Origin: Patescibacteria group bacterium
Lineage (GTDB): Bacteria > Patescibacteriota > Patescibacteriia > 2-12-FULL-60-25
NCBI GenBank assembly: GCA_029210915.1
Contig: JARGGJ010000005.1
Span: 1-64,000, forward strand
Length of the DNA stretch: 64,000 bases
Direction of reading: 5' to 3'
Shown: positions 1-64,000 of the stretch, piece by piece
How positions within the stretch are numbered: position 1 is the first letter of the stretch
Layout of the letters: each line of letters begins with the position of its first letter
Program-made: the position numbers and the translations under genes
Notes under the pieces: model-generated
Database searches by the model: none
What the model saw: the letters and a program-made list of their open reading frames with translations, nothing else
What the model was told of the DNA's origin: nothing

Positions 1-235
1 AAAAAGCCAATAAATTTATCATTGGAGTAACTGGATGTGAAAGAATAAGTACCAGTAATGTAAATAAAAATAACACCTCATGCCGAATTGATTTTTGCAT
101 AATTTTTGTTTTTAAAAATATTTTTCTATTTTGTTTTTTTTATCAAAAAAAAATTTATCCACAAACGAAAATATTTTTTACAAAAAAAAGAATATTTTTT
201 TAATATTCTTTTTATGTTGATTAATATCAAAAAAA
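1..235. other. AT-rich gene-free left edge with one DnaA-box match
   Basis: No coding frame is visible. The stretch is very AT-rich with long A and T runs. A perfect TTATCCACA, the DnaA-box consensus, lies at 155-163. Only one box is visible and no dnaA or dnaN gene lies nearby, so calling an origin is not justified. The first ~90 bases may be the end of a gene outside the window. Confidence 0.4.
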
Positions 236-964
236 CTATTTTTGGAACTCAAAAGTTTGTAAAATTTCTTTGATGGAAATGTTTTGTTCTTTTTGCCACG
301 ATTTTATTTTAAATGGTGGTGGTTCTTGCATCCAAATAAGTTGCGTACTGGAACCGTTTGTATAAACTTTAAATAATCCGGTTTCCGCGTCTGTATTTTT
401 GTTGTAACCTAAAATCCCGGCAACGACTTTACCATCTATAAAATATGAAATGTTTGTAGAGCTGGTAATGGAGTTTTCAAGAGATGTGTTTAGAGTTTCC
501 GAGTAAGGTATTATTTTTAGCCAAGTGTTTTCCGGTTCAGAATCCGTTTCTTCGATTATAGAAAGTTCGGTATCATCGTTTATGTTTGTAACGGAGCCGG
601 GTGGATGTATTAAAGAAACTCCTTGAGCGGTTGAGATAGCGGTTACCCATCCATCCAAAGTTTTTCCTGTTGGTTTTAAGAGAGGTTCGGCTTTTTTTAA
701 TAGTGCTTGTTCTTTTTGTATAGCCTCTAGCGCCAATTGCGCGTTTGTAACTTGCTCGTTGGCTTCGGAAAGTTTTTTGTTAGCTTCCTCGATAGCTTTT
801 TGGCTGTTGTTTAAAGCTTCTTGAGCTTCGAGTTTGGCTTGGTTTGCCTCTTGTGCCAGAGCTTGCCTGTCTTTATTGGCTAAATATAAAAAATAGCCTG
901 TGCCTATGCCAACTACAAAAGCCCCTAATAGTATTGAAAGCAAAACAGACCATATCTTTTTCAT
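236..964 (-). CDS. membrane-anchored coiled-coil protein, unknown function
   Basis: A 242-residue protein not recognised as a named family. Residues 1-28 hold Lys-Lys followed by one hydrophobic helix (roughly 5-28), which reads as an uncleaved membrane anchor or signal anchor. Residues ~30-95 are rich in Ala, Glu, Gln and Asn with heptad-like spacing and form a likely coiled coil. Residues ~100-242 look like a globular extracellular domain with aromatic and Ser/Thr-rich stretches. The topology suggests an outward-facing surface protein held by its N-terminal helix. It is transcribed leftward, away from tRNA-Ala, and no neighbour hints at its job. The real-gene call rests on the signal anchor and uninterrupted frame. 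Confidence 0.8.
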   Translation of the reverse strand: MKKIWSVLLSILLGAFVVGIGTGYFLYLANKDRQALAQEANQAKLEAQEALNNSQKAIEEANKKLSEANEQVTNAQLALEAIQKEQALLKKAEPLLKPTGKTLDGWVTAISTAQGVSLIHPPGSVTNINDDTELSIIEETDSEPENTWLKIIPYSETLNTSLENSITSSTNISYFIDGKVVAGILGYNKNTDAETGLFKVYTNGSSTQLIWMQEPPPFKIKSWQKEQNISIKEILQTFEFQK

Positions 965-1128
965 ATCTTAGCAAGTATAGATAAAGGGCACGGAAGAGGC
1001 AACTTATACAATGCCGGGACAAAACATTAGATGGTTTGAGAGTAGCGCTAAAATTGATGTTTGCTTTTACGACATTTTAATAAGCGATTTTTCTGCATTG
1101 TAATTGTTTATGACGAGAATCGAGGATC

Positions 1129-1157
1129 TTGACGTTTTTTGGTGGATTTTGTATTAT
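1129..1157 (+). promoter_or_regulatory. promoter for tRNA-Ala
   Basis: TTGACG (1129-1134), 17 bases, then TATTAT (1152-1157). Transcription would start near 1164 and run through a ~130-nt leader with inverted repeats into the tRNA at 1297. The rest of 965-1296 holds no coding frame that I can support. Confidence 0.65.
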
Positions 1158-1296
1158 ACGGGCACCGCAAAACGAACCTGTACCTTGTACTTCATCGAGT
1201 TAACTCGATTTTACATCGTACAACGATCGTAGGAAAGATTGGCGATTATGATTTAATCATTGGTAATTCGTAATTGTTGATTGGTAATTGATTTTA

Positions 1297-1373
1297 GGGC
1301 CTTTAGCTCAGCTGGCTAGAGCACCTGCTTTGCAAGCAGGGGGTCAAGGGTTCGAATCCCTTAAGGTCCACCA
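1297..1373 (+). tRNA. tRNA-Ala (TGC)
   Basis: A complete cloverleaf of 77 nt with encoded CCA. The acceptor strands GGGCCTT and AAGGTCC pair, including the G3-U70 wobble that is the alanine identity element. The D arm, a CCTGC/GCAGG anticodon stem with loop TTTGCAA (anticodon TGC at 1331-1333), and a T arm with GTTCGAATCC are all present. A strong inverted repeat that begins in the CCA end follows directly and probably terminates the transcript. Confidence 0.97.
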
Positions 1374-1413
1374 CGTAAAAAGCCGCTTAGAATAATAGGC
1401 GGCTTTTTACGTG
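1372..1413 (+). terminator. tRNA-Ala terminator hairpin
   Basis: The arms CACGTAAAAAGCCGC and GCGGCTTTTTACGTG pair perfectly around a TTAGAATAATAG loop, with the T run inside the 3' arm. An almost identical hairpin follows tRNA-Arg at 58189-58230. Confidence 0.7.
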
Positions 1414-1867
1414 CCCCGTGGTCCGATGAATATCGGACTTTACGGGGCAAAGTAACTTTAGCGCGCGGTTCACGTGGCACAGCCGTGATTATGAAAAAAC
1501 GTGGATTTGATGGATATCAGATTTACGGGGCTTAATCGCTAGATAGCGATTTCATGTGGTACAACCTCTTTAAAAATCGCCCGAGTTAATTGGGGGATTT
1601 TTTTATCTTAGATAGTATCTAGTATACCAGCGTTATAATTATGACGAATGAGGTGTTATTTTGGTATATATCGGAATGAGCTTGCTTTATTTTGGGACAT
1701 GTTATAGTATACCTATACCTGGGGTGGGGGTATCAATCAATTAACAATTAACAATTACGAATTACCAATTAACCCACTACGTACTACTGAACTTTACTCT
1801 GCGCGTAATGCTATGAGCGATGCGTCGAGGGGCGGGATCATTACGAATTAATAATTATTGATGAAAT
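1414..1867. repeat. tRNA-downstream repeat mosaic and intergenic word repeats
   Basis: There is no coding frame. Positions 1423-1610 contain small palindromes (GTCCGATGAATATCGGAC; GATATCAGATTTACGGGG; CTCTTTAAAAATCGCCC) that recur in a different order after tRNA-Arg (58231-58480). Positions 1733-1860 hold word repeats such as TTAACAATTACGAATTACC and AACCCACTACGTACTAC. No promoter for csoR could be settled on. Confidence 0.6.
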
Positions 1868-2155
1868 ATGACTAAAGGGACGCATGTTTGCCAGAGTGAG
1901 AAGACGCTTATAAATTTAAAAAAGGCGAGGAGTCATTTGGATAAGATTATAAAAATGAAAGAGGATGGGGAGTATTGTATCGATATAATGCAGCAGAATT
2001 TGGCGGTTATTGGTTTGCTTAAAGCAGCTAATCAATCGCTTATGCAGGGGCATTTGAATACTTGTTTTGCGAGCGCGGTTAAGGCTAAAAATGCAGAGAA
2101 ACAAGATGAAATGGTAAAAGAAATAATTAGGGTAACTCAAATGTCGACCAAGTGA
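1868..2155 (+). CDS. csoR: CsoR-type copper-sensing transcriptional repressor
   Basis: A 95-residue all-helical protein of the CsoR/FrmR family (DUF156). The Cu(I)-binding set Cys-x-His-x3-Cys is visible: Cys37, His62 and Cys66, with the same 25-residue and 4-residue spacing as Cys36, His61 and Cys65 of Mycobacterium CsoR. Cu(I) binding is known to release such repressors from their operator. The stop codon is one base from the ATG of the next gene, and the copper ATPase follows, so it almost certainly controls this copper operon. No clear SD site precedes the ATG. A formaldehyde sensor (FrmR) is less likely because the third ligand is Cys within the H-x3-C pattern. Confidence 0.9.
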   Translation: MTKGTHVCQSEKTLINLKKARSHLDKIIKMKEDGEYCIDIMQQNLAVIGLLKAANQSLMQGHLNTCFASAVKAKNAEKQDEMVKEIIRVTQMSTK

Positions 2156-2156
2156 T

Positions 2157-3503
2157 ATGTCTAAAAATAATCCAAAATGCAAAACATTATATATACAAGG
2201 AATGCATTGCGTTTCTTGTGAAGCCATTATTTCCGATGAGCTTAAAGGGATTGACGGAGTTACTGTTCACGAGGTTAGTTCTAAAAAGCAGACTGCGATT
2301 TTGAGTTCGGATAAAGAGATTGATGTAAAACAGGTGGAGGCAAAGCTTGAGAAGTTGGGTTATAAAGCTTCGTTCGAATCTAAACCCGAGGTAAAAAAAC
2401 AAAAAGCCAATGCAGAGCAGTGGTTTTGGTCTTTAGCTGTAGTTGGCGGGTTGTATCTTTTATATAAAATATTCAGTTTTATGGATTTTGGGTTTGGTGC
2501 GATCGATATGTCTAACGTTACATATGGCGTCGCCTTCATGATTGGGGTCGTGGCCTCAATGTCGACTTGTCTTGCTGTTGTGGGAGCCGTAGTTGTTTCA
2601 TTTGCGGCCAAGTTTGAATCAAAAGGATCTTTTTATAATGCAAATGTTAAACCGCACATTTTATTTCATGCGGGAAGGATGCTAACTTTTTTTGTGCTCG
2701 GAGCTTTTCTTGGTTATGTTGGGAGCTGGTTTAGTTTGTCCGGTTCATTTATGGGTTGGTTCACAATCGCGATAGCTGTAATACTGGGTTGGTTGGGTTT
2801 GCAGATTCTTGGGTTTGCGCCATCCTTAACATCTGTTGGTATCCATATGCCCAAGGGGGTGATGAAATACTGGAATAAACTGAAAGATTCGGACCATCCG
2901 CTTTCGCCCATGTTGCTTGGAGGTATAACTTTCTTTTTACCGTGTGGTTTTACGCAAAGCATGCAATTATTCGCGGTTGCCTCGGGCAGTGCATTGGTTG
3001 GTGGTTTGACTTTATTGTTTTTTGCTCTGGGAACCGCGCCGATTTTGCTTGGGATTGGAATCGCGACAACGCGGTTTAAGAATAAAAAGTCGGTGATATT
3101 TACCAATGTAATCGGGATTGTTGTTATGGTTTTTGCCTTTTACACATTAACATCAGGCTTGGCCGTGGCTGGCGTGAATATCGATTTTTCCAGTAAAGCC
3201 AACGCAACTCAAGCGATTACTGCGCCAAACAACGCCAATGTACAGATTGTTAATATGGCAGTAGATTTGAAAGGTTATACACCAAGTGTTATAAAATTGA
3301 AAAAAGATGTGCCTGTAAGATGGATTATAGAAGGCAAACAGATATCCGGGTGCACGAATGAGATAATCGTGCCGGACTTGGGAATAAGTAAGAAGTTGGT
3401 GAAAGGTCAAAATATAGTTGAGTTTACTCCCACTAAAGTTGGAACTTTGGGATTTAGTTGTTGGATGGGGATGGTGAGAGGGCAGTTCATCGTCGAGTCG
3501 TAA
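2157..3503 (+). CDS. HMA - SafE/DsbD-like membrane - cupredoxin fusion, copper handling
   Basis: A 448-residue three-part protein. Residues ~5-68 form a heavy-metal-associated domain with GMHCVSC as the metal loop. Residues ~82-330 hold six to eight hydrophobic helices of the TauE/SafE (UreH/DsbD-like) family, including a conserved PCG in FFLPCGFTQS. Residues ~365-448 resemble a cupredoxin fold with possible ligands in SGC and FSCWMGM near the end. The family is known from metal-resistance operons. The likely role is moving or holding copper at the membrane, working with the CopA ATPase downstream. It is one base behind csoR and is probably translated from the same mRNA. The chemistry of transport is inferred, not shown. 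Confidence 0.85.
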   Translation: MSKNNPKCKTLYIQGMHCVSCEAIISDELKGIDGVTVHEVSSKKQTAILSSDKEIDVKQVEAKLEKLGYKASFESKPEVKKQKANAEQWFWSLAVVGGLYLLYKIFSFMDFGFGAIDMSNVTYGVAFMIGVVASMSTCLAVVGAVVVSFAAKFESKGSFYNANVKPHILFHAGRMLTFFVLGAFLGYVGSWFSLSGSFMGWFTIAIAVILGWLGLQILGFAPSLTSVGIHMPKGVMKYWNKLKDSDHPLSPMLLGGITFFLPCGFTQSMQLFAVASGSALVGGLTLLFFALGTAPILLGIGIATTRFKNKKSVIFTNVIGIVVMVFAFYTLTSGLAVAGVNIDFSSKANATQAITAPNNANVQIVNMAVDLKGYTPSVIKLKKDVPVRWIIEGKQISGCTNEIIVPDLGISKKLVKGQNIVEFTPTKVGTLGFSCWMGMVRGQFIVES

Positions 3504-3533
3504 CTCGAAATTAAGAATTATTTATAGGGAAAA

Positions 3534-3610
3534 GTCATAACGTCATAAGGTCATAACGGTGGTAATTATGTAACCCCGTTAAGACGTTACGACGTTAAGA
3601 CGTTAAGACC
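3534..3610. repeat. intergenic inverted repeat of a GTCATAAC/GTCTTAAC word
   Basis: The left arm repeats GTCATAACGTCATAAGG; the right arm is the reverse complement built from GTTAAGACGTTACGAC units. Together they could form a long imperfect hairpin between the two copper genes. The same word family recurs at 63377-63452. Confidence 0.8.
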
Positions 3611-3617
3611 AGTTTAT

Positions 3618-5777
3618 ATGGCTACTAAAGATATAAAAATTGCGGGGATGGATTGCGCGTCTTGTGCTGTAAGTATTGAGAAGACGCTTAAGAAGACTGA
3701 AGGGGTTAAAGATGCGAATGTTAATTATGCGCTTGGAAGCGCCAGAGTTGAGTTTGATGAAAATCGGGTCAGTGATCAAAAGATTGAACAAGCCGTCTCA
3801 AGCGCCGGGCATTATAGCGTTGTGCATGAGGATGATGTTGCTGTGAAAAAAGATGAGAAGACTCAAAAAGCCTGGAAAAAGTTTATTTATGCTCTTGTGA
3901 TAACCATTCCTGTGGCGATGACAATGTTTTTTGAGTTTAAACTTGAAATTGCAATAGCGGGAGTAGATTTGGGGATGTGGATTTTAGCGGGATTAACATT
4001 TATTGCGGTATTTGTGTTTGGATGGCAATTTCATCAGGGGATGGTGAGGCAGTTAAAGAATTTTAAAGCTAATATGGACACGTTAGTGTCTGTGGGAACG
4101 GGAATAGCCTTTGTTTACAGTATTTGGGCGATGTTTAGCGGAGGGCATGTTTATTTTGAGACAGCGGCAATAATTGTTACGCTTATTTTGTTGGGAAAAT
4201 ATTTAGAAGTCAAAAGTAAGGGGAGAGCTTCATCCGCGATAGAAAAGTTATTATCGCTGGGAGTTAAAACCGCACACTTGGTAACCGAGGACGGCGAGCG
4301 GGAAGTTGCAATCGACTCTGTGCAAGTTGGCGACATTTTGATTATAAAGCCGGGAGAGAAGATTCCGCTTGATGGGAAGATTGTTGAAGGAGCAACTTCT
4401 ATAGATGAATCAATGTTAACCGGTGAGAGTATACCGGTTGAGAAGAAAGAAGGGTCGGATGTTTTTGGAGCTACTGTAAACCAAACAGGCGTGATACGAG
4501 TTCGGGTGACGAAAGTTAGTAAAGATACTGTTTTGGCACAAATTATCAAACTTGTTGAAACAGCGCAGATGACAAAAGCTCCGATTCAAAAATTAGTGGA
4601 TAAAGTTGCAGGGGTTTTTGTTCCGGCGGTGCTTATCATCGCGTTAATCACATTTGTTGCTTGGATGATAAGCGGAGCAGGGTTGGAATCGGCGCTTGTT
4701 GCAGGAGTCGCGGTACTAATTATTGCATGTCCTTGCGCACTTGGCCTTGCTACACCGACGGCGATTATGGTTGGGAGTGGGAAAGGGGCAGAGAGGGGAG
4801 TGTTTATTAAAAAACCGCAGAATTTGGAGATGGCGCATAAAATTAATGCAGTTGTTTTTGATAAAACTGGTACTTTAACCAAAGGGACCCCGGAAATTGC
4901 GGATGTGCGTGTCTTTGGAACAAATAATGTTGAAGATGTGATGCAAAAAGCTGCGTCTCTTGAGAAAGATAGTGAACATTCTTTGGCTAAAGCTTTTATC
5001 GCTTACGCGGATGAGCGTCATATAGAGTTGTCGCACGCATTGGGAGTTGAAGCTATCAAAGGAAAAGGAGTTAGAGGGAAAGTTGATGGAGAGGAATTGT
5101 ATTTGGGTAGTGCGAGATTGCTTGAGGAGTTTAACTCGCCGATGGCGGACAATGTAAAATTGGAGTTTGAGTCTATGACCAACTCGGGTTATACGCCGGT
5201 ATTTATCATTAAAGCGAATGAAGTGATGGCGTTGGTTGGCGTTGCTGATAAAATCAGAGAAACGTCAAAAGCTGTAGTCGCAGAGCTGGGGAAGAGGGGG
5301 ATTAATGTTTACATGATAACCGGAGATCATAAAAATACCGCGAATGCCATTGCGAAGCAGTTAAATATCACTAATGTGATTGCTGAGGTTTTGCCGGAGC
5401 AGAAAGCGGAGGAAGTTAAGAAGTTACAAAAAGAGGGAAAGTTAGTTGCATTTGTTGGTGATGGTATTAATGACGCGCCTGCCCTTGCGCAAGCTGACTT
5501 GGGTATGGCGGTTGGAACCGGTACGGATGTGGCGATTGAAACGGGGGATATAGTTCTCATGAGTGGAGATCCGCAAAAAGTTGTTGAAGCGATTGATGTA
5601 TCAAAGCAGACGTACTCAGCTATCAAACAAAATCTTTTCTTTGCATTTATTTACAATGTAATCGCCATCCCGCTTGCGGCACTTGGGTTGTTAAGCCCAA
5701 TGATTGCGGCCGCGGCGATGAGTTTGAGTTCGGTTTCGGTTGTGACTAATAGTTTGAGGATAAGAAGCAAGAGGTAG
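3618..5777 (+). CDS. copA: P1B-type Cu(I)-exporting ATPase
   Basis: A 719-residue ATPase complete for its family. One N-terminal HMA domain (residues ~4-66, GMDCASC) is followed by eight expected membrane helices. The Cu(I)-specific CPC motif lies near residue 370 (ACPCALG), the phosphorylated Asp in DKTGTLT near 414, and the hinge motif GDGINDAP near 614. TGES in the actuator domain is also present. It hydrolyses ATP to expel Cu(I) from the cytoplasm. It sits downstream of csoR and the HMA-SafE fusion, separated by a 114-base repeat-filled gap, and is likely co-regulated. No SD site is visible before the ATG. Confidence 0.95.
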
Positions 5778-5807
5778 AAGCGCCATGGCGCGTCTGTACT
5801 GGATAAG

Positions 5808-5846
5808 ATATAAAAAAAACACCAACCTTGATCGGGTTGGTTTTTT
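5808..5846. terminator. bidirectional terminator
   Basis: CCAACC (5822-5827) and GGTTGG (5835-5840) form the stem, with T6 on the right and an A run on the left, serving copA and the convergent gene that ends at 5845. Confidence 0.8.
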
Positions 5847-6546
5847 AATCGTCTAATAATAGATTTTTGAGTTCGGGGAGTGTGGAAAGGTCGTGGCCTG
5901 CCATGTGGGCCATTAGAGCCATTTGGGAGCGAAAATGTTTGCTCAATTCTTGGTCACGCATCCTTGCGGTGATGGAGTTGAGCCATTCCATCAGCTCTTG
6001 ATCGCCGATTAAGAGGTGAACTTTTGCATTTTGTTTTTCGAGGGATTGGCCGGCTCGTGAAATATCTCGAATCTCCAAAAGTGAAGAAAGTTGCTTTGCT
6101 GATAGCTTTAGAACATCATCAATAGAGTTAAAGATGCCTCCTTCGATTGAATATTGGTAATCAACCATTTGCATTTTACGAGTTGGAAAAATCAGTTCAC
6201 CTTGGAAATTAAAATCTAAATCAGCGCCGATTAGTTTATTGTATCTAAATAAGTAAGCCGATGATTCAGCTGAATTTTTTTTGCCTGCTTCTTCGGTTTC
6301 GTCGATGCAGATAACCACTTGCCCGGTTTTACCTTGCAGGCGCGATTCGATGTTGCGGAGCTTTGGTTCCACTTCGAAATTTCCGGAGAAACAACAGATA
6401 ATAAAGTCTGTAAGTTTGTCTCCGGTGGTTTTGCCGGATTTGATTCTTTCTTGGAGTGAAGCTAGTTGGTTGTTTGCTTTTGTGCTTTGTTTGTCGGCTT
6501 CTGTTTTAGCCTCGCGCCAAAGCTGTAGATCCTCTTGAATGCTCAT
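5845..6546 (-). CDS. uncharacterised protein, 233 residues
   Basis: No family was recognised. The N-terminal ~45 residues are helical and charged (Lys/Glu/Gln-rich) and could be a coiled coil. A middle part with alternating hydrophobic residues (QVVICIDET, AYLFRYNKLIG) looks alpha/beta, and the C-terminal ~70 residues look helical with several Met and His residues. There is no signal peptide or membrane helix, so it is probably cytoplasmic. The start is supported by GGAGC six bases upstream and by a promoter at 6581-6609. It is a single-gene transcript ending in the shared terminator with copA. Confidence 0.75.
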   Translation of the reverse strand: MSIQEDLQLWREAKTEADKQSTKANNQLASLQERIKSGKTTGDKLTDFIICCFSGNFEVEPKLRNIESRLQGKTGQVVICIDETEEAGKKNSAESSAYLFRYNKLIGADLDFNFQGELIFPTRKMQMVDYQYSIEGGIFNSIDDVLKLSAKQLSSLLEIRDISRAGQSLEKQNAKVHLLIGDQELMEWLNSITARMRDQELSKHFRSQMALMAHMAGHDLSTLPELKNLLLDD

Positions 6547-6580
6547 AGTTTAGCTCCATGGATGTAAAGGTTCTTTTTGA

Positions 6581-6609
6581 AACTTAAATGTTTTTTAACT
6601 AAAAGTCAA
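6581..6609 (-). promoter_or_regulatory. promoter of the 5845-6546 gene
   Basis: On the minus strand: TTGACT, exactly 17 bases, TAAGTT, followed by a ~30-nt leader with an SD site. Confidence 0.65.
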
Positions 6610-6639
6610 AAAAATACCAACCCGTTTTGGGTTGGTTTT
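6608..6639 (-). terminator. terminator of the pgeF-like gene
   Basis: CCAACCC (6617-6623) pairs with GGGTTGG (6629-6635); the minus-strand transcript then runs into a T-rich tract. Confidence 0.75.
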
Positions 6640-6642
6640 AGG

Positions 6643-7440
6643 TTAACGAAGACCGATCACAGCGAGATGCCGGCGAACGTCTTTACCGGCACTGGCGTGG
6701 TTGGAGAAGTATTCGCCGTTTGAGTTTGCAGTGCATACGGAGCTTAGCTCGATGTTTGCTTCGGAGATTCCGGCCAAGAGAAGGTCTTGCCGAATTTTTT
6801 CTTTTGGGTCGTATGTTGAAGCTTCTTCGGCGGTCATGAGATTGTGCAGGGTTCTCTTATAGAGGCCGGTTGTGCAGAGCTCGTAGGCCGAAACGCTGAT
6901 GCAAGGTCCGATATAGCAGTGGATGTCGGTTGCTTGACTGCCAAAGTAGCCGCGCATCATATTGATGGTTCGTCCGACTACTCCGGAGAAAAGGCTGGCT
7001 GTACTGGCGTGCATCAAACCAAAAACTTTTTTGATTGGGTCGTAGATGAAGACAGGGCCGCAATCCGCGGGGCGGATGGTGATTAGGCATTTTCGTCTTT
7101 GGCTCACACAAGCGTCAATTCCAAGATAAGCGGTTTTGCATGAGGTGAAAGTCAGCGGGCCTTTTTCGAAAGCAATTACCTCGTTGCTATATTTGTCGAT
7201 TTCCGAATAACCTCTTTTAAAGATATTCGGTTTTACTACCGCTACACTGCTTCCGTGGCGCAATTCCGGATTAAGGATTTGATAGCCATCGGGGTTCACA
7301 CCAAGTTTTGCATAGAAAGCACGGTTATTTTTATCCGCGTCTGGGTCGCCTTTTTTGTAAGACATGTTACCGTCGGTGGCCGTAGAAAATCCGTAAACGA
7401 GTTCTGAAAATTGTGAAAGGAGCCGGGAATTCGTTGTCAT
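6643..7440 (-). CDS. pgeF: PgeF/YfiH-like multicopper-oxidase-fold protein (laccase domain)
   Basis: A 265-residue protein of the YfiH/DUF152 family, whose best-studied members (PgeF) correct wrongly made peptidoglycan peptides; others act on purine nucleosides. Visible marks are RPADCGPV near residue 126 and GPCISVSAYELC in the C-terminal half. The usual HAGWRG segment is replaced by HASTASLFSG, so the Zn-site His survives but the following residues differ. The ATG at 7440 is chosen over one 17 codons upstream because GGGAG lies six bases before it. A consensus promoter precedes it and its own terminator follows. Activity on peptidoglycan is an inference from the family. Confidence 0.75.
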   Translation of the reverse strand: MTTNSRLLSQFSELVYGFSTATDGNMSYKKGDPDADKNNRAFYAKLGVNPDGYQILNPELRHGSSVAVVKPNIFKRGYSEIDKYSNEVIAFEKGPLTFTSCKTAYLGIDACVSQRRKCLITIRPADCGPVFIYDPIKKVFGLMHASTASLFSGVVGRTINMMRGYFGSQATDIHCYIGPCISVSAYELCTTGLYKRTLHNLMTAEEASTYDPKEKIRQDLLLAGISEANIELSSVCTANSNGEYFSNHASAGKDVRRHLAVIGLR

Positions 7441-7462
7441 TTCTCTCCCTTTCTGTGCTTGT

Positions 7463-7491
7463 TTTGTAGCAAAAAATACCTTTAATGTCAA
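7463..7491 (-). promoter_or_regulatory. promoter of the pgeF-like gene
   Basis: Minus strand TTGACA, 17 bases, TACAAA; the SD and ATG follow at a normal distance. This also argues against the longer reading frame, which would start inside the -35 box. Confidence 0.7.
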
Positions 7492-7554
7492 GGAGTCTTA
7501 GTGGAGTTAAATTGTTTTGGGTGAATATCTACTGACTATCAGTCAGTGGGTTTG

Positions 7555-8586
7555 CTATAAGTTGAGTATGCCTTTGGAAGAAAGGAGAATGGCAATTGGG
7601 CGGGTGGAATCAAATTTGGCTAAAATTATATTGATAATAACCATAATGGGTACACAGAGGAACATGCCTACTATACCCCAAATAGAGCCCCAGATAACCA
7701 GAGAGATAATGATAACAAGAGGGCTTAAGTTTAGGGATTTGCCCATAAGGCGCGGTTCCAGGAAATTGCCGATGCTTATTTGTGTTGCAACAAGCAATAT
7801 TGCCAAGAGAAGCGCGTGACTAAGATCGAACTGTATTATCGAAAATAATACAGGAAGCGCAACCGCAACAAGAGATCCAACATTGGGAATAAAGTTTAAA
7901 ACAAATATCAGAACCGCCCAGAATCCGGCGAATTGAATACCCATGGCCAAAAGAATTATATAGCAGACAATGGCGGTTAAGGCGCTAACAAATGTTTTTA
8001 TTTTTATATATGTATTAATATCTGTTGCGATTTTATCGATAAGGTTTTCGGTTGATTCACGGCGTTTTTTTTCGGGAAATAAAGCTTTAATCTTCCAATC
8101 AAAAGTATGATATTCGAGTAAAAGAAAAAGTACATACAGAATAATCATGCTCATGAAGCCGGCAATGGTTGTAATGATGCCCGCGGCTGTTGTGGCAAGT
8201 GTGCCAACGTTGATCCATTCCGATATTTGGCTGAAGGTGATTTTTTCTTCTAGGTTAAAGCGATTGTTTAGATCGTTTATGAAAGATTGGAATTTTGCCT
8301 GATATTTTGGAGCGGCTTCGATAACTTCGCTGATATTGCTGTTTACGAATCCTACAAATAACCACGCCAGAAACAGGAAAGATAAAAGAGACATTATAAG
8401 TGCAAGCCAGTGTGGAATGTGCCAAGAACCGATTCTTATTTTTTTATATGCACCTGTTAATGCGATAATGATGTACCAAATTATGATGGCGATAACGAGG
8501 GGGATTATAATGGCTTTGCCAATAAACAGGATGTAAAAGGTTAACACCAATCCTATGAAGCCAAGGATAAAAGTATGAATATTCAT
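7555..8586 (-). CDS. AI-2E family (PerM-like) membrane transporter
   Basis: A 343-residue membrane protein with the family pattern: two to three N-terminal helices (residues ~5-85), a soluble amphipathic part (~90-145), then four or five helices including long Ile/Leu/Val-rich segments near the C-terminus (PRLMGKSLNLSPLVIIISL). The AI-2E transporter family (DUF20) is broad: some members export autoinducer-2, others are Na+/H+ antiporters, so the substrate cannot be given. It stands alone, facing away from the HlyD gene, with no SD site before its ATG. Confidence 0.88.
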   Translation of the reverse strand: MNIHTFILGFIGLVLTFYILFIGKAIIIPLVIAIIIWYIIIALTGAYKKIRIGSWHIPHWLALIMSLLSFLFLAWLFVGFVNSNISEVIEAAPKYQAKFQSFINDLNNRFNLEEKITFSQISEWINVGTLATTAAGIITTIAGFMSMIILYVLFLLLEYHTFDWKIKALFPEKKRRESTENLIDKIATDINTYIKIKTFVSALTAIVCYIILLAMGIQFAGFWAVLIFVLNFIPNVGSLVAVALPVLFSIIQFDLSHALLLAILLVATQISIGNFLEPRLMGKSLNLSPLVIIISLVIWGSIWGIVGMFLCVPIMVIINIILAKFDSTRPIAILLSSKGILNL

Positions 8587-8644
8587 ATATGAATTATTTT
8601 GCTAAGTTTAGATAAGAATTTGCTTTAAAAAATGAGATATACAC

Positions 8645-8673
8645 TTGACATTTAATGAGTATTGTGATAAAAA
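8645..8673 (+). promoter_or_regulatory. promoter of the efflux pair
   Basis: TTGACA, 17 bases, TAAAAA, about 55 bases before the HlyD-family start codon. Confidence 0.6.
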
Positions 8674-8727
8674 TGCATTTCTCAAATTTATGAAAGTGAT
8701 GGAGAGAAAATACCGTAAAAAAATATT

Positions 8728-10614
8728 ATGAAGAATCATTATAGAGCGATTTTAATATCGGTACTGGCAATAAGTATTGTTGGTGTTATTTTTGTTGTTT
8801 ACACCGGTCAAGGCAAAGAGCAGGTGGCGGAGGTGGAGCCAGAGATTTTTGCTTATCCGGTAAAAACTTTAGCTATTCAAAATGGCCTTGATTATAGTTT
8901 TACTATAACAGGAAACGTGAATGTGGGACAGTCTGCAACCATGCCCGCCGAGTCACGCGCCAGCGTTGTTGAAATATTGGTTAAGCCGGGTGACACAGTG
9001 AATCAAGGTGATGTTTTACTGCGTCTGAATTCGGATTCGTTGGATACAAGCTATCAAAATACGGCAATTATGCTTGCAAATGCCCAGCTTAGTTTTGCGA
9101 CGACCCAATCTGTATCGGGAAATTCATCGGAGATAGAGAGGTTGCGTATGGAGACTGCGGAAATGAATCTAAAAAATACTTTGATGCAGAATGAGATTTT
9201 AAAATCTCAATCGGAGCAAGCTTTGGAATCCGCGAAACTCAATGTTGATTTGTCGACCGATTCGGCTGCGAGCGGACTTGAATCTGCTAAAAATAATCTT
9301 GAAAAGACTAAGAATCTTAACGCTGCGAATGAGCAGGTCGCTCGTACGGGTTTGGCTAACGCGATGCGATCTTTAAAGACGGATATGTTTAATGGCTTGA
9401 ATACCGCCAATGAGCTTTTAGAAGTATCATCTTTGTTCCGAGGAAGCGCGGGATTGTATAAAGATGCCATTGGGCGCAGAGGCGAGACAGAGAAAAGGGA
9501 GGCGGAAGCATCACTCAAAGTAGCTATAGATGCTTATATCGCCATGGATGACAGCTATGAATCTGTTCATGATACGGCCAAGAAAGTCGAGACGGCATTG
9601 GATGATACTTTAGCGGTATTAAATTATACGGATGCATCTTACTCAATGTCGCAACAAATTTTATCAGGATACATACAATCAATCTCACAAAGTTTGGCTA
9701 TGGTTCGCGGTGGAATATCGGGAATTGAATCCGCTAATCAATCGCTGAAAACTACGATAGCTGCAAATGCCGCAACTTTGGCGGGCGCGCAGGCTCAAGT
9801 TACGGCCGCGGAAAAGGCTTTGGCGTCAACAAAACAGCAACAGGGAGATAAATCGCAGACGGTTATTAATGCAGAGAAACAATATGAGGCTACATTGGCT
9901 CAGCTTAAGAATGCGGAGGATAATGCACGAGCCTCTGTGAATACTGCTAAGCTTTCTTATGAAAATTCTAAAAAATCCAGCAACCTTTCTGTAATATCCG
10001 CAAAGAATGCTTTATTGACAACGCAAGATGCGATGGATCAAATCACTCTCCAGCGTGAAAAACTTATTGTTCGCGCTCCTTTTTCGGGTGTGGTTTCGGC
10101 TTTACCGGTAAATTTGGGCGATGAGGTGAACCCGGGTACGCCATTGGTTGTAATTGAAAATCCGGATACGCTTAAGGTTGTTGTTATGATTACCGAATCG
10201 GATGTAAATCGTATTGCTGTTGGAGATAAGGTGGCTATAGGTAGTGCAAATGGTACTGTGGTGTCGATTGCTCCAAGTGCTGATGCGCAAACAAAGAAAT
10301 TCGCAATTGAAATTTTGCCTGAGTCTAAGGATCTGAAACCGGGGCAGTTTGTTAAAGTTGATTTTAAAGAATCCAATCCAAAGAATGATGAAAAATTATT
10401 TATTCCAATTTCTGCTGTACATTTAGTTGGCGATCAGAGTTTTGTTTGGGGATTAAATGAAAACAAAACCCAGAAGATAGTTGTAAACCTGGGAGAATTG
10501 CAGGGCGACAGGGTTGAGGTTTTAGATGGTTTGATTGCTGGAACCGAAATAATTGCTCAAGGTGGAAGAATTATTGAGGATGAGGGTGTGCTTGTTCAGC
10601 CGATTGAGTGGTAA
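8728..10614 (+). CDS. HlyD/RND-family membrane fusion (adaptor) protein
   Basis: A 628-residue adaptor with an N-terminal membrane helix (residues ~7-26). A split biotinyl-lipoyl hairpin flanks a very long helical coiled coil: GDTVNQGDVLLRL near residue 92 and APFSGVVSALPV near 450. Beta-barrel and membrane-proximal domains follow to the end. The ~350-residue Ala/Asn/Lys/Glu-rich helical region is much longer than in a typical AcrA (~400 residues total). It is followed by the RND permease and would couple it to an outer component or to the cell surface. The repeat-filled gap of 127 bases does not contain a terminator. Confidence 0.9.
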   Translation: MKNHYRAILISVLAISIVGVIFVVYTGQGKEQVAEVEPEIFAYPVKTLAIQNGLDYSFTITGNVNVGQSATMPAESRASVVEILVKPGDTVNQGDVLLRLNSDSLDTSYQNTAIMLANAQLSFATTQSVSGNSSEIERLRMETAEMNLKNTLMQNEILKSQSEQALESAKLNVDLSTDSAASGLESAKNNLEKTKNLNAANEQVARTGLANAMRSLKTDMFNGLNTANELLEVSSLFRGSAGLYKDAIGRRGETEKREAEASLKVAIDAYIAMDDSYESVHDTAKKVETALDDTLAVLNYTDASYSMSQQILSGYIQSISQSLAMVRGGISGIESANQSLKTTIAANAATLAGAQAQVTAAEKALASTKQQQGDKSQTVINAEKQYEATLAQLKNAEDNARASVNTAKLSYENSKKSSNLSVISAKNALLTTQDAMDQITLQREKLIVRAPFSGVVSALPVNLGDEVNPGTPLVVIENPDTLKVVVMITESDVNRIAVGDKVAIGSANGTVVSIAPSADAQTKKFAIEILPESKDLKPGQFVKVDFKESNPKNDEKLFIPISAVHLVGDQSFVWGLNENKTQKIVVNLGELQGDRVEVLDGLIAGTEIIAQGGRIIEDEGVLVQPIEW

Positions 10615-10616
10615 AC

Positions 10617-10695
10617 ACCAGTTCATAAAGTTCATAAAGTTTGTAAAGTAGTTAATTTAGTTCAACAACTTTATAAACCTTTAACTTTATAAACT
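10617..10695. repeat. intergenic AAAGTTCATAAAGTT inverted repeat
   Basis: The left arm holds GTTCATAAAGTTCATAAAG and the right arm its approximate reverse complement (ACTTTATAAACCTTTAAC). The same word family recurs at 43766-43860 and 53478-53556. Confidence 0.75.
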
Positions 10696-10741
10696 AAAAT
10701 TTATACCGTTATAGATTTGATAAATAAATTTGTTAAGAAAT

Positions 10742-13700
10742 ATGGTTTCAAGAGATACTTTGGTTTCGCAGGCAGAGGAGTTCGGTAAAACCGCGTGGAC
10801 TTTTTTTGTTAATCGTTGGAGATTGACGATTTTGGTTTTGCTGGCTCTTGTTATTTGGGGAGTTATTGGGCTTGTATCATTGCCTAAGGAAGCCGATCCT
10901 GAGGTCGTTATTCCAATTGCTGTTGTTTCCACCGTTTACCCGGGAGCCTCTCCGGCCGATATGGAGAAATTGGTTACCGATAAAATAGAGGAGAGAATAG
11001 ACAGGGTTTCGGATGTAAAACAAATTACATCAGCTTCGAGAGAAGGCGTTTCATCGATTACCGTAGAGTTTGAAGCCAGCGCTGATTTGGAAACTTCCAT
11101 AAGAAAGCTTAAAGAAGAAGTAGATAATGTTAAAACCGATTTACCCGAAGATGCTACGGACCCGATAGTGACAGAGATACGCATGGATGACCAGGCAATT
11201 GTTACAATTTCGCTCTTGGGAGATCTTGCGCCCGATGATTTGCAAAGTTATGGAGAGGATCTGCAATCGCTTTTAGAGCAGACGCCCAAGGTTTCTAAGG
11301 TTAACCTGTATGGAATCGAAGAAAAACAAATGCAGGTTTTTGTTAATATTTCGGCAATGGAAGGTTACGGATTGTCGATAGGGCAAATAGTATCGCAGAT
11401 AAACGCCAATAACTCGGACATGCCAATCGGCTCTTTGGTTTTGGATGATTATTACTATCAAGCCAGTCTGAAAGGGCAATTAACCAATACGGAGGATTTA
11501 TTAAATCTGCCGATAGCCACGATTAACGGACAAAATTTGTTTTTACGCGATGTTGCCGAGGTTAGAGAGTATTTTGCACCGGCTACCAGCGAAGCCTCGG
11601 TTTATCTGGCGGAGGATGGTTTGGAGAAACGATCGGTGACACTCGAGATCTATAAACAGGCGGGAGGTAATGTTTTGGATATGGTTGATGAGACCAAAGT
11701 AAAGATAGAGCAATTTAAAAAAGATACGTTACCGCCCGGAGTTGATGTATTTGTTGCTAATGATTACTCCGAGTTTATCCGCGATGACATAAATACTTTA
11801 GGTAAAAGTGCGGTACAGACGATAATTATTATTTTTATCGTGCTGTTTATTGCGCTGGGATTTAGGGAAGCTTTTTTAACCAGTTTGTCGGTACCTTTGA
11901 TTTTTGCTATTGGCTTTGGAACATTGTTTTTAATAGGAGAGACTCTAAACTCGTTGACATTGTTCGCTTTGATTTTGTCTTTGGGACTTATTGTGGATAC
12001 ATCGATTGTTATAATGGAGGGAATCCACGAAAATATTTACGAGCATAAGCTATCGCCAAAGCAAGCGGCATATTTGGCGGTAAAAATGTACAAATCTCCG
12101 CTTATCGCAAGTACTCTTACAACAATTTCCGTGTTTGTGCCCATGGCAATGATGACGGGAATCATGGGTGAGTATATTAAACATTTACCGATAACAATTA
12201 CAGCAGTTTTGATTGCGTCTTTGTTTGTGGCAATTTTTATTTTGCCGGCGATTGCTGTTTTCTTTTTTACCGTTTTTAAGCAAAAGAAGATTAGGAAGCC
12301 ATTGCTAAGTTATATCGTCGAGCCGTTATCGCGTTGGCATCAAAAAATATTAAAAAAGATTTTGCCATCACGCAAACGCAGATGGAGTTGGGTTGTTGGT
12401 ATGATAGGATTGATGATTTTGGCATTCTCGTTTATCCCGATAGGTTTGTTAAAGGTGGAGATGTTTCCATCGATTGATGTGGATTTTATTTTTGTAAATA
12501 TTACAGCCCCGGTTGGGACTACGCTGGAAGAGACGGCAAAAATTACCAAAGAAGTGGAAGCCTATATTCGTGAAATTGATGAGGTGGATAATTACATTAC
12601 TGTTTTGGGAAGCGGGGGAGTTAGTTTTGGTTTGGGTGGAGGCGGTTCGGGCGGGTCCAATAAATCTGCGATAACAGTTAACCTTGTTAAGTCTGATGAT
12701 GGCAGAGAGAAAAAATCTTATGTTATATCCGAGGAACTGCGTAATAAGATAAAAAGTATAACTTCGGCTGAAGTGGAAATTCAAGAGGCATCGGCAGGGC
12801 CTCCATCGGGTGCTCCGATTGAGGTTAGGATTTATGGTGAAAATATTGAAGACGCGAATAATACGGCAAAAAATATCGTCACTTTTCTTGAAGATATTGA
12901 TGGAGCGGAAGAGATTACGACTGATATAGAAACGGGAACCGGAGAGTTTTACTTTAAATTAAAACGTGAAAAGCTGGCTTATTACGGCCTATCGGCCGGG
13001 CAAGTTGCGGGTGAACTTAGAACCGCGGTTTTTGGCAATGACTCTGTAAAAATTTTAAAAGATGGAGATGAAACGCCAATAGTTGTTCAGCTGGATTTTC
13101 GCAATGAGGATTGTTTAAATGATAAGGCTATACAGTTGGTGGAACGAAGAGATAAAGTTACATTATGCAGATCCAACCCGGAAAATATTACAGATATTCA
13201 AAACCTGATGATAGCTTCACCAAAAGGCATGGTGATGCTTGGAGAATTGGCGGATTTGGAATTGCATTCAACGGTAACATCTATTCGGCATCAAGATCGC
13301 GAGCGTATTGTGCGTGTGCAGGCTTATAACCGCGAGGATGTTCCGATTGTAGATATTGTTACACAACTGCAAGAAAAAGTTGCGGAGATAGAGTTACCTT
13401 CAGGTGTTAGGGTTGCTTATGGCGGTGAGATGGAAGATATTACAGAATCCTACGTAAGTTTGGGTTATGCGATGATTGTGGGATTTTTGTTGATTGTATT
13501 TTTGTTGGTTTTGCAATTTCGGTCTTTTAAACAACCGTTTATTATCATGTTTATATTACCACTATCTTTAATTGGTGTTTTTGCGGGATTAGCTTTATTG
13601 GGACGTAATTTTTCTTTCCCCGGTTTTATTGGAATAGTGGCACTGCTTGGGGTGGTGGTAAATGATTCCATTGTTTTGATAGATAGAATCAACTACCATA

Positions 13701-13960
13701 TTAATACCGGAAGGGAACAGATAGATGCGATTATAACCGCAGCCGGCGAGCGTTTACAGCCAATTATTTTGACATCTGTTACAACGGCAATGGGTGTATT
13801 GCCTTTGGCTTTTGCCAACGAACTATGGGGAGATTTGGCGTGGGCAATTGTATTTGGAATTACCAGTTCAACGGTTTTGACGCTGATTATGGTGCCGATA
13901 TTTTATACGATGATGATAAGGCCGAAAAAGTTGATACTGCCAAAGGCGGTCGAGAGCTGA
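10742..13960 (+). CDS. RND-family multidrug/solute efflux permease
   Basis: A 1072-residue permease with the duplicated RND layout: TM1, a large extracytoplasmic loop, TM2-6, a second loop and TM8-12. The TM4 signature reads GLIVDTSIVIMEG, keeping one Asp of the AcrB Asp-Asp pair; the TM10 counterpart reads VVVNDSIVLID and lacks the AcrB Lys. The second loop carries a Gly-rich stretch near residue 635. An ATG at 10742 is preferred over an in-frame TTG at 10730. It forms an efflux unit with the adaptor upstream. The last residues, including VES and the stop, are encoded by an intergenic-type repeat (13944-13975). The substrate is unknown. Confidence 0.92.
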   Translation: MVSRDTLVSQAEEFGKTAWTFFVNRWRLTILVLLALVIWGVIGLVSLPKEADPEVVIPIAVVSTVYPGASPADMEKLVTDKIEERIDRVSDVKQITSASREGVSSITVEFEASADLETSIRKLKEEVDNVKTDLPEDATDPIVTEIRMDDQAIVTISLLGDLAPDDLQSYGEDLQSLLEQTPKVSKVNLYGIEEKQMQVFVNISAMEGYGLSIGQIVSQINANNSDMPIGSLVLDDYYYQASLKGQLTNTEDLLNLPIATINGQNLFLRDVAEVREYFAPATSEASVYLAEDGLEKRSVTLEIYKQAGGNVLDMVDETKVKIEQFKKDTLPPGVDVFVANDYSEFIRDDINTLGKSAVQTIIIIFIVLFIALGFREAFLTSLSVPLIFAIGFGTLFLIGETLNSLTLFALILSLGLIVDTSIVIMEGIHENIYEHKLSPKQAAYLAVKMYKSPLIASTLTTISVFVPMAMMTGIMGEYIKHLPITITAVLIASLFVAIFILPAIAVFFFTVFKQKKIRKPLLSYIVEPLSRWHQKILKKILPSRKRRWSWVVGMIGLMILAFSFIPIGLLKVEMFPSIDVDFIFVNITAPVGTTLEETAKITKEVEAYIREIDEVDNYITVLGSGGVSFGLGGGGSGGSNKSAITVNLVKSDDGREKKSYVISEELRNKIKSITSAEVEIQEASAGPPSGAPIEVRIYGENIEDANNTAKNIVTFLEDIDGAEEITTDIETGTGEFYFKLKREKLAYYGLSAGQVAGELRTAVFGNDSVKILKDGDETPIVVQLDFRNEDCLNDKAIQLVERRDKVTLCRSNPENITDIQNLMIASPKGMVMLGELADLELHSTVTSIRHQDRERIVRVQAYNREDVPIVDIVTQLQEKVAEIELPSGVRVAYGGEMEDITESYVSLGYAMIVGFLLIVFLLVLQFRSFKQPFIIMFILPLSLIGVFAGLALLGRNFSFPGFIGIVALLGVVVNDSIVLIDRINYHINTGREQIDAIITAAGERLQPIILTSVTTAMGVLPLAFANELWGDLAWAIVFGITSSTVLTLIMVPIFYTMMIRPKKLILPKAVES

Positions 13961-13975
13961 TAGCTGATAGCAGAA
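13944..13975 (+). repeat. repeat that supplies the end of the RND gene
   Basis: CCAAAGGCGGTCGAGAGC plus GATAGCTGATAGC is nearly identical to 18249-18279 in intergenic DNA. In the RND gene it encodes the final residues and the TGA stop. Confidence 0.7.
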
Positions 13976-14013
13976 ACTGTAGGGACGACCTTGTTTGGTA
14001 GTCAGTGGAAATA

Positions 14014-14046
14014 AAAAAAACCTCGGATATAGTTCTGAGGTTTTTT
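14014..14046. terminator. bidirectional terminator
   Basis: CCTCGGA (14021-14027) pairs with TTCTGAGG, followed by T6 and preceded by A8, between convergent genes. Confidence 0.8.
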
Positions 14047-14048
14047 GA

Positions 14049-14690
14049 TTAGTAGGGGATGCGGTTCATGTATTTGGGCCACCAGCCACGAGCATTGAAG
14101 ACGAAAAGGCTTACGGAGCAGTTATCTATGACAATACGCCAGATAAGATGATCATCAAAATTCATGATGTAGTTGAGCAGGCATTTGATGGTGAGGCCAT
14201 GAGAGAAAACTGCGATGGATGCAGATTTACCGGATTCGATGATTTCTTGATTATCCAAAATCGCTTCATGCAACCAAGATGATACACGCATGATAACTTG
14301 ACGCTGACTCTCGCCGCCGGGAGGGCAAAAATCGATACCCATCTCAGACATTTGACGCAAGATATCCGGCGTTTGTACTTCGTTACGATCTTTACCTTCC
14401 CATTCACCGGCAGAGTATTCCATTAATCTATCATCGATTATTAAAGGGATTTCTTGTCCCAATGCAATGTTTGCAGTCATTTTTGCTCTATCCAAAGGGC
14501 TGCAATAGACACAATCGAATCTGATGCCACTTTTTCGAAAGTGTTTGAAGAGTGAAGTCGCTTGATCCTCTCCTTGTTGGCTAAGCAGTGTGTCTTTACT
14601 TCGTCCACCCACAAGATCCGGATTAAGATTCATGAGCGATTGACCATGGCGGATAAGATAGAGGTGGATTTCGGTATTTGGATGAATCAT
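14049..14690 (-). CDS. histidine phosphatase family protein
   Basis: A 213-residue member of the phosphoglycerate mutase-like superfamily. The catalytic LIRHGQS is near residue 12, YCSPLDRA near 70, the Glu-bearing MEYSAGEWEG near 100 and the second catalytic His in VFSHGLT near 172. Such enzymes remove phosphate from small metabolites, sugars or proteins. The substrate is not evident. The ATG at 14690 is chosen because GGAGG lies five bases upstream; a longer frame starts 20 codons earlier without support. A promoter at 14722-14750 and a shared terminator make it a single-gene unit. Confidence 0.88.
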   Translation of the reverse strand: MIHPNTEIHLYLIRHGQSLMNLNPDLVGGRSKDTLLSQQGEDQATSLFKHFRKSGIRFDCVYCSPLDRAKMTANIALGQEIPLIIDDRLMEYSAGEWEGKDRNEVQTPDILRQMSEMGIDFCPPGGESQRQVIMRVSSWLHEAILDNQEIIESGKSASIAVFSHGLTIKCLLNYIMNFDDHLIWRIVIDNCSVSLFVFNARGWWPKYMNRIPY

Positions 14691-14721
14691 TCGGCCTCCA
14701 ATTGTGAAAGTGCTTGAGTGT

Positions 14722-14750
14722 TTATTAACAAAAAAAAGCAGGAATGTCAA
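14722..14750 (-). promoter_or_regulatory. promoter of the histidine phosphatase gene
   Basis: Minus strand TTGACA, 17 bases, TAATAA. Confidence 0.7.
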
Positions 14751-14835
14751 TCTGAGTTAGTATTTAGTATAAGGTATTTTGTATTTAGTTAACCAACTGC
14801 AAAATACCAAATACAAGATACCAAATACTGGTTAG
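14751..14835. repeat. GGTATTTTGTATTTAG inverted word repeat
   Basis: The left arm has TAGTATTTAGTATAAGG and the right arm ATACCAAATACAAGATACC. Related words occur at 18962-18995 and 40672-40752. Confidence 0.7.
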
Positions 14836-16497
14836 TTATAGTTGTATGGCTTCCATCTCTTTTTTGCGCATGTGGCGTATACCATTTTCGAGATTTTTAC
14901 TTGTAATCATGTGGCCAAGGATTTGCCCGGCGGTGAGATGAGGCAATAAAACATAATCCGCGCCATTGTCGTATAATATTTCCAGTTCTTCTTTACTTTG
15001 AGCGCGTACGATTATGGTTGGGCGCTTGGATTTTTGTTTATACATTTCCAATACAGATAAATTATCTTGAATATCGGGGCTGGTAATGATAAGAACATCC
15101 GCATTTGTTACCAACATATCATCTAAAATATCAGGATCCGTTATATCTCCAAAGAGAACATTGTAGCCCTGTTTGTTTAATTTATGCACCATATCCGGGT
15201 CGAATTCTATAATGAGCAGTTGGTTTTTTGGCAAGAGACTCGCGATACCCATACCCGTGCGATGGCATCCTATGAGAACGTATTTTCTTTTGCGTTGTTT
15301 TTTTAATACCGGTTCTTTAATTCTGCGAGTTTCAAAAATACTTAGCAGGTTGGCTAAAAACTTGTAAAGTTTATCGGCATTAATTATAAGGTACGTTGAG
15401 ATTGTTATTGTGATTATTCCCACACCCGTGATTAAAGTTACTGTTGAATTATCGATATGGCCAAGTTTTAAACCAACCGCAGCAACAATAAGGCTGAATT
15501 CTGATATTTGAGCAACTGTTAAACCGGTCAGTAAGCCGGTGCGTTTGCGGTATCCTAAAAATCCGAGTATTGATAAAACAATTATTGGATTGCCGATTAA
15601 TACGAATAATGAAAAAACAATTATTGGTAAAGTTAAACCGGAGAGATCGGAAAGCGCCATAGAGGCTCCAAGCAGTACAAAAAACAGAACTATAAAAAAA
15701 TCACGTAAAGAGCGAATCTTGTTGCTGATTTGCAAACGTTCCAATGAGTTTGATAACGCCAGACCGGCTAAGAAACCGGCGATTTCAATTGAAAAACCCA
15801 TATAACTCACGATAACCGCCATGCCTAAAACCCACGCCAAGCTGGCTATAAATAGCAGTTCTTGGGATTTGGCTAAGCGGTCGAAAATAGCGGGAATGAT
15901 TCGTTTGCCAACCCAAAGTGTAACAAAGACCAGTATGGTGCCTTTTAATAAGGTTAGAATAATTTCCGCTAAGCCGGCGTTGTTACCATCGGTTAAACCT
16001 GAGAGAAGAACTAAAATTATTACAGCAACAGCGTCTTGGACCAAGAGCATTCCAACACTGATTTTTCCATGTAGACTGCGAAGTTCTTTTTTATCGGAGA
16101 GTAATTTTACGATTATGATTGTACTGGAAAAAGTAAGTGCTACGGCTATATATAGTGAGGCTAACCAATCGTATCCAAATATGGATGCTATTATGTATCC
16201 AAAAAGGCTGGTAAAGATTATTTGGCCAAGCCCCAAAATTATGGAAACTTTGCCCACTAATTTTAATGATGAATAATTTATCTCTAACCCAACCAAAAAG
16301 AGCAGGAACATGATTCCAAGGTCGGAGAAGAGTTTGAAAGTTTCATGATCCGTTAAATTAAAAAAGCCGAAAGATGCAATTAAAACCCCGGCGGCAAGAT
16401 ATGCCAAAATAAATGGCTGTTTCAGCATCCTTGCAAAGATACTTAAAATTGTTACTAAAACTACCGTTGCGGCTAGTTCTAAAATAATACCCTCCAT
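14836..16497 (-). CDS. CPA2-family K+(Na+)/H+ antiporter with RCK domain
   Basis: A 553-residue protein. Residues ~1-390 contain 12-13 hydrophobic helices of the Na+/H+ exchanger fold (KefB/KefC-like), with GLEINYSSL and AGFLAGLALSNS typical of CPA2. Residues ~410-530 form a Rossmann RCK/TrkA-N domain, but the nucleotide loop reads GCHRTGMGIA rather than GxGxxG, so ligand control may be altered. It exchanges monovalent cations for protons across the membrane. The ATG at 16497 lies seven bases after a minus-strand TATAAT, which points to a leaderless mRNA; the longer frame would start inside repeats. Confidence 0.9.
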   Translation of the reverse strand: MEGIILELAATVVLVTILSIFARMLKQPFILAYLAAGVLIASFGFFNLTDHETFKLFSDLGIMFLLFLVGLEINYSSLKLVGKVSIILGLGQIIFTSLFGYIIASIFGYDWLASLYIAVALTFSSTIIIVKLLSDKKELRSLHGKISVGMLLVQDAVAVIILVLLSGLTDGNNAGLAEIILTLLKGTILVFVTLWVGKRIIPAIFDRLAKSQELLFIASLAWVLGMAVIVSYMGFSIEIAGFLAGLALSNSLERLQISNKIRSLRDFFIVLFFVLLGASMALSDLSGLTLPIIVFSLFVLIGNPIIVLSILGFLGYRKRTGLLTGLTVAQISEFSLIVAAVGLKLGHIDNSTVTLITGVGIITITISTYLIINADKLYKFLANLLSIFETRRIKEPVLKKQRKRKYVLIGCHRTGMGIASLLPKNQLLIIEFDPDMVHKLNKQGYNVLFGDITDPDILDDMLVTNADVLIITSPDIQDNLSVLEMYKQKSKRPTIIVRAQSKEELEILYDNGADYVLLPHLTAGQILGHMITSKNLENGIRHMRKKEMEAIQL

Positions 16498-16504
16498 GTT
16501 CCTT

Positions 16505-16510
16505 ATTATA
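16505..16510 (-). promoter_or_regulatory. -10 box, leaderless start of the CPA2 antiporter gene
   Basis: TATAAT on the minus strand ends 7 bases before the ATG at 16497. No -35 box is seen. Confidence 0.6.
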
Positions 16511-16514
16511 CCAT

Positions 16515-16760
16515 AAACTTGTAATAACCAATGTCTAAACTTGTAATAATCAATAACCAAGCTCCAATAACCAATAAATAATCAATAATCAATAATCAAT
16601 GACCAAGCTCCAATAACCAATAAATAATCAATAATCAATAATCAATGACCAAGCTCCAATAACCAATAAATAATCAATAATCAAACTTGTAATAACCAAT
16701 CATCAATATAACAATCACCAAATCTAGCACCTGGTATCTAGTACCCGGTACGAGTTTTTG
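16515..16760. repeat. 46-bp tandem repeat of CCAATAACCAATAAATAATC words
   Basis: About two and a half direct copies with a 46-base period begin at GCTCCAATAACCAATAAATA at 16561, 16607 and 16653. Each copy is itself built from CAATAAT/CCAATAA words. The flank to 16760 holds CTGGTATCTAGTACCCGGTA. There is no spacer pattern, so it is not CRISPR. This fills the gene-free stretch 16498-16840. Confidence 0.85.
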
Positions 16761-16805
16761 GTGAGGAATTAGGTATTTATTAATGAAAGGTTTAAATTTC
16801 AGGAT

Positions 16806-16831
16806 AAAAAAACGAGCCATGTTTTGGCTCG
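16806..16831 (-). terminator. terminator of the 16841-17101 gene
   Basis: CGAGCCA pairs with TGGCTCG; the minus-strand transcript then enters a T7 run. Confidence 0.75.
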
Positions 16832-16840
16832 GGGGTAGTA

Positions 16841-17101
16841 TTAATCCCAATCGGAGATAGGTTTTTTTCTTTTAATGGGATTGGGGATGGCTAAAATTGT
16901 GCCCGTTTCTTCGAATATATCAATGTTGTGAGAAGAGTTCATGCGCAAGGTGCGTTCGATGCTTTCCGGTGGCTTATTGGTTACGATTGGAGTTACCTGA
17001 TTTTTTAGGGTGTTTTTTTTGAATGCGAAGCGTAATAGAAAATATGATAATGGAGTGCAGATAAGAATTGTTGAAATACAAATAATTTCGGTTGCATCCA
17101 T
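16841..17101 (-). CDS. small single-pass membrane protein, unknown function
   Basis: An 86-residue protein. Residues ~5-27 form one hydrophobic helix with Cys and Ile/Leu, followed by a basic stretch (FKKNTLKNQ) that would face the cytoplasm. The remaining ~50 residues are polar and end in KRKKPISDWD. The start is supported by AAGGAA eight bases upstream and by a promoter at 17154-17182. A terminator follows directly, so it is a single-gene unit. No homologue was recognised. Confidence 0.7.
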   Translation of the reverse strand: MDATEIICISTILICTPLSYFLLRFAFKKNTLKNQVTPIVTNKPPESIERTLRMNSSHNIDIFEETGTILAIPNPIKRKKPISDWD

Positions 17102-17153
17102 TTATCTTTCCTTAGTGTTTGAATGTGCTAGATTTGTTTTGTAGTTGCATAAA

Positions 17154-17182
17154 ATGCTAACAGAAGACAAAAATGGCGTCAA
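17154..17182 (-). promoter_or_regulatory. promoter of the 16841-17101 gene
   Basis: Minus strand TTGACG, 17 bases, TAGCAT. Confidence 0.65.
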
Positions 17183-17245
17183 TATAATAAACTGTAGATA
17201 TTTAATGCTTATGAGTAACCGGCATGTGTATTGGGTTTTTTATGT

Positions 17246-17251
17246 TATAAT
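17246..17251 (+). promoter_or_regulatory. -10 box, leaderless start of the CaCA antiporter gene
   Basis: TATAAT with nine bases to the ATG at 17261; there is no SD site and no -35 box. Confidence 0.6.
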
Positions 17252-17260
17252 GCCATTAAT

Positions 17261-18223
17261 ATGGGAATAACTTTAATTTTATTGGCTTTGGGATTTGTTT
17301 TGTTGGTTAAAGGTGCTGATATGTTGGTGGATGGTTCGGTTGAATTGGCAAAAAGATTAAGAATATCAAACTTATTAATTGGGTTAACTATTGTTTCGTT
17401 TGGCACATCATTACCGGAAATGGTTGTAAATTTGTTTGCGAGCGCGGGGGGTAATACGGAGCTGGCCATAGCAAATATTATCGGAAGTAATATCGCAAAT
17501 ATATTTTTAATTTTGGGTACCGCAGCTTTAATTATGCCCTTATGCGTGCCCAAAGGGACAGTGTGGCGCGAAGTACCGTTTAGTTTATTGGCAATTATAG
17601 TTTTGGCTATACTGGCGAATGATGGCTTATTAAATGGATTTGGTGTTGATTTAATATCCAGAAGTGATGGAATGGTTATGATGTTGTTTTTGGTGTTGTT
17701 TATGTATTACATTTATCATGTTGCTAAGAATGACAGAAAGAAAAAGTTTGTAAATATCGAAGAGGGGATATCCATTCCAAGATCATTGCTGTATTTAGGC
17801 TTGGGTTTAGCTGGTTTGGTAGTTGGTGGAAACTGGGTTGTAAACGGCGCGGTTAGTGTTGCCGAGGCTTTGGGAATCAGTACAACTTTAATAGGTTTAA
17901 CCGTTGTGGCTATTGGAACTTCTTTGCCGGAATTGGTTACGTCGGTAGTCGCGGCTTATAAAAAGAATACAGAGTTGGCTGTTGGTAATGCCGTAGGGTC
18001 AAATATATTTAACATTTTGTGGATATTGGGTTTAAGCGCAATAATCAGGCCATTGCCATTTGCCTCATCTTCAAATTTTGATGTTTTGATGGTTGTTTTG
18101 GCAACTTTTTTATTGTTTACCTGGATGTTTGTTGGCAAAAAACATACTCTACAGCGTTGGCAAGGCGTGCTATTTCTTTTTTTATACGCGGGATATATCA
18201 TGCTCGTAATTAATCGAGGGTAA
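17261..18223 (+). CDS. calcium/sodium antiporter (CaCA family, YrbG-like)
   Basis: A 320-residue antiporter with ten hydrophobic helices and the two inverted alpha repeats of the family: GTSLPEMVVN near residue 47 with GSNIANIFLILG, and GTSLPELVTS near 218 with GSNIFNILWILG. The acidic residues in GTSLPE bind the cation. It exchanges Ca2+ (or another cation) for Na+. The ATG at 17261 is chosen over one ten codons upstream because the -10 box overlaps the longer frame. It is followed by repeat words and two small co-oriented genes. Confidence 0.93.
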   Translation: MGITLILLALGFVLLVKGADMLVDGSVELAKRLRISNLLIGLTIVSFGTSLPEMVVNLFASAGGNTELAIANIIGSNIANIFLILGTAALIMPLCVPKGTVWREVPFSLLAIIVLAILANDGLLNGFGVDLISRSDGMVMMLFLVLFMYYIYHVAKNDRKKKFVNIEEGISIPRSLLYLGLGLAGLVVGGNWVVNGAVSVAEALGISTTLIGLTVVAIGTSLPELVTSVVAAYKKNTELAVGNAVGSNIFNILWILGLSAIIRPLPFASSSNFDVLMVVLATFLLFTWMFVGKKHTLQRWQGVLFLFLYAGYIMLVINRG

Positions 18224-18283
18224 AACTTAGCTGTTAGCGGATACCACCAAAGGCGGTCAAGAGCTGATAGCTGATAGCTAAAT

Positions 18284-18454
18284 ATGAGTGAAAAAATAAA
18301 ATTTGAAAGTAACATTGATCATGAAGCTGAAAAGGCTCCGTTTCGGAGGATGATAGAGAAAGAGCAAGAAGAAATCGCGAAGCTTAAAACAGGTCCTGCC
18401 AGATGGGTCGGTTTAGCTGCAAGAAATTTATCTGAATCGGCAATAGAGGATTAG
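18284..18454 (+). CDS. small charged protein, 56 residues
   Basis: A short frame, MSEKIKFESN at the start and SESAIED at the end, rich in Lys and Glu and probably helical, with a KTGPARWVGLAARN segment. Its TAG is followed after one base by the ATG of the next gene, the tight spacing of co-translated genes. The codon pattern fits the neighbours. It starts just after a repeat that ends in AGCTGATAGC. Function is unknown; the call rests on spacing and frame quality. Confidence 0.6.
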   Translation: MSEKIKFESNIDHEAEKAPFRRMIEKEQEEIAKLKTGPARWVGLAARNLSESAIED

Positions 18455-18455
18455 T

Positions 18456-18704
18456 ATGAGGATTGAACTAGTTTACAAAGCCATACCGGTGCCGGAGCCG
18501 GTCTTTATTGCGGAGATGATGCAAATGCCGGATCCCAAGCCGGAGGATGAAGAAAAAATATTAACCGCACTGCCTAAACTGCAGACTTTTTTTATTAAAA
18601 AACGAGAGGCGTATCGGAAGCGCGATCTAACAGCTTTTCAAAGAGTATTGGATGAGGAGATTAAATTTTTACAAGATTTGGATGAGATGGCTTTACATTA
18701 CTAA
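18456..18704 (+). CDS. small conserved-looking helical protein, 82 residues
   Basis: An 82-residue acidic protein without signal peptide. The N-terminal part is Pro-rich (PVPEPVFIAEMMQMPDPKPED) and the rest is helical with charged heptads. It is one base behind the 56-residue gene and probably co-transcribed. GAGGATTAGT upstream lies inside the preceding gene and may serve as the ribosome site. No family was recognised. Confidence 0.65.
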   Translation: MRIELVYKAIPVPEPVFIAEMMQMPDPKPEDEEKILTALPKLQTFFIKKREAYRKRDLTAFQRVLDEEIKFLQDLDEMALHY

Positions 18705-19005
18705 CTTGGAACTCCCCCCCCCTCGACTGCGCTCGGGATCTGCGAGAATTATGGGACTTAAATAACAAATCACAACCCACTACGCTCTACGAGCTTCGAG
18801 GGTCAAGAATAATAAATAATAAAGCGAGCGGTACTTATAAATTTACAAATAACAACCCACTACGCTAACCCACTACGAAAGCTATGTGGGTCAAGAAGCT
18901 ACGAGGGTCCTGAAGCTATGTGGACGCGTCTGGAATCTGAAAATCTAAGCAGATTGAACTGCCAAATACAAGATACCAGATACTAGATACAAGATGTTGA
19001 AATGA
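18705..19005. repeat. intergenic AACCCACTACG / AAGCTATGTGGG repeats
   Basis: AACCCACTACGC occurs at least twice, with complementary AAGCTATGTGGGTC and AAGCTACGAGGGTCC words, plus a GATACCAGATACTAGATAC word at the right. There is no coding frame. Confidence 0.65.
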
Positions 19006-19034
19006 TTGACATTTTAGTGTTTTTTTAGTTAGAT
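19006..19034 (+). promoter_or_regulatory. promoter of the 19054-19821 gene
   Basis: TTGACA, 17 bases, TTAGAT, then AAAGGAGGT and ATG. Confidence 0.7.
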
Positions 19035-19053
19035 GAGCTTGAAAGGAGGTACC

Positions 19054-19821
19054 ATGCCGAACGCAGAAGCTGAGCGTTATAAGATAGAATGGTTCTACGG
19101 TATTGATTTGTTCCTTAAAAGCAAAGAAGGTGAAAGTTATTTAAACGATCTTTTGGGTGCAGAGGCGGATCGTGATGAAGTTGAGTATAAAGTATTTTTG
19201 ATGTTGCTTGAAACGGAAATTAGGTTTGAATCCGGTTTAATCTGGGAAACAGAGAAATCGTTAACTCGTTGGTGCAGTATCCACCGTGAAAGCGCAAGGA
19301 ATAATTTTTTGGCAGGAAAGTTTGCCAGAAATGATTTATGGGATCAAAGAAAATGGGATGCTCGTTTTGAGGAACTGCGTCTTAGCGCAAAAAACGCAGC
19401 ATTTGTTATTAATCAAATAATAGAGGATGCGAAAGCAGAACTAGAAGACGATATAAAATATGAGCGCCAAACGCCTATTGTGCCGGTAGCGGAAATGGAT
19501 AGGCTGCGCTGTGCCAAGCCAAGCGATATGGTAACACTGCAATGCGAAAAAGACCCTGAGGCTATGGCCAGAGTGCAGAGATATTTGGAAGAGGTTGGCT
19601 CTAATCCAACGTTTTTGGCGACTAAACAGGATGCTTTTTATCCTGAATCCACACCTAAAAAAACTCAAACCATTTTTCCTCCGCCTTCCGTACCACCGGG
19701 AAGCCCGGACGCTGAATTGGTTTTACCGCAAAATAATGCACCTTCAATTATTCCTTCGGAAAAGAACAAACCGGAAGATCCGGAAATTTCTATCTCTTAC
19801 GAGAATTCTGATGAAGACTAA
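19054..19821 (+). CDS. uncharacterised protein, 255 residues
   Basis: Not recognised. Residues ~1-145 look like a helical folded domain with many aromatic and charged residues (FYGIDLFL, WCSIHRESARNN, DQRKWDARFEEL). The last ~100 residues are Pro/Ser-rich and probably disordered. No signal peptide. The ATG at 19054 is chosen because AAGGAGGT lies four bases before it; an earlier in-frame ATG would place the SD inside the gene. It has its own promoter and terminator. Strong signals suggest high expression. Confidence 0.75.
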   Translation: MPNAEAERYKIEWFYGIDLFLKSKEGESYLNDLLGAEADRDEVEYKVFLMLLETEIRFESGLIWETEKSLTRWCSIHRESARNNFLAGKFARNDLWDQRKWDARFEELRLSAKNAAFVINQIIEDAKAELEDDIKYERQTPIVPVAEMDRLRCAKPSDMVTLQCEKDPEAMARVQRYLEEVGSNPTFLATKQDAFYPESTPKKTQTIFPPPSVPPGSPDAELVLPQNNAPSIIPSEKNKPEDPEISISYENSDED

Positions 19822-19823
19822 AA

Positions 19824-19851
19824 ACCCTGCAATGAAGCGGGGTCTTTTTTT
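19824..19851 (+). terminator. terminator of the 19054-19821 gene
   Basis: ACCCTGC pairs with GCGGGGT, followed by CT7. Confidence 0.7.
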
Positions 19852-19875
19852 GCTGAAATAAATTCAGCAAATTGT

Positions 19876-20856
19876 TTATTTTGCAGGTGTTAGGGGTTTT
19901 TTACCTTTAAGAACTGCAATTATGTTTTTAGCGGCTATTTCGCTCATGTCTTGGCGGGCTTCTTCTGTGGCGCTCGCTATGTGTGGAGTGAGGATTACGT
20001 TATCGTGAGATTTAAGTTCCATGTTATCGCGGAGGTCGCAGTCTATAGCCGGTTCACATTCAAATACATCCAAGCCTGCTCCAGCTATGCGTTTGGTTTT
20101 TAAAGCTCTGAGTAGGGCTTTTTCATCAATAACAGGGCCTCGTGCCGTGTTAACTATGTAAGCCGTAGGTTTCATTAATTTAAATTCTTTGTCAGAAATC
20201 AGATGGCGAGTGGAAGGGAGAAGCGGTACGTGAAGAGAAATGAAATCGGCTTTTTTGAGAAGCTCGGTTTGGCTGACTTTTTTGGCGCCAAGCTCTTTTT
20301 CGATGCTTTCATTGCGATGAAGATCGCTGTAAATCAACTTCATACCGAAGCCTTTTACTCCACAGCGTGCCGCCATGGAGCCAATACGCCCGGCGCCAAT
20401 TAGGCCAATGGTTTTGCCGTGCATGTCCGTACCTGTTAAAAGCGTTGGCGACCAGCCCTTGTATAATCCACGTTTGGCAAAATGATCGGCCTCGGGGATG
20501 CGCCTGGCCAACGATAGCATGAGCGCGAATGTGTGCTCGGCTACAGATTCGTTGACTTTTTCGCTTGGCGTGTTGGTGATAATGATGCCGTGTTTTTTTG
20601 CGGAATCAAGGTCGATATTATCAAAACCGACTGCAAAATTTGCTACGATTTTTAGCTTTGAACCAGCGGCTGTAAAAAATTCGTCGTTAATTTTGTCGGT
20701 TAAAAGAGATAAGACCGCGTCGCATCCTTTTACGCTTTTTAAGAGTTTTGCGCGAGGAATTATTTCATCTTTAGAATAAACTGTGACTGTGTGGCCGGCT
20801 TTCTTTAGCATTTTTAAACCGGATTCGTGGATTTTGTGTGTGACGAAAATTTTCAT
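19876..20856 (-). CDS. D-isomer-specific 2-hydroxyacid dehydrogenase (glyoxylate/hydroxypyruvate reductase-like)
   Basis: A 326-residue NAD(P)-dependent dehydrogenase. The nucleotide loop GLIGAGRIGS is near residue 152, and an Asp at the end of the next strand (IYSD) suggests NADH preference. The catalytic Arg is in NTARGPVID (~236), Glu in FECEP (~265) and His in PHIASATEE (~293). Members reduce glyoxylate, hydroxypyruvate or similar 2-oxoacids. It lies beside, but not within, the PfkB/BASS operon and could supply glycerate-type chemistry; that link is inference. The upstream region carries TCGAGTTAA repeat words and no clear SD site. Confidence 0.9.
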   Translation of the reverse strand: MKIFVTHKIHESGLKMLKKAGHTVTVYSKDEIIPRAKLLKSVKGCDAVLSLLTDKINDEFFTAAGSKLKIVANFAVGFDNIDLDSAKKHGIIITNTPSEKVNESVAEHTFALMLSLARRIPEADHFAKRGLYKGWSPTLLTGTDMHGKTIGLIGAGRIGSMAARCGVKGFGMKLIYSDLHRNESIEKELGAKKVSQTELLKKADFISLHVPLLPSTRHLISDKEFKLMKPTAYIVNTARGPVIDEKALLRALKTKRIAGAGLDVFECEPAIDCDLRDNMELKSHDNVILTPHIASATEEARQDMSEIAAKNIIAVLKGKKPLTPAK

Positions 20857-20986
20857 ATATCAATTACAAATAGCGAATAACAAATAGCAAGAGTTAAATT
20901 TTGTGTAGATTGTACATGGTCGAGTTAATCTCGACAACTTGTAAAATAAAAAAGTCGAGCTAAGTTTGATAACAAATTAGAATAAG

Positions 20987-21022
20987 AATCGAGCTGACCA
21001 GATCAGCTGGTACCGCTCGATT
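20987..21022. terminator. hairpin between genes, possible terminator
   Basis: AATCGAGC (20987-20994) pairs with GCTCGATT (21015-21022), with an inner CCAGATCAGCTGG. It lies just past the end of the BASS gene on the minus strand, with an A-rich flank further left. Confidence 0.5.
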
Positions 21023-21027
21023 TATCC

Positions 21028-22002
21028 TTATTTAATCCTGCGACTTTTGGTTTTGGTTTTTCTTTTGTCGAGTTCAACGGCATGAGCGGCTATCCAGCGG
21101 AATGGGGGGAGTAGGAAGTTGATGACAAGGAGGAGGATGACGAGTTGGGTCATGAGCCGGGCATCGGGGAAGAATTTGTTGGCGATATAAAGCGAGAGCG
21201 TGTTGTTTAAATAAACGATGCAAAGCGCGATTGTGGCTTTTTCGGAATTTGTACGCCACCAGCTCATGAAGTAAGAGATGGTTACGAGCGCCGACATGTA
21301 GATGAGCATTACAGTCACAAGCCCGGCATCGCGGTATGAAAGTGATATTGCGCCTTCTGAGCCAACGGTATCGGCAACTATTGTTGCAATTAAAATACCA
21401 AAAGTGATGATAGAGATTTCGCGCCACCAGAAATCGTACTTAATAACAAATTTTGGCCTTTTTTGTTTTACGTAAGTTGCGACAATAAAAGGCAGTACGA
21501 TTGTTATGAAAAGATTGGTAAAAAGAGATACAACAGGAATTGGAACAGCCTGGCCAATTGTTAACCAAAATACAAATGGAACAGTTAATGGCGCAAGAAG
21601 TGATGTTGTTGCGGTGATAACCAGGGCGAGGGTTGTTTTGCCTCCAAAGAGATCGGCGATAAGAGCGATTGTCATGCCGGTTGGCATTGCTCCGAGTATC
21701 AAGAATGCCATTGCCCAATCGGGCGCGAACAACGCCAAAGGAAGCCACATTAGAATTGGTAAAAATATCAGCATGAAACCATTTACCATGCTTAGCATTT
21801 TCCAATCTTTGGCGTAAGCGATTATTTCTTTTAACTCAAGCCTTAAGCTGGAGCAAAAGAAGATCAGGATCAGCATTTGGGTGGTGTAGGGAGCAAGCGA
21901 ATCAAAGAGTCGCGGAAAAACCAACCCGGCAATAATACCAAAAAGAACAACCATGATTTGGTTTTCGGAAAATATCTGCTTAAACTTGGTTAAGAGATTC
22001 AT
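21028..22002 (-). CDS. bile acid:sodium symporter (BASS/ACR3) family transporter
   Basis: A 324-residue protein with eight to ten hydrophobic helices, in the BASS superfamily that includes Na+-coupled organic acid carriers and the ACR3 arsenite exporters. GAMPTGMTIALIADLFGG near residue 118 matches the conserved crossing-helix region. The C-terminus is basic. The start at 22002 overlaps the preceding PfkB gene by four bases (ATGA), indicating translational coupling; a longer frame would run 40 codons into that gene. Coupling to a sugar kinase suggests uptake or export of a small carboxylate or sugar acid. No ArsR or ArsC is nearby. Confidence 0.82.
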   Translation of the reverse strand: MNLLTKFKQIFSENQIMVVLFGIIAGLVFPRLFDSLAPYTTQMLILIFFCSSLRLELKEIIAYAKDWKMLSMVNGFMLIFLPILMWLPLALFAPDWAMAFLILGAMPTGMTIALIADLFGGKTTLALVITATTSLLAPLTVPFVFWLTIGQAVPIPVVSLFTNLFITIVLPFIVATYVKQKRPKFVIKYDFWWREISIITFGILIATIVADTVGSEGAISLSYRDAGLVTVMLIYMSALVTISYFMSWWRTNSEKATIALCIVYLNNTLSLYIANKFFPDARLMTQLVILLLVINFLLPPFRWIAAHAVELDKRKTKTKSRRIK

Positions 22003-23003
22003 AGTTTGATCTGTTTGATTTTGCAACGTTTCATTTTTTGTGAACCGGGGAAACTTTCCAATATTCCAACTTTGGCGCCCATAGTGGTAATAACTCCTAT
22101 GCTGTTGTATGAGCCCACGCAAAGAGCTTTGCGAATATCGCCATCTTTAATGAAAGATGCTGTAAAACCACTGCCAAACGCATCGCCCGCACCGGTTGTG
22201 TTGATGCGTTTGCCGGGGATTGCCTTGGCGTGGAGAAGTGATTTGTCTTTGGGATTGTATGCGTAGGCTCCATTGGGGCCATCGGTGATAACTAATGCTT
22301 GTTTGGGCAAATGGCCAAGTTGTTTGATTATCTCGATAAGATGGCGCGGAGGTTTTTCGGTAAGTAAAGCAGATTCCTCGCGATTTAAAAAGAGGAGATC
22401 TGTATTTTGGATATGAGTTTGTAGTTTTTTAAGGCCAAGTTTGAGCTCGCTGTTGCCGGGATTCCAGGCTACTTTGATATTATCGGATTTTACTTTGCTG
22501 AAAATAGTTTTAATTTGAGGTAATTTACCTCCAAGAGAAGTCAGATAAAACCAAGAAGGATTGATTTTGTTCCAATCGCACTCATTAGTATCTAAAAAAT
22601 TTGATGCACCACGATAAACCAAGATACTGCGTTGGCCTGAGCCCGCAAGTATTATTACGGCATAGCTGGTTTGATGCTTGCTATCGGTTTGGATGAACTT
22701 TGTATTTATGCCCCGCGCGCTAAGAGCTTCTTTGACTGCGTTTCCGTTGCTATCGGCGCCAACCCGGCACATGCAAGCGGTTTTAAAACCGAGTTGCCTA
22801 AAAGTAACCGCCGCATTTGTAGCTCCACCGCCTGTTTCCAGGTAGATATCATCTAACGGAATTTTAGACCCCATGGGAAAGCACGCATCGAAACCGGCCG
22901 GAGCTTTGGGATCGGATTTTTTTTCGAAATGTTTGCTTTTAATAAAGACGTCGCGCGTACCCGCGCCGATTGTTAAAACGTCTAACCCTCCTAACCAGGA
23001 CAT
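21999..23003 (-). CDS. PfkB-family carbohydrate kinase
   Basis: A 334-residue ribokinase-like kinase. The N-terminal substrate region has GGGATNAAVTFRQLG near residue 57, and the C-terminal catalytic signature reads NTTGAGDAFGSGF near 268 with the base Asp. It transfers phosphate from ATP to a sugar or nucleoside; the substrate is undetermined. It shares a four-base overlap with the BASS transporter, so the two are a functional pair. A minus-strand TATAAT ends six bases before the ATG, so the mRNA is probably leaderless. A paralogue lies at 34500-35477. Confidence 0.92.
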   Translation of the reverse strand: MSWLGGLDVLTIGAGTRDVFIKSKHFEKKSDPKAPAGFDACFPMGSKIPLDDIYLETGGGATNAAVTFRQLGFKTACMCRVGADSNGNAVKEALSARGINTKFIQTDSKHQTSYAVIILAGSGQRSILVYRGASNFLDTNECDWNKINPSWFYLTSLGGKLPQIKTIFSKVKSDNIKVAWNPGNSELKLGLKKLQTHIQNTDLLFLNREESALLTEKPPRHLIEIIKQLGHLPKQALVITDGPNGAYAYNPKDKSLLHAKAIPGKRINTTGAGDAFGSGFTASFIKDGDIRKALCVGSYNSIGVITTMGAKVGILESFPGSQKMKRCKIKQIKL

Positions 23004-23009
23004 GCAACT

Positions 23010-23015
23010 ATTATA
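23010..23015 (-). promoter_or_regulatory. -10 box, leaderless start of the PfkB gene
   Basis: TATAAT on the minus strand, six bases before the ATG at 23003. Confidence 0.6.
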
Positions 23016-23102
23016 ACATGCAACATCTTATAAATGAAATAATTAAAAAATGAAAAAATGAAAAATATTTTTATAGGGACGATCCCCATGTGGTCGTACT
23101 GA

Positions 23103-23624
23103 CTAAATTTTTTTACATGTGAAAACAAATGCGGGGGGCAGGTTCCAGGGGGTGAAATTTGTTTGTAAGTTGCCAAAGATATTGCGAAGCTCTTTGCGAG
23201 TATATAGTGAATATTGGTACATGATGAACGAGCCGCCCGGATTTAAGTTTTTTTTAATTAAATTGAAATTTTGTTGTCTTCGGTTTTTTTGCATTGGTAC
23301 AAATGGTACGCCCGAAAGTATGAAATCATAAGATTCATCCCGGCTTAGTATTTCTTGAATGTCTTTATTGATAAAATTTACTTCAGGAAACTTTTTTTTG
23401 CAGAAATTGCAGAGTTCATCATCTATTTCGACCGAAGTTAGCAATGATGGGTTATCAAGCTTGTTTAGGATGCATTCGGTTATAGCTCCGGAGCCGGAAC
23501 CAAGTTCCAAAACACGGGCATTTGATGGCAGATTTTTTGTCATGAGATGCCCAAGGCTTTTGGAGCTGGGGGCGATTGAGCTGATACTGCGGGGGTTTTT
23601 AGCAAATTTGATTAGCCAATTCAT
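23103..23624 (-). CDS. class I SAM-dependent methyltransferase (PmtA-like)
   Basis: A 173-residue methyltransferase. Motif I reads VLELGSGSGAITE near residue 39, an acidic SVEIDDELC follows at strand 2, and LSGVPFVPM occupies the catalytic loop. The N-terminal FAKNPRSISSIAPSSKSLG pattern is typical of phospholipid N-methyltransferase/rRNA dimethylase-like proteins. The substrate could be phosphatidylethanolamine or RNA. The start at 23624 is preferred over an upstream ATG because the first 13 codons of the long frame are a GTACATCGTACAT repeat. It stands alone. Confidence 0.8.
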   Translation of the reverse strand: MNWLIKFAKNPRSISSIAPSSKSLGHLMTKNLPSNARVLELGSGSGAITECILNKLDNPSLLTSVEIDDELCNFCKKKFPEVNFINKDIQEILSRDESYDFILSGVPFVPMQKNRRQQNFNLIKKNLNPGGSFIMYQYSLYTRKELRNIFGNLQTNFTPWNLPPAFVFTCKKI

Positions 23625-23733
23625 AATTAGTACATCGTACATCTTACATTGTACATCGTACAAGTGCCGTTAATTGGTTTAGATCTTGACAACGCTTATA
23701 AGCTTCTTTTGTTTGTGCTACTCTTTATTTTAT

Positions 23734-25497
23734 ATGAAAAAGATAATTATTACTTTTTTCAGCTTGGCTCTGGGATTTTTGTTTTTAACAAATACTGCTA
23801 TTGCCCAAGTTCCAAACAATACCAGGACAGAAGTTGAAATGCCGCCAAAGCGAGCTTCGCAACAAATAACTTCTTTTAATGTTACCGCAACTTTGGGAGC
23901 TGACCGCAGGTTGATAATCAGGGAAGAAATAACTTACGATTTTGGAGATTTGCAAAAACATGGAATTTTCAGGAATATCCCGGAATCTTATTTAAGAGAC
24001 GGAATGAAATATGATCTGCGGTATCGTTTAAGAGAGGTTTTAAGGGATGGTGAAAAAGAGGAATACTCACAATCTCATTCGGGTGATGTTTGGACGCTGA
24101 AAATCGGTAAAGCGGATGTTACGATTACCGGTGAACATGTATATGTAATTGAATATGAAACCAATAAAGCTATTAATTTTTTTGAAGGTAATACGGAATT
24201 GTATTGGAATATAACAGGTAACGACTGGCCAATTCCAATCGAAACTACTTCGTTTAGATTATATTCACCGGTTGATGAGGCAAACACGGCAGTGGCATTT
24301 GCTTGTTTTACGGGAATACCGGGTTCGGTAGAGGAATCTTGTGAAATGATAAATGAGGAGGATTCGTTTTTGGTAAAATCCACAAGATCTTTTGAGGAGG
24401 GAGAGGGTATGAGTGTTGTTTTTGGATTCGCAGAAGGCGTGATAAGGCAACCAACACAATCGGAGCTTTTTTGGGAAGCGATAAGAGATAATTGGATAAT
24501 GATAATACCAATTATTGCCCTGTTTGGTATGTTGTACTTATGGTGGACAAGAGGAAAAGATCCTGAACCGGAAACAGTGATACCGCAATATGAGATTCCC
24601 GAGGATATGGCTCCGATAGTTCTTTCCGGGGCTTTGGGGCAAGGTATGATTCCACAACGCGGAATAACGGCAACAATTATTGATATGGCGCGCAAGGGTT
24701 ATTTGCATATTGAATACGGAACCGAGAAAAAACTTTTTGGTGAAAAACAGACTTATACATTTATCAAAAAGAATACACCGCCAAAATCAGCATCAAAATG
24801 GGATTTGGATTTATGGAATGGATTATTTAAAGATGGAAATCGAGAAAGAACTACATTTGATGATTTAAAAAAAGATAGTTTTTATTCCGATGTACAAAAG
24901 GCTAACAGTGCGGCAGAGAAACATTTAAAAGCTCTTTCTATTTTTGATGCAAGCCCATACACAGTTAGGATCTTGTATATATTGGGAGCTGCATTGGCAG
25001 GGTTTGTGGTTGGTTTAATTGGAATTTATGCTCCTGTTGGTATTGCATCAGGTTTTGCGACTTTCGTGATTATTTCGGTTTTTGGTTGGTTTATGCCAAA
25101 AAGAACCAAAAAAGGAACTTCCATAGTTGCACAGGTTAAAGGTTTTAAATGGTTTTTAAGTGTAACAGAGGAAGAGAGGTTAAAGTTTCATAACGCGCCA
25201 TCCCGAACACCGCAACAGTTTATGGAATTTTTACCGGCGGCAATCGCGTTAGGTGTGGAGAAGGCATGGGCAGAGCAATTTAAGGATTTACAAATGCGAC
25301 CACCGGATTGGGCAGAAGGAAATGTTTCGGGTTGGACACCAATTTTGTTGGCAAGCGCGATTTCGGATATGGGAACGGTTTCCGCCGCTTCGGTTTATTC
25401 GCCTCCATCTCAAGCTGGCAGCGGGGGATCGGGGTTTTCTTCGGGCGGAGGATATTCGGGTGGAGGTTTTGGTGGAGGAGGGGGAGGAAGCTGGTAA
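23734..25497 (+). CDS. DUF2207-family membrane protein
   Basis: A 587-residue protein. Residues 1-24 are a cleavable-looking signal peptide ending AIAQ. A ~210-residue extracellular DUF2207 domain follows (ITYDFGDLQKHGIFRNIPE is typical). Then come a membrane helix near 250-270, a cytoplasmic stretch, two further helices near 410-455, and a Gly/Ser-rich C-terminus ending in GGGGGGSW. DUF2207 proteins are widespread in Patescibacteria and other bacteria without known function. The ATG at 23734 is chosen for the signal peptide; a frame 16 codons longer is less likely. No SD site is visible. Confidence 0.88.
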   Translation: MKKIIITFFSLALGFLFLTNTAIAQVPNNTRTEVEMPPKRASQQITSFNVTATLGADRRLIIREEITYDFGDLQKHGIFRNIPESYLRDGMKYDLRYRLREVLRDGEKEEYSQSHSGDVWTLKIGKADVTITGEHVYVIEYETNKAINFFEGNTELYWNITGNDWPIPIETTSFRLYSPVDEANTAVAFACFTGIPGSVEESCEMINEEDSFLVKSTRSFEEGEGMSVVFGFAEGVIRQPTQSELFWEAIRDNWIMIIPIIALFGMLYLWWTRGKDPEPETVIPQYEIPEDMAPIVLSGALGQGMIPQRGITATIIDMARKGYLHIEYGTEKKLFGEKQTYTFIKKNTPPKSASKWDLDLWNGLFKDGNRERTTFDDLKKDSFYSDVQKANSAAEKHLKALSIFDASPYTVRILYILGAALAGFVVGLIGIYAPVGIASGFATFVIISVFGWFMPKRTKKGTSIVAQVKGFKWFLSVTEEERLKFHNAPSRTPQQFMEFLPAAIALGVEKAWAEQFKDLQMRPPDWAEGNVSGWTPILLASAISDMGTVSAASVYSPPSQAGSGGSGFSSGGGYSGGGFGGGGGGSW

Positions 25498-25508
25498 CTT
25501 AATCTTAC

Positions 25509-25537
25509 TTAGCCCTAGTACTTAGTCCTAGTCCTAG
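25509..25537. repeat. solo CTAGTACTTAGTCCTAG repeat
   Basis: A ~29-bp copy of the word repeat that flanks the four-helix-protein element at 37706-38158, here without a gene. Confidence 0.75.
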
Positions 25538-25600
25538 AAACTGAAAATGACTTTTATTGGTTTGTAAATGGTTGATAAGTGAGTGGACAGTGATTAAAAA

Positions 25601-25635
25601 ATCCTGGTAATCCTGAAAATCCTATACATCAAGGT
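25601..25635. repeat. AATCCTGRTAATCCTGAAAATC repeat
   Basis: ATCCTGGTAATCCTGAAAAT followed by ATCAAGGTAAA. Relatives lie at 34336-34385, 35606-35652 and 50116-50190, in both orientations. Confidence 0.7.
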
Positions 25636-25666
25636 AAAAAAAGACCCACAAGTTTGTGGGTTTTTA
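25636..25666. terminator. bidirectional terminator
   Basis: ACCCACAA pairs with TTGTGGGT, flanked by A7 and T5 between convergent genes. Confidence 0.8.
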
Positions 25667-26332
25667 GATTTTGACGGCCTTATGTTGGCCCGAAAGATGT
25701 GAACGGTTTTTTTCGAGTTTTGCGGCCAGGTCATGCTTACCGCGTTTTTTGAATTCCGCGATGAGCGCGCGTTGCAAAGCATCGCGTTTGCGCTTCATAA
25801 CAGAAGGGTCGCTTGGCGAATAGTTTTTTGGGTTCATGCTGAATAGTACCAAGAGCAGTACTTTTCGGAGCATTTCCTCGTCCTCTATTTGCTCATCGAG
25901 TATGAACAAAGCTTCCGCGGCTTCGAGGATATGAATGTGCACCTTGTCTACGCGAGGCCAGTGCTTGATTCCAAGCAGGGTTTGCAGTGTTTCAATGATT
26001 ACTCGACGGCGTTCATTTACCGATGGGCTGCTTGCCTCTTTTTCGGTTAGCGAGGGTTCGGATGATTCGCCAACTGATGCAAACATGGAATCTGATATGT
26101 AAGGAGCGGGGCGTTCGCTGATAACCACGCCATCCAATGTTGGGGGTTCGACCCGCATACTTCCGATTGAGTCGATCGCCCTATCAATCTCCGAATCGAA
26201 TGTGGTTTGTCTATCGTTATCCGGATCCTTTGGGTTGGATTCAGGTTCGATTTCGATGGTTGGTGATGATCCGGCTCGTTCGAATTGGGTTTGGGCGGCG
26301 TCGAAAATTGCGGTATCCGACGCCTTTAGCCT
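25664..26332 (-). CDS. downstream half of a probable frameshift pair, unknown function
   Basis: An open frame of 222 sense codons, in the -1 frame relative to the gene ending at 26326. It has no ATG, GTG or TTG for its first 58 codons; the first ATG is at 26158 and lacks a well-spaced SD. The pre-ATG part looks coded (Asp/Glu/Pro/Thr-rich, no stops). The segment after 26158 begins with a Ser/Pro-rich stretch, then holds a helical domain (residues ~50-130 from that ATG) and a basic C-terminus. I infer it is made as a -1 frameshift extension of the upstream protein, giving ~526 residues. A separate 164-residue protein from 26158, or an indel in the A7 run, are the alternatives. Confidence 0.7.
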   Translation of the reverse strand, partial: RLKASDTAIFDAAQTQFERAGSSPTIEIEPESNPKDPDNDRQTTFDSEIDRAIDSIGSMRVEPPTLDGVVISERPAPYISDSMFASVGESSEPSLTEKEASSPSVNERRRVIIETLQTLLGIKHWPRVDKVHIHILEAAEALFILDEQIEDEEMLRKVLLLVLFSMNPKNYSPSDPSVMKRKRDALQRALIAEFKKRGKHDLAAKLEKNRSHLSGQHKAVKI

Positions 26333-26338
26333 TTTTTT
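26297..26338 (-). promoter_or_regulatory. candidate programmed -1 frameshift signal
   Basis: On the minus strand: A AAA AAA (26338-26332) in zero-frame codons TCA AAA AAA, then seven bases GGCTAAA containing the zero-frame stop, then GGCGTCG pairing perfectly with CGACGCC across a 14-base loop. Slippery heptamer, 5-9 base spacer and stem-loop is the classic -1 layout. GAAGAAGG lies about six bases upstream of the run and could act like the stimulatory SD of dnaX. Confidence 0.65.
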
Positions 26339-27243
26339 GAATCGCCTTCTTCATCATCATCATCATCAGTGGGTGTTATTTGATCCGGCAACTCCTCGAG
26401 CTCTTCATCGCCCATCTGGATTTCGGGGACGGCTTCGCCCGAAGCCGTTTCCAAACCCATTTTTTCGCCGGCAGTTTGCAGGATTGGAACCAGATCCGTC
26501 AGATCCAGGCTATCTACCAGTACCTTAAGAGTAACTATCTCGAGTTCTTGCTTTGCGGTAAACGCACGACTGGTGGATTCGCTCTCTTGAGTTAGGCGAG
26601 CCTTGTCTACGGCCACTCTTTTATCCAGGGGGATGCGTTTTTGCCAGGTTTCACCATCGATCGCGGTTCGCACATCGTAATGAGTGAGAATCGGTTTCAG
26701 TGCACCGCGATCTTGCAAGAATACATCCAAAAGAAACGCAAAAAAATCTTTTTCTCTGGGCGTATTCTCTACGATGATACGGCTGAGGGATTCATTCATG
26801 AAGTGTTTCCAAAAAGAGGAAACATCCATGTAAACAACCAGCTCATTCGCATTGAATGCACACTCGAATTCAGATAAATCGATATCTCCATCATCAATGG
26901 CAGAGTCGATTAGGCTGGATTGAAACTCAGCGTCTTTGCCTCGCGCTGTTTTGGGGCGCAAACCTGTGAGTTCGGTTGTGATTCGTTGACGGATATCAGG
27001 GCGTGTTTTGAAAGCATTCATGCGCACCGAGGCGGGAAAGGCTTTGCGCAGTTCAGAAAGTGTTAGCCATCCCAGGCCGCCATTGTTCTCATCGGTATAA
27101 GCCTCGAGTAACAATTCATTTTGTTTGACAAGGAATTGCACCATAGCTTGCCGAGGAGCGGACTTTGCTAAGAACGCTTCCGCCTCTTTGGCAAGAACGT
27201 CATCAGAAGCATCCGGGTTATTGTGAACGAGCGGTTCGGTCAT
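26326..27243 (-). CDS. uncharacterised 305-residue protein with acidic tail, upstream half of frameshift pair
   Basis: No family was recognised. The N-terminal ~75 residues are helical, a central part (~105-190) mixes hydrophobic strands and helices (LVVYMDVSSFWKHFM; FFAFLLDVFLQDRG), and residues ~225-270 form a long helix. The last ~40 residues are strongly acidic with an Asp run and end in DSKKG. No signal peptide, so probably cytoplasmic. The start is preceded by GGAGG. The stop falls inside the spacer of the frameshift signal described at 26297-26338. It lies upstream of nothing else on this strand and has higher GC than the flanking transport genes. Confidence 0.75.
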   Translation of the reverse strand: MTEPLVHNNPDASDDVLAKEAEAFLAKSAPRQAMVQFLVKQNELLLEAYTDENNGGLGWLTLSELRKAFPASVRMNAFKTRPDIRQRITTELTGLRPKTARGKDAEFQSSLIDSAIDDGDIDLSEFECAFNANELVVYMDVSSFWKHFMNESLSRIIVENTPREKDFFAFLLDVFLQDRGALKPILTHYDVRTAIDGETWQKRIPLDKRVAVDKARLTQESESTSRAFTAKQELEIVTLKVLVDSLDLTDLVPILQTAGEKMGLETASGEAVPEIQMGDEELEELPDQITPTDDDDDEEGDSKKG

Positions 27244-27343
27244 TTTTTTACCTCCGTTTTTGATTTCCGAGTAGCTGAACCTTGGCAGAAAATGTGATAA
27301 ATGTCAATAGTTGCCGATAACAAAATAGCTTAATTTAGCAAAA

Positions 27344-27372
27344 GAAAAACCCCATACAAGAACTGTATGGGG
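27344..27372 (-). terminator. terminator of the lipoprotein operon
   Basis: CCCCATACA pairs with TGTATGGGG; the minus-strand transcript then meets T5. Confidence 0.8.
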
Positions 27373-27405
27373 TGCTCGAGAGTTGAGCTTGGGGAAAGGG
27401 CGGGG

Positions 27406-29559
27406 TTAGTTGGATTTGTTCCAGTGCCCTGAGAGGACTTCGACGTGCTGGTCGACAGCCCAGTCACGCGATCCACCCAATTCTTGGGTTGTGGCGATAT
27501 GTGGGATATTGGATTCGTCTGACCAAACGAAGGTGCCGAGACTGTGTCCGCAAGGACCACTGGAATTACAACCGCTGTAGTCACCAACATTGAAGAGGTG
27601 GGGAGAGGCTGCGTAAGGAGCGTAGGAATCATTGTTCAACAGATACCCCGTGATGGGATTTGCCACAGCGGGGAAATCTGCTTTGAACTGTACGCTCACA
27701 TTGTTGCCGGAGCCGATGTAGCCAACCGTTGCACGGAGGCTGTAAAGGTTGCCGTTGTTGGAAACCACATCTTCTCCGACAAAGCTTACCGCTATGGTGG
27801 CGGCGTCGTTGATGGTGCCAGCGGAGAGGTCGGCGCCGCTTACTGAATCGGTGATCCAGTATTCGTTCGCCGGCAATTGGACGCTTCCGCGGTAAAGACG
27901 GAAGTGGCTCAAGCTCACATTGGCACTCTTTGTCACAATGAAGGTGGTTTGCTTCATCGCGATCGCGCCATTGCTATCTGCGCCGACCTGCCAACGTGCG
28001 ATTTCTTGCTCGCCGGACGACAGCACGGTGCTCGTAAGCTGCTGCGGGGTCACAATGGGCTTGCTCTTGCGGACTGTCATGAAGCTCGGTTGAGCCGCAC
28101 CTTCGTCCGCAAAGATCTTTTCGCCGGTCGTAAGTCCGCGGGCATGCACGAAGAGTTTGCCGGCGTAATCCGCAGTGTTGCAGTAGGCGTCGGTTCCGTA
28201 GAAAGGAACGCTTTCGCCTATGCGCAACGAAACGGATTTGCCGGAGCGAGCGTAATGACTCCACTCGCCGCCCGCTTGCGTTGATGACACAACCGGAGCG
28301 AATTTTGCCCAAAGCTCGATCGATTGGCAATCACCCTTGGCGATTGTGATGCCGTTGCTGAGGTCAACATCAACGAGTCCGTAAGGATCATTGTTGTTGA
28401 ATTGGGCCGTGCCAAGAATGCTACCTTCATGCGCTACACCAACGAGAGAAAAACTCTCGGCAGACATGCCACCGTTTTGCGTGCGCCACTGAACGCCGAT
28501 CTGGGAAAGCTTCACGTCTTCGTTACCTTGCGCGCAGGCTTGGTAACGAGCCATGGGCACCCATACATCCTTACCGCCGATGACGATCGTTGAAGATGGG
28601 TGTCCATCTTCGGTGACTGTGAGGCTGCTTTGCGCGTGATAAGGCGGACAGTCGGGAGCAACGATTGTGATTTCTCCACCAACATGATTGGTGAGCGAGA
28701 TTTCATCGTGCTTCAGCTCCGTGCCGTCTGCGAGTGTGACCAAGCCGTAAGGTTCCAGGGGGAAGTTGAGGTACACTTGGTATTCGTGTCCGTACAAATC
28801 CCCTGGAGTTACTTCTTGGTCCTCAATGCTAGCTACGAAAGCGATGTGTTTGCACTCGCCGGCGTTCATGATGAGGCTATCCGTGAAATGGATGTTTTGA
28901 GCTCCGGTGAGTCCGTTGGAATCTAGTTCCATTGGGCCCATGAGGGTATTCCCAAAATCAAGATCGATGAGCTTGATGTTGGTGAAATAGGGAGTTCCGT
29001 CGTTGGCAACGACATCGCCTCCCATTTGCCCCAAGAGCTTGTAATCCAATTCCTGCACTTCGATGTTTTGCGAGGTGCAGAATGTGGCACTATGGAAGAT
29101 TTGTCCCACAGTGCCGGCGGCCACTGTTTGGTTTTCTGGTATGTCGCCTTGGATGGTGAGGATGGGATCAGTGTTGGCATCGTTGCCAGCGTCAGTTCCG
29201 CTATCTTCGCCGGCTTCAACTTCAGCATCAGCATCCGCATCAGGAGTAACCTGAGCATCGGTGTCAGCTTCAGCTTGCGCATCCACTTCCGCATCCCCCT
29301 CGGGAGAAGCTTCGGGTGTTGTGCCAGCGTCGGGTTCGGGTTTTTGGCAACGGCAAGTGTCGTATGTTTCGAAATCATTGCAGACTTGATAGCCTGTGAT
29401 TCCACCCGGGCAAACACAGCCGAAACTTTGGCCGGGAATGCATTTTTCGTTTGACTCTACGTACGTGTTGTACGTGTCGCCTTCGCCTCCGCAACCGATA
29501 GCGAAAATTCCAAACAATACCAAGATACAAGAAACAAACATTTGCGTTGAACGGTTCAT
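27406..29559 (-). CDS. large secreted lipoprotein with Asp/Ala-rich linker
   Basis: A 717-residue lipoprotein. The signal peptide ends in the lipobox FAIGC (Cys23). A Cys-rich segment follows (PGQSFGCVCPGG, CNDFETYDTCRC; residues ~38-71). Then a ~65-residue linker is made of Asp, Ala, Glu, Thr and Val (PDAGTTPEASPEGD and so on). The remaining ~580 residues look like several beta-sandwich domains rich in Ser, Thr, Gly and Asn. AAAGGAG lies before the ATG. It is the last gene of a five-gene operon that begins at 32271. A surface adhesin or structural role is possible; function is unknown. Codon use and GC are higher than in neighbouring regions. Confidence 0.85.
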   Translation of the reverse strand: MNRSTQMFVSCILVLFGIFAIGCGGEGDTYNTYVESNEKCIPGQSFGCVCPGGITGYQVCNDFETYDTCRCQKPEPDAGTTPEASPEGDAEVDAQAEADTDAQVTPDADADAEVEAGEDSGTDAGNDANTDPILTIQGDIPENQTVAAGTVGQIFHSATFCTSQNIEVQELDYKLLGQMGGDVVANDGTPYFTNIKLIDLDFGNTLMGPMELDSNGLTGAQNIHFTDSLIMNAGECKHIAFVASIEDQEVTPGDLYGHEYQVYLNFPLEPYGLVTLADGTELKHDEISLTNHVGGEITIVAPDCPPYHAQSSLTVTEDGHPSSTIVIGGKDVWVPMARYQACAQGNEDVKLSQIGVQWRTQNGGMSAESFSLVGVAHEGSILGTAQFNNNDPYGLVDVDLSNGITIAKGDCQSIELWAKFAPVVSSTQAGGEWSHYARSGKSVSLRIGESVPFYGTDAYCNTADYAGKLFVHARGLTTGEKIFADEGAAQPSFMTVRKSKPIVTPQQLTSTVLSSGEQEIARWQVGADSNGAIAMKQTTFIVTKSANVSLSHFRLYRGSVQLPANEYWITDSVSGADLSAGTINDAATIAVSFVGEDVVSNNGNLYSLRATVGYIGSGNNVSVQFKADFPAVANPITGYLLNNDSYAPYAASPHLFNVGDYSGCNSSGPCGHSLGTFVWSDESNIPHIATTQELGGSRDWAVDQHVEVLSGHWNKSN

Positions 29560-29589
29560 GTTTTCTCCTTTTGTCTAAAAAGCGAGGGA

Positions 29590-29662
29590 TGATTCCCTTC
29601 TTACTAATCGAACATCGAATTTCGAACGACGAACTACGATTCGATTTGTAGGAAGGGAAGCC
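29590..29662. repeat. operon-internal hairpin repeat, copy 1
   Basis: GATTCCCTTCTT and AGGAAGGGAAGCC form the outer stem; the loop holds TCGAACATCGAATTTCGAA words. A second copy lies at 31838-31901, also between operon genes. Confidence 0.7.
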
Positions 29663-29697
29663 AAGTCGCGGAGTGCGAGTTGGCTGGGAGGAAAGTG

Positions 29698-31158
29698 CTA
29701 TTGGCAGGAGAGAAAAGCGACTTTGCCGTGGTAGGTATCGTCGCTCATTTTTTCTGTGTAGGTGACCGCCAGCTTACCGGGGCGAAGGACGGCAACTTGC
29801 GAGGTTGTCATGTAGTACAAATCAATATCCTCTACGACGTTGAAAGAATAGACTTCTTCCATTTGGTTGTCGCGGAAACTGATATTGATACTACGGTCCG
29901 TTTCAACGTACAGTCCGCCGGCTTTGCTCACGACCCAACCATTGGCGTAAGGCCGGATGTGGCCCCACGGAGCTTCAACCGTGTAGAGCTCGTCACCGAG
30001 CTGGTTGTAGGTTGTGAGGTAGCGGCTGCTGGTGCTGTTACCTTCGTTGTCGTACGTGAACTTTGTCCAGTCGGCAACGAAGTTGTAATTTTGGTTGTAA
30101 AGTCCGATTGTTCCACCACTGATGTTGCCGGTAGCCACGAACTTCATGAGCTCTAGTGATTCCGTATGTCCATTTGGGAACAGGAACCCTAGTGCAGTGG
30201 TTTGCTCGTAGGCGTCGTTGCTGGGCGTGGTGAGCAAGTAGCCCACGGTACCGTTGATATCGACTCCATTCGCGATGCTCAACCCGCCGTAGGCGTTGAT
30301 GCCCGTTTGGGCGTAGATCACGAATCGATCAGCAAGCGCGCCAGTGGTGTTGAGATGCTGGAGCGACACGACGAATGTTCCGTTTTCGGCTTCTTGCCGA
30401 ACGAGCCATGCACCACCCACGTGTGATGGGACAATGTCGAACGCCCTTGGTTCCGACATTCCGTAGAGGTGGGTCAACTCTTGATCCATGATCTTTACGG
30501 CGAATCCGAAACTGTTTTGGTAGGCAACGATGTACCCACCATATGAGCGCGGGCGAACGACATGTCCCAGACCGCCGTTGCTATCCGGGATGACGTAAGA
30601 AAGTAGTTCTTCGCCATCCTCGCTCATCTTGAAAAGACGGATGTTGTTGCTACCTTTGCTTACGAAACTTACTCCGTAGCTATGGCCATCGGATGTGATT
30701 TGGGTGAAATTTGGGAATTCTTCACCGAAATCAGCAATCACATCGACGTTACAGCTTTGCGGGAGCGTGTTTGCATCCGCTTCCGCATCCGCCTCCGCAT
30801 CAGGTGTAACCTGAGCGTCTGCTTCAACTTCCGCATCCGGTTCAACCGCCGAGTCTTCCTCGGGGGAAGCTTCGGGTGTGGTGCCGGCGTCGGGTTGAGA
30901 TGATGGAGGGCAAATGGCGGCGCTGTATGACATTCCGTCTTCGGCGCAAACCACACTCACCATCTTGCCATCCTCGCAGACATAGTCGCGGGGTTCGCCG
31001 GGGACGCAGGTTGCGCCCGGGGGCAAATCGGCAGATAGAGCAGGCGCTCCGTAAGCGGTTGCGCCTTCGCCGCCACAACCGCCCATGAAGAGCGATCCGA
31101 TAGCAATGACTGACCAGATAAACAGGCAAGAAATTCCGAACAAAAATGATTTCAACAT
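29698..31158 (-). CDS. secreted lipoprotein with Asp/Ala-rich linker, probable beta-propeller
   Basis: A 486-residue lipoprotein. The signal peptide ends in FMGGC (Cys28). A short Cys-containing part is followed by the linker PDAGTTPEASPEED and Asp/Ala/Glu repeats, closely matching the linker of the next gene. Residues ~135-486 hold repeated strand patterns with aromatic-Gly-Asp motifs (GLGHVVRPRSYGG, GGAWLVRQEAEN), suggesting a propeller-like fold. An AGGA site precedes the ATG. It lies mid-operon between a 113-residue lipoprotein and the 717-residue one. Function is unknown; surface binding is a reasonable guess. Confidence 0.82.
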   Translation of the reverse strand: MLKSFLFGISCLFIWSVIAIGSLFMGGCGGEGATAYGAPALSADLPPGATCVPGEPRDYVCEDGKMVSVVCAEDGMSYSAAICPPSSQPDAGTTPEASPEEDSAVEPDAEVEADAQVTPDAEADAEADANTLPQSCNVDVIADFGEEFPNFTQITSDGHSYGVSFVSKGSNNIRLFKMSEDGEELLSYVIPDSNGGLGHVVRPRSYGGYIVAYQNSFGFAVKIMDQELTHLYGMSEPRAFDIVPSHVGGAWLVRQEAENGTFVVSLQHLNTTGALADRFVIYAQTGINAYGGLSIANGVDINGTVGYLLTTPSNDAYEQTTALGFLFPNGHTESLELMKFVATGNISGGTIGLYNQNYNFVADWTKFTYDNEGNSTSSRYLTTYNQLGDELYTVEAPWGHIRPYANGWVVSKAGGLYVETDRSINISFRDNQMEEVYSFNVVEDIDLYYMTTSQVAVLRPGKLAVTYTEKMSDDTYHGKVAFLSCQ

Positions 31159-31179
31159 TTTCTTGATCCTTTCAGGCGC

Positions 31180-31521
31180 TTAGCGCCAGTTTGGCAGCAC
31201 TTCTTCTGGTGTGACTTCTTTTTCCGGATCAGCGCTTTTGCACTGGTCCGGGTTTTTTGAGCAGATTACCTCGACAACAGCACGGAGCTTTTTGAGCTCG
31301 TGCTGGAGGTTCAAGATATCTGTATGTCGATCGTTAATTGCTCTTTCGAGCTGGCGATCGGCGATATCGCGGTTTCGCTCCTCGTATTTCAGGTCCTGCC
31401 GGTTCTGTTTGGCCAAGTTGAGAGCTTGGCTGGAACCGCCACAACCGGTGAGGTTGGCGAGTAGCGTTGCAAGGGCGATGGCGCCCAAGATCGTCAACAC
31501 CGTGTAGACGATGTGTTTCAT
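31180..31521 (-). CDS. small coiled-coil lipoprotein
   Basis: A 113-residue protein with signal peptide and lipobox NLTGC (Cys27). Residues ~35-85 are Arg/Glu/Leu/Gln-rich and predicted coiled coil, followed by a Cys pair (CSKNPDQC) and an acidic, Pro-containing tail. AAAGGAG lies six bases before the ATG. It is in the five-gene lipoprotein operon. The arrangement resembles small spacer lipoproteins that form membrane-anchored bundles; that is inference. Confidence 0.78.
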   Translation of the reverse strand: MKHIVYTVLTILGAIALATLLANLTGCGGSSQALNLAKQNRQDLKYEERNRDIADRQLERAINDRHTDILNLQHELKKLRAVVEVICSKNPDQCKSADPEKEVTPEEVLPNWR

Positions 31522-31532
31522 TATTACTCCTT

Positions 31533-31805
31533 TCAGAGTTTTATCGGCTTGTTAGCCGATGAAACCGGAACTACGTAGAAGCTCCCCTCACACAAACTGG
31601 TGGGAACCACCGGGCAGGGGAGGGTGTTGCCGATGAAAAGCGTCTCGCCTTCGCGGGTTTGCATCAGCGGATGAGAATTTTTAACTTTATTCTCGGGATC
31701 TTCTTCGTAGCTGAACATCCGGCATGCCGCGTAATAAATCAGCGGGCCGGTGACCAGCATCAAGAGCAGAAAAATCGCCAGATTTTTCCAATCTTCTTTT
31801 TTCAA
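31533..31805 (-). CDS. small single-pass membrane protein, TTG start
   Basis: A 90-residue protein starting at TTG (31805), supported by AAGGAG eight bases upstream. Residues ~8-29 form one membrane helix with a Cys at its end (IYYAAC). The ~60 outside residues contain Pro and two Cys (TLPCPVVPTSLCEG), which could form a disulphide. It is 11 bases from the next gene and belongs to the lipoprotein operon. No family was recognised. Confidence 0.7.
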   Translation of the reverse strand: MKKEDWKNLAIFLLLMLVTGPLIYYAACRMFSYEEDPENKVKNSHPLMQTREGETLFIGNTLPCPVVPTSLCEGSFYVVPVSSANKPIKL

Positions 31806-31837
31806 CTTTTTTCTCTCCTTGTCGAAGGTTCGAGGGT

Positions 31838-31901
31838 TGATTCCCTTCTTGCAAATCGAATTTCGTATTTAGCAAAAGATCGATTTGTAGGAAGGGAAGC
31901 C
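31838..31901. repeat. operon-internal hairpin repeat, copy 2
   Basis: GATTCCCTTCTT and GATTTGTAGGAAGGGAAGCC as at 29590-29662, with a different loop. Confidence 0.7.
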
Positions 31902-31906
31902 GAGAT

Positions 31907-31962
31907 AATCCCCCAATCCAATGCTTTGCATTGGATGTCCCCCTTTGACAAGGGGGCTGGGG
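31907..31962. repeat. solo CCCCCTTTGACAAGGGGG repeat
   Basis: TAATCCCCCAATCC..GGAT plus CCCCCTTTGACAAGGGGG. It belongs to the repeat family bounding the DUF559 element at 55521-55991, here without a nuclease gene. Confidence 0.75.
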
Positions 31963-31995
31963 CAGGTCGGCTAGAGTGGAAGGGGCGGGGAAGGT

Positions 31996-32271
31996 TCATT
32001 CGACGGAATAGGTGTTGCAGAAATTAGTGTCTTTGCCACAGAGCTCGTCGCGCAGCCTCTGCAGATCTTTTCCGTCTTGTTCGAGCATGTACTCGAGCGA
32101 GTAGGTGTAGAGTTGCATTTCTTTCACCATCCTCTGCAACTCTACGATTTGGTGAGTGTTATCGCTCACCCTGCCCTCCATGACGGGCATGCGAGGCTCG
32201 GCTTTTGAGGCGCAGCCGATGGCGGAGGTGAGGGCGAGGGCGGAGGTGACAACGATGAGAAGAAGTTTCAT
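31996..32271 (-). CDS. small coiled-coil lipoprotein, first gene of operon
   Basis: A 91-residue protein with signal peptide and lipobox SAIGC (Cys20). Residues ~32-75 are a probable coiled coil (Gln, Leu, Met, Glu). Two Cys near the end (CGKDTNFC) repeat the spacing seen in the 113-residue operon partner (CSKNPDQC), so the two are likely distant paralogues. AAAGGT precedes the ATG. A full promoter lies at 32307-32335, making this the operon's first gene. Confidence 0.76.
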   Translation of the reverse strand: MKLLLIVVTSALALTSAIGCASKAEPRMPVMEGRVSDNTHQIVELQRMVKEMQLYTYSLEYMLEQDGKDLQRLRDELCGKDTNFCNTYSVE

Positions 32272-32306
32272 TTGATATCTACCTTTCTATTGTTTTGGAA
32301 CACGAT

Positions 32307-32335
32307 AATATAGCATAAAATGGGCATTTTGTCAA
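32307..32335 (-). promoter_or_regulatory. promoter of the lipoprotein operon
   Basis: Minus strand TTGACA, 17 bases, TATATT: the best-matching promoter in the window. Confidence 0.8.
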
Positions 32336-32603
32336 GGGTGTTGGGCGGGTAATTTGGCTAAGGTAAGCTAAAAATTGCTTTTTTGTTATATCTGAAATTA
32401 CAGAAAAAGTCCTAGTACTTAGTCTTAGTCCTAGTAATTGAAGAAAAAGGGTCTATTAGTGAGTGATCAGTGAACAGTGTTTAGTGAAGGAAATGGAGGA
32501 TGTTATGTGGCTTTGTTCAGCTAAAAGTTTGTGTATGATAAATAATCAAGGTAATCATTTAATCAAGCGCTTGCCCGCCTTTGGAGGGAATCAAGGTTCA
32601 AGA
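32336..32603. repeat. gene-free stretch with solo repeats
   Basis: It includes a CTAGTACTTAGTCTTAGTCC copy (32409-32436), GTGATCAGTGAACAGTGT words (32462-32483) and ATCAAGGTAATC words. An 87-codon plus-strand frame here (32463-32726) runs through repeats and the neighbour's terminator and is not supported. Confidence 0.6.
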
Positions 32604-32628
32604 CAAAAAAACCTCCAGTTTAGAGGTT
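32604..32628 (-). terminator. terminator of the 32627-32938 gene
   Basis: AACCTC pairs with GAGGTT; the minus-strand transcript then enters T7. The hairpin touches the stop codon. Confidence 0.7.
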
Positions 32629-32938
32629 ATTTAGAGGGGTTTTTGGGTGGGGGCGGAATAGAGCGCCAGCGGGGAGGTTTTTTGCCGGGATGGCGGCGAT
32701 TGAACTCGCCCTTAAGTATGCGATAATCTTTGGCTCCGCTTGAGCCGCGGAGCCCCGGCATACGGGAACGGGCTTCGGCACCGTTCATGCATCGGCGAAG
32801 CTCCGTATCGGTTAGCGCGCGCAGATCATCTTGAGAAAGGTCGGGTATAGATATTTCGCTGGCCTTGCGATCTGTGTCTTGGTTATTTTCTGTATCTTCT
32901 TTAGGTTGCGGTAATTTGCGGGCGTTAGACGCTGGCAT
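32627..32938 (-). CDS. small basic protein, unknown function
   Basis: A 103-residue protein. Residues 1-30 are polar and probably disordered; residues ~31-85 contain a helical Asp/Leu/Arg segment (DLSQDDLRALTDTELRRC) followed by GAKDYRILKGEFNRRHPGKK; the end is Pro/Lys-rich (PPPPKNPSK). The basic C-terminal half could bind nucleic acid, but there is no recognised fold. GGAGGGT precedes the ATG. Its promoter (32973-33001) is back-to-back with that of the 33067 gene. Confidence 0.68.
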   Translation of the reverse strand: MPASNARKLPQPKEDTENNQDTDRKASEISIPDLSQDDLRALTDTELRRCMNGAEARSRMPGLRGSSGAKDYRILKGEFNRRHPGKKPPRWRSIPPPPKNPSK

Positions 32939-32972
32939 AAACCCTCCGTTAAAAGGAAAGTGCGATGTGCGA

Positions 32973-33001
32973 ATTTAAACATCTTGGTATATAGCAGTCA
33001 A
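32973..33001 (-). promoter_or_regulatory. promoter of the 32627-32938 gene
   Basis: Minus strand TTGACT, 17 bases, TTAAAT. Its -35 is nine bases from the -35 of the divergent promoter, so one bound factor could affect both. Confidence 0.65.
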
Positions 33002-33010
33002 TATGATGGT

Positions 33011-33039
33011 TTGACATTTTGTCCATAACAAGATAAATA
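33011..33039 (+). promoter_or_regulatory. promoter of the 33067-34305 gene
   Basis: TTGACA, 17 bases, TAAATA, followed by an AAGGAG site. Confidence 0.75.
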
Positions 33040-33066
33040 TATGTCTGTTTTAACAAGGAGAAGAGG

Positions 33067-34305
33067 ATGGAAACACAAACATTTTCGCACCATGAAAATC
33101 AATACGATGCAACGATGATGCCGAATGGCTTGATACTTATTTCGAGCGATGATCTGAGAATTGGTAAAGGCCGTAAGCGTAATTACCGAGTTTTTATTGC
33201 CGGCGGAAGGCTGGCGGATATCGACCCGCCAGGCGCGGGTTTGGCTTTTGTGCGAACTTTGCCAGCCCATCTTAATTCAGAGTTTGGCGGAAAGCTTAAC
33301 GATAAAGCTGTAACTTGTTCTATGGAGCATGGTTACATAGAGCTCAATTATACGCATCACGGTAAAGACAGACATGATGCCAAATGCTTGGAGACTTTGA
33401 TCCGAATGATGATGAATAATCCACCATCGGCAAAATTATTTTCAGCAAGTCGAGGAAACGGTGTTGCTTTTAAAAATGATGTAGCCGGTGCTTTTTGGAG
33501 CTGGTTTTATTCGAAAGTTTCACCGGATTGGCACAGAATGTGCATTACACCTTGGGATGAATCCGAATTTGCCAAGCGTGCGGAACGTAAACAAAGTTTG
33601 CGTTTTCGTGACAAATTTATTCATCCGGCTAATACATTGGTTTTTTCGGGCGAGCCTTGCTTACACGAGGATTTGGTAGAGAGGTTATCGCAACTGAATG
33701 TGGTTAATGCATCTGCTCAAAGATTTGTTTGTAAGGCTCCAAGCGTAACCGCGCTCTACGAGGATTGTCCATTTGATGATTCGATAGGCAAAAAACAAGA
33801 TTTGCTGATTTTTTATCCATTGCCCAAGGATAGACAGACTTACATAAAAATCGTTATTGCATTTTACGCGCTTTTTGGCGAAAAGGGATTTTTGGAAAAG
33901 TTCTTGAAGAAGCAACGGCTTGTTCTTAGGCCGGAGTTGCATACGGTTTTTTGGCCTCAGCCGTTTGCTTTTATTAAGCTTTCCACAACATCGGCTAATT
34001 TTGATCGTACTTTAGAACTAGTGAGAATCGCTCAATCGTATTTTGCGGATTTGCCAACAGATAAGCAATTGGAGCTTGCTCTTAAAGCAGCACGAAATGT
34101 TGTACAAAAGTTTGCCGTTCCAGTGGATATATTACGGGATGAATTACTAACTTCGGATAAGGTTGATTTTTCAAAAGATGTATTAAAAATGTCATTAAAA
34201 GGTTTAAGTTACTTGATTAGAGTTTACCTATCAGAGTCACGCATGGGTGTGATAAGCGGTTTACCCGGTACACCTAAAGGAAGATCTATCTTTGACGCAA
34301 TCTAA
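33067..34305 (+). CDS. M16 peptidase-like protein lacking the zinc motif (tentative)
   Basis: A 412-residue cytoplasmic protein. The opening (PNGLILIS..FIAGGRLADIDPPGAGLAFVRTLPAHL) and GGKLNDKAVTCSMEHGYIEL match the layout of M16 (insulinase-like) N-terminal domains, where NGL, a GLAH..EH helix and N-A-x-T strands occur in that order. The HxxEH zinc motif is absent, so it would be catalytically dead, like the non-catalytic subunit of M16 heterodimers. No active partner is in the window. AAGGAG precedes the ATG. This assignment is weak pattern resemblance; an unknown family is equally possible. Confidence 0.55.
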   Translation: METQTFSHHENQYDATMMPNGLILISSDDLRIGKGRKRNYRVFIAGGRLADIDPPGAGLAFVRTLPAHLNSEFGGKLNDKAVTCSMEHGYIELNYTHHGKDRHDAKCLETLIRMMMNNPPSAKLFSASRGNGVAFKNDVAGAFWSWFYSKVSPDWHRMCITPWDESEFAKRAERKQSLRFRDKFIHPANTLVFSGEPCLHEDLVERLSQLNVVNASAQRFVCKAPSVTALYEDCPFDDSIGKKQDLLIFYPLPKDRQTYIKIVIAFYALFGEKGFLEKFLKKQRLVLRPELHTVFWPQPFAFIKLSTTSANFDRTLELVRIAQSYFADLPTDKQLELALKAARNVVQKFAVPVDILRDELLTSDKVDFSKDVLKMSLKGLSYLIRVYLSESRMGVISGLPGTPKGRSIFDAI

Positions 34306-34306
34306 A

Positions 34307-34332
34307 ACCTCGTAATTCTACGGGGTCTTTTA
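34307..34332 (+). terminator. terminator of the 33067-34305 gene
   Basis: ACCTCGTA pairs with TACGGGGT, followed by a CTTTTATTT tail. Confidence 0.7.
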
Positions 34333-34335
34333 TTT

Positions 34336-34499
34336 ACCTTGAACCAGGATTTACCAGGATTTCCTGAACAACAATTTACAGGATTATCATTATTATCTAC
34401 TGTAAAAAAACATATTACACTGACAACTGTTAAAACTAACATATCTTTTTTTTACTACGACTACGACTAAGCACTACGACTGGTAATAGCATTACGACT
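34336..34499. repeat. gene-free stretch with AATCCTG and TACGACTACGACT word repeats
   Basis: 34336-34385 holds ACCAGGATTTACCAGGATTT and ACAGGATTATC. 34452-34498 holds TACTACGACTACGACTAAG and related words. Confidence 0.65.
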
Positions 34500-35477
34500 T
34501 TAAATTTGATTTGCTTTGGTTTTAAAGCGTTTAAGAATAGTTTGCATTTGTGATTTGGTAAGTAAGCCTTTTTGCGGGCCTACCTCGCGCACAACACTCC
34601 AAGAGTTTGCTGTACCCCAGCGCAGTGCTTCGGGAATTTTTTTGTTTTGCATGATCGCAACAGTGAATGCGGCGGCAAAAGCGTCGCCGGCTCCTGTGCG
34701 TTCTTTAGCATCACCTTTAAAGATAGGCATGTGCCAAAAATTTTTGCCTTCGTTTGCATAAGCACCCTGTTTACCATCTGTGATTACAACAATATTTGCA
34801 CCAAGTTTATGAAAATCTTCCAGTAGATTTTTGATTGGCCTTATATTGCCATCAAGTATATGTTGAGCTTCATCTTTATTTAAAATAAAAACATCACTGC
34901 GTTTTATAAGCGGTTTAAGGTGTTTTAATCCTTTGCGAACATGGGTTGTTCCGGGTTGGAAAGAGAATTTTATTTTTTTATTGTCGTTTAGATATTTAAC
35001 CAGTTCTTTATCGAATTTTTCAAATTTATTACCCATGGCGCTGTAGTATATCCAATTTGTTTTTTGCAGTTTTGGAAGTTTGTAAAATCTGGGTTTAAAA
35101 AATAGCAGTTGCGTGCGTTCGCCTTTATAGCTTAAGAGTGTGGCTTCGCTGGTTTGTTGTTTTTGGCATTTGCATAATAATGAAACATCCACTTTTTGTT
35201 CGCGAAGATGATTTTTGAGTTGATCGCCAACAAAATCTTGCCCAACCCAACTAACCAAAGCGCTTTTTAAACCCAGACGCGAGGAACTGACTGCCGCGTT
35301 TGCAGAGTTGCCCGCGGCAGGGACTTTTATTACACTGCGAACCGGGATTTTTTCCGCGTACTCGAGGCAGAGCAAGCATCTATCTTTTTCGATACTGCAA
35401 CTAACCGATGCTTCGTCGATAAAATAGAAAATATCGCGCAAGCTTTCACCGATACAGATGATGTCGAAGTTTTTCAT
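34500..35477 (-). CDS. PfkB-family carbohydrate kinase (second copy)
   Basis: A 325-residue ribokinase-like kinase with AAGNSANAAVSSSRLGL near residue 54 and the catalytic RTGAGDAFAAAF near 264. It is a paralogue of the 21999-23003 kinase (shared LxxLGL..VGxDxxG and NKDEA/NREES landmarks). The N-terminal region carries several Cys (SCSIEKDRCLLCLEYAEK) that could bind metal. Substrate is unknown. It lies close to the pentose-phosphate genes, so a pentose or related sugar is a reasonable guess. TATAGT ends eight bases before the ATG, suggesting a leaderless mRNA. Confidence 0.92.
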   Translation of the reverse strand: MKNFDIICIGESLRDIFYFIDEASVSCSIEKDRCLLCLEYAEKIPVRSVIKVPAAGNSANAAVSSSRLGLKSALVSWVGQDFVGDQLKNHLREQKVDVSLLCKCQKQQTSEATLLSYKGERTQLLFFKPRFYKLPKLQKTNWIYYSAMGNKFEKFDKELVKYLNDNKKIKFSFQPGTTHVRKGLKHLKPLIKRSDVFILNKDEAQHILDGNIRPIKNLLEDFHKLGANIVVITDGKQGAYANEGKNFWHMPIFKGDAKERTGAGDAFAAAFTVAIMQNKKIPEALRWGTANSWSVVREVGPQKGLLTKSQMQTILKRFKTKANQI

Positions 35478-35485
35478 ACAAGAAT

Positions 35486-35491
35486 ACTATA
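35486..35491 (-). promoter_or_regulatory. -10 box, leaderless start of the second PfkB gene
   Basis: TATAGT on the minus strand, eight bases before the ATG at 35477. Confidence 0.5.
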
Positions 35492-35653
35492 AACTAAAAA
35501 AGGCAAATGGCAAATGGCAAATAGCAAATAGCAAGAGAGGTGATGGTTTATAAGAAGAATAAATAATCAAGTTAATCCATGAATCGTGTGAATCAGGGAT
35601 CAGACAATAAAATAATCCTGTTAATCCTGAAAATCATGGTAATCAAGGTAAAA

Positions 35654-35684
35654 GAAAAAACCACCTCTGCAAAAGCTCGGGTGG
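35654..35684 (-). terminator. terminator of the structured RNA
   Basis: CCACC and GGTGG arms with an inner AGCTTTTGCAGA region; the minus-strand transcript then enters T6. Confidence 0.7.
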
Positions 35685-36065
35685 TTAGCGTATGATTTTC
35701 CCAACGACGTGGGATATAAATCCCGAACGCCATCGGTGGCTGTGTTGCTTATTTTGATCTCCTCAAATCGTTTGTCGTGCATTGCTACAACGACGTTCCT
35801 CCTTGGTTGTCTTGTATCGCTACTATGACAACCATCTTTTTGCTGGCTCGTTAACTGATGTCAGCAATATTATCTCTCCTCGCCTCATGCGATAGACCTG
35901 TCCGACTTGCGAACAATGGTCTTATGGTTTTACGAAAGCGCGCCTGCTTTCGGTAGTTTTTTGGTCTTGCGACACAGCATGTTCTCTCAAGTTTATAGCC
36001 TCGAAGTTTTGTGAAGAGGCTTTAAATTTTTGAGAGTTCCCCGGGCCCAACCGAGGCCCCGGGAC
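35654..36065 (-). ncRNA. unidentified structured RNA, about 410 nt
   Basis: Promoter TTGACA-N17-TAATAA (36071-36099) and a Rho-independent terminator (35654-35684) bound a ~410-nt minus-strand transcript without a convincing gene. The RNA is full of perfect stems: CTCTCAA/TTGAGAG enclosing AGCCTC/GAGGCT; CGAAAGC/GCTTTCG; GGTTGTC/GACAACC; GTCGT/ACGAC; and a long CCGATGGCGTTCGGGAT..ATCCCACGTCGTTGG arm. The size fits tmRNA or RNase P RNA, but the tmRNA tRNA-like ends and the RNase P GAGGAAAGTCC core are missing. A segment GTCGCAAGACCAAAAAACTA recalls a tmRNA tag entry. A 5' leader of the PfkB gene is also possible but the terminator argues against it. Confidence 0.6.
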
Positions 36066-36070
36066 ACTGT

Positions 36071-36099
36071 TTATTATCATAAAAAGGGTGGACTGTCAA
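36071..36099 (-). promoter_or_regulatory. promoter of the structured RNA
   Basis: Minus strand TTGACA, 17 bases, TAATAA, next to the divergent -10 box of the lipoprotein gene at 36133. Confidence 0.7.
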
Positions 36100-36117
36100 C
36101 CCCTTGTACTTATCTGC

Positions 36118-36123
36118 TATAAT
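36118..36123 (+). promoter_or_regulatory. -10 box, leaderless start of the 36133 lipoprotein gene
   Basis: TATAAT with nine bases to the ATG at 36133. Confidence 0.6.
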
Positions 36124-36132
36124 GGTTTTGTT

Positions 36133-36684
36133 ATGAAATTGACACATATTTTACCAATTTTCCTTATTTTAGCGATTTTTGGGGCTGGATGCGAGCAATC
36201 GAACAACGAACCACGAACCACGAAAAGCGATTTAAATCAAACGAGATCAATTGATCCGTGTGAACTCGTTGATCAAAGCGAGGTTGATGCTTTGTTTGGA
36301 GTGGGGTCTACAATTATTGAGCACGACACAGAGCCCAGGAACGCAACTGGGCAAAAGCTTTGTGTTTACGATGTACCCAGTGATGATGCGGTTACCATGG
36401 TACAAATTGGTGTTCAAGAATCTAAAGATATGGTTGCAGGTATGACAGCAGAAGAATTATTTAACAGCCAAAAAGATTTTTTGGATGGAGTTGTTGAGGT
36501 TTCGTATATCGGCGATGATGCTTATCAATCCAGTATGGATTTTGTGGGTGGAGGAGCGTTATATTTTTTAGCTAAAAATAAAACGGTTTTAATAACGGTC
36601 GATGTATCACTGGGTAAATTGGATCATGCGGCAAATCAAGCGGCGGAACAGAAGTTGGCGAAAAAGATATTAGAGAGGTTATAA
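36133..36684 (+). CDS. DUF3558-like lipoprotein
   Basis: A 183-residue lipoprotein. The signal peptide ends in FGAGC (Cys20). Residues ~23-40 (NNEPRTTKSDLNQTR) form a spacer partly encoded by an AACGAACCACGAACCACGAA repeat typical of intergenic DNA here. The mature domain begins DPCELVDQSEVDALFG, the pattern seen in DUF3558-type lipoproteins, and continues as an alpha/beta fold to the end. It is probably an exported ligand-binding or accessory protein. The ATG at 36133 is preferred over a frame 15 codons longer because of the -10 box position and the signal peptide. Confidence 0.8.
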   Translation: MKLTHILPIFLILAIFGAGCEQSNNEPRTTKSDLNQTRSIDPCELVDQSEVDALFGVGSTIIEHDTEPRNATGQKLCVYDVPSDDAVTMVQIGVQESKDMVAGMTAEELFNSQKDFLDGVVEVSYIGDDAYQSSMDFVGGGALYFLAKNKTVLITVDVSLGKLDHAANQAAEQKLAKKILERL

Positions 36685-36689
36685 AGATT

Positions 36690-36716
36690 TTAAAAACAGG
36701 TACGAGACCTGTTTTT
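36690..36716. terminator. bidirectional terminator
   Basis: AACAGGT pairs with ACCTGTT, flanked by AAAA and T6 between convergent genes. Confidence 0.8.
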
Positions 36717-37693
36717 TATTTTCTTTTTAAAACTTTTTTAGCCGCTTTTACAATATCTTTGGCGCGCATTCCATATTTGGTAATAAGTTCATCGGGTTCA
36801 CCGGATTCGCCGAAGTGGTTGGGCATGCCGATGGGTTCGATTGGTACAGGGTAATTTTGCGCGCAAAACTCGGCGACAGCACCGTGTAAGCCTCCGGTCG
36901 TTTGATGCTCCTCGATTGTGACAGCGCAAAGAGTCTTTTTTAAAGATGTTTGAATTGTTTTACCATCGAGTGGTTTAATTGTGTGTGAGTTGATGACTTC
37001 CGCTTCAATATGTTGTTTAGCCAGTTCTTCGGCGGCGAGCAGCGCTTCGTGGAGCAGGGGACCGCAAGCGATTAGAGTTACATCATAACCCTCGCGGCAA
37101 ACGTATGCTTTGCCAAATTCGAATGGAGTTTTATTGGTTGTGATGACGGGGGTTTTTTCACGGGCGAATCTGAAGTAGACCGGACCTTTGTGTTTGGCGG
37201 CAGCAAGAGTGCATTTGCGGGTTTCCTCGGCATCACAAGGAGCGCAAACAATAATATCCGGTAAAACTCTCGTGATTGCTATGTCTTCGAGAGCTTGATG
37301 AGTGGCACCATCAGGGCCAACCGAAACTCCGGTGTGAGCGCCGGCGATTTTTACGTTAGCTTTGCCATAGCAAACAGAGACTCGGAGTTGATCCCAGGAT
37401 CGGCCGGGGGAGAAGACGGCATAGGAAGAAACGAATGGGATTTTACCGGAAAGCGCGAGCCCTGCCGCTACACCCATCATGTTTTGCTCGGCAACTCCGC
37501 ACTCGATGAATCTTTCAGGATATGTTTCACCAAATTTTTGCGCGCGGGTAGATTCCGCAAGATCAGCCGTTAGAACGACGACGTCCGGGTTTGTTTCGCC
37601 AAGTTCCAAAAGAGCATCGCCGTAGCCATTACGAGTTGGGATTTTTTCGACGGTTTTATACAGGACGTAGGGATTAAGGGGTACTTGTTTCAT
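36716..37693 (-). CDS. transketolase, C-terminal (pyrimidine-binding plus C) subunit
   Basis: A 325-residue half-transketolase. It begins with GDALLELGETNPDVVVLTADLAEST, has the cofactor-activating Glu in FIECGVAEQNMMG near residue 86, and DGATHQALEDIA near 128 lines the active site. With the N-terminal subunit (38163-39044) it forms the thiamine diphosphate enzyme that moves two-carbon units between sugar phosphates. Split transketolases are common in archaea and Patescibacteria. The two halves, normally adjacent, are separated here by an inserted four-helix protein element. No SD site is seen. Confidence 0.93.
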   Translation of the reverse strand: MKQVPLNPYVLYKTVEKIPTRNGYGDALLELGETNPDVVVLTADLAESTRAQKFGETYPERFIECGVAEQNMMGVAAGLALSGKIPFVSSYAVFSPGRSWDQLRVSVCYGKANVKIAGAHTGVSVGPDGATHQALEDIAITRVLPDIIVCAPCDAEETRKCTLAAAKHKGPVYFRFAREKTPVITTNKTPFEFGKAYVCREGYDVTLIACGPLLHEALLAAEELAKQHIEAEVINSHTIKPLDGKTIQTSLKKTLCAVTIEEHQTTGGLHGAVAEFCAQNYPVPIEPIGMPNHFGESGEPDELITKYGMRAKDIVKAAKKVLKRK

Positions 37694-37705
37694 AATTAAA
37701 AAATT

Positions 37706-38158
37706 CTTGTACTTAGTCCTAGTACTTAGTCCTAGTCCTAGGGGTGGGGTTAAGTTTAATGGATTTTGATAGGCCGTTTATGATGCAGCCAATTTCGGTG
37801 GTTAATTTATATAATTCTGAAAATTTTTTGTCATCAAAGTAGTTAAAATCTAATCCGAGATAAAGCATACTTCTTACTTCATTGCATGATCCGTTGGATA
37901 TTGAGAGAAAATGTATAAATTCTTTTTCACTTTTTCTACCAAATCCTTCGGCAATATTATTCATGATTGATAAGGAAGCGCGAAGTATTTGATCTTTATA
38001 ATAGTAATCTCGATTTTGTTTTAAAGCGATATATAATATTTTGTTTAGTTCTCTCGCTTTCTGCCAAGCAATAATGTCTTCAAACCTGGATATACTCATA
38101 TTCATTTACTAGGACTAGGACTAAGACTAGGACTAGGACTAAGTACTAGGACTATTAG
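37706..38158. mobile_element. candidate element: four-helix protein gene between inverted word repeats
   Basis: Both ends carry AGTCCTAGTACTTAGTCC and TAGTCCTAG words in inverted orientation; at least 27 bp match perfectly between the left arm (37711-37740) and the right arm. The left arm reaches into the gene and supplies its stop. Solo copies at 25509-25537 and 32409-32436 suggest a dispersed repeat. There is no transposase. Confidence 0.6.
37719..38105 (-). CDS. S23-type four-helix bundle protein
   Basis: A 128-residue protein of the four-helix bundle family known from 23S rRNA intervening sequences (S23/IVP), also related to the bAvd proteins of diversity-generating retroelements. FEDIIAWQKARELNK near residue 8 and SIMNNIAEGFGRKSEKEFIHFL near 47 are the signature. 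Its last residues (TPRTRTKY) and TAG stop are encoded by the flanking CTAGGACTAGGACTAAG repeat. No reverse transcriptase is in the window. It sits between the two transketolase subunits, so it looks inserted. The biochemical role is unknown. Confidence 0.9.
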   Translation of the reverse strand: MNMSISRFEDIIAWQKARELNKILYIALKQNRDYYYKDQILRASLSIMNNIAEGFGRKSEKEFIHFLSISNGSCNEVRSMLYLGLDFNYFDDKKFSELYKLTTEIGCIINGLSKSIKLNPTPRTRTKY

Positions 38159-38162
38159 TCGG

Positions 38163-39044
38163 TTATTGATGTTCGCTGGTAATTTTGCCGTTCAGTGTCC
38201 GTAGTTCGTGCAGTGCGATTTTGGCTTCTTCTTTGTTTGGTGGTTTGCCGTGCCATTCGTATTTATTCTCCATAAAATCCACTCCTTTACCCGGGATTGT
38301 GTGGCAGATAATAACGGTTGGGTTGGCGGCCATGGATTGGGCTTTTTTCATGGCATCTAAAATTTCGCGGATATTATGGCCGTCGACTTCGATAACGAAC
38401 CAGTTAAAGGCTTTGAATTTATCAGCGAGATTTTCGAGAGGCATGATATCTTCCGTGGGGCCATCTATTTGGATGTTGTTGCGATCGACAAAAACGGTTA
38501 ATTCTCTTAGATCCATTTTTCCGGCAAGCATGAAAGCTTCCCAGCACTGGCCTTCGTCCAGTTCGCCGTCGCTCATAAGGCACCAGGTATGATAACTAAC
38601 TTTCGTCGCTCGTTTAACGTCGCTCGTCCCACGTCGATTCATTCGAGATGCTAAAGCCATGCCTATGGCTTGGGAGATGCCTTGGCCAAGGGGGCCTCCG
38701 CAGGTTTCGATGCCGTTATTATAGTGATTGTTGGAGTGGCCTTGGAGAGGGGAGCCGAGTTTGCGCAAAGTTTTTAATTGTTTGTGAGGGATAAAGCCGG
38801 CATGCGCCAATGTTGCATAGAGCACCGGGCAGATGTGAGCATTGCTGAGAACTACGCGATCGCGAGCGGGGTCGTTTTTCTTTTTAGAATCCAGCTTGGC
38901 AATGCCACCCAGGTAGAGTGCTGTAAAAACATCGGCCATGCCAAGCGGGCCGGCGGAGTGCCCGCTGCCTGCAGTTAGAAGCATGTTGATGATGTCTTGG
39001 CGGATTTGATTAGCGATCTTTTCGAGTTGTTTAGTTGTTTTCAT
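38163..39044 (-). CDS. transketolase, N-terminal (thiamine diphosphate-binding) subunit
   Basis: A 293-residue half-transketolase. AGSGHSAGPLGMADVFTALY is near residue 25 and the thiamine diphosphate/Mg motif SDGELDEGQCWEA, closing with the Asn of VDRNNIQID, is near 155-185. It pairs with the 36716-37693 subunit. Between ASRMN and YHTW an extra RRGTSDVKRATKVS segment appears, encoded by a CGTCGCTCG-type repeat (38602-38637) also found in rpiB and in the 56051 gene. A TAAAAT lies about ten bases before the ATG. Confidence 0.93.
   Translation of the reverse strand: MKTTKQLEKIANQIRQDIINMLLTAGSGHSAGPLGMADVFTALYLGGIAKLDSKKKNDPARDRVVLSNAHICPVLYATLAHAGFIPHKQLKTLRKLGSPLQGHSNNHYNNGIETCGGPLGQGISQAIGMALASRMNRRGTSDVKRATKVSYHTWCLMSDGELDEGQCWEAFMLAGKMDLRELTVFVDRNNIQIDGPTEDIMPLENLADKFKAFNWFVIEVDGHNIREILDAMKKAQSMAANPTVIICHTIPGKGVDFMENKYEWHGKPPNKEEAKIALHELRTLNGKITSEHQ
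38602..38637 (-). repeat. in-frame coding repeat (GTSDVKRAT) in transketolase
   Basis: On the coding strand ACGTGGGACGAGCGACG followed by TTAAACGAGCGACG. It is read in the same frame as the copies at 44111-44146 and 56345-56380. Confidence 0.8.
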
Positions 39045-39089
39045 AACTGGGAGTATTTTAACATGGATGATGATTAACTAAAAAGAAAA

Positions 39090-39113
39090 GCGCTCAAACA
39101 GATGTTTGAGCGC
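39090..39113 (-). terminator. terminator of the 39131-39439 gene
   Basis: GCGCTCAAAC pairs with GTTTGAGCGC; a T-rich tract follows on the minus strand. Confidence 0.7.
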
Positions 39114-39130
39114 AAGAGTTGAATAAGTGA

Positions 39131-39439
39131 CTATGTGATACGAATGTAGTCAATCTCATCTTGGGGGTTGGGCCAGATGATGGCTTCATGGCGCCGATCC
39201 TGGTTGTTGATCCATTCCGCACAAGCCTTGGCGTCCGAAAGTTTCATGAAACCGGCGACGCTTCCACCGCCAACGAGTTGATTTTTGCCGTTGATTGTAT
39301 GGCAATTAACCACATAATCACCGACTTGGATGCCACATTCTCCGTGAAAAGAGATAAACCCACCGCTGATCAAGCCGTAGGTCTGAAGCATGCATCGATC
39401 ATGGTTGTTACGAACTGTATCGATGATCACTCCACTCAT
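39131..39439 (-). CDS. small uncharacterised protein, 102 residues
   Basis: A 102-residue soluble protein with strand-rich composition (GLISGGFISFHGECGIQVGDYVVNC) and a helical DAKACAEWINNQDRRHE near the end. Three Cys lie in the central part. No family was recognised. The ATG at 39439 is chosen because GGAGGT lies five bases upstream; an 18-codon longer frame crosses the hairpin TGTCGTAATTGACA. A promoter lies at 39484-39512. Single-gene unit. Confidence 0.7.
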   Translation of the reverse strand: MSGVIIDTVRNNHDRCMLQTYGLISGGFISFHGECGIQVGDYVVNCHTINGKNQLVGGGSVAGFMKLSDAKACAEWINNQDRRHEAIIWPNPQDEIDYIRIT

Positions 39440-39483
39440 AGTTACCTCCGGTTGAAGCTTCTGTCGTAATTGACAGAAAAATA

Positions 39484-39512
39484 ATACTAACATTATTTTA
39501 CCATTTTGTCAA
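39484..39512 (-). promoter_or_regulatory. promoter of the 39131-39439 gene
   Basis: Minus strand TTGACA, 17 bases, TAGTAT. Confidence 0.7.
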
Positions 39513-39526
39513 TGTTCAAGTAACTA

Positions 39527-39556
39527 AAAAGACGCCCATTAGAGCGTCTTTTTTTA
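39527..39556. terminator. terminator of the small 39554-39682 gene
   Basis: AAAGACGC pairs with GCGTCTTT, flanked by A and T runs. Confidence 0.7.
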
Positions 39557-39682
39557 CCAGATGTTTTGGGTTTGTAAGGCGTAGAATACGCAGTAAACAC
39601 CAAGTGCTAAATTTGTAAGCGGAAGCATCCAGCTTAATAGTTCATCTGTTTTGCGATATAAATCACGTTCAGCAATTTGCAT
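39554..39682 (-). CDS. tiny membrane protein, 42 residues
   Basis: A 42-residue frame: a polar start (MQIAERDLYRKTDE), then one hydrophobic helix (roughly residues 15-36) and a polar end (QTQNIW). It has a promoter (39740-39768) and terminator, so the locus is transcribed. An AGGAGG lies ~30 bases upstream of the ATG, too far to serve it directly; AAGGA is 15 bases away. It may be a small membrane protein or the transcript may be regulatory. It is the only gene candidate in the stretch 39440-39860. Confidence 0.5.
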   Translation of the reverse strand: MQIAERDLYRKTDELLSWMLPLTNLALGVYCVFYALQTQNIW

Positions 39683-39739
39683 AGTACGGCCGTTTTTTCC
39701 TTAAATTATATTCCTCCTGATTAGACGGCGATATTTAGG

Positions 39740-39768
39740 AAACTAGCAAAGATTTGTGTTTTTGTCAA
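39740..39768 (-). promoter_or_regulatory. promoter of the tiny membrane protein locus
   Basis: Minus strand TTGACA, 17 bases, TAGTTT. Confidence 0.65.
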
Positions 39769-39817
39769 TAGTTGGAGCTTTTAAAAAAATATCTCTTGTT
39801 TGAACATCTTTACTATA

Positions 39818-39846
39818 CAAAAAACGTCCCATTGGGACGTTTTTTA
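39818..39846. terminator. terminator of the 39861-40646 gene
   Basis: AAAACGTCCCA pairs with TGGGACGTTTT, a near-perfect palindrome with A and T tails. Confidence 0.8.
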
Positions 39847-39860
39847 TGCGAAGTAAATGT

Positions 39861-40646
39861 TTAGTTTATTACGCTGATGTTTCCAACCATTGATTCATTG
39901 TAGGTATCATAGAATTGGTATGAACCAACTTGATTGAATGTGCGGTTAAATGATTCGCGATATTCGAGGTTGGGGGATTGGAAACCATCACCTTTTACCG
40001 TGTGTGGTTTGCTGTCTTGATTTGTCCAGGTGACTGTTGTTCCAACTTTTACGGTGATGCTTGATGGAACGAACCCTGTCATGGTATCGCCGATAGAGAT
40101 TGCGGCTTCGGTGCTTGTGAATCCCTTGTTTTCGGATATCGAGCTAACCGAATTCATAACATCAGCCGGTTTGAACTCGGCGGCGGTTGCGATTGGGGAA
40201 CCCATTTTATAGTTGATAAAGAAAGCATCCGGTAAATCATCTATTTGTTGATTCCAGTTTATGTTGTAAAGGGTTTGGGCCAGTTCCTCGCTTCCGATTG
40301 CGCGGAGAACTCCACCAACGTCGATAGCATAAACGGTTGGATCTGTTGTGATTTTAACCATTTTTTTACCCGGGCGATAGGTAACATTTCCGCCGATTGG
40401 GATTACTCCGAGTGTGCGATCGTCAACGATGACGATGTTGTCGAAGTTTTCGTACCATGTGAAGTATGTTTTTTCGTTTGGGAAAACATAACGTTTGCCA
40501 TCTTCCGCAAAATAGTAAACGGCGGAGTAGCTTTGCCCTTTAATTAAAGTACCGGGATTGAATGTAAGCGCTTTGGCGCTCATCGGCATAAACAAACTTG
40601 CGATCATAGCAATGGATGAGAATGCCGCGATAATGCGTTGCATCAT
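39861..40646 (-). CDS. secreted protein: 'DGKRYVFP' domain plus cupredoxin domain
   Basis: A 261-residue exported protein. The signal peptide ends near AKA (residue 26). Residues ~32-165 form a domain with YYFAEDGKRYVFPNEKTY, IPIGGNVTYRPGKKMVKITT and DDLPDAFFINYKMG, shared with the next two genes. Residues ~180-261 form a plastocyanin-like cupredoxin: FVPSSITVKVGTTVTWTNQD with His in SKPHTV, but the usual C-terminal Cys-His-Met set is not visible (GSYQFYDTYNESMVG), so copper binding may be incomplete. The repeated domain is common in Patescibacteria secreted proteins; function is unknown. Confidence 0.85.
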   Translation of the reverse strand: MMQRIIAAFSSIAMIASLFMPMSAKALTFNPGTLIKGQSYSAVYYFAEDGKRYVFPNEKTYFTWYENFDNIVIVDDRTLGVIPIGGNVTYRPGKKMVKITTDPTVYAIDVGGVLRAIGSEELAQTLYNINWNQQIDDLPDAFFINYKMGSPIATAAEFKPADVMNSVSSISENKGFTSTEAAISIGDTMTGFVPSSITVKVGTTVTWTNQDSKPHTVKGDGFQSPNLEYRESFNRTFNQVGSYQFYDTYNESMVGNISVIN

Positions 40647-40671
40647 ATAAATAAGATAAGGATGAATAATA

Positions 40672-40752
40672 AGTATTTAGTATTTGGTATCTTGTATCTA
40701 GCAGTTATGAATGCTTGAACCGCAAAATACAATATACAAGATACTAGATACC
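40672..40752. repeat. GTATCTTGTATCTAG inverted word repeat
   Basis: TAGTATTTGGTATCTTGTAT on the left and CAAGATACTAGATACC on the right. Confidence 0.7.
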
Positions 40753-40756
40753 CTTT

Positions 40757-42160
40757 TTAAGGGTTAGTTACTGTAACAACGGTTGATTGCTCGTCTGTTG
40801 CGTCCATTGCGTCTGCGGCGCGTCCATAAAAGGTATATGCTCCGGTTTCGTTCCATGGGCCGATATTGTATGTGCATGGAGCGGCTCCATCACAATGTTT
40901 AAGTATTTGCCGGTTTTGGTCAAGTATTTCGAGATATTGAATACCATCTTGATCGGAGGCGGTAACGGTTACATTAAGAGATTCTCCTGTATAAACATAA
41001 TTTTTATCGGCTTGTATGGTGACAAGAGGTGAGTCATTCTCTGTGACCGTTACTGTTAGATTTTCACTACGATAGGTACGGCCGATTGAATCTGTGACTA
41101 TGCCATGCAGAGTTACGAAAGTTCCAATACCTCCATCCGGAGTTAAAGAGTATTTGCATGTTCTGCTCCCGGATTCACACACAGCTTTACCGGCGCCATC
41201 AACAAAGATTTCTATGCGTTTTACAATTATATCTTGAGCGTCGACGGTTATGCCGGTAGATTGACCTACTTTAACGTTGGTTCTATCCGCGTAGATTTTT
41301 ACACCGCTCGTTAAGGTGGTTTCCTCGACTTGAATTTGAATTTCTTGAGCTTTGGAAGTTTGATTGATGAACGTTGCTTCGGCGCGTGCTGTTAATGTGT
41401 TTGAATCTGTAATAAGTGGTATTGGGTAATTGCCGGTGCAAATAGTTGTGTTGTTGCAGGTTGTTACAAGGTTTTCATCCACGAGAATTTTAATCATTTG
41501 AACACCTTCCGACTCATTAGCATTAGCAGTGAAAGTGATTGTGTCGCCGGGGCGTGGATTTGGGTCGTTAACACTAAAGTTCATGGTGCCCGGTTCCGGG
41601 GGTTCGTCGCAATCCGTGCAAGTATCAGGCGGGGAGGTTGTTAAACCTTTGTCTGAGTTGATATTTGTTGCCGCAGATGTTGCATCGGCCGGTGTAAATT
41701 GAGAAACGTTGGTAATCGGATCGCCAATATTATAATTTACAAAAAATGTATCGGGGATGTCATCGATCTTTGTATTCCAATCCGAGCCATAAAGAGCAAC
41801 GGCGATTTCTTCACTGGTGATGTGGCGAAGAATACCATTTGTGCCAACGGCATATGTTTTTGGATCGGTTGTGATTTTGATCATGCGAACACCGGGGCGA
41901 TAGGTAACGTTACCGCCGATTGGAAGTGAAGCGAGCTCAGCATCGGTGATTGTTTTTACCGAGTCAAAATTATCGTACCAACTTAAAAAAGTTTTTTCGG
42001 TTGGAAAAACGTAGCGTTTGCCATCGGCACCGTAATAATAAACGGCAGGCGTGGAGGCTTTGATAAGATCGCCAGAAGAGATTGTTTCGGCGGCGTTAAC
42101 AGTGTGCGATGTGATAAACAAAGCAGCTGTTAAAACTATAAAAGATGTAATGATTTTCAT
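40757..42160 (-). CDS. secreted protein: 'DGKRYVFP' domain plus Ig-like domains
   Basis: A 467-residue exported protein. The signal peptide ends near NAA (residue 23). Residues ~30-165 repeat the domain of the two neighbours (YYYGADGKRYVFPTEKTF, GGNVTYRPGVRMIKITTDP). A Cys/Pro linker (PPDTCTDCDEPPEPG) leads to three Ig-like beta domains (residues ~195-465) with Asp-rich turns and repeated YADRTNVKVGQS- or YVYTGESLNV-type openings. It is likely displayed outside the cell. A TATAAT ends eight bases before the ATG. Confidence 0.85.
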   Translation of the reverse strand: MKIITSFIVLTAALFITSHTVNAAETISSGDLIKASTPAVYYYGADGKRYVFPTEKTFLSWYDNFDSVKTITDAELASLPIGGNVTYRPGVRMIKITTDPKTYAVGTNGILRHITSEEIAVALYGSDWNTKIDDIPDTFFVNYNIGDPITNVSQFTPADATSAATNINSDKGLTTSPPDTCTDCDEPPEPGTMNFSVNDPNPRPGDTITFTANANESEGVQMIKILVDENLVTTCNNTTICTGNYPIPLITDSNTLTARAEATFINQTSKAQEIQIQVEETTLTSGVKIYADRTNVKVGQSTGITVDAQDIIVKRIEIFVDGAGKAVCESGSRTCKYSLTPDGGIGTFVTLHGIVTDSIGRTYRSENLTVTVTENDSPLVTIQADKNYVYTGESLNVTVTASDQDGIQYLEILDQNRQILKHCDGAAPCTYNIGPWNETGAYTFYGRAADAMDATDEQSTVVTVTNP

Positions 42161-42168
42161 ATGTACTC

Positions 42169-42174
42169 ATTATA
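42169..42174 (-). promoter_or_regulatory. -10 box, leaderless start of the 40757-42160 gene
   Basis: TATAAT on the minus strand, eight bases before the ATG at 42160. Confidence 0.6.
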
Positions 42175-42184
42175 ACACAAAACG

Positions 42185-42370
42185 TTATTTGTCGAACTAC
42201 GAATTACGAACTACGAATCGAACTCAGCTCGACGAACAACCCCCAAACCTCACAGCTAAGCTGAGCTTTGCCTTGTCAGTGGGCTGTAAAACTAGTTTAC
42301 AAGTCTCCCATGACAAGGGGAGATTTAGAGGGGTTAAACCATCAAACGCCCCCTCGTCAAAGGGGGACGA
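42185..42370. repeat. ACGAATTACGAACTACGAA words and CCCCCTTTGACAAGGGGG-family repeat
   Basis: 42193-42232 holds GAACTACGAATTACGAAC words. 42239-42370 holds a nested structure: CAACCCCCAAACC, AGCTAAGCTGAGCT, CTAGTTTAC, CCCATGACAAGGGG, and GCCCCCTCGTCAAAGGGGG. It is related to the DUF559-element repeat but carries no nuclease gene. Confidence 0.7.
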
Positions 42371-42374
42371 TTAT

Positions 42375-42400
42375 TAAAAAAGACCCATAGGGTCTTTTTT
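42375..42400 (-). terminator. terminator of the 42421-42957 gene
   Basis: AAAAAAGACCC pairs with GGGTCTTTTTT around ATA. Confidence 0.8.
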
Positions 42401-42420
42401 AATAATCCGGGGGAATCCTA

Positions 42421-42957
42421 CTAGTTTGCCGGTTCTGCTAAACCTTTATCTTTCCAGATGGAGGTGGCCACCGATTTTTCGCCTGATGGGTTAAAATCAG
42501 ATTTAACGGTAATGTGTGAACCTTGGCGATAGTTGATGTAGAAAGGATCCGGGAGATCGTCTACATTATCTGCCCAATCAGCACCATAGAGCTCTATTGC
42601 CAACTCTTCTGTTTCGATCCAGCGCAATGTACCGCCTGCAGCTACTGCGTAAACTTTTGGATCAGTTGTGATTTTTAAAAGTTTTACACCGGGGCGATAT
42701 GTTACGTTTCCGCCAAGAGGGATGCTCATTAAATCAGCATCAGGAATGGTGACTACACCGGACCAATCCTCACCATACCAAGATTTGTATGTGCGTTCGG
42801 TTGGAAAAACATAACGTTTTTCGTCTGTACCGTAGTAATAAACGGTATCGAGAGAACCTTTAATTAATTGACCGGGGTTAGCCGATGGGATAGCGGCATT
42901 AGCCGGGAGTGATGCGGCAAAGAGGCCAAGCATCATGATGAAAGCGAATATACGCAT
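42421..42957 (-). CDS. secreted protein with a single 'DGKRYVFP'-type domain
   Basis: A 178-residue exported protein, the minimal member of the three-gene family. The signal peptide ends near ANA (residue 22). Residues ~30-165 hold YYYGTDEKRYVFPTERTYKSWY, PLGGNVTYRPGVKLLKITTDP and DDLPDPFYINYRQGS. The ATG at 42957 gives a proper signal peptide; a 12-codon longer frame does not. The three tandem, co-oriented genes with separate 5' signals look like a duplicated family. Function is unknown; possibly a cell-surface layer component. Confidence 0.82.
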   Translation of the reverse strand: MRIFAFIMMLGLFAASLPANAAIPSANPGQLIKGSLDTVYYYGTDEKRYVFPTERTYKSWYGEDWSGVVTIPDADLMSIPLGGNVTYRPGVKLLKITTDPKVYAVAAGGTLRWIETEELAIELYGADWADNVDDLPDPFYINYRQGSHITVKSDFNPSGEKSVATSIWKDKGLAEPAN

Positions 42958-42999
42958 ACTTTTATAAATTAGGAATAAATTTAAATTGTACATGGTCCT

Positions 43000-43070
43000 A
43001 AGTACATGGTCCTGGCTTCGAACTATTACAGCGCCAGGACTATGGACCTAGGACTATGGACGAAAATAAC
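43000..43070. repeat. ATGGTCCTAAGTACATGGTCC inverted words
   Basis: TACATGGTCCTAAGTACATG on the left and GGACTATGGACCTAGGACTA on the right, with CCTGGC and GCCAGG inside. Confidence 0.65.
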
Positions 43071-43074
43071 GAAG

Positions 43075-43755
43075 TTATTTTGAAAGTTTATTGTATGCCT
43101 TTTTTGGGTTGTCGGCAAGGAAGATTGCGCCGGCCGCGCAAAGGCGATTGGCGCCTGCGTTTTTAATTGATTTTGCCGTTTCTAGATTTACTCCGCCATC
43201 TACAGCAATTGGGAGATGGGGATATTTTTTATGAAGTGTGGATATTGTTTTTAAAGAATCGTGAATAAATTTTTGACCGGAGAATCCCGGGGTAACTCCC
43301 ATTACCAAAATTGAATCAACGTAATATTCACCGGCGCCTCTCTTTTTAGGTTCACTTTCGATAAAAGGATAAATTTGTTTGAGTGAAGTATCCGGATTAA
43401 TCGCCAAGCTTGATTCCAAACCAACTTCGTGAACGGCACGAATCATTTCTTCGTGATTAATGGGAACCTCCTCGTGCCAAATAATACGCATAACTCCGGG
43501 AAGTTCTTTCCAAGCCTCGATAATTTGCCACGGATTGATAACCATGAGGTGCAATTCGATGTTTTTGGGAGCTTTGTTATTTTGTAAATATTCTTTGTAC
43601 CAGGAACCATCATTTAATTTTGCGGGTGTTTCGTTATCGACAAACAGACCATCCATGATATCGATCTGAACCGTTTTCGCAAGTTTGGAGGCAAGCTTAA
43701 GACGCGAATTAAATTCGTTTTTCTTTTTCGTGAGGATGGCGGGGATGATTTCCAT
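43075..43755 (-). CDS. rpe: ribulose-phosphate 3-epimerase
   Basis: A 226-residue TIM-barrel enzyme that interconverts ribulose-5-P and xylulose-5-P. It opens with IIPAILTKK, has VQIDIMDGLFVDN near residue 30 (metal-binding Asp), IELHLMV near 71 (metal-binding His), VMGVTPGFSGQKFI near 152 and IAVDGGVN near 182 (catalytic Asp). It is in the same stretch as RpiB, both transketolase halves and a PfkB kinase, forming the non-oxidative pentose phosphate set. The DIMDGLF and SAL-like motifs are slightly divergent. Confidence 0.9.
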   Translation of the reverse strand: MEIIPAILTKKKNEFNSRLKLASKLAKTVQIDIMDGLFVDNETPAKLNDGSWYKEYLQNNKAPKNIELHLMVINPWQIIEAWKELPGVMRIIWHEEVPINHEEMIRAVHEVGLESSLAINPDTSLKQIYPFIESEPKKRGAGEYYVDSILVMGVTPGFSGQKFIHDSLKTISTLHKKYPHLPIAVDGGVNLETAKSIKNAGANRLCAAGAIFLADNPKKAYNKLSK

Positions 43756-43765
43756 AACAATGTAG

Positions 43766-43860
43766 TTTATAAAGTTGAAGGTTTGTAAAGTTTGTAAAGT
43801 TGTTGAACTTGAGTTTCTACTTTACGAACTTTACGAACTTTATAAACTTTATGAACTTTA
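43766..43860. repeat. AAAGTTTGTAAAGTT inverted word repeat
   Basis: GGTTTGTAAAGTTTGTAAAG on the left and ACTTTACGAACTTTATAAAC on the right, able to form a long hairpin between rpiB and rpe. Confidence 0.8.
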
Positions 43861-43861
43861 A

Positions 43862-44302
43862 CTAGTTTAGCTGCTTTATTCGTCTTTTATGCCTAATTGC
43901 TTTAGATGTGGGAGTTTTTAGGAAGACATCTATTAGTTCCAGTGCTGTTTTTAGTTTGGTGTTCCAGCCGGATAGTGTCAAGATATTGATATCATTATGC
44001 TCGCGAGCCAGTTTTACCTCTTTTTTGTCGTAACCTTGAGCAGCGCGGATGCCTTTGTATCTATTTGAAGCTATTGCAGCGCCGACTCCGGAACCGCAGA
44101 TGAATACTGACCTCGTCGCTCGTCCCACGTCGCTCGTCCCTCGTCGAAGGTGTTCAACGAGTGCTTTAGCAACTAAGGGATAGTCGTCGTCTTTTTTGAA
44201 GGTGGGAGTTACGTCGATAATCTCGTGTTTTTTTGCCAGTTCTTTTTTGATCTGTTCTTTGAGTTTAAAACCGGCATGGTCGGCGGCGAGGAAGAGTTTC
44301 AT
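43862..44302 (-). CDS. rpiB: ribose-5-phosphate isomerase B
   Basis: A 146-residue RpiB/LacA-family enzyme interconverting ribose-5-P and ribulose-5-P. LAADHAGFKLK at the N-terminus, ICGSGVGAAIASNRYKGIRAA near residue 69 and EHNDINILTLSG near 101 are diagnostic. Between VEHL and SVFICGSG an extra RRGTSDVGRATR segment, absent from standard RpiB, is encoded by a 36-base CGTCGCTCG repeat. It replaces a short surface turn before the catalytic strand. A TATAGT ends eight bases before the ATG. Confidence 0.93.
   Translation of the reverse strand: MKLFLAADHAGFKLKEQIKKELAKKHEIIDVTPTFKKDDDYPLVAKALVEHLRRGTSDVGRATRSVFICGSGVGAAIASNRYKGIRAAQGYDKKEVKLAREHNDINILTLSGWNTKLKTALELIDVFLKTPTSKAIRHKRRIKQLN
44111..44146 (-). 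repeat. in-frame coding repeat (GTSDVGRAT) in rpiB
   Basis: On the coding strand GGGACGAGCGACGTGGGACG then AGCGACGAGG. It is a tandem of GGACGAGCGACG and shares sequence and frame with 38602-38637 and 56345-56380. Confidence 0.85.
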
Positions 44303-44310
44303 ATGCAGAT

Positions 44311-44316
44311 ACTATA
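44311..44316 (-). promoter_or_regulatory. -10 box, leaderless start of rpiB
   Basis: TATAGT on the minus strand, eight bases before the ATG at 44302. Confidence 0.5.
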
Positions 44317-44427
44317 AACTAAAAAGTGTAAACTATAAAGAGCAGAACTGAATAGTAACTCGTAAAACAGTACTAAGTACTACGTCGTAGTGCGAGCTAG
44401 GTTTGTTACAGCGCTATAACCAATAAA

Positions 44428-44450
44428 TAAAAAACCACCGAGTGTGGTGG
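44428..44450 (-). terminator. terminator of the 44456-45117 operon
   Basis: CCACC pairs with GGTGG; the minus-strand transcript then enters T6. Confidence 0.7.
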
Positions 44451-44455
44451 GCAGT

Positions 44456-44773
44456 TTAGTTGTGTATTTTGGGTTTTTGCGCTTCGAGAAAATCCACACG
44501 TTCAAAGGTAGTCGTATTACCGTTCGTCTTTGTGCGTTCGAATTTTTGCCCGGTAATGATTCGCATCATCGGAATGACGGCATCGGTTACAACGTGCAGC
44601 GAACAGCTGTAAAGCTCGTCATCTCCCGAGGTTGTCCAACGGATTTTTTGCAAACTCCCGTCGGGGTCCAACGCCAGCATTTGCATCATCTCTTTGCCGT
44701 CGTGGACTATTTGCAGGATGATGACTACTGTTTGCAATTCTTGAAAGGTAGAGAGTTGTCCGATTTGGGTCAT
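44456..44773 (-). CDS. small protein, paralogue of its upstream neighbour
   Basis: A 105-residue soluble protein with strand-rich N-terminal half (LQTVVIILQIV) and MMRIITGQKFER..FERVDFLEAQK near the end. The same order, with ILRSVTGQRFAV..FCRFDYIKTFQAQ, occurs in the 44791-45117 protein, so the pair arose by tandem duplication. AAGGAGC precedes the ATG, and the two genes are 17 bases apart. Function is unknown. Confidence 0.72.
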   Translation of the reverse strand: MTQIGQLSTFQELQTVVIILQIVHDGKEMMQMLALDPDGSLQKIRWTTSGDDELYSCSLHVVTDAVIPMMRIITGQKFERTKTNGNTTTFERVDFLEAQKPKIHN

Positions 44774-44790
44774 GGTTGCTCCTTAGCTCG

Positions 44791-45117
44791 TTAGGCGGCT
44801 TGTTTCTTGGTTTGTTGTGCTTGGAAAGTCTTGATGTAATCGAAGCGACAGAAAATGCAAACGTTATCTTTATCTCTACAAACAGCAAAACGTTGGCCGG
44901 TAACTGAACGCAATATAGGAAAGAGGATGTGATAGACGAGAAGATAATCGTCACAAATTAATTCTTTATCACCTTCCCAGCAAAGTTCAATTAATTCACC
45001 TTGCTCGTTTGGGCGATATAGAACGAAAGTATCTACTTTTGATTTTTCGCGTTTGAAGACTTTGATCAAGACGATTTGTTGGAGTTCTGGTAGGGAGGGG
45101 GTCGGCGGTATATTCAC
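44791..45117 (-). CDS. small protein, paralogue of its downstream neighbour, GTG start
   Basis: A 108-residue soluble protein beginning at GTG (45117), nine bases after AGGAG. It shares LQQIVLIKV, LFPILRSVTGQRF and FDYIKTFQAQ with the next gene. A Cys pair (CIFC) near residue 89 and Cys elsewhere are not conserved in the partner. The two form a short operon with a promoter at 45178-45206 and a terminator at 44428. No family was recognised. Confidence 0.7.
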   Translation of the reverse strand: MNIPPTPSLPELQQIVLIKVFKREKSKVDTFVLYRPNEQGELIELCWEGDKELICDDYLLVYHILFPILRSVTGQRFAVCRDKDNVCIFCRFDYIKTFQAQQTKKQAA

Positions 45118-45177
45118 TTAGCTTGCTCCTAAGGTGTAACTTTTTTAGATTGTGAACGAACTTTTGTTTGATGGGCT

Positions 45178-45206
45178 AAGATTACATGAATTTGGGGAAA
45201 TGTCAA
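45178..45206 (-). promoter_or_regulatory. promoter of the paralogue pair operon
   Basis: Minus strand TTGACA, 17 bases, AATCTT (weak -10). Confidence 0.5.
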
Positions 45207-45214
45207 GATATGTC

Positions 45215-45300
45215 CGTTCATAACGTTGCAACGTTCATAACGAGTTTAACGTACTAAGTAAACATCATTAACTCGTTATAAACGTTATGAACGTTTAAAC
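45215..45300. repeat. AACGTTCATAACG inverted word repeat
   Basis: GTTCATAACGTTGCAACG and AACGAGTTTAACG on the left; TTAACTCGTTATAAACG and TTATGAACGTT on the right. It shares the TAAACATCATTAACTCGTTA core with 50271-50380. Confidence 0.8.
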
Positions 45301-45347
45301 GAAGTCTAGTTGACCAAACCCGTTTTTTACGCCAATATATGTGCCAT

Positions 45348-48284
45348 ATGTCTAACCCTCAACCAATACCATCCGCACGTCCTGACTTTCCGAAAATGGA
45401 AGTTGAAATACAGGAATTTTGGGATAAGAAAAATGTTTTTGAGCGATCTATCGAAGAGCGCCCGGAGAATAAAACTTATACTTTTTATGACGGGCCTCCG
45501 TTTGCAACCGGTTTGCCTCACCCGGGCCACTTGTTACAAAGTACAATTAAAGATGCAATTCCAAGATATTGGACAATGAAAGGTTATAGAGTTAACCGTG
45601 TTTGGGGTTGGGATTGCCATGGGTTGCCGGTAGAAAATCTTATCGAGAAAGATCTGAATTTAAAATCCCGCAAGGATATTTTGGAATATGGAATTGGTAA
45701 GTTTAATGATGCTTGCCGTGCATCGGTTTTGACTTACGATCAGGAATGGCGAAAGTATATCAGTAGAATCGGGCGCTGGGTGGATATGGATCATTCTTAT
45801 AAAACCATGGATGACTCGTATATTGAATCTGTTTGGTGGGCTTTTGCCGAGTTGTATAAAAAAGATTTGGTTTATAAAGATTTTAGAGTTTCGATGTATT
45901 GCCCGCGTTGTGCAACACCGCTATCGAATCATGAAATTACAATGGGGCATTCTTATCGTGATGAAAAAGATCCGTCTATTACCATCAAATTTAAAGTAAA
46001 GGGCGAGGAAAATGTTTACCTTTTAGCATGGACTACAACTCCTTGGACATTGCCGGCAAACACAGCTATCGCGGTGAATTCGGATATGATGTATGTGAAG
46101 GTTGCTGTTGCAGGGAAGAAAGAGATTTGGATTGTTGCGGAGGAAAGAATGCGGGAAGTGTTGGAGGAATATAAAGATGATTTAAGAGTTGAGGAAAAGG
46201 TAAAAGGATCTGATTTGGTTGGTATGGAATATGAGCCGCTTTTTAGCTTTATGGAGATTCCGGAGGGTAAAAAAGGTTTTAGAGTTGTAGATATGCCCTA
46301 TGTAAGCGCAGAAGATGGAACGGGTTTGGTGCATACCGCGCCGGCTTTTGGCGAAGAAGATTTTGGCGCGGCTAAAGTTCATAATTTGCCGGTGCTTTTA
46401 ACGGTAGACGAGTCGGGGAATATGAACTCGGATCTTGGTGAGTTTGCGGGATTGCCGATTAAAGAAGCGGATCCATTGGTTATCAAAGATCTGGAAGCGC
46501 GAGGTCTGTTGGTATCGAGCGGAATAATAGAGCATGCCATTCCGGAATGTTGGAGATGCTCCACAGCTCTCATGTACAGAGCTCAGGATGCTTGGTTTGT
46601 AGACGTGCAGAAAATAAAAAGCAAGATGATTGAATCAAATAAGAAAATTCATTGGGTTCCCGAGCATATAAAAGAAGGCAGGTTTGGCAAAGGTCTTGAG
46701 ATGGCGCCGGATTGGAATATTTCTCGTACTCGTTATTGGGGTGCGCCATTGCCTGTTTGGCTTTGCGACACTTGTGACGAGCGCAGAGTCTTTGGTTCTA
46801 TCGCGGAGCTTAAAGAAGCGGCGGGCGGGCAGTTTGCGGAGGATTTTGATATGCATCGCCCCGGAATCGATAATGTTATTGTGGATTGTAAATGCGGTGG
46901 AAAGATGAAACGTACGGAATTTGTGTTTGATTGTTGGTTTGAGTCGGGCGCTATGCCTTATGCATCCGTACACTATCCATTTAAAGATGCCGGAGAGTTT
47001 GAGTCGCATTTTCCGGCAGATTTTATTGGTGAAGCGCAAGATCAAACTCGCGGATGGTTTTATACGATGCATGTTTTGGCGGTTGCGCTCATGAACAAGC
47101 CGGCTGCTAAGAATATCGTAGTAACCGGAATGATGTTGGCGGAAGATGGTAAGAAGATGAGTAAATCCAAAAAGAATTTTACGGATCCGTATGAACTGAT
47201 GGAAACAATTGGAGCCGATGCACTGCGTTTGTATATGCTTTCTTCGCCGATTATGCAGGCAGAGGGTTTAAATTTTAAAGATGATGAATGCAGGCAGATT
47301 CAGAGATCCGTATTTGGAATATTGTACAACGTGCGCCAGTTTTATCTGACATATGCAAAAGATAAAACGGTAGAAATTACAACTCCAAGAAGTTTACATG
47401 TATTGGATAGATGGATGTTCTCGCGTTTGGAGGATTTGACTTTGCACGTGACAACAAAAATGGATAACTATGAGTTGGCGGAAGCTCTACGGCCGGTGAG
47501 ATTGTTTGTTGATGATTTATCTACTTGGTGGTTGCGCAGATCGCGCGAGCGCATGAAGCAAACGCAAGATCCGGATGATGTTTTAGACGCGCTTCGAACA
47601 TTGCGAGAGGTGTTGTTAACTTTTGCAAAATTACTTGCGCCGTTCGCACCATTTTTCTCGGAAAAGATTTATCAAGATTTGGAAGGTGAAAAGATGTCGG
47701 TACATTTGGATAAGTGGCCAAAGGCAGATGAAAATGCAATTGATACCGGGTTACTTGGCGATATGCAGTGGGTTAGGGATGTAGTAAACACGGGGTTGGA
47801 ACAGCGCGTTACAGCTAAACTACCGGTACGTCAGGCGCTTGGATTGGTAAAAGTTAATATACGTGATGAACAATTGTTTTCGCGGGTTTCCGAGAAAACA
47901 GATCTGCACAAATTGATTGCCGATGAATTAAACGTAGAGAAGGTTTTGGTTGTTCGGGCCGATTCCGCAATTAGCGATACATGGCAGGCGGTTTTGGATA
48001 CCGAGCTTACGCCCGAGCTTAAACGCAAAGGTTTGCTCCGCGAGGTTGTACGCCATGTTATGCAACTGCGCAAAAAAAATGAATTAACCCCGGATGATCA
48101 TATTAAAGTTTATTTGGAAGTGGAGGACGGTGATTTAATTGAAACATTGAACACGATGAAAGATGAGATCTCTGCGGACATCAAAGGTGATGAAATTTAT
48201 ATTGGTAATGAATCGCCGGTTAAAACAGAATCAGAGATGAAGTTTGATGAAAATGTTGTAAAAATAGGAATTGATAAAGTGTAG
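45348..48284 (+). CDS. ileS: isoleucyl-tRNA synthetase (eukaryal-type)
   Basis: A 978-residue class Ia synthetase attaching Ile to tRNA-Ile. The HIGH-type motif is HPGH near residue 58 after FYDGPPFATGLP, and KMSKS lies in DGKKMSKSKKNF near 602. The editing domain contains TTPWTLPANTA near 228. The order and lengths match the eukaryal-type group (IleS2), which also includes mupirocin-resistant bacterial enzymes. An in-frame ATG three codons earlier (45339) is possible. No SD site is seen; a large inverted repeat lies directly upstream. Confidence 0.96.
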   Translation: MSNPQPIPSARPDFPKMEVEIQEFWDKKNVFERSIEERPENKTYTFYDGPPFATGLPHPGHLLQSTIKDAIPRYWTMKGYRVNRVWGWDCHGLPVENLIEKDLNLKSRKDILEYGIGKFNDACRASVLTYDQEWRKYISRIGRWVDMDHSYKTMDDSYIESVWWAFAELYKKDLVYKDFRVSMYCPRCATPLSNHEITMGHSYRDEKDPSITIKFKVKGEENVYLLAWTTTPWTLPANTAIAVNSDMMYVKVAVAGKKEIWIVAEERMREVLEEYKDDLRVEEKVKGSDLVGMEYEPLFSFMEIPEGKKGFRVVDMPYVSAEDGTGLVHTAPAFGEEDFGAAKVHNLPVLLTVDESGNMNSDLGEFAGLPIKEADPLVIKDLEARGLLVSSGIIEHAIPECWRCSTALMYRAQDAWFVDVQKIKSKMIESNKKIHWVPEHIKEGRFGKGLEMAPDWNISRTRYWGAPLPVWLCDTCDERRVFGSIAELKEAAGGQFAEDFDMHRPGIDNVIVDCKCGGKMKRTEFVFDCWFESGAMPYASVHYPFKDAGEFESHFPADFIGEAQDQTRGWFYTMHVLAVALMNKPAAKNIVVTGMMLAEDGKKMSKSKKNFTDPYELMETIGADALRLYMLSSPIMQAEGLNFKDDECRQIQRSVFGILYNVRQFYLTYAKDKTVEITTPRSLHVLDRWMFSRLEDLTLHVTTKMDNYELAEALRPVRLFVDDLSTWWLRRSRERMKQTQDPDDVLDALRTLREVLLTFAKLLAPFAPFFSEKIYQDLEGEKMSVHLDKWPKADENAIDTGLLGDMQWVRDVVNTGLEQRVTAKLPVRQALGLVKVNIRDEQLFSRVSEKTDLHKLIADELNVEKVLVVRADSAISDTWQAVLDTELTPELKRKGLLREVVRHVMQLRKKNELTPDDHIKVYLEVEDGDLIETLNTMKDEISADIKGDEIYIGNESPVKTESEMKFDENVVKIGIDKV

Positions 48285-48307
48285 TTTTTTGCAACTTACT
48301 AAATAAG

Positions 48308-48331
48308 AACGCCATATAGCTGGCGTTTTTA
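48308..48331 (+). terminator. ileS terminator
   Basis: AACGCCA pairs with TGGCGTT around TATAGC, followed by T5. Confidence 0.8.
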
Positions 48332-48385
48332 GTTCCAAAAAACGCTTTATTTGTGCATATTTTTTGCTTTTGTTAAGGCAAGATA

Positions 48386-48414
48386 TTGACATAAATCAAA
48401 AAATGCGCTAAGTT
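48386..48414 (+). promoter_or_regulatory. promoter of the Ser/Thr kinase gene
   Basis: TTGACA, 17 bases, TAAGTT. The leader contains CCGTGTGAAAAATCATACGG, a small hairpin, before the SD. Confidence 0.75.
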
Positions 48415-48492
48415 GGAGTACTGGATTGTACTTTTAGGCCGTGTGAAAAATCATACGGTTTAGCACATTTGAAAATAAAGAAAGGGGACCGC

Positions 48493-50079
48493 ATGTCTTC
48501 GAATCAACAGACTCAACAGCTGATAAAGATTTTCCCTGCGGGGACTGTTGTTGGCCATGACGGAAAAGATCAGTTTGTGATCGAGGAGGTCACCAGCTCG
48601 GGCGGCGAAGCGATTGTTTACAGAGCTAAGTCTAAAACCAATGGTCGTTTCGTTGCGTTGAAGCTGTTGTATGTTCTAACGGATGAGCGCGAACTGCAAA
48701 GGTTTTTGCGTGTAAAAGAAATCCATACCAAAGTGCGCGGTGTAAATATTTTGCCGCTTTTGCAAGCCGGAATCCATAAGGATGGAGAAGATAAGTATCC
48801 ATACTTTGTAACGCCATTCTTTTTTGGCGGGATTACTCTTCAGGATATCTTGAACAAAGCCTGCGAGAAACTGCCATTGGATGGAAAGCACAATGGAACT
48901 GTAATTCCGTACGCGGAATTGTTGCATTACGCGATTCAAACCGGAAGCGGTTTGCTTTCCTTGCACGACCATGGCGTGATGCACCGCGATGTGAAGCTGT
49001 CGAATATTTTGGTTTCCGGGCAAGGTACCGGTTCCATTGTTAGGCTGATGGATTTGGGGCTCTCGAAAATGTTTGGTGTTAGGGTTGAGCCCACTGCTTA
49101 CAAGGTTACACAACTGGGCGAGATAAAGGGTACGCCTTGTTACATGGCCCCGGAGGCAGTTAGCGGAAATCCAACCATTATGTCTGATGTTTGGGCTTTC
49201 GGCGCCGTGCTTTATGAGCTTATTACCGGCAGAACCGCTTTTAATTTTGAGAGCGGAAACATGCACAGCGTGATGAGAAAGGTTGTCAGCGGTTGTATCA
49301 CGCCTCTGCCAATCGAAGATTACTGTACCAATGTTAACGAAAATCTCGTTAAGTTGGTGCTTGGTTGTATGGCGCACGATCCGGAGGAGCGCCCACAGAG
49401 CATGCTCGATATTTTGGATGAGCTGAATAAGCTTCAACTGGATCTGGATAATGTGTCGCAGAATTCAGATCCTTTTCTGGAGTTGCATACCGCCCCGAAC
49501 TCGATTGATCCTTCGGCGGCCACCATGGCGGCAACGTCAACTCCACAGGGGATGTTGGCGGAAATTGAGTCTAAACACTCCGGTGGTTCTACGCCATCAG
49601 TTGTTGTGAACGTTACGCCGACTTCTTTGCCGGCGCTTTCGGCTGAGGATGAATCCGATAAGACGGATACAAACATTGCCGATTCGGCGGGTGCAGGTTC
49701 TAATCGTAAGCTTACTGTACTGGTATTGATTGTGCTGACTTGCATGGCTTCATTTTTTGCTTACATGATTTGGCAAGACAGCCGGCAATCGGAAAGTGGT
49801 GCCATGTCGGTATCGAGTGATACTTCGGTTTACTCATCAGCGAATAAGCCGGTACAAAAATCGGCTTCGAGCAGAGCCGTGGCATCGTCACCGCCCGTGA
49901 CGTTGTCTGATGTGCTTATTGTTCCTTCGGCGTCAGTAGTGAAACCAATTTCTACGGTTCCGCCTGAACCGACAAAATCAGCGGCACCAAAATCCGGTAA
50001 AAGAAAGCCAGCCTACAGTAGGCCGGCGCCCCTTCCTCTTCCGGGCGTGGACTATGTTCCGGGTGCGGATGGACCTTGA
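48493..50079 (+). CDS. membrane Ser/Thr protein kinase (PknB-like)
   Basis: A 528-residue kinase. Residues ~20-290 form a Hanks-type kinase: a Gly-loop variant (TSSGGEAIVY), the Lys of VALKLL, the catalytic MHRDVKLSNIL near 163, DLG (rather than DFG) in LMDLGLSKM near 188, and GTPCYMAPE near 215. One membrane helix lies near 406-427, followed by a Ser/Pro/Ala/Lys-rich ~100-residue tail outside the cell, without PASTA domains. A GGGGA site supports the ATG at 48493 over an in-frame TTG upstream. It is probably a sensor kinase; no phosphatase is adjacent. Such kinases are not frequent in Patescibacteria. Confidence 0.9.
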   Translation: MSSNQQTQQLIKIFPAGTVVGHDGKDQFVIEEVTSSGGEAIVYRAKSKTNGRFVALKLLYVLTDERELQRFLRVKEIHTKVRGVNILPLLQAGIHKDGEDKYPYFVTPFFFGGITLQDILNKACEKLPLDGKHNGTVIPYAELLHYAIQTGSGLLSLHDHGVMHRDVKLSNILVSGQGTGSIVRLMDLGLSKMFGVRVEPTAYKVTQLGEIKGTPCYMAPEAVSGNPTIMSDVWAFGAVLYELITGRTAFNFESGNMHSVMRKVVSGCITPLPIEDYCTNVNENLVKLVLGCMAHDPEERPQSMLDILDELNKLQLDLDNVSQNSDPFLELHTAPNSIDPSAATMAATSTPQGMLAEIESKHSGGSTPSVVVNVTPTSLPALSAEDESDKTDTNIADSAGAGSNRKLTVLVLIVLTCMASFFAYMIWQDSRQSESGAMSVSSDTSVYSSANKPVQKSASSRAVASSPPVTLSDVLIVPSASVVKPISTVPPEPTKSAAPKSGKRKPAYSRPAPLPLPGVDYVPGADGP

Positions 50080-50085
50080 TCTTAA

Positions 50086-50114
50086 ACCTCCTACGTAAGT
50101 GGGAGGTGTTTTTA
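50086..50114 (+). terminator. terminator of the Ser/Thr kinase gene
   Basis: ACCTCC pairs with GGGAGGT around TACGTAAGT, followed by GT5. Confidence 0.7.
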
Positions 50115-50115
50115 T

Positions 50116-50380
50116 TTACCTTGATTACCTTGATTACCTTGATTACCTTGATTTTCAGGATTAAGAGAATTAGCAGGATTAACTAACAAATATCTACCAA
50201 ATATTTACCAAGATACTATTCAACTCGATAAATCTCGCTCATAGCCTTCGGCAAGTTACAAATATCGACCAAACGTTCACTGAACGTTTTTAACGTTTTT
50301 AACGTTATAACGAGTTTAGTAGTTGCTTTGGTAAACATCATTAACTCGTTACGAACGTTAAAAACGTTATGAACGTTACG
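50116..50380. repeat. CCTTGATTACCTTGATTA tandem and AACGTTTTTAACG inverted repeats
   Basis: 50116-50190 holds four TTACCTTGA units and TTTTCAGGATTA. 50271-50380 holds GAACGTTTTTAACG on the left and CGAACGTTAAAAACG on the right, with the shared TAAACATCATTAACTCGTTA core. Together they fill the gene-free stretch. Confidence 0.8.
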
Positions 50381-50431
50381 CCGGTGCAATCCTCTTGTCA
50401 GTTGGCAGATGTGAGTTTAAAGTATGTAAAT

Positions 50432-50989
50432 ATGATAGGAATGTTACGAGGTGAGGTTATCGAGAAGACGGCGAATTTTTTTATTTTGGATATTAGGGGC
50501 GTTGGGTATCAGGTTAGAGCGCATTTACGGATGCTAACTGATTTAACAATTGGCGATGAGCCATCTATTTATATCCATGAACATATTCGTGAGGATTCGC
50601 ACGACTTATATGGATTTGCAACTCGCGACGAGTTAGAAGTTTTTGAGATTTTGATAAGCATTAACGGTATTGGGCCAAAGGCGGGCCTAGCGATTTGCGG
50701 ATCTGCTACGCCATCAGAGCTAAGGGAACGAGTGATGCGATCTGATGCGGCTTGGTTTGCGACTTTGCCGGGAATTGGGAATAAGACAGCGCAGAAGATC
50801 ATTCTCGAACTCAAGGGTCAACTTGTAGAAATTGACGCAGAATCGGAAGTTGATGCCGAGCTTATAGATGCACTTAAAGGATTGGGATACAAAGCGGCGC
50901 AAGCTAAAGACGCGGCAAAGAATGTACCGGCTGATATAACTAATTCCTCGGAGAGGGTGAGGTATGCGCTTAAGTTGCTTAGTCGATAG
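50432..50989 (+). CDS. ruvA: Holliday junction branch migration protein RuvA
   Basis: A 185-residue RuvA. Residues 1-62 form the OB-fold domain (MIGMLRGEV; GVGYQVRAHL), ~63-135 hold two helix-hairpin-helix motifs (SINGIGPKAGLAI; LPGIGNKTAQKIILELKG), and ~145-185 form domain III, which contacts RuvB (ALKGLGYKAAQA). It binds the four-way junction as a tetramer and loads RuvB, which is not in the window. The ATG at 50432 matches the standard start; a 21-codon extension would be encoded by repeats. Confidence 0.95.
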   Translation: MIGMLRGEVIEKTANFFILDIRGVGYQVRAHLRMLTDLTIGDEPSIYIHEHIREDSHDLYGFATRDELEVFEILISINGIGPKAGLAICGSATPSELRERVMRSDAAWFATLPGIGNKTAQKIILELKGQLVEIDAESEVDAELIDALKGLGYKAAQAKDAAKNVPADITNSSERVRYALKLLSR

Positions 50990-51080
50990 CTGATAGCGGG
51001 TAAGATTGATTCGTAGGGGTAATACCTTGTGTTTACCCGTACTGTCGCCGAAGGCGGAGCTTAAGTCACTACAGAACGAA

Positions 51081-51104
51081 AAAAACCGCGGAGTCGCGGT
51101 TTTT
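51081..51104. terminator. bidirectional terminator
   Basis: AAAAACCGCG pairs with CGCGGTTTTT around GAGT, between ruvA and the convergent gene. Confidence 0.8.
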
Positions 51105-51111
51105 GAGAATA

Positions 51112-51831
51112 CTATCTTGGGTACTTCTTTAAACGATCAAACATTGACTCGTCTGCCATCCATTGTCGGTTGATTTCGTTTACTCTTTTTTGGTTGGTTA
51201 ACGCCTGCTTAAATAACTCTCCTTTTGTTGAAAAATTTGGTCCCCAATCATCTTTTGGGAAGAGCAGGGCACTTGTATCACTTCCATAGAAGAAGAATCT
51301 GACTTGTGCTTGGATGTGCGGATGTTCTCCTCTTATTAATTTTTCAAATTTTTCATCAGGTCCGATTTTTAGAGCTTGTTGTTGTTTTTGTTTAGCCAAC
51401 TCGATGCTTTCTTCATTGTACGGTCCGCTACCCAGCAATCCATGAGGACAGAATGATCCTGGTTGATAGGAGTGATAATTTGTCATCGAAGACTCTTGAG
51501 ACAAATCCGGTTCTCCCAGAACGTCGTTGGGAACAGGATTGGCATATTTTTTTCTAAAGATCTTAATTTCCTCATTAAGAGCCAGTTTATACTCTTTTGG
51601 GTGTGGTTTATTGAACCAACTTAATTTATACTCAAGAACATGATGCCAACATTCGGCGCCGTTAGGACAACATATTCTTATCCCGTATCCGGGGGATCCT
51701 CCCATGATTACACTATTTGATTTGGAGCCGCAAATAGGGCATTTAAAGACTTGCAGGCTTCGAAAAGTATCACCTCGCACGCAAGGATAATTGCGCAACC
51801 TCATATCATAGAGTTTGATTTGCTCTGTCAT
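51112..51831 (-). CDS. uncharacterised zinc-ribbon-containing protein
   Basis: A 239-residue soluble protein. An N-terminal Cys cluster (FKCPICGSKS near residue 29, then IRICCPNGAECWHHV near 52) has the spacing of a zinc-binding ribbon. The rest is helical and charged, with QKQQQALK near 145 and aromatic residues near the C-terminus. AAGGGAG precedes the ATG. It is the last gene of a three-gene minus-strand cluster with the nucleosidase and the 199-residue protein, with similar hairpin repeats between. Function is unknown. Confidence 0.72.
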   Translation of the reverse strand: MTEQIKLYDMRLRNYPCVRGDTFRSLQVFKCPICGSKSNSVIMGGSPGYGIRICCPNGAECWHHVLEYKLSWFNKPHPKEYKLALNEEIKIFRKKYANPVPNDVLGEPDLSQESSMTNYHSYQPGSFCPHGLLGSGPYNEESIELAKQKQQQALKIGPDEKFEKLIRGEHPHIQAQVRFFFYGSDTSALLFPKDDWGPNFSTKGELFKQALTNQKRVNEINRQWMADESMFDRLKKYPR

Positions 51832-51844
51832 GTTGTGCTCCCTT

Positions 51845-51901
51845 CTACCAACCCACCACCTTGATGAGTTGGATAAAAGGGAGGAGAGATAGCTCCTCTA
51901 A
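51845..51901. repeat. operon-internal double-hairpin repeat, copy 1
   Basis: TACCAACCCACCACCTTGAT, GAGTTGGATAAAAGGGAGGA and GAGATAGCTCCTCTAAG. It matches 52648-52706. Two stems are possible (CCAAC..GTTGG and GAGGAG..CTCCTC). Confidence 0.75.
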
Positions 51902-52614
51902 GAAACAATGTAAAGTCGTCGTGATTCCGGTTGTGGTCCAGATTCGTTTACATTTAGAAAAGTGCGAGCAAGATCGGCTGCTATGTCGCCAAAGAGCTTT
52001 TCAAGTTTTTGAGCGTTAGGTGCAAAGTCGACCGGTGAACTGCAATCAGCGTTGTCGGAGATGGCGCGGACAATGAGCCAGTTTAAATTAACCTTGTGGC
52101 AGGTTGCGGCAATGGCAGCACCTTCCATGTCAACGCAGAGGCCTTGATGGTTTTTGTGTAGTTCTTGGCGTTTTTGCGGGTTGGCAATAAATTGATCACC
52201 GGTGAGGGTGATGCCAATGTGAGTTTTGGAGTACGCGCGGCAAATTTTTGCCGTTTGTTTAACCATCTCCTCATCAGCGACCCAGATACTTTTGTCATTG
52301 AAGGGTATTTCGCTTGCAGAGAATCCTAATGCGCAAACATCTACATCGTGTTGAATCGTGGCTTTGCTTATCACGATATCGCCAACATTTACGTTTGGAT
52401 CAAGCGAGCCGGCTGAGCCAATATTGATGATTAGACTGTCCGGGTTAACGCAATCACCGAGGCAAGCAAGGGAAACTGCGGCATTTACCTTACCAACACC
52501 GGAATGGATAAAGGTTACGTGATCCATAAGTGTTTTTGGAATACCGTTCTCGATGGCATTAACTTCTTCTTCCATAGCAGCGATAAAAATGATCTGATTG
52601 AATTTTTTACTCAT
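51898..52614 (-). CDS. 5'-methylthioadenosine/S-adenosylhomocysteine nucleosidase-like protein
   Basis: A 238-residue member of the nucleoside phosphorylase/MTAN superfamily. Catalytic Glu in IAAMEEEV near residue 15, NIGSAGSLDP near 84, VDMEGAAIAATC near 163 (ribose-binding Met-Glu) and catalytic Asp in RAISDNAD near 187. It would split methylthioadenosine or S-adenosylhomocysteine into adenine and a thiosugar. A GAGGA site precedes the ATG. The flanking genes do not belong to methionine salvage, and a different nucleoside substrate is possible. Confidence 0.87.
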   Translation of the reverse strand: MSKKFNQIIFIAAMEEEVNAIENGIPKTLMDHVTFIHSGVGKVNAAVSLACLGDCVNPDSLIINIGSAGSLDPNVNVGDIVISKATIQHDVDVCALGFSASEIPFNDKSIWVADEEMVKQTAKICRAYSKTHIGITLTGDQFIANPQKRQELHKNHQGLCVDMEGAAIAATCHKVNLNWLIVRAISDNADCSSPVDFAPNAQKLEKLFGDIAADLARTFLNVNESGPQPESRRLYIVS

Positions 52615-52647
52615 GGTTTTTCCTCTGTGAATGTGCGTTTTTTTCTA

Positions 52648-52706
52648 CCAACTCACCAAAAATGATGAGCTGGATAAAAGTGAGGAGCGACGTGCTCCTC
52701 TAAGAG
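52648..52706. repeat. operon-internal double-hairpin repeat, copy 2
   Basis: TACCAACTCACC, GATGAGCTGGATAAAAGTGA and GTGCTCCTCTAAG, aligned with copy 1 over its full length with compensatory changes in the stems. Confidence 0.75.
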
Positions 52707-52712
52707 TTGATG

Positions 52713-53312
52713 TTAGTCATCGACATCAATGGCAGAGTTGAGTGACTCTACGATATCGAGAACGTCACCGTGTTTTTGGCGAGTCAGTTCTTCATCGTAA
52801 AGTTTCGCTACTGCCTTTCGTGAATCTTTTAGAACTACATCGGAGAGAGTGCCGTCGATTTTGTAGACGTGCAAACCACCTACGCAAGCAGCGAAGCAAT
52901 TTGGATAATTGAATATGTACGCTTCTTCGGATTTAAAAGGTGCTTCGAGAGTGACACGAATGCCATAACCGTCTGGATTTTTGACGATAAGTCCTATAAG
53001 CGTGATTCCAGAAGAGTGGGTTACCGTGAGCGGAATGTTCATGGTATCAATGCGTTTTTCTCTAGAACGTATTTTTTTGAGTACAGCCCTGCGGCGTTTT
53101 TGCCAATCTTTTTGGCATGCTTGAACTGCATATTCGGTAATGGCGGTTTTTCCCATTTTTTGAACATCGGATGGGATGAGCCCAACATTAAATTCGTCCA
53201 TAAGCTCGGCATTGAATGGGCGATAATCCTCTATATCATTAAGGTAGAAATTAGATAAATACTTTACACCAATGCGTCCGTCTTTTTCGTAGTAGTTGAT
53301 ATCGAAATTCAT
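52713..53312 (-). CDS. uncharacterised protein, 199 residues
   Basis: A 199-residue soluble protein. Residues ~1-30 are strand-rich, ~30-90 are helical with a basic stretch (KDWQKRRRAVLKKIRSREKR), and ~95-160 look like a beta domain (PLTVTHSSGITLIGLIV; GYGIRVTLEAPF). Residues ~165-199 are acidic and helical. GAAAGGA precedes the ATG. It is the first gene of the nucleosidase cluster. No family was recognised. Confidence 0.72.
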   Translation of the reverse strand: MNFDINYYEKDGRIGVKYLSNFYLNDIEDYRPFNAELMDEFNVGLIPSDVQKMGKTAITEYAVQACQKDWQKRRRAVLKKIRSREKRIDTMNIPLTVTHSSGITLIGLIVKNPDGYGIRVTLEAPFKSEEAYIFNYPNCFAACVGGLHVYKIDGTLSDVVLKDSRKAVAKLYDEELTRQKHGDVLDIVESLNSAIDVDD

Positions 53313-53477
53313 GAGATTATCCTTTCAGATTGTCTAATGTGCTTTGTTCGTTGTATTAAAAGACTATCCCAAGCAGTTAATACTTGAAAATTTTTTTGAA
53401 CAATGATATAGTCTGTCTAAATACTGTGCTTAATAAAGCCAATATTTTTAAACTAATTTGTCAATAATAATTGAAAC

Positions 53478-53580
53478 TTGTCTATAAAGTCTATAAAGCT
53501 GAAAGTCCAACAAGCTAAAACAAACCACTTTATAAACTTTATGAACTTTATAAACTGTTAGCTTGATGGACTAAAAAATT
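53478..53580. repeat. ACTTTATAAACTTTATGAAC repeat with inverted AGCTTGATGGACT
   Basis: GTCTATAAAGTCTATAAAG on the left, ACTTTATAAACTTTATGAAC on the right; AGTCCAACAAGCTAA and TTAGCTTGATGGACT are also inverted. It lies directly upstream of the TrmB-type gene. Confidence 0.75.
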
Positions 53581-53583
53581 TGT

Positions 53584-54327
53584 ATGAACAATAATTTGTT
53601 AGCTTGGTTAATCTCTACGGGGCTCGATGATCAGCGCGCTGAATTGTATTTGTCGGCTTTGTCTTTAGGTGAAGCTTCGGCGAAGGATTTGGCGGAAGCG
53701 ACAAAACTCGGCAGGACTGCAGTGTATGACAATCTTCGCGTCCTCGAAGAGCGCGGTTATGTGCGGACTTTGTATCAAGGAAAGCGGAAAGTTTTTATCC
53801 CTTTGCATCCGAAAGAGTTATATAAAAAGTTTGATCAACAAAAAGAGCAACTCAAGGATCTTTTGCCCGATTTTTTATCAATTTACGCGGAAAAGGGGAA
53901 AACTCCTTTTGTTCAATTGTTTACCGGGGTAAATGCATCTAGGGAAATCTATGAAGATATTTTAAAGTCAGGTGTAGATGAGTATGTTTATTTTACTGAT
54001 CCGCAGTTTGCGTTTCAGATGGTGGATAGAAAGTATATCGAGAAGTGGATAGTGAGGAGAGTTGAAAAAAAAATTAAAAGCAGGTCGCTCAGAGTCCAAT
54101 CCAAGAGAAAAACCGGAGTTAGTGTCTTTGATGAAGAAGAAAAGTACTTGCGGAAGATCAGATCATTGCCAGCCTATGTCGATCTCAAATCGTCTGTATA
54201 TATTTATGGAAATAATATTGGTGTAATATCGACACAGAAAGAAGGGGTAGCGTTTATCATCTATTCAAAAGATATGGCGTATTCTTTAAAGCAGCTTTTT
54301 GAGTTTATGTGGGGGATTTCTAAATAA
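53584..54327 (+). CDS. TrmB-family transcriptional regulator
   Basis: A 247-residue regulator. Residues ~5-75 form a winged helix (LYLSALSLGEASAKDLAEAT; TKLGRTAVYDNLRVLEERGYV), followed by a helical linker (~85-105). A C-terminal effector domain (~110-247) begins FVQLFTGVNASREIYEDIL, as in TrmB-like sugar-responsive regulators of archaea and some bacteria. It binds DNA as a dimer and probably senses a sugar or related ligand. Targets are unknown; it stands alone before FemAB. No SD site. Confidence 0.87.
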   Translation: MNNNLLAWLISTGLDDQRAELYLSALSLGEASAKDLAEATKLGRTAVYDNLRVLEERGYVRTLYQGKRKVFIPLHPKELYKKFDQQKEQLKDLLPDFLSIYAEKGKTPFVQLFTGVNASREIYEDILKSGVDEYVYFTDPQFAFQMVDRKYIEKWIVRRVEKKIKSRSLRVQSKRKTGVSVFDEEEKYLRKIRSLPAYVDLKSSVYIYGNNIGVISTQKEGVAFIIYSKDMAYSLKQLFEFMWGISK

Positions 54328-54420
54328 GTTTTTATAGCAAGTGGCAATAACAAATAGCAAGAGTGAATTAAATATTTGTGTTTTTTTGTAGAGGTGGTCC
54401 CGTTGGGGCGTTTTTGCATA

Positions 54421-54475
54421 TATAACCTCGTAACTCGTTATGAACGTTATAAACGTTATGAACGTATGTCGTAAT
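54421..54475. repeat. AACGTTATGAACG word repeat
   Basis: TAACTCGTTATGAACG, TTATAAACG and TTATGAACG: half of the inverted structure seen at 45215-45300. Confidence 0.7.
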
Positions 54476-54479
54476 ATGC

Positions 54480-54485
54480 TAAAAT
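54480..54485 (+). promoter_or_regulatory. -10 box, leaderless start of the FemAB gene
   Basis: TAAAAT with seven bases to the ATG at 54493. Confidence 0.5.
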
Positions 54486-54492
54486 GGTCAGT

Positions 54493-55521
54493 ATGTATAT
54501 CAAAGAGATAACCGACAGAATGGATTGGGAGGCTTTTCAATCTAGTCAACCATGGATGCAATTTCCGCAGTCTTGGGTTTGGGGGGAGTTTAGGAAGTCG
54601 CTTGGTTTCCCGGTAGCCAGGTTTGCTTTGGTTGATAAAGAGGGGAAGTGGATAATGGCGGCGCAAGGTGAATATCGACAGAAAAAATTAGGTTTGGGTT
54701 ATTGGCTAACACCGCGCGGTCCGCAATTTCATCCGCGAGTTGTTGAAGATGATTATCGCGGGTATTTTGAGGAGTTTATACACGAGTTAAATGGCAGGAG
54801 CGCAGTGCCAAAATCACTTTTTTGGCGTATGGAGCCAGTGATTAATCAACAAAGTTTGAAAAGACATTTACCGCCAAGGTTTAATCGTACATCCGCAGTA
54901 AACCCGGCTTGCACGGCGATGTTAGATCTTACAAAGCCCGAGGATGTGATGATGGCGGGCATGCATCAGAAGACTCGTTATAATATTAAAGTTGCAGAAA
55001 AGCATGGAGTTGTTACACGAGTTACTAATCATCCAAAAGACGTTGATAATTTTTTACGATTGATGGATGAGACGGCGGGGAGAGATAAGTTTACTCAACA
55101 CGATTCGCCATATCTGGCGAAGACTCTGTATACGCTTGCGGCTGCACACATGGCGCGCTTACGAGTCGCGGAGCTAAATGGTGCGATGCTGGCGGCCAAC
55201 CTCGAGGTGAACTACGGAAATACTTATACGTATTTGTACGGAGCATCAAGCTCAAAGATCCGCCAGGCTATGGCGCCTTATGCTTTGCAGTGGGATGCAA
55301 TAAGGCAAGCTAAAAGTGAAGGTGCAAGATGGTATGATTTTTGGGGATGTAACCCCGAGAGCAAAGCGACACCACTTTATAAATCGAGTTGGGAAGGTAT
55401 TACAAGATTTAAAATGGGTTGGGGAGCAAAGCGGAGGTGCTTGGTTGGTACTTGGGATTTACCGTTTAACATAATGCTTTATCGTGCGGTGTTTTTTAGA
55501 AGGTTGATGAGGCCGTTCTAA
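54493..55521 (+). CDS. FemAB-family peptidoglycan bridge aminoacyltransferase-like protein
   Basis: A 342-residue protein of the FemX/FemAB family, which uses aminoacyl-tRNA to add bridge residues to lipid II. Typical features: an N-terminal FLQSWVWGEF-like segment (QFPQSWVWGEFRKSLG), MHQKTRYNIKVAEKHGV near residue 157, AHMARLRVAELNGAMLAANL near 218, and YDFWGCNP near 281. Two GNAT-like domains without the coiled-coil arm of FemA are expected. The ATG at 54493 is preferred over one three codons earlier because of the -10 box spacing. Its stop codon touches the left terminal repeat of the DUF559 element. Confidence 0.9.
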   Translation: MYIKEITDRMDWEAFQSSQPWMQFPQSWVWGEFRKSLGFPVARFALVDKEGKWIMAAQGEYRQKKLGLGYWLTPRGPQFHPRVVEDDYRGYFEEFIHELNGRSAVPKSLFWRMEPVINQQSLKRHLPPRFNRTSAVNPACTAMLDLTKPEDVMMAGMHQKTRYNIKVAEKHGVVTRVTNHPKDVDNFLRLMDETAGRDKFTQHDSPYLAKTLYTLAAAHMARLRVAELNGAMLAANLEVNYGNTYTYLYGASSSKIRQAMAPYALQWDAIRQAKSEGARWYDFWGCNPESKATPLYKSSWEGITRFKMGWGAKRRCLVGTWDLPFNIMLYRAVFFRRLMRPF

Positions 55522-55991
55522 ACATTCCCCCTGTTTTTGGATAAATCCAAAAACTTTCCCCCTTTCATAAAGGGGGTGGCATATGACTAAGTTAATATCA
55601 AATGGTAGTCACATACCGTACGATCCGGATCTTGTTCTGCTCGCTCGTATATTGCGCAAAAACATGACCAAGTATGAGCGAAAACTTTGGTATGAATTTT
55701 TAAGACATCGAGAATATCAGTTTCATCGTCAAAAACCGATTGTTTATTATATTGCTGATTTTTATTGTCCTGCTTATAGATTAGTAATTGAAGTTGATGG
55801 CGCCCAGCATTTTACGGCAGAGGGAATGGAAGCAGATAAGGATAGAACGGAAATTTTAAATAATTACGGGATTGAAGTCATGCGTTTTACTAATAACGAG
55901 ATCGAAAATGATTTTAACGAAGTTTGCTCAAAAATACTTGAATACACAAATAACAGCCCCCTTTTTGAAAGGGGGATAAAGGGGGAATGTT
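55521..55991. mobile_element. candidate 471-bp element: DUF559 nuclease with 11-bp perfect terminal inverted repeats
   Basis: AACATTCCCCC (55521-55531) and GGGGGAATGTT (55981-55991) are perfect inverses. Just inside each lie subterminal CCCCCTTTCATAAAGGGGG (55558-55576) and GCCCCCTTTTTGAAAGGGGG (55956-55975) hairpins. The nuclease gene begins just inside the left end and its stop lies 17 bases past the right end. Solo relatives lie at 31907-31962 and 42239-42370. Confidence 0.65.
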
Positions 55992-56008
55992 ACTCGGATG
56001 CTGATTAA
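55583..56008 (+). CDS. DUF559-family endonuclease-like protein
   Basis: A 141-residue protein of the DUF559 (Vsr-like PD-(D/E)XK) family. NMTKYERKLWYEFLRHREYQ near residue 28, an Asp in YYIADFYCP and the Glu-Val-Asp of LVIEVDGAQH near 75 make the putative metal site; EVMRFTNNEIENDF follows near 103. Its last ~18 residues (NNSPLFERGIKGECYSDAD) are encoded by the CCCCCTTT repeat and beyond. The nuclease activity is inferred from the fold. The gene and its repeats seem to travel together, as in REP-type single-gene elements, though the protein is not a transposase. Confidence 0.88.
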   Translation: MTKLISNGSHIPYDPDLVLLARILRKNMTKYERKLWYEFLRHREYQFHRQKPIVYYIADFYCPAYRLVIEVDGAQHFTAEGMEADKDRTEILNNYGIEVMRFTNNEIENDFNEVCSKILEYTNNSPLFERGIKGECYSDAD

Positions 56009-56018
56009 TTCTCCAACT

Positions 56019-56047
56019 AAAAACCGGAGCTTTATACTCCGATTTTT
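56019..56047. terminator. bidirectional terminator
   Basis: CGGAG pairs with CTCCG around CTTTATA, with A5 and T5 flanks. Confidence 0.75.
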
Positions 56048-56050
56048 ACT

Positions 56051-57127
56051 CTACACTTTAATCTTTTTCTCCGGTTTTTTATCTTCCTTATCTTTATCAT
56101 CTTCTTTTTTGCGTTTGCGCCAGATTAGAAAGAAGATGAAAGCGCCGATGCCGGTTAGGATGGCTAAGAGCCAGAGCCAGTTGGGCCAACTGAGCCAGCC
56201 TAAGACTTCTGCGTCTAATTTTTGAGCTTCGTCACCGATGTTGTACATTGATTTGCTCTCGAGAGCAACTGTGCTGGTAGTGTGTTCGTCGTAGATTTCA
56301 TCTGTGCCGGTTGCTACGCCGAGAACGCGACCGTTCTCATCTAATTCGTCGCTCGTCGCACGTCCCACGTCGCTCGTTTTTTCGTCTTCGGTTAGGTCTT
56401 GGATACCCAGAACTTGGCCGGCCGGAGTCTCGGCTTCTATCGGATTGGCAATGTCGACGTCGGTGCGGTTGGGATCGGTTGGGAAAGCGTCATCTTTATC
56501 ATTTACTCCATCGCCATCGGTGTCGTATTTGGTGGGGCTGGATCCTTGCGCGGTATCTTCCCAGTCGAATAAACCATCATTATCGTCATCCGAGTCAACC
56601 GAATCATCTTGGCCGTCGCCATCGGAATCTTGGCTTTTTGTTGGATCTAGAGGGTAATCATCTTCAGTATCGGGGACTCCATCGTTGTCGTCATCCGGGT
56701 CAACCGTATCACCAATGCCATCGTCATCGTTATCATTATCTACAAAGATTTGCACCTCCGCGTAATTATCGCTTAAGTTTGGATCTACAATACTGCCGTC
56801 GAGGGCTACATTTAAACTTAATGTGTATGTGCCCGGGGAAACCGGAGTCCAGGTGAACCAAACTTCTTCGGATGCACCTCCGGAACGAGCAGAGAGGGAT
56901 TTCATGTTTACCAAACTGGCACCGGCTTTGCAGACCGCGGTGGCCTCGGTATCAACCGTGCCCAAGTTGTTTACTGTTCCGTAGAGTTTGACGGTTTGGC
57001 CGACAAGTACAGATGCATCGTTGGCATAGAACCCGCCATCGGGGATGCTGAGATCGTTATCGGCAGCAAGGGCAGTTAGTGGCGCGAATGCCAAACATAA
57101 CGCAAACAACAAATATTTTGGTTTCAT
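56051..57127 (-). CDS. surface protein with CARDB-like domain, calcium-binding repeats and C-terminal anchor
   Basis: A 358-residue exported protein. The signal peptide ends near LAA (residue 22). Residues ~30-125 resemble a CARDB-type beta domain (VLVGQTVKLYGTVNNLGTVD). Residues ~128-230 hold thrombospondin type-3-like Asp-rich calcium repeats (DNDDDGIGDTVDPDDDNDG, DSDGDGQDDSVDSDDDNDG). A linker holds TSDVGRATSDE, encoded by the CGTCGCTCG repeat at 56345-56380. A membrane helix (~313-335) and a Lys/Asp-rich tail end the protein. The ATG at 57127 is chosen for the signal peptide. Likely cell-surface display. Confidence 0.87.
   Translation of the reverse strand: MKPKYLLFALCLAFAPLTALAADNDLSIPDGGFYANDASVLVGQTVKLYGTVNNLGTVDTEATAVCKAGASLVNMKSLSARSGGASEEVWFTWTPVSPGTYTLSLNVALDGSIVDPNLSDNYAEVQIFVDNDNDDDGIGDTVDPDDDNDGVPDTEDDYPLDPTKSQDSDGDGQDDSVDSDDDNDGLFDWEDTAQGSSPTKYDTDGDGVNDKDDAFPTDPNRTDVDIANPIEAETPAGQVLGIQDLTEDEKTSDVGRATSDELDENGRVLGVATGTDEIYDEHTTSTVALESKSMYNIGDEAQKLDAEVLGWLSWPNWLWLLAILTGIGAFIFFLIWRKRKKEDDKDKEDKKPEKKIKV
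56345..56380 (-). repeat. in-frame coding repeat (TSDVGRATSDE) in the surface protein gene
   Basis: On the coding strand ACGAGCGACGTGGGACG then TGCGACGAGCGACG. Same frame as in rpiB and transketolase. Confidence 0.8.
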
Positions 57128-57247
57128 AAGATGAAGGTAGTTTAGCAAAGAAAATGCAAACAGAGAATAGCTGATAATCGATAGCTGATTGCGGATAGCT
57201 GAACACAGAACAAGAATCAGTGGACGGTGGACGGCGAGAGTAGGTGA

Positions 57248-57895
57248 TTAAGGATTTTTATCCATATTCCAAATTTCTTTTTGAGTTCTGTAAGTCACGA
57301 TTATAAGCCCGATGGTTGAGAGTATTAGGATATATGGCAGTGAAGCTCCGATGTAGGTTTTGCCAAAAAGTATGATCATTGTGTTGATGAGGATGAATAT
57401 TATACGAACTTCCGTGGGGCCGATGCCCAGGTGAGCGATGCGGAATTTGTTACTTGCCGCAAAGGCCAGGTAAGAGTTGACCATGAAGGCGCCAAAAATA
57501 GCGAGTACAAAAAATTGCAGATATTTTAGATTGTCCGGGAGGATGAAAGAATAGCCGATTAAGATAGCGCAGAGAAAAATATAATCTAAAAAATGATCCA
57601 TGTAATAGCCCCAGCGTATTAAGCCTTCGCCTTGATATTTACCCAGTGAACCATCTAAAGAATCGGTCAACCATTGTGTAAAGATCATAAAAGATACCAG
57701 CCAAAGCCAGTTAATATTATCTTTTGCGAGATAACCGAAAATTATAATGAAAAGACTGATGGGAACCGTCATTAAAGTTAAATGATAAGTTCGAATCCGG
57801 ATTGGGATTTTGGGTACCATCCAATCGATGAATTTTCGTTCGGGTTTGGTGAGGATTGATGAATCCACTTTTTGATCACCGTTGAATTGAGTCAT
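57248..57895 (-). CDS. CDP-alcohol phosphatidyltransferase family protein
   Basis: A 215-residue membrane enzyme with about five hydrophobic helices. The family signature D-x2-DG-x2-AR-x8/9-G-x3-D-x3-D appears as TDSLDGSLGKYQGEG followed by GYYMDHFLD near residue 82; all Asp residues are kept, though AR is GK. It would join a CDP-activated lipid head group to an alcohol in phospholipid synthesis. The ATG at 57895 follows a short repeat-free leader. It stands between the surface protein and the tRNA-Arg region. The alcohol substrate is unknown. Confidence 0.85.
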   Translation of the reverse strand: MTQFNGDQKVDSSILTKPERKFIDWMVPKIPIRIRTYHLTLMTVPISLFIIIFGYLAKDNINWLWLVSFMIFTQWLTDSLDGSLGKYQGEGLIRWGYYMDHFLDYIFLCAILIGYSFILPDNLKYLQFFVLAIFGAFMVNSYLAFAASNKFRIAHLGIGPTEVRIIFILINTMIILFGKTYIGASLPYILILSTIGLIIVTYRTQKEIWNMDKNP

Positions 57896-57976
57896 ATGTT
57901 TAATCGTACATCCCTTCAATGAATGAAGGCAAGCGTATAGCGAAAACAGTACAAGGATGTTTAAAGATCGTTTTAT

Positions 57977-58005
57977 TTGTCAAAATCGGATTAATGAAGC
58001 ATAGT
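57977..58005 (+). promoter_or_regulatory. promoter upstream of the tRNA-Arg locus
   Basis: TTGTCA, 17 bases, CATAGT. Transcription would begin just before the damaged tRNA copy at 58015 and continue to tRNA-Arg. Confidence 0.5.
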
Positions 58006-58014
58006 TACGCTGTA

Positions 58015-58077
58015 AGCACCTCTAGCTCAGCTGGATAGAACGGTCCGATGGACATCGGACAGGTCAGGCGTTCAAAT
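58015..58077 (+). pseudogene. damaged partial copy of tRNA-Arg
   Basis: The first 24 bases (GCACCTCTAGCTCAGCTGGA and TAGA) match tRNA-Arg exactly. The anticodon arm is then replaced by GTCCGATGGACATCGGAC, a palindrome like those in the tRNA-Ala trailer. GGTCAGGCGTTCAAAT follows, and the acceptor 3' strand is missing. It cannot fold as a normal tRNA. Confidence 0.8.
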
Positions 58078-58113
58078 TAATAGAAGATATAGGAAACAAA
58101 TACAATCGTTTAA

Positions 58114-58190
58114 GCACCTCTAGCTCAGCTGGATAGAGCGCTTCCCTCCGAAGGAAGAGGTCAGACGTTCAAATCGTCTGAGGTGCACCA
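58114..58190 (+). tRNA. tRNA-Arg (CCG)
   Basis: A complete 77-nt cloverleaf with encoded CCA: acceptor GCACCTC/GAGGTGC, anticodon stem CTTCC/GGAAG with loop CTCCGAA (anticodon CCG), and T arm GACGTTCAAATCGTC. A hairpin nearly identical to that after tRNA-Ala follows. Confidence 0.97.
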
Positions 58191-58230
58191 CGTAAAAAGC
58201 CGCTTAGAATAATAGGTGGCTTTTTACGTG
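58189..58230 (+). terminator. tRNA-Arg terminator hairpin
   Basis: CACGTAAAAAGCCGC pairs with GGTGGCTTTTTACGTG around TTAGAATAATA, differing from the tRNA-Ala copy by one base. Confidence 0.7.
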
Positions 58231-58489
58231 CCCTGCATAAAGTGACTTCGTCACCATGCAGCGCAGCCGTTGTTATGTAGTAAACGTAGATCTGACGGAT
58301 ATCAGATTTACGGGACTAAGAATTTATAGTACCGGCTTCACGTGGCACAGCCATAAAGTAAAAAATCGCTATAAGTACAATTAGGCGATTTTTTTATGTC
58401 ACGTGATCTGATGAATATGTGATTTTACGTAATAAAACTCTTTAAAAATCACCCTTCGATTAATTCAGGGCGATTTTTATGTTTTTGGT
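58231..58489. repeat. tRNA-downstream repeat mosaic, second copy
   Basis: It shares GATATCAGATTTACGGG, TTCACGTGGCACAGCC and CTCTTTAAAAATCRCCC with 1414-1610 but in another order. It also holds AAAATCGCTATAAGTACAAT with AGGCGATTTTT. There is no coding frame. Confidence 0.65.
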
Positions 58490-61279
58490 TTATTTTTTAC
58501 GCTCCCTTTTCTTATCATTCTTTTCCGTTTCTAACAGTTCCATCTGCCTCTCTGTTAACTCCTTATACATACCAAACAACAATTCTAACCTTTCCATTTC
58601 ATTGGCAAAAGTTTTTTTGCCGTAGCATTTATCAACCGCTTTATCTAAAGCTTGATGAGCTTTAACCAAACCAGAGGGCATAGTATTTGGGTCGTAAAGA
58701 TCAGCCAGAGTTGAGCCCGGGTGCGCTTTGCGCGCATCCAAAACATCTTGTGCCGCTTTTTCCACGGCTTTCGTCTGCGCTTCTGCGGGATTTTCCGGCC
58801 AAGGAAAATTGTTGTAGACGATGTCTTTAGAATAACGGTAATCACTTTTTAAACGTCCGCATACTTGTCTCACCCAAGCCATATGCATTGTGGAAGTCAG
58901 GATGCCGAAATGATAGAGAGTGGCGCTGGGCATGATGTGTACGGAATCACTTGAAAGTGTGTGTTTGTCAATAAATCCAATTGGTATATACAACCTTCTT
59001 TCTGAAGAAACTCTGGGTATTAGAAGATAATTGCTATTAGGTATATTTTCTACATGAAATTTTGTGGGTGTTTGTGCTAATTTAATGGTTGGTTTGCTCT
59101 TGCTTTGCAAACGGAATGCTTTAACGGCTTCAATTCGTTTTAGGATTTTTGGTAATTTACGTAGTTTTTCAGGTTCGACATTGCCTAAATATAAACACCA
59201 GCGTTCATGGCGATTTATGAATTCATCAGAACCGAGCCATGGTCTAAAGTATTGTTTTGCTTCCGGCTCGTCTTGAAGAAATGCGTGCATCTCGATTCGA
59301 GAAAATAGATAATTACCGTCATCGATTGGTTTGTTTCCTATACCTATTTCTGGAATCTGACAAAGTGGTTTTTTGCGTGATTCAATGAATATTATTGGTG
59401 CATCAATGAGATAAGTGTTTATCTTTTTAGCGGCAACTTTATGTGGTTCGCCTTTTATATCCTCGTATTCAAATATGGCTTTGTTTGGTTTGTTAAAAAG
59501 CGAGAATCCAATAATTGTACAAAAGACAGCCGCACGCCCCGGAGCTTCGTTTGTCCATTTAAATGTACGATGGGCGAAATTTATGTGAATGGCGTACTTT
59601 TCCATTAGTTCTTTCCATAATATTCCCACCTGTTCACCTTGCGTGATTGAGTTGGTTGATACGAAAGCTACTTCAATGTTTGTTTCTTGGATATATTTAG
59701 CAGCTTTAATATACCAACCTGTAACATAATCCAGCACACCGGCGCCGTGTACACCTTGAAATAAATTTGATATTTCACCTCGTTGTTCGTTTGTCATGAT
59801 TTTGGAACCGACAAACGGCGGATTGCCTAAAATGTAATTTAGTTGTTCTTTGGGTATTACATCGTTCCAATCAATTTGCAGTGCATTGGCATTGTGGATG
59901 TTGGGGTGGGTTTTTAAGGGCAGGCGGACGAAGTTTTCGCCGAATTCGGCGCTTAGTTCCATGTTCATTTGATGGTCGGTAAGCCAAAGGGCGAGTGCGG
60001 CCACGCGGGCCGGGAATTCTTCGATTTCTATGCCAAACATTTGATCCACGTTAACTTGTGAAAGCATTCCGAATTGCAAAGCGGACATTTGGCGCTGACC
60101 CGTATCTGCAACTACATTAAGTCGTTTTAATGCTTCCAATTCCAAGCGGCGCAGTTCGCGATAAGTAACGACGAGGAAGTTGCCGCAACCGCAGGCGGGG
60201 TCGAGGAAGCGCAGATCGCGGATTTTGGTTAAAAAAGCGTGCAGTTTTGGTTTGTTTTTGCCGGCCGTCTCTAATTCTGTTTTGAGTTCGTCTAGAAATA
60301 GCGGTTCTATTACTTTAAAAATATTGGTTTCCGAGGTGTAATGTGCGCCCAAATCATGGCGAGCTTGTTCATTCATGACGGACTGGAACATGGAGCCAAA
60401 AATTACCGGTGAGATTTTGCCCCAATCGAATGTAGAACATTCGAGTAAAGTTTTGCGCATATCGGAATCAAAAGCCGGTAAATCCAAACGTTCTTCAAAA
60501 AGAGGGCCGTCGATATAAGGCAGTTTTGCGAGTTCTTCTTCCAGGTTATTTTGTCGGTTTTCTAGTGGTTGATTTAGGACTTGAAAAATTTGCGCCAAAA
60601 TCGGGCCGGTGTTTGAGCCATCCGTGCTAGTTCTTTTTTCGATATAAAGTTGAAATGTATCCAGCTCATCGAAAATGCCGGTGTCATCTGCAAAAAAGCA
60701 ATAAACCAACCTGGTTAGCAATACCTCCAATTGATGCCCGGTATAACCGGATTTTTTTAAGGCATCGTGTAATTTGGCTACGGCTTTAACAGCTTTTTGG
60801 TTAACAGGATCTTCGGTTTTAACCTCTACGGTTTGATAACCCAACAAAAATCCAAAAAGCCTTATGTTTTTTGGTAAATCGCTTAATTTGAATTCATGCA
60901 TCCGTTCTTCTTGCGGTTTTTCCAAATTGTAAATGCGAAAATGCGTAAAATCCGAAACGACGATAAATTCCGGTGTTGCTTTTTCGGGTAAACCGTTAGC
61001 GTATTCGATAGCTTGCTGATAAGCATCATCTAAATTTTTACCGGCCGATTTATGTTCGACAATCAATTTGCCGGGGTAAAGTAGATCGATACTACCATGT
61101 TGACCCTCGTATTTTTTAACACTTTCTTCAAATGTAGCAACCTTCCTGCGGCTGATGCCAAAAATATCAAAAAATTCATTCCAGAAAGTTTGTTTTTCAC
61201 CGGCCTCACTCGTTGTGCCTGTCCAATCTCGGGAAAATTGATTTGCCCTCGCGCGTACTTCGTTCCAGCTTAATGTCAT
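58490..61279 (-). CDS. MmeI-like type IIL/IIG restriction-modification fusion enzyme
   Basis: A 929-residue single-chain restriction-methylation enzyme, the same length class as MmeI. Residues ~1-160 form the nuclease domain, with the PD-(D/E)XK residues in GSIDLLYPGKLIVEHKSAG near 58-76. A helical connector follows (~165-340). The methyltransferase has motif I DPACGCGNFLV near 358 and motif IV NPPFVG near 486, for N6-adenine methylation of one strand. The C-terminal ~300 residues form the target recognition domain. No partner subunit is needed in this family. It faces the TIR gene across a short gap, next to tRNA-Arg. Confidence 0.93.
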   Translation of the reverse strand: MTLSWNEVRARANQFSRDWTGTTSEAGEKQTFWNEFFDIFGISRRKVATFEESVKKYEGQHGSIDLLYPGKLIVEHKSAGKNLDDAYQQAIEYANGLPEKATPEFIVVSDFTHFRIYNLEKPQEERMHEFKLSDLPKNIRLFGFLLGYQTVEVKTEDPVNQKAVKAVAKLHDALKKSGYTGHQLEVLLTRLVYCFFADDTGIFDELDTFQLYIEKRTSTDGSNTGPILAQIFQVLNQPLENRQNNLEEELAKLPYIDGPLFEERLDLPAFDSDMRKTLLECSTFDWGKISPVIFGSMFQSVMNEQARHDLGAHYTSETNIFKVIEPLFLDELKTELETAGKNKPKLHAFLTKIRDLRFLDPACGCGNFLVVTYRELRRLELEALKRLNVVADTGQRQMSALQFGMLSQVNVDQMFGIEIEEFPARVAALALWLTDHQMNMELSAEFGENFVRLPLKTHPNIHNANALQIDWNDVIPKEQLNYILGNPPFVGSKIMTNEQRGEISNLFQGVHGAGVLDYVTGWYIKAAKYIQETNIEVAFVSTNSITQGEQVGILWKELMEKYAIHINFAHRTFKWTNEAPGRAAVFCTIIGFSLFNKPNKAIFEYEDIKGEPHKVAAKKINTYLIDAPIIFIESRKKPLCQIPEIGIGNKPIDDGNYLFSRIEMHAFLQDEPEAKQYFRPWLGSDEFINRHERWCLYLGNVEPEKLRKLPKILKRIEAVKAFRLQSKSKPTIKLAQTPTKFHVENIPNSNYLLIPRVSSERRLYIPIGFIDKHTLSSDSVHIMPSATLYHFGILTSTMHMAWVRQVCGRLKSDYRYSKDIVYNNFPWPENPAEAQTKAVEKAAQDVLDARKAHPGSTLADLYDPNTMPSGLVKAHQALDKAVDKCYGKKTFANEMERLELLFGMYKELTERQMELLETEKNDKKRERKK

Positions 61280-61377
61280 ATTGTGTTTATTTTAGATTAA
61301 AGGCGGTTTGGTGGCAACAGATCCATAATAGTTTATATTTCAGTATCTAATTATTTGAGTTTTGTTTAATTGACCGA

Positions 61378-62424
61378 ATGAGGTGTAGCAATTACTATAA
61401 GCGCGATATGAATTCAATTCCAAAACCACTCATAGTAGTTATAGCAGAGATACTCAGTAAATTAACACATGCTGAGATTGATCAGCTTTTTTTTGAGCAT
61501 GATGCACCGGGTGATCCACCACAAGAAAATAAGGTAAACAAAGTTCTTTTGTGGTTTAAGCGAGTAGACGATGACCCGAGTATTGATTCTTTAGATTTTT
61601 TAGCTAGGATTATTCAAAATACCATGGAGTACGAGGAGGATCCGGAAAATATTTTTTCTTTAATTAAATCGAATTCAAAAGATCGCGAGAGGTTAGATAA
61701 GATGTTAAATAAATATGGCTTTGAATATCAAATTGGTGGGCGAATAGTGAATATAGACGCGACTAAAAGTGTACCAAAAAAACTCCAGGTTACATCTTCT
61801 TATATTGGTTCAGCTTTACGTGTATTCATAAGCTATTCAACAGACGATAAGATTTTGGCTGGTCAGCTAAAGTTGTGCTTGGAAGATATGGGGATGCAAG
61901 TTTTCTTGGCCCATGAAGATTTGAAACCATCACAAGAATGGCAAGATACGATACTTGGGAATCTTGATAGTGCAGATATTTTTATACCTTTAATTACGGA
62001 TTCTTTTCAAAGTTCTAAATGGACTGATCAGGAATCGGGAATTGCTTTTGCGAAACAGAAAGTTATTTTGCCAATAAAAGTTTCTGCAAATCCATATGGA
62101 TTTTTACAACGCTTTCAGGCAGATGCTTATAAACCGGAAATGGGTTTTAATGGCATGAGGCTAGTTGAATTTTTAGTAGCCGCAAAGCCATATTTAAAGA
62201 TAAGAGTTGTAGATTCTGTAATCAACCACTTTGCTGTGAGTGATTTTTGGGATGTAGCTGGGCGTCGCGCTAAGCTTGTGAAAGAAATTGAAACAAAGTT
62301 TGGTTCTTTTAATGACGAACAAGCGAAAAAGTTATTAGATGTATGTGATAGTAATAGTGAGATTAAAGATTCGTTTAAAGCGGGACCTTATATCTCTCAT
62401 TGGAAAAATAAATATGGTAAGTAG
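61378..62424 (+). CDS. TIR-domain protein, probable antiphage effector
   Basis: A 348-residue protein. The TIR domain spans ~148-270: RVFISYSTDD, LKPSQEWQDTIL with the putative catalytic Glu, and DIFIPLITDSFQSSKWTDQESGIA. Residues ~10-130 form a helical domain (LTHAEIDQLFFEHDAPGDPP; DSLDFLARIIQNTMEYEED) that I do not recognise with certainty; it could be a death-like or effector-associated adaptor. The last ~75 residues are helical. Bacterial TIR proteins commonly destroy NAD+ on phage infection. It lies head-to-head with the MmeI-like gene, suggesting a small defence cluster. An ATG at 61408 is an equally possible start. Confidence 0.85.
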   Translation: MRCSNYYKRDMNSIPKPLIVVIAEILSKLTHAEIDQLFFEHDAPGDPPQENKVNKVLLWFKRVDDDPSIDSLDFLARIIQNTMEYEEDPENIFSLIKSNSKDRERLDKMLNKYGFEYQIGGRIVNIDATKSVPKKLQVTSSYIGSALRVFISYSTDDKILAGQLKLCLEDMGMQVFLAHEDLKPSQEWQDTILGNLDSADIFIPLITDSFQSSKWTDQESGIAFAKQKVILPIKVSANPYGFLQRFQADAYKPEMGFNGMRLVEFLVAAKPYLKIRVVDSVINHFAVSDFWDVAGRRAKLVKEIETKFGSFNDEQAKKLLDVCDSNSEIKDSFKAGPYISHWKNKYGK

Positions 62425-62441
62425 AAGTTAGCATAAATAAC

Positions 62442-63368
62442 TTATACGATTTTCGACTCATCTTTTCCTTTCAACCCCAACATCTCCCTCGCATCATCCG
62501 CACTCGCTATCTCTCGCCCAAGATCAATTGCCATCTGTTTAACCTTCTCTACTTGTTCCGCATTACTTTTAGCAAGTACTCCTTTATCCAGGTAGAGGTT
62601 GTCTTCTAAGCCAACACGGACGTTGCCGCCGGCTTTTAGTGCAAGCTCGGCGATGGGAAACTGATGTTTGCCGGCACCCAAGACGGAGAAAATGTAGTTA
62701 TTGCCAAAGAGACGGTCTGCTGTTTGTTTCATGAAGTTGAAAGATTCAACGTCCGCGCCGATTCCGCCCATTACTCCGAAGATGAATTGGATGAAGAATG
62801 GGGGTTTTATGAGTCCGCGCTCGGCAAAGTGGGCTAAGTTATAAAGATGACCCGCGTCGTAGCATTCGTATTCGAATTTGGTGCCAAACTCGCTGACGGT
62901 TTTGATTATATTTTCGATGTCGGTGAAAGTGTTGCGGAAAACCATGTCTTCGGATTTAGTGAGGAATTCTTTTTCCCATGCATGCTTCCAGTTTACATCT
63001 GCTTTAGCCGCGCGCGAGACGTTGAAGTTGATGGAACCCATATTAAGAGAGCAGAGCTCGGGTTGGAATTTTGTTACTGCAGAAATGCGTTCGTCTAAAC
63101 TCATGCCAAGGGCGACACCGGTACTGATATTTAAAATCGCATCGCAAGAGTTGTTGATTTGCGGGAGAAATTGCTCGAAAACTGCAGGATCCGCAGTCGG
63201 TTTGCCATCGCCGGCTTCGCGGGCGTGGAGGTGGATGATAGCGGCGCCAGCGTTTGCGGCGCCAATGCTTTGCTCGGCGATTTCAGCCGGTGTTACGGGA
63301 AGGTAAGGTGAGAGGCTGGGAGTATGGATGGCGCCGGTTATGGCGCAGGAGATGATGGATTTTGACAT
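62442..63368 (-). CDS. BKACE-family (DUF849) 3-keto acid cleavage enzyme
   Basis: A 308-residue TIM-barrel enzyme of the beta-keto acid cleavage family (founding member Kce, 3-keto-5-aminohexanoate cleavage enzyme). ISCAITGAIHTPSLSPYLPVT at the N-terminus, the metal-binding HLHAREA near residue 47, LNISTG near 79, LNMGSINF near 104 and YECYDAGHLYN near 165 are typical. It condenses a 3-keto acid with acetyl-CoA to give acetoacetate and a new acyl-CoA. No lysine-fermentation or carnitine genes are nearby, so the substrate is open. It follows the TIR gene tail-to-tail. Confidence 0.92.
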   Translation of the reverse strand: MSKSIISCAITGAIHTPSLSPYLPVTPAEIAEQSIGAANAGAAIIHLHAREAGDGKPTADPAVFEQFLPQINNSCDAILNISTGVALGMSLDERISAVTKFQPELCSLNMGSINFNVSRAAKADVNWKHAWEKEFLTKSEDMVFRNTFTDIENIIKTVSEFGTKFEYECYDAGHLYNLAHFAERGLIKPPFFIQFIFGVMGGIGADVESFNFMKQTADRLFGNNYIFSVLGAGKHQFPIAELALKAGGNVRVGLEDNLYLDKGVLAKSNAEQVEKVKQMAIDLGREIASADDAREMLGLKGKDESKIV

Positions 63369-63376
63369 AGGTAAAA

Positions 63377-63452
63377 GTCTTAACGTCTTAATGTCATAAC
63401 GTACTAAACAATAAACCCCGTTATAACTTTAAGACGTTATGACGTTATGACC
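63377..63452. repeat. GTCTTAACGTCTTAATGTCATAAC inverted word repeat
   Basis: GTCTTAACGTCTTAATGTC on the left and TTAAGACGTTATGACG on the right; same family as 3534-3610, 60 kb away. Confidence 0.8.
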
Positions 63453-63495
63453 ATCAAGTTAGGTTGTTCTCTTTATTTTGTCAAAGATATAATCT

Positions 63496-63519
63496 AAAAA
63501 GATCCGACGTTGTCGGATC
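63496..63519 (-). terminator. terminator of the zinc-ribbon pair
   Basis: GATCCGAC pairs with GTCGGATC around GTT; the minus-strand transcript then enters T5. The stop codon of the 63518 gene lies in the stem. Confidence 0.75.
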
Positions 63520-63709
63520 AGAGATTGGGAGTGTTGATATCGGTTTCCAGCAGGTGGGATTGGTGTTGCAAACCTATTTGATTAAGATATATCGCTCTGG
63601 AGCAGGGTGAGCAATATTTGCCATTGTTTCCAGTGCGTAATTTGCATTTGCATCGGACGCAATGTTGGTTGGTTTTTTTCTTTTTTTCTTTTTTGGTTTT
63701 ATTGTTCAT
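63518..63709 (-). CDS. small zinc-ribbon protein
   Basis: A 63-residue protein with a very Lys-rich N-terminus and a CVRCKCKL..GKYCSPC cluster (residues ~17-36), which has CxxC...CxxC spacing for one zinc ion. The C-terminal 25 residues are polar. It overlaps the upstream gene by four bases (ATGA), so translation is coupled. Zinc-ribbon plus basic residues suggest nucleic-acid or ribosome contact; this is inference. Confidence 0.7.
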   Translation of the reverse strand: MNNKTKKEKKKKTNQHCVRCKCKLRTGNNGKYCSPCSRAIYLNQIGLQHQSHLLETDINTPNL

Positions 63710-63993
63710 TTTTGCCGATCGTCTGAATCGAAGTCCATGTCCATATCATCGGCACTTATGAACTTTGTACTTGCTCTTTTGATGTTTCCGAGTCTTACCT
63801 TTCTATCACAAGTAAAACAGTACGGTCCCTCATTACTTACCGCCAATGCTTTGTTGCATGATGGATTTTTGCAATTGCGTTTGCCTTTTTCACTATTACG
63901 CTTTTGAATGGATGTGAGTTTTTTTGATGGCTCCGAAAGTAAATCCGGGTCAGATACTTGGAGGTCAAAAGGCGGGGTTCTATCATCCGCCAT
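63706..63993 (-). CDS. small zinc-ribbon protein with acidic tail
   Basis: A 95-residue protein. Residues ~1-35 are polar, a NCKNPSCNKAL..GPYCFTCDRK cluster (~41-64) gives a four-Cys zinc site, and the C-terminus is Asp/Met-rich (DDMDMDFDSDD). The two ribbons of this pair share the layout Cys pair - short loop - Y-C-x2-C, so they may be paralogues. The gene starts seven bases from the window edge, so its promoter is not visible. Confidence 0.7.
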   Translation of the reverse strand: MADDRTPPFDLQVSDPDLLSEPSKKLTSIQKRNSEKGKRNCKNPSCNKALAVSNEGPYCFTCDRKVRLGNIKRASTKFISADDMDMDFDSDDRQK

Positions 63994-64000
63994 GGTTTGC

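Follow-up and report, generated by a model that had tools for sequence, protein, structure and literature searches.

On the minus strand of the 64,000-nucleotide stretch of DNA analysed here (the window), a reading frame encoding 305 residues ends one codon after a run of seven A, and a second frame, shifted by -1, stays open from that run for 222 codons. This arrangement raises the question of whether the locus holds two genes, one gene interrupted by mutation or by sequencing error, or one gene that is read in two ways. Judging from sequence comparisons, we consider it very probable that this is one gene with one start, from which two proteins would be made by programmed -1 ribosomal frameshifting. 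The anatomy of the site, its conservation in 14 genes, the constraint on the protein encoded in the -1 frame, the existence of fused homologues, and RNA structure restricted to the site all support this reading.

The proposed slip site and its two reading frames

All features of the gene lie on the minus strand, where the slip region reads, 5' to 3', GAT TCA AAA AAA GGC TAA AGGCGTCG-(14 nt)-CGACGCC. The slippery heptamer A_AAA_AAA (A7; 26338-26332) consists of the last base of TCA and both AAA codons, and its zero-frame register, X_XXY_YYZ, is the right one for -1 slippage. One codon past the heptamer (GGC TAA) is the zero-frame stop, TAA (26328-26326), which falls within the 7-nt spacer GGCTAAA (26331-26325). 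The spacer separates the heptamer from a putative 3' stimulatory hairpin (26324-26297) that starts 7 nt after the heptamer and whose arms, GGCGTCG (26324-26318) and CGACGCC (26303-26297), form a perfect, GC-rich stem of 7 bp around a 14-nt loop. A preliminary description of the locus had listed the A_AAA_AAA heptamer, a stop inside a 7-base spacer, the 7-bp stem and its 14-base loop, and it was correct to the base. On the other side, 5 nt before the heptamer, a purine-rich and weakly Shine-Dalgarno (SD)-like stretch, AAGAAGGC (26344-26351), is a possible upstream stimulator.

The shared start is the ATG at 27243-27241, served by a GGAGG SD at 27255-27251 with a pairing energy of -10.6 kcal/mol. 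The zero-frame ORF (27243-26326) encodes the short product, 305 aa made up of a helical N-terminal domain and an acidic tail ending in DSKKG. The -1 frame (26332-25664) comprises 222 codons from AGG at 26332 and closes with a stop at 25666-25664; the long product would therefore consist of residues 1-304 plus these 222 codons, or 526 aa. There is no ATG, GTG or TTG within the first 58 codons of the -1 frame, the earliest being the ATG at 26158, where SD pairing is poor (-1.1 kcal/mol). These values agree with the preliminary description, which had put the open -1 frame at 222 codons with the first 58 free of starts, had noted that the ATG at 26158 lacks a good SD, and had predicted products of 305 and about 526 residues from one start (304 + 222 = 526).

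A hairpin resembling an intrinsic terminator (25661-25644) lies directly 3' of the C half, and it is on this position that we call it, chance yielding similar numbers in the scan. Another terminator-like hairpin (27373-27349) closes the gene upstream of the frameshift gene, and the terminator scan found none between the N and C halves. The gene is present as a single copy in its own genome (G000, 1.46 Mb). Upstream of it, at 27406-31158 on the minus strand, two large lipoproteins are predicted one after the other, with Asp/Ala-rich linkers (TPDADADAEVEAG...); neither had a match in Pfam, and relatives lie near the same frameshift gene in G007, G001 and G003.

We propose that ribosomes initiate at 27243 and translate the helical N domain, and that the majority would then reach the TAA at 26328 and release the 305-aa short protein. 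A fraction would pause on A_AAA_AAA because the hairpin begins 7 nt downstream, both ribosomal tRNAs would re-pair one base back, and decoding would proceed in the -1 frame for 222 codons to give a 526-aa protein that carries the linker and a helical C-terminal domain. The purpose of such an arrangement would be a fixed ratio of short to long protein. Translation across the junction should produce the peptide ...KKRLKASDTAIFDAAQTQFER in the window, and ...PKS[VIL]EA... in the C_CCA_AAA genes described below. We infer the slipping on the ribosome, its efficiency and the importance of both products. In E. coli, A_AAA_AAA and C_CCA_AAA both belong to the heptamers for which shifting exceeds 0.10% in the absence of stimulators, V_VV.A_AA.R being one of the most efficient classes (PMC4066793); the A7 cassette of a magnesium chelatase gene gives a 10% shift (PMC3711429).

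Conservation of the heptamer and of the RNA structure

Relatives of the N half were detectable only within its own taxonomic family: of 381 genomes drawn from the class, 20 matched the N-half profile, and every one belongs to family f1. Among the 41 genomes compared from that family (Ca. Uhrbacteria), 26 gave a match. We called homologues slip-type if the 3'-end table gave an in-register heptamer, a zero-frame stop one to a few codons on, and an open -1 frame. This layout was found in 14 homologues from 13 of the 41 family genomes, the window included, and the -1 frame is open past the stop in all 14 (13 are complete; in G018 the contig ends after 20 codons). C_CCA_AAA is the heptamer in 13 of these genes; A_AAA_AAA occurs only in the window copy, at the same position, where it differs from the heptamer of the nearest relative, G006, at three bases and still keeps the X_XXY_YYZ rule. 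The usual context among the relatives is NNC CCA AAA GCN TAG/TGA AGGCG[TC], to be compared with A_AAA_AAA GGC TAA AGGCGTC in the window; the stop is placed a few codons later in G003 and in one of the two G009 copies. The preliminary description had counted homologues of the same layout as support for frameshifting, and here are 13 further genes with the heptamer, a nearby stop, a stem at about 7 nt and an open -1 frame. In G009, three family members stand in tandem (L081, G009:C17), two slip-type and one N-only, and thus the frameshift gene has been duplicated locally.

Of the 41 family genomes, 10 contain the pattern CCCAAAAGNNTRRNGGCG, each a single time and always in the frameshift gene family. 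Among 84,980 genomes there were nine exact matches to CCCAAAAGCNTAGAGGCGNC, for which the chance expectation is a few matches in 257 billion bases, and five of the nine are in the frameshift gene family. The other four (in Variovorax, Clostridia, Alphaproteobacteria and Halomonas) were rejected, as none resembles a coding gene that ends at the motif, the zero-frame stretches being 5 to 96 codons long. Two further candidates outside the family, each with a heptamer near a stop and a long -1 frame, were also excluded: L082 is an antisense ORF, and L098 is a normal pair of overlapping genes that has its own ATG.

To score the hairpin, we took, for each of the 13 genes with enough sequence, the best perfect stem that begins 5-10 nt past the heptamer and compared it with dinucleotide shuffles (Fisher p = 2e-6). 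The distance to the 3' arm differs from gene to gene, and for that reason shuffles were run per gene rather than base pairs being counted on a single alignment. Most 5' arms read GGCGYC, and the partner arm, 14 to about 54 nt away, pairs with the 5' arm of its own gene, as in GGCGTCG/CGACGCC, GGCGTCCT/AGGACGCC, GGCGCC/GGCGCC, GCGGAG/CTCCGC and GCGTCC/GGACGC. The structure is confined to the site: the mean z of the 80-nt folding energy after the heptamer is -3.4, whereas nine other offsets in these genes give means between -0.6 and +0.6. In the window, structure was sought 5-9 nt downstream of the heptamer, and the 7-bp stem is there at 7 nt; shuffling gives p = 0.0075 for a perfect stem so placed, and the 86-nt fold has a z of -1.5, with 18 of 200 shuffles equally good. 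The window hairpin is thus beyond chance modestly on the window alone and far beyond it across the homologues. The upstream SD-like stretch is, over 13 genes, stronger than other positions of the ORFs concerned, with a Fisher p of 4e-4 (0.12 for the window alone), a signal that Glu/Gly-rich codons could explain.

The encoded proteins and alternative readings of the locus

AlphaFold2 predicts an all-helical N half (about residues 10-265; pLDDT 85), followed by a disordered acidic tail in which residues 268-305 score under 50. The C half is predicted to begin with a disordered linker of about 100 residues and to continue as a helical domain (about residues 105-215). Searches of Pfam, NCBIfam and PHROGs returned nothing above cut-off for either half, Foldseek against the PDB gave no E value below 0.001 for the model of either half, and the N-half profile found nothing convincing among PDB sequences. 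The best VIA-align hit pairs 58 N-half residues with a CARD domain at Z 4.1, a score at noise level for helical models. Such a lack of fold match need not mean that the fold is new. Several long, fused and N-only homologues (among them L094, L085, L089, L097 and L093) carry at the C-terminus a proline-rich tail (PPPLPxxK; for example PPPLPKKP and PPPLPNKSK) that resembles a short recognition motif and is absent from the window copy.

The -1 frame is constrained as protein. A profile built from nine C halves, the window left out, recovered the window C half with an E value of 1e-17, and the same profile matched the single-frame homologues G025 (residues 269-524, E 2e-18) and G040 (residues 386-469, E 3e-12) and, weakly, G019 (E 0.028). 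Halves joined in one frame, which the preliminary description had also held to favour a shared product, are therefore present in relatives. G028 and G012 are long single frames as well (G012 is cut by a contig end), with the C-domain matches lying in G025, G040 and weakly G019. In the closest pair, G037/G021, the -1 frame has a pN of 0.35 and a pS of 0.63, and its pN/pS is given as 0.54; this is below 1 yet not low, and divergence is high, with synonymous sites near saturation.

These data bear on whether the locus could instead be two separate, translationally coupled genes, with ribosomes stopping at the TAA and restarting downstream to make the C half. A downstream ATG exists in the window (26158), G021 has an ATG 12 nt from the heptamer, that of G003 at +48 has good SD pairing, and in clusters of this kind recoding can occur alongside coupling (PMC3711429). 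However, the -1 frame has no conserved start: its start codons differ in position from gene to gene and mostly lack an SD, whereas pairing energies of -8 to -11 kcal/mol are found at most N starts. A second half that always has its own SD and start, the pattern that the preliminary description had named as contrary to frameshifting, is not seen. The window -1 frame, moreover, already resembles that of G006 upstream of its first ATG (FDSEIDRAIDSIG / EDPEIEKAVDSIA), fused homologues exist, and coupling leaves the conserved X_XXY_YYZ heptamer and the hairpin at fixed spacing unexplained. We consider it very unlikely.

Also very unlikely is the reading in which the window run is truly A8, the gene is continuous and the apparent frameshift stems from an error in the reads or the assembly. 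A runs are error-prone, the window A7 being the sole slip site of the set open to run-length error or to transcriptional slippage, a single added A opens one frame, and fused homologues occupy the same locus. Against this, the slip sites of the relatives are C3A4; they contain no long homopolymer, and therefore the family pattern is not a run-length error. In addition, the fused homologues that have no heptamer also lack the module of stop, AGGCG and hairpin, which the window keeps at its exact spacing.

Transcriptional slippage at the A run, by which mixed mRNAs would yield both products, is very unlikely. The dnaX gene of Thermus thermophilus provides a known case, with a run of nine (PMC5009743), and an A7 run can slip a little. 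The 13 related genes, however, have CCCAAAA, with four A only, published cases cite A runs above 7 (PMC3711429), and a hairpin spaced at 7 nt plays no part in such slippage.

Inactivation by an indel, which would make the gene a pseudogene, we regard as hardly credible: the N half occurs by itself elsewhere in the family, and so the C half may be dispensable, but 14 genes share a frame break at the same motif, with halves intact and a -1 frame pN/pS below 1. Stop-codon readthrough was rejected, since the zero frame past the stop encodes nothing that resembles the C half.

A shared locus, a frame-swapped homologue and known systems

Programmed -1 frameshifting thus remains the best reading. Most genes of the family occupy one syntenic locus common to slip-type, fused and N-only genes. 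A PfkB kinase gene is commonly upstream; downstream is a convergent DUF2207 gene, and past it are a second PfkB kinase, an SBF-family transporter and a 2-hydroxyacid dehydrogenase. In a maximum-likelihood tree, the N halves fall into two deep clades, with slip-type genes in both: one holds 11 slip-type genes, 4 single-frame genes and 1 truncated gene, and the other holds 3 slip-type genes, 1 fused gene and 11 that are N-only or otherwise single. The locus offers a natural series (slip-type, fused, frame-swapped and N-only) in which to follow how programmed frameshifts arise, invert and vanish.

The frame-swapped member is the fused G019 (L100:9230-9360), which reads GAC CCA AAA GCC TGT GAG GCG CC. 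Its heptamer, C_CCA_AAA, is still in register, an 11-pair hairpin follows 8 nt after it, and a -1 slip would meet a TGA two codons on; the local folding-energy z is only -1.5, in a very GC-rich region. As far as its sequence indicates, the frames in G019 would be swapped, with normal decoding giving the long protein and a -1 slip the short one. Because G019 retains both heptamer and hairpin with the frames swapped, selection for both products is suggested. By comparison, the fused genes G025, G028 and G040 have no heptamer near the junction and lack the stop-AGGCG-hairpin module; the short product is therefore either unneeded in those genomes or made otherwise. We tentatively entertain, as a serious possibility, that selection keeps the short and long proteins in a set ratio by whichever decoding route, that the long protein arises by a slip in the majority of genomes with a C domain, and that in G019 a frame change next to the slip site swapped their roles. 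If true, the inversion in G019 would be the one that separates two-ORF from one-ORF dnaX, found within one syntenic locus.

Frameshifting of this type is an established mechanism; what is new, judged by the open-access literature, is the gene family and the lineage. Few families of bacterial non-mobile genes are known to have conserved -1 frameshifting, and the present gene would add a rare example from an ordinary cellular function. The preliminary description had foreseen an unusual cellular use in Patescibacteria, which fits with the single copy, with searches of phages with the C half and of plasmids with the N half that gave no match, and with the open literature, where we found no paper linking frameshifting with Patescibacteria, CPR or Uhrbacteria (subscription papers lay mostly outside the search). 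Gene callers split or truncate frameshift genes, and the protein is therefore probably mis-annotated throughout the lineage.

The layout had also been likened to those of dnaX and of IS elements, and a -1 heptamer with downstream structure is indeed common to E. coli dnaX and IS3/IS911. With E. coli dnaX (gamma/tau, A_AAA_AAG) the gene would share a -1 slip on an A/K heptamer, a downstream hairpin, a purine-rich upstream stretch of possible stimulatory role and a common start of both products. The order of products differs, however: in the window and its 13 relatives the slip would make the long product, whereas G019 has the frame order of dnaX (long by normal decoding, short by slip). Nor is the protein a DnaX clamp loader by any detectable similarity or Pfam or NCBIfam hit, and it is predicted to be all-helical. 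Two-ORF dnaX, magnesium chelatase and DUF111 genes (GeneTack clusters, PMC3711429) are similar in that adjacent chromosomal ORFs are joined by a -1 shift and one-frame fusions occur in relatives; the GeneTack dnaX and magnesium chelatase sites are poly-A runs (PMC3711429), whereas here C_CCA_AAA dominates, in other proteins and another phylum.

Transposases of IS3/IS911 and phage structural genes likewise combine an X_XXA_AAR heptamer with a 3' stimulatory structure, and when the IS911 or IS3 stimulators are present in E. coli, C_CC.A_AA.G and A_AA.A_AA.G rank with the strongest motifs (PMC4066793). In contrast to such elements, the present gene is a single copy at a fixed syntenic chromosomal locus and has no transposase domain (Pfam, NCBIfam, PHROG). 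One phage sequence does carry a similar site: in L078 (4202-5430, minus strand; IMGVR_UViG_2885653944_000002), a phage major head protein (phrog_247, E 6.5e-60) with the end ...DDPKA* terminates at C_CCA_AAA GCG TAA AGGCGCC, and the -1 frame runs 66 more codons with a weak HeH/LEM-domain match. This is likely a second, unrelated use of the same slip site.

Follow-up and report, generated by a model that had tools for sequence, protein, structure and literature searches.

Open reading frames of the S23 family occur in intervening sequences (IVSs) of 23S rRNA genes; that of Coxiella burnetii, for example, carries tandem GACAGAT heptamers ahead of its S23 ORF and has inverted repeats of some 28 bp at its ends (PMC4990558). 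Intergenic repeats of 7 nt have been described in their own right, namely (i) the STRRs, which are common in cyanobacteria and capable of forming hairpins (Mazel et al. 1990, cited in PMC2670836), and whose function is given as unknown, and (ii) the TAACTGA repeats, for which MacGregor (2015, PMC4679880) sees no transfer mechanism; the available portions of both accounts draw no link to an S23 gene. A further analogy may be made with REP/RAYT systems and MITEs, in which a gene-bearing copy is accompanied by short non-coding copies sharing its ends. The S23 family is also distantly related to Avd of diversity-generating retroelements (DGRs), a kinship visible as a weak NCBIfam match to the S23 protein. 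In the open-access literature, no paper was found that connects heptamer repeats with S23 genes located outside rRNA.

Here we describe an S23 gene from a Patescibacteria group bacterium (assembly GCA_029210915.1) which, set between inverted arrays of short words, is probably the only gene of a mobile DNA element inserted at a junction of co-oriented genes. The window analysed comprises positions 1 to 64,000 of contig JARGGJ010000005.1 (64,000 nucleotides); the features at and related to the junction of its two transketolase (tkt) genes are as follows.

37719..38105, minus strand: S23/four-helix-bundle protein gene, sole gene of the element (PF05635 and TIGR02436 matches)
38163..39044, minus strand: upstream host gene, transketolase N-terminal half (match to the N-terminal half of transketolase models)
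36716..37693, minus strand: downstream host gene, transketolase C-terminal half (match to the C-terminal half of transketolase models)
38107..38154, minus strand: 5' arm relative to the gene, an array of CTAGTC/TAGTACT words
37709..37741, minus strand: 3' arm relative to the gene, an array of inverted words that overlaps the S23 ORF at its end, stop codon included
37714..37741, unstranded: perfect 28-bp inverted repeat, left copy (pairs with 38127-38154)
38127..38154, unstranded: perfect 28-bp inverted repeat, right copy (pairs with 37714-37741)
25510..25537, plus strand: single CTAGTC-type arm, with no inverted partner seen nearby
32410..32437, plus strand: single CTAGTC-type arm

The ORF is intact (128 codons, 128 amino acids), lies on the same strand as both transketolase genes, and belongs to the S23 family: it matches PF05635 (23S_rRNA_IVP) with 111.6 bits (E 2.6e-32) against a curated cut-off of 33.8, and TIGR02436 as well. 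The two 28-nt repeats are 100% complementary and embedded in longer CTAGTC/TAGTACT arrays, and the flank-versus-flank score is 56, whereas none of 103 displaced controls taken within the genus scored above 25. The initial annotation had the gene bracketed by inverted word repeats of at least 27 bp, one of them supplying the last eight residues and the stop codon; the bracketing is confirmed and the stop codon does lie within the arm, while the residues so encoded are about the last six. No clear target duplication could be read at the junctions. The CTAGTC words are not confined to this one place, further arrays being present elsewhere in the genome and, as listed above, at two places in the window.

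The unit resembles the rRNA IVSs in its S23-family ORF, its similar length and its terminal inverted repeats around that ORF, but differs in lying between protein genes, here the tkt halves rather than the interior of a 23S rRNA gene, and in arms that lack a G.U signature. The Coxiella heptamers link the rRNA IVSs with heptamer-armed S23 elements, and kinship between the two, as proposed in the initial annotation, is plausible on the grounds of protein family, terminal inverted repeats and these heptamers. When the genome's own 23S rRNA gene was checked for S23, the 23S match fell on one contig (C30) and the S23 matches on others. The genome's 23S rRNA match (L198) takes up only about 1.5 kb although the model is matched over its full length, with an assembly gap or joining by the search tool as candidate causes.

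Fifteen S23 genes were found in this genome; inverted word arrays flank nearly all of them, and most copies have a word of their own. In a sample of nine genomes of the genus (this and the other samples consist of stretches of genomes), the 99th percentile of displaced intervals was exceeded by 46 of 48 S23 genes, and 44 scored higher than any of the 103 controls. Most arms are degenerate arrays of 7- to 9-nt words, and some S23 subtypes hold one word type, such as CATGTAR or CCAATAA, across species. Co-specificity of word and protein was considered and set aside: similarity of proteins and of words correlated overall (112 loci; r 0.40, permutation maximum 0.20), but the correlation within the genus was not clear (r 0.12 versus a permutation maximum of 0.21). 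A family of hairpins built of TAACGTC words recurs at 3530-3612 and 63370-63450 of the window and in the downstream flank of another locus (L013), where it is immediately adjacent to an S23 element built of different words.

The arrangement extends well beyond the genus. Among named loci drawn from many phyla (80, of which 76 were usable), 57 exceeded the 99th percentile of controls and 41 the maximum of 308 controls, many of the 5' arms being variants of AAGTT or AAGTC words; the null for this broad set was formed by displaced intervals of the same loci, a null of mismatched flank pairs having been dropped because different loci share word types. A class-wide sample, with control intervals taken without runs of N, gave 29 of 40 above the 99th percentile and 24 of 40 above the maximum of 800 controls. 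All 12 plasmid copies, mostly from cyanobacteria, had inverted heptamer-type arms, their scores ranging from 29 to 63 where the highest control reached 24. In the broad and class samples, roughly one locus in four was not clearly enclosed by arms, and a scan of IMG/VR viral contigs found no S23 relatives. Across several samples, the arm structure is far beyond chance.

Short word arrays beside a gene look like operator arrays, and S23 genes are co-directional with their operons, features that would suit a regulatory or toxin-antitoxin-like module; its protein would control its own operon by binding the repeats on either side, and ordinary recombination would move it. The arms, however, stand at both sides of the gene and not on the promoter side alone, many different words occur within one genome, and the insertion sites are housekeeping junctions; we regard a module of this kind as highly improbable.

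Comparison of junctions among relatives bears on mobility. The initial annotation proposed that the S23 gene splits a pair that normally adjoins, and the N- and C-terminal transketolase genes are indeed adjacent in several congeners, with only 7 nt between them in one. In a further congener (G006) the tkt junction holds the remnant of another S23 element with different words. An S23 gene at this place with unrelated flanks had been named as the observation that would refute a mobile unit; that case was observed here, but the occupant is another element, whose two arms match each other. Likewise, the gatC|gatA and rnpA|yidD junctions are, across congeners, empty, occupied by different S23 elements, or occupied by a GxxExxY gene. 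On cyanobacterial plasmids, compared at 85-97% DNA identity, the cas10|cmr3 junction is filled by S23 in Picosynechococcus 7003 and empty in 7002, and a tra junction carries S23 in Nostoc C052 and N. edaphicum, is empty in C057, and bears a gene-less word hairpin in ATCC 53789. The same junctions are repeatedly occupied by different elements, and occupied and empty sites are found in close relatives, as in mobile elements. A mobile unit outside rRNA is well supported by the adjacent tkt genes of congeners, the same layout with other words in many genomes, and clean empty sites elsewhere. In Synechocystis PCC 7338 the cas10|cmr3 junction, the site of S23 in Picosynechococcus 7003, is occupied by a Uma2 gene (endonuclease family; L248:1231-1785); no word arms were seen around this gene, and it was set aside as a comparable occupant.

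The GxxExxY gene (PF13366, PDDEXK_3, a PDDEXK nuclease family) occupies units similar to the S23 elements. Its ends carry inverted words of their own, GTCTGAACCTTGATT, and the six well-resolved examples are co-directional with both neighbours.

Word hairpins and arrays also occur in the window in the absence of either gene.

45215..45295, unstranded: gene-less hairpin of AACGTTCATAACG words, with ends like those of another S23 copy (L003)
50283..50375, unstranded: gene-less hairpin of AACGTTTTTAACG words, same family as 45215..45295
43764..43860, unstranded: gene-less hairpin of AGTTTATAAAGTT 9-nt words
50116..50163, unstranded: TTACCTTGA word array, like GxxExxY element ends, gene absent

Arrays resembling GxxExxY ends (ACCTTGATT / AATCAAGGT) but without the gene were noted at 35590-35650, 25595-25640, 32560-32605 and 50116-50163. 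Elsewhere in the window, a 20-nt inverted word repeat, ATTGGTAATTCGTAATTGTT (1259-1278 / 1750-1769), encloses a tRNA gene and some 470 nt, with no S23 gene present.

This genome has 8.5 word-periodic inverted hairpins per 100 kb, the S23 element itself being counted in, as against none in 120 kb of an S23-free congener (G003); a congener with four S23 genes (G007) likewise had none in 60 kb. Other genomes of the class gave 12 word hairpins in 400 kb from S23-rich genomes versus 0 in 390 kb from S23-free ones, the S23-free set having a slightly higher G+C content (0.47 versus 0.43). Gene-less hairpins share the words of S23 elements and, among the genomes sampled, were found only in S23-bearing ones. 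Two Nostoc plasmids also have gene-less hairpins, the words on one of them being those of its S23 element. The S23 copies of Nostoc and other plasmids have 7-nt arms and, like the STRRs and TAACTGA repeats, lie between genes; by word type and place, the arms of S23 elements may correspond to STRRs.

That word arrays without S23 are common could also mean that they spread by other means, such as slippage or another transposase, and that S23 is a passive passenger riding between two copies. At another locus (L106:7592-8217) an elongation factor P-like ORF lies between two hairpins of CAAATAGC words, and therefore two neighbouring short elements alone can produce enclosure. Against passive carriage, enclosure holds for nearly all S23 genes of the genus but not for displaced control intervals, the word of every S23 copy is its own and matches between the two sides, and no word hairpins were seen in the S23-free genomes sampled; we consider such carriage quite unlikely.

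Where both neighbours share a strand, S23 genes follow their direction in ratios of 33:1 and 59:3 (together 92:4). This strong bias is one of the points favouring an IVS-like RNA element, the arms of which would pair in the operon transcript and form a stem cut by RNase III, the insertion being tolerated through removal or insulation at the RNA level and perhaps spreading through RNA. The S23-bearing Coxiella rRNA IVS is cut by RNase III (PMC4990558). With arms paired, the transcript fold is extreme (z -5.4), the DNA fold being equally so (z -5.2). In orthologues of the MSFRDLVVWQQ subtype from six species the arms have changed together (91.7% of cells paired, 13 double-change pairs, 0 of 500 shuffles), with some G.U pairs; this subtype seems to be long resident with co-varying arms, which fits selected pairing too. 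A selected RNA stem is expected to show more G.U. Over 135 loci, however, no excess of G.U was found between the arms in the sense transcript (117 G.U-type versus 127 A.C-type mismatches, p = 0.56). This count, the one available test, lends no support to selection for an RNA stem, nor to the cut transcript stem suggested in the initial annotation; the arms therefore look like DNA repeats, presumably kept alike by recognition or copying. An antisense copy between nrdB and nrdA in Nostoc edaphicum, and the absence of an RVT_1 reverse transcriptase from this genome, also speak against an RNA element, which we regard as unlikely. Expression of the S23 gene from the host operon would explain its co-direction with neighbours more simply.

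We return to the one-gene mobile DNA element. The same arrangement, with its own word each time, around most sampled S23 genes points to a mobile element that is widespread and apparently undescribed. The S23 protein would act as its specificity factor, binding the word arrays on DNA, possibly with one word per subunit; the S23-family protein of X. campestris is a homopentamer (PMC4990558), and solved structures of S23 relatives exist (2gsc, 2rld). Hairpins lacking S23 would be non-autonomous or decayed forms, and cutting and copying would fall to host enzymes or to some further partner. A reverse transcriptase and a Y1 transposase were considered as movers and set aside, this genome having no match to RVT_1 (PF00078) or to Y1_Tnp (PF01797). 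The element is in these respects unlike DGRs, retrons and group II introns on the one hand, and REP/RAYT and IS200/IS605 systems on the other; it also departs from REP/RAYT and MITEs in having ends composed of word arrays that vary from copy to copy.

The element is plausibly related to the rRNA IVSs and possibly the source of the cyanobacterial STRRs. More tentatively, and at somewhat less than even confidence, we propose a new class of one-gene DNA element in many bacterial phyla, in which a ring of S23 protein recognises inverted word-array ends, with the rRNA IVSs forming a specialised subset and the STRRs, along with comparable heptamer repeats, being its gene-less remains. A single answer may thereby cover three old puzzles handled apart in the papers found, namely the role of the S23 four-helix protein, the origin of rRNA IVSs, and the rise and spread of heptamer repeats (in the case of STRRs, since 1990). 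Filled and empty sites exist in cultured strains (Picosynechococcus 7003 and 7002), and mobility is therefore testable; should their mobility depend on no recognised recombinase, these elements would represent a new mode of DNA movement.

Follow-up and report, generated by a model that had tools for sequence, protein, structure and literature searches.

The gene for ribose-5-phosphate isomerase B (rpiB) is found at 43862..44302 on the minus strand of the window, which is the whole stretch of 64,000 nucleotides of Patescibacteria DNA that was analysed. It contains a solo heptamer array at 44111..44146 (minus strand) made of five 7-bp units, CGACGAG GGACGAG CGACGTG GGACGAG CGACGAG. The array is in frame and encodes RRGTSDVGRATR. 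In the translation of the window gene, RpiB reads ...VEHL-RRGTSDVGRATRS-VFICGSG..., and the insert sits ahead of the ICGSG strand, as a sequence-only reading had reported for the same positions. That reading took the unit to be a tandem 12-mer, but the unit is 7 bp, with periods of 7 and 14 found in the window arrays by TRF. Since 7 is not a multiple of 3, the array runs through all three codon phases. The rpiB copy is a tandem array in a single orientation; it is not palindromic, has no gene inside, and gives no folding signal (z -0.2 against shuffles). Structure prediction suggests that the RpiB fold is intact (mean pLDDT 87), with the insert as a low-confidence connector (residues 56-60) between the helix at 41-54 and the strand at 64-69.

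Two other genes in the window carry related arrays, both of them already picked out in the sequence-only reading. The gene for the N-terminal half of transketolase (38163..39044, minus strand) has an in-frame heptamer array at 38604..38636 (minus strand), identified by TRF and congener comparison; GGACGAGCGACG is found there at 38618-38629, and the peptide is RRGTSDVKRAT. A putative surface protein gene (56051..57148, minus strand) has an in-frame array at 56346..56379 (minus strand; TRF and pattern match) that encodes TSDVGRATSD, and GGACGAGCGACG is present at 56347-56379 with 1 mismatch. Across the window GGACGAGCGACG has 11 matches with at most 2 mismatches, compared to 2.2 expected, and none of 100 shuffles reaches 11. 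The peptide TSDVGRAT is common to the three genes because they share the same unit order, not because of a rule of frame.

The window also contains a complete element with a gene. A four-helix-bundle gene is located between the two transketolase half-genes at 37719..38105 (minus strand), and it belongs to TIGR02436, the 23S rRNA intervening-sequence protein (IVP). Its 3' end has a tandem array at 37709..37741 (minus strand; TAGTCC/TAGTACT, period 13, by TRF), and its 5' end has the inverted counterpart at 38107..38154 (plus strand), where 28 bp match the other arm's reverse complement exactly. A palindromic pair of 9-mer arrays at 43764..43857 has no gene inside and is a probable non-autonomous derivative, and a second such pair (AACGTTTTT), also with no gene inside, is found at 50283..50377; both were detected by TRF. 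More generally, pairs of 8-9 bp tandem arrays are present at 3534-3609, 43764-43857, 50283-50377, and 63377-63451. Several are clearly inverted and no large gene is found there, and they are probably further gene-free elements with other unit sequences (dialects). A long intergenic array at 16545..16750 has the CAATAAC/AATAACC dialect, the same as the flanks of the IVP genes L301 and L302.

The array in rpiB belongs to a large family in this genome (G000). The family core is GACGNNN in tandem 7-bp units. The exact 12-mer has 26 matches genome-wide and its reversed control has none, while GACGNNNGACGNNNGACG has 101 matches and its control none. A census by pattern searches and fetched stretches, counting only runs of three exact GACG units, found 54 distinct GACG arrays in the fetched stretches of the genome. 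About 30 of the 54 are inside open genes, where gene calls were based on open frames and codon usage. They occur in both orientations and in all codon phases, and by the codon-usage model every frame stays open. The sequence-only reading had proposed a genome scan for coding copies reading TSDVGRAT; coding copies are numerous, but there is no preferred peptide frame, and the shared reading frame that holds for rpiB, transketolase, and the surface protein gene does not hold as a rule. A single favoured peptide or frame is therefore ruled out, as the 7-bp units rotate phase and both orientations occur. From knowledge of the protein families, we take the hosts to include uvrD (two arrays), truB, a lysyl-tRNA-synthetase-like gene, rsmI, dnaX, radA, ligA, dinB (two arrays), tsaE, tsaD, mnmA, a pyruvate-phosphate dikinase/ppsA-like gene, metG, phosphomannomutase, a Clp ATPase, polX, glycosyltransferases, transketolase, and rpiB. 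Other dialects in the genome are ATTCGNA, GTACGNN, CAATAAC, TAGTCC, and 9-mers. As for a phage origin, viral contigs were scanned and had 9 scattered matches.

Several individual arrays have additional features. Some GACG arrays (L005, L023, and L133, in truB, tsaE, and metG) contain or adjoin the perfect palindrome CCCTCCTTTCGCGAAAGGAGGG, which reads SLLSRKEGG in tsaE and metG and may be another small repeat lying within the array. In one dinB gene (L020, G000:C44:66778) GACG and GTTCG arrays are side by side, as if arrays attract arrays. A GACG array with the irregular end described below (L019, G000:C30:5512-5530) is about 220 bp before the start of a 23S rRNA match at C30:5751. This match spans model positions 1-2925 within no more than some 1.5 kb, so the gene looks broken or misassembled.

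The same sites were compared in relatives. The congener G003 and nearly all other genera have nothing at the rpiB site. GGACG arrays are found at this site in G000 and G007, an inverted pair of GACG-type arrays in G006, an inverted pair of GTACG arrays in G001, and an ATTCG array in G004. The insert is thus not common to all relatives, since within the genus the site is either empty (G003) or holds a different sequence or length, and the earlier proposal of a dispersed repeat inserted into a housekeeping gene is borne out. The site in the transketolase N-half gene has ATTCG units in G008 and an inverted pair in G006, and it is empty in G003. At the junction of the transketolase N and C halves, G000 has the full element, G006 has an element with the IVP gene deleted, and G007 and G003 have nothing. 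In RadA, two spots in a single linker carry arrays, of several dialects, in G000, G008, G001, G002, G005, and G006. The linker has arrays in other genera as well (G011, G025), while none are found in G003 or G007. In the gene trees, with which the array dialects are discordant, G000 falls beside G004 and G008, yet it shares GGACG with G006 and G007. Close relatives differ in the dialect found at a given site, so besides insertion there is also local conversion at work.

The rpiB insert, itself a solo array, is akin to the inverted array ends of an element that carries an IVP gene. The genome has 15 matches to TIGR02436, nearly all with arrays on both sides and mostly with a dialect of their own for each gene. 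L303 (36 bits) has no array arms and is probably not a true IVP. Inverted tandem arrays flank 85 of the 92 IVP genes tested but none of 86 shifted controls, with arms scored as significant when at most 2 of 200 dinucleotide shuffles did as well. The arms are present in 14 of 14 genes from this genome, 18 of 18 from the genus, 25 of 29 from the class, and 28 of 31 from other phyla, where an array pattern had served to find the genomes outside the class. The best arm period is 7 or 14 in 60 of the 85. At least eight other phyla have such arms: Omnitrophota, Planctomycetes, Bacteroidota, Chloroflexota, Acidobacteria, Gemmatimonadota, Armatimonadota, and Cyanobacteria; for example, the cyanobacterium Geitlerinema has an IVP gene between CAGTGAG arrays. 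The IVP gene at C2:45917-46225 has GACG arms, the same family as the rpiB insert, and another IVP gene (L300) matches PDB 2gsc. A second, smaller class of IVP genes (L299, L334, L343, L347, L352, L337) is bounded by non-tandem inverted sequences about 20 bp long that share a AGCGCGCAA-like motif. At G000:C8:20355-21158 two IVP genes of different subtypes (L291 and L299) adjoin each other and have a flank stretch in common. The culturable Aequorivita has long GACGAAC/GACGAGG arrays and 10-12 IVP genes per genome (L177, L186, L195, L209, L218). No IVP gene was found in 30 23S loci examined in relatives.

Genomes with IVP genes are also rich in heptamer arrays. In unselected 20-kb stretches of relatives, arrays of period 7 or 14 occur at 1.29 per 10 kb in 11 genomes with IVP genes, a figure that takes in our own window, and at 0.07 per 10 kb in 11 genomes lacking them (p=2e-4), a difference of about 18-fold. 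When this genome is left out, the density in genomes with IVP genes is 1.20 per 10 kb (p=4e-4). A separate set of genomes, chosen only by an array 18-mer, gave a similar picture: IVP genes are present in 11 of the 14 genomes with the 18-mer in at least 5 units, compared to 19 of the 50 with 3-4 units (Fisher p=0.008). There are exceptions in both directions. G005 has 7 IVP genes and almost no arrays in the sample, and in G002, an assembly that is 84% complete, no IVP was detected, yet there is a heptamer array in radA. G001, G006, and G007 have many GACG-type or related arrays, and none of their IVP genes is GACG-ended. These three genomes rule out a strict rule by which each dispersed dialect has its own IVP partner.

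Within this genome the GACG family grades from a full element down to solo arrays. The full GACG-ended element is 435 bp long (C2:45847-46282). A 144-bp derivative at C28:8727-8871 has the IVP gene internally deleted but retains its MKIEKYE and KFIQSIS gene ends. Shorter still are GACG palindromes of 71 bp (C25:8780-8850) and 101 bp (C22:66415-66515), and then come the solo arrays. The C28 derivative has a strong folding signal against shuffles (z -6.8), while those of the short palindromes are only mild (z -1.2 and -1.5). An irregular 29-bp end, GACGTRGGACGATTGGGACGNGCGACG, with a unit that is out of step, is found at 10 distinct places in the genome. Two of these are the full element and the deleted one, and others are in dnaX, tsaD, and mnmA. 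Its presence at ten places is hard to explain by independent slippage. Irregular ends are common to several loci, so copying between loci is needed; tandem short units describe the form of the arrays and not their origin. No target-site duplication was definable, nor was any movement seen.

Several known systems resemble these elements in part. The 23S rRNA insert of Coxiella has a 28-bp terminal inverted repeat, and three GACAGAT heptamers stand in tandem ahead of its S23p gene, in which one strain has a 176-bp deletion (PMC4990558). The intervening sequences (IVS) of Coxiella, Leptospira, and Brucella share with the elements described here the gene family, a similar size (428 nt compared to about 435 bp), the terminal inverted repeats, the tandem heptamers beside the gene, and the occurrence of gene-deleted variants. 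However, they are known as single inserts in rRNA helices, excised by RNase III, while here the elements are dispersed and have solo-array descendants. The copies in this genome are in or between protein genes rather than in rRNA, and therefore they are the same type of element but not 23S IVS. RAYTs are tyrosine (Y1) transposases whose genes are flanked by inverted REPs, with dispersed palindromic copies that lack the gene. The RAYT/REPIN system is similar in having a gene between inverted short repeats and short, gene-free palindromic copies, but IVP is a four-helix bundle with no nuclease domain, and the ends here are tandem heptamer arrays instead of REP hairpins. Heptamer arrays (TAACTGA) are dispersed in Beggiatoaceae, mostly in intergenic regions and some in genes, and are described with no parent element (PMC4679880). 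These and the cyanobacterial STRR repeats are like the present arrays in unit length and distribution; in the papers found, however, they are linked to no parent element or protein, while the arrays here match the ends of IVP elements. The Avd protein of diversity-generating retroelements has a four-helix-bundle fold related to IVP/PF05635 (PMC10053308), but this genome has no match to RVT_1 (reverse transcriptase), while control genomes do give matches. In a CRISPR mining study the IVP family is named only in the legend of a figure about what is associated with CRISPR adaptation modules (PMC10910872). In the open-licence literature no paper was found that joins IVP genes with dispersed arrays.

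The insert in rpiB is probably a solo end copy of a small dispersed IVP element, with copying driven in trans by IVP. The dispersal of the arrays and their link to IVP are well supported, and we infer that IVP itself drives mobility. The complete element of about 430 bp consists of inverted tandem arrays of 7-9 bp units around one four-helix-bundle (IVP/Avd-like) gene. Internal deletion would remove the gene, giving first palindromes and later solo arrays, which disperse over the genome. Inside genes, the surviving copies would be those in a tolerant loop that leave the reading frame open. IVP would act in trans and probably binds the array hairpin, as DNA or RNA, and once bound it may help template switching or strand annealing by the replication or repair enzymes of the host. 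Slippage and exchange between arrays would then alter the dialect in each lineage. No transposase can be recognised in the element and no RVT_1 is detectable in the genome, which favours an accessory role for IVP. Against this explanation are the exceptions in G001, G002, G005, G006, and G007, the differing dialects at single sites, and the fact that IVP has no known catalytic activity.

The main rival explanation, which is possible but doubtful, is that IVP is a passenger: the palindromic heptamer arrays would spread by themselves or be features of the host, and IVP genes would settle in their loops and adopt the local dialect. It would account for the separate dialect of each IVP gene and for the dispersed GACG and related arrays in G001, G006, and G007 that have no IVP partner, and known 23S inserts do replace the tetraloops of rRNA hairpins (PMC4990558). 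Against it, arrays are about 18-fold rarer in genomes free of IVP, IVP-deleted derivatives retain the arms and both gene ends, and the diagnostic irregular end is common to the full element and the dispersed copies. The recurrence of that end at ten places also argues against ordinary short tandem repeats, which polymerase slippage would make anew at each of many sites without any mobile element. Most of the genomes surveyed do have heptamers as their commonest long simple repeats (reviewed in PMC4679880), and the units vary and array lengths differ between relatives. Slippage is nevertheless already unlikely, with little probability left to it, given one core at 54 sites in a single genome that is nearly absent from most other genera, and inverted array pairs that flank IVP genes in many phyla.

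The two remaining possibilities have still less in their favour. Several congeners use the same codon site, as would be expected of an ancestral variable loop, of a peptide with a function in RpiB and in the other host proteins, or of contingency loci that switch frame. However, the sequences at the site differ in dialect and orientation, the RpiB loop is predicted to be disordered, and about 30 unrelated and mostly essential genes are hit in both orientations and all phases with every frame open, making this very improbable. The sequence-only reading had compared the insert to Rickettsia palindromic elements, which are also short, palindromic, and in frame in housekeeping genes. The analogy stands, but membership does not, as the rpiB array is a single-orientation tandem. 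The arrays differ from those elements in lineage and form, and apparently in sequence: a solo array can do without a palindrome, and a parent that carries a gene was found. With tandem heptamer ends, non-palindromic solo forms, and linkage to IVP genes instead of a transposase, it is scarcely credible that the insert belongs among the true Rickettsia palindromic elements or is a classic MITE moved by an ordinary transposase.

An IVP element that leaves solo end copies would join two long-standing puzzles, the heptanucleotide tandem repeats of bacteria and the role of the 23S intervening-sequence protein. The four-helix-bundle gene has until now been known mainly from bacterial rRNA inserts. 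On the genomic side, the association with dispersed arrays supports an old suggestion by Ralph and McClelland (cited in PMC4990558), namely that the IVS gene is a mobility component. There appears to be an even chance that minimal mobile elements, with only a non-enzymatic four-helix-bundle gene between inverted heptamer arrays, are widespread and are the source of many unexplained heptanucleotide repeats in bacteria. If so, essential genes would constantly receive gene-free copies in frame, with the ribosomal IVS as one special landing site. The genome studied here is a reduced one, and the recent in-frame repeat insertions in about 30 of its proteins, most of them essential, are a source of new protein sequence.
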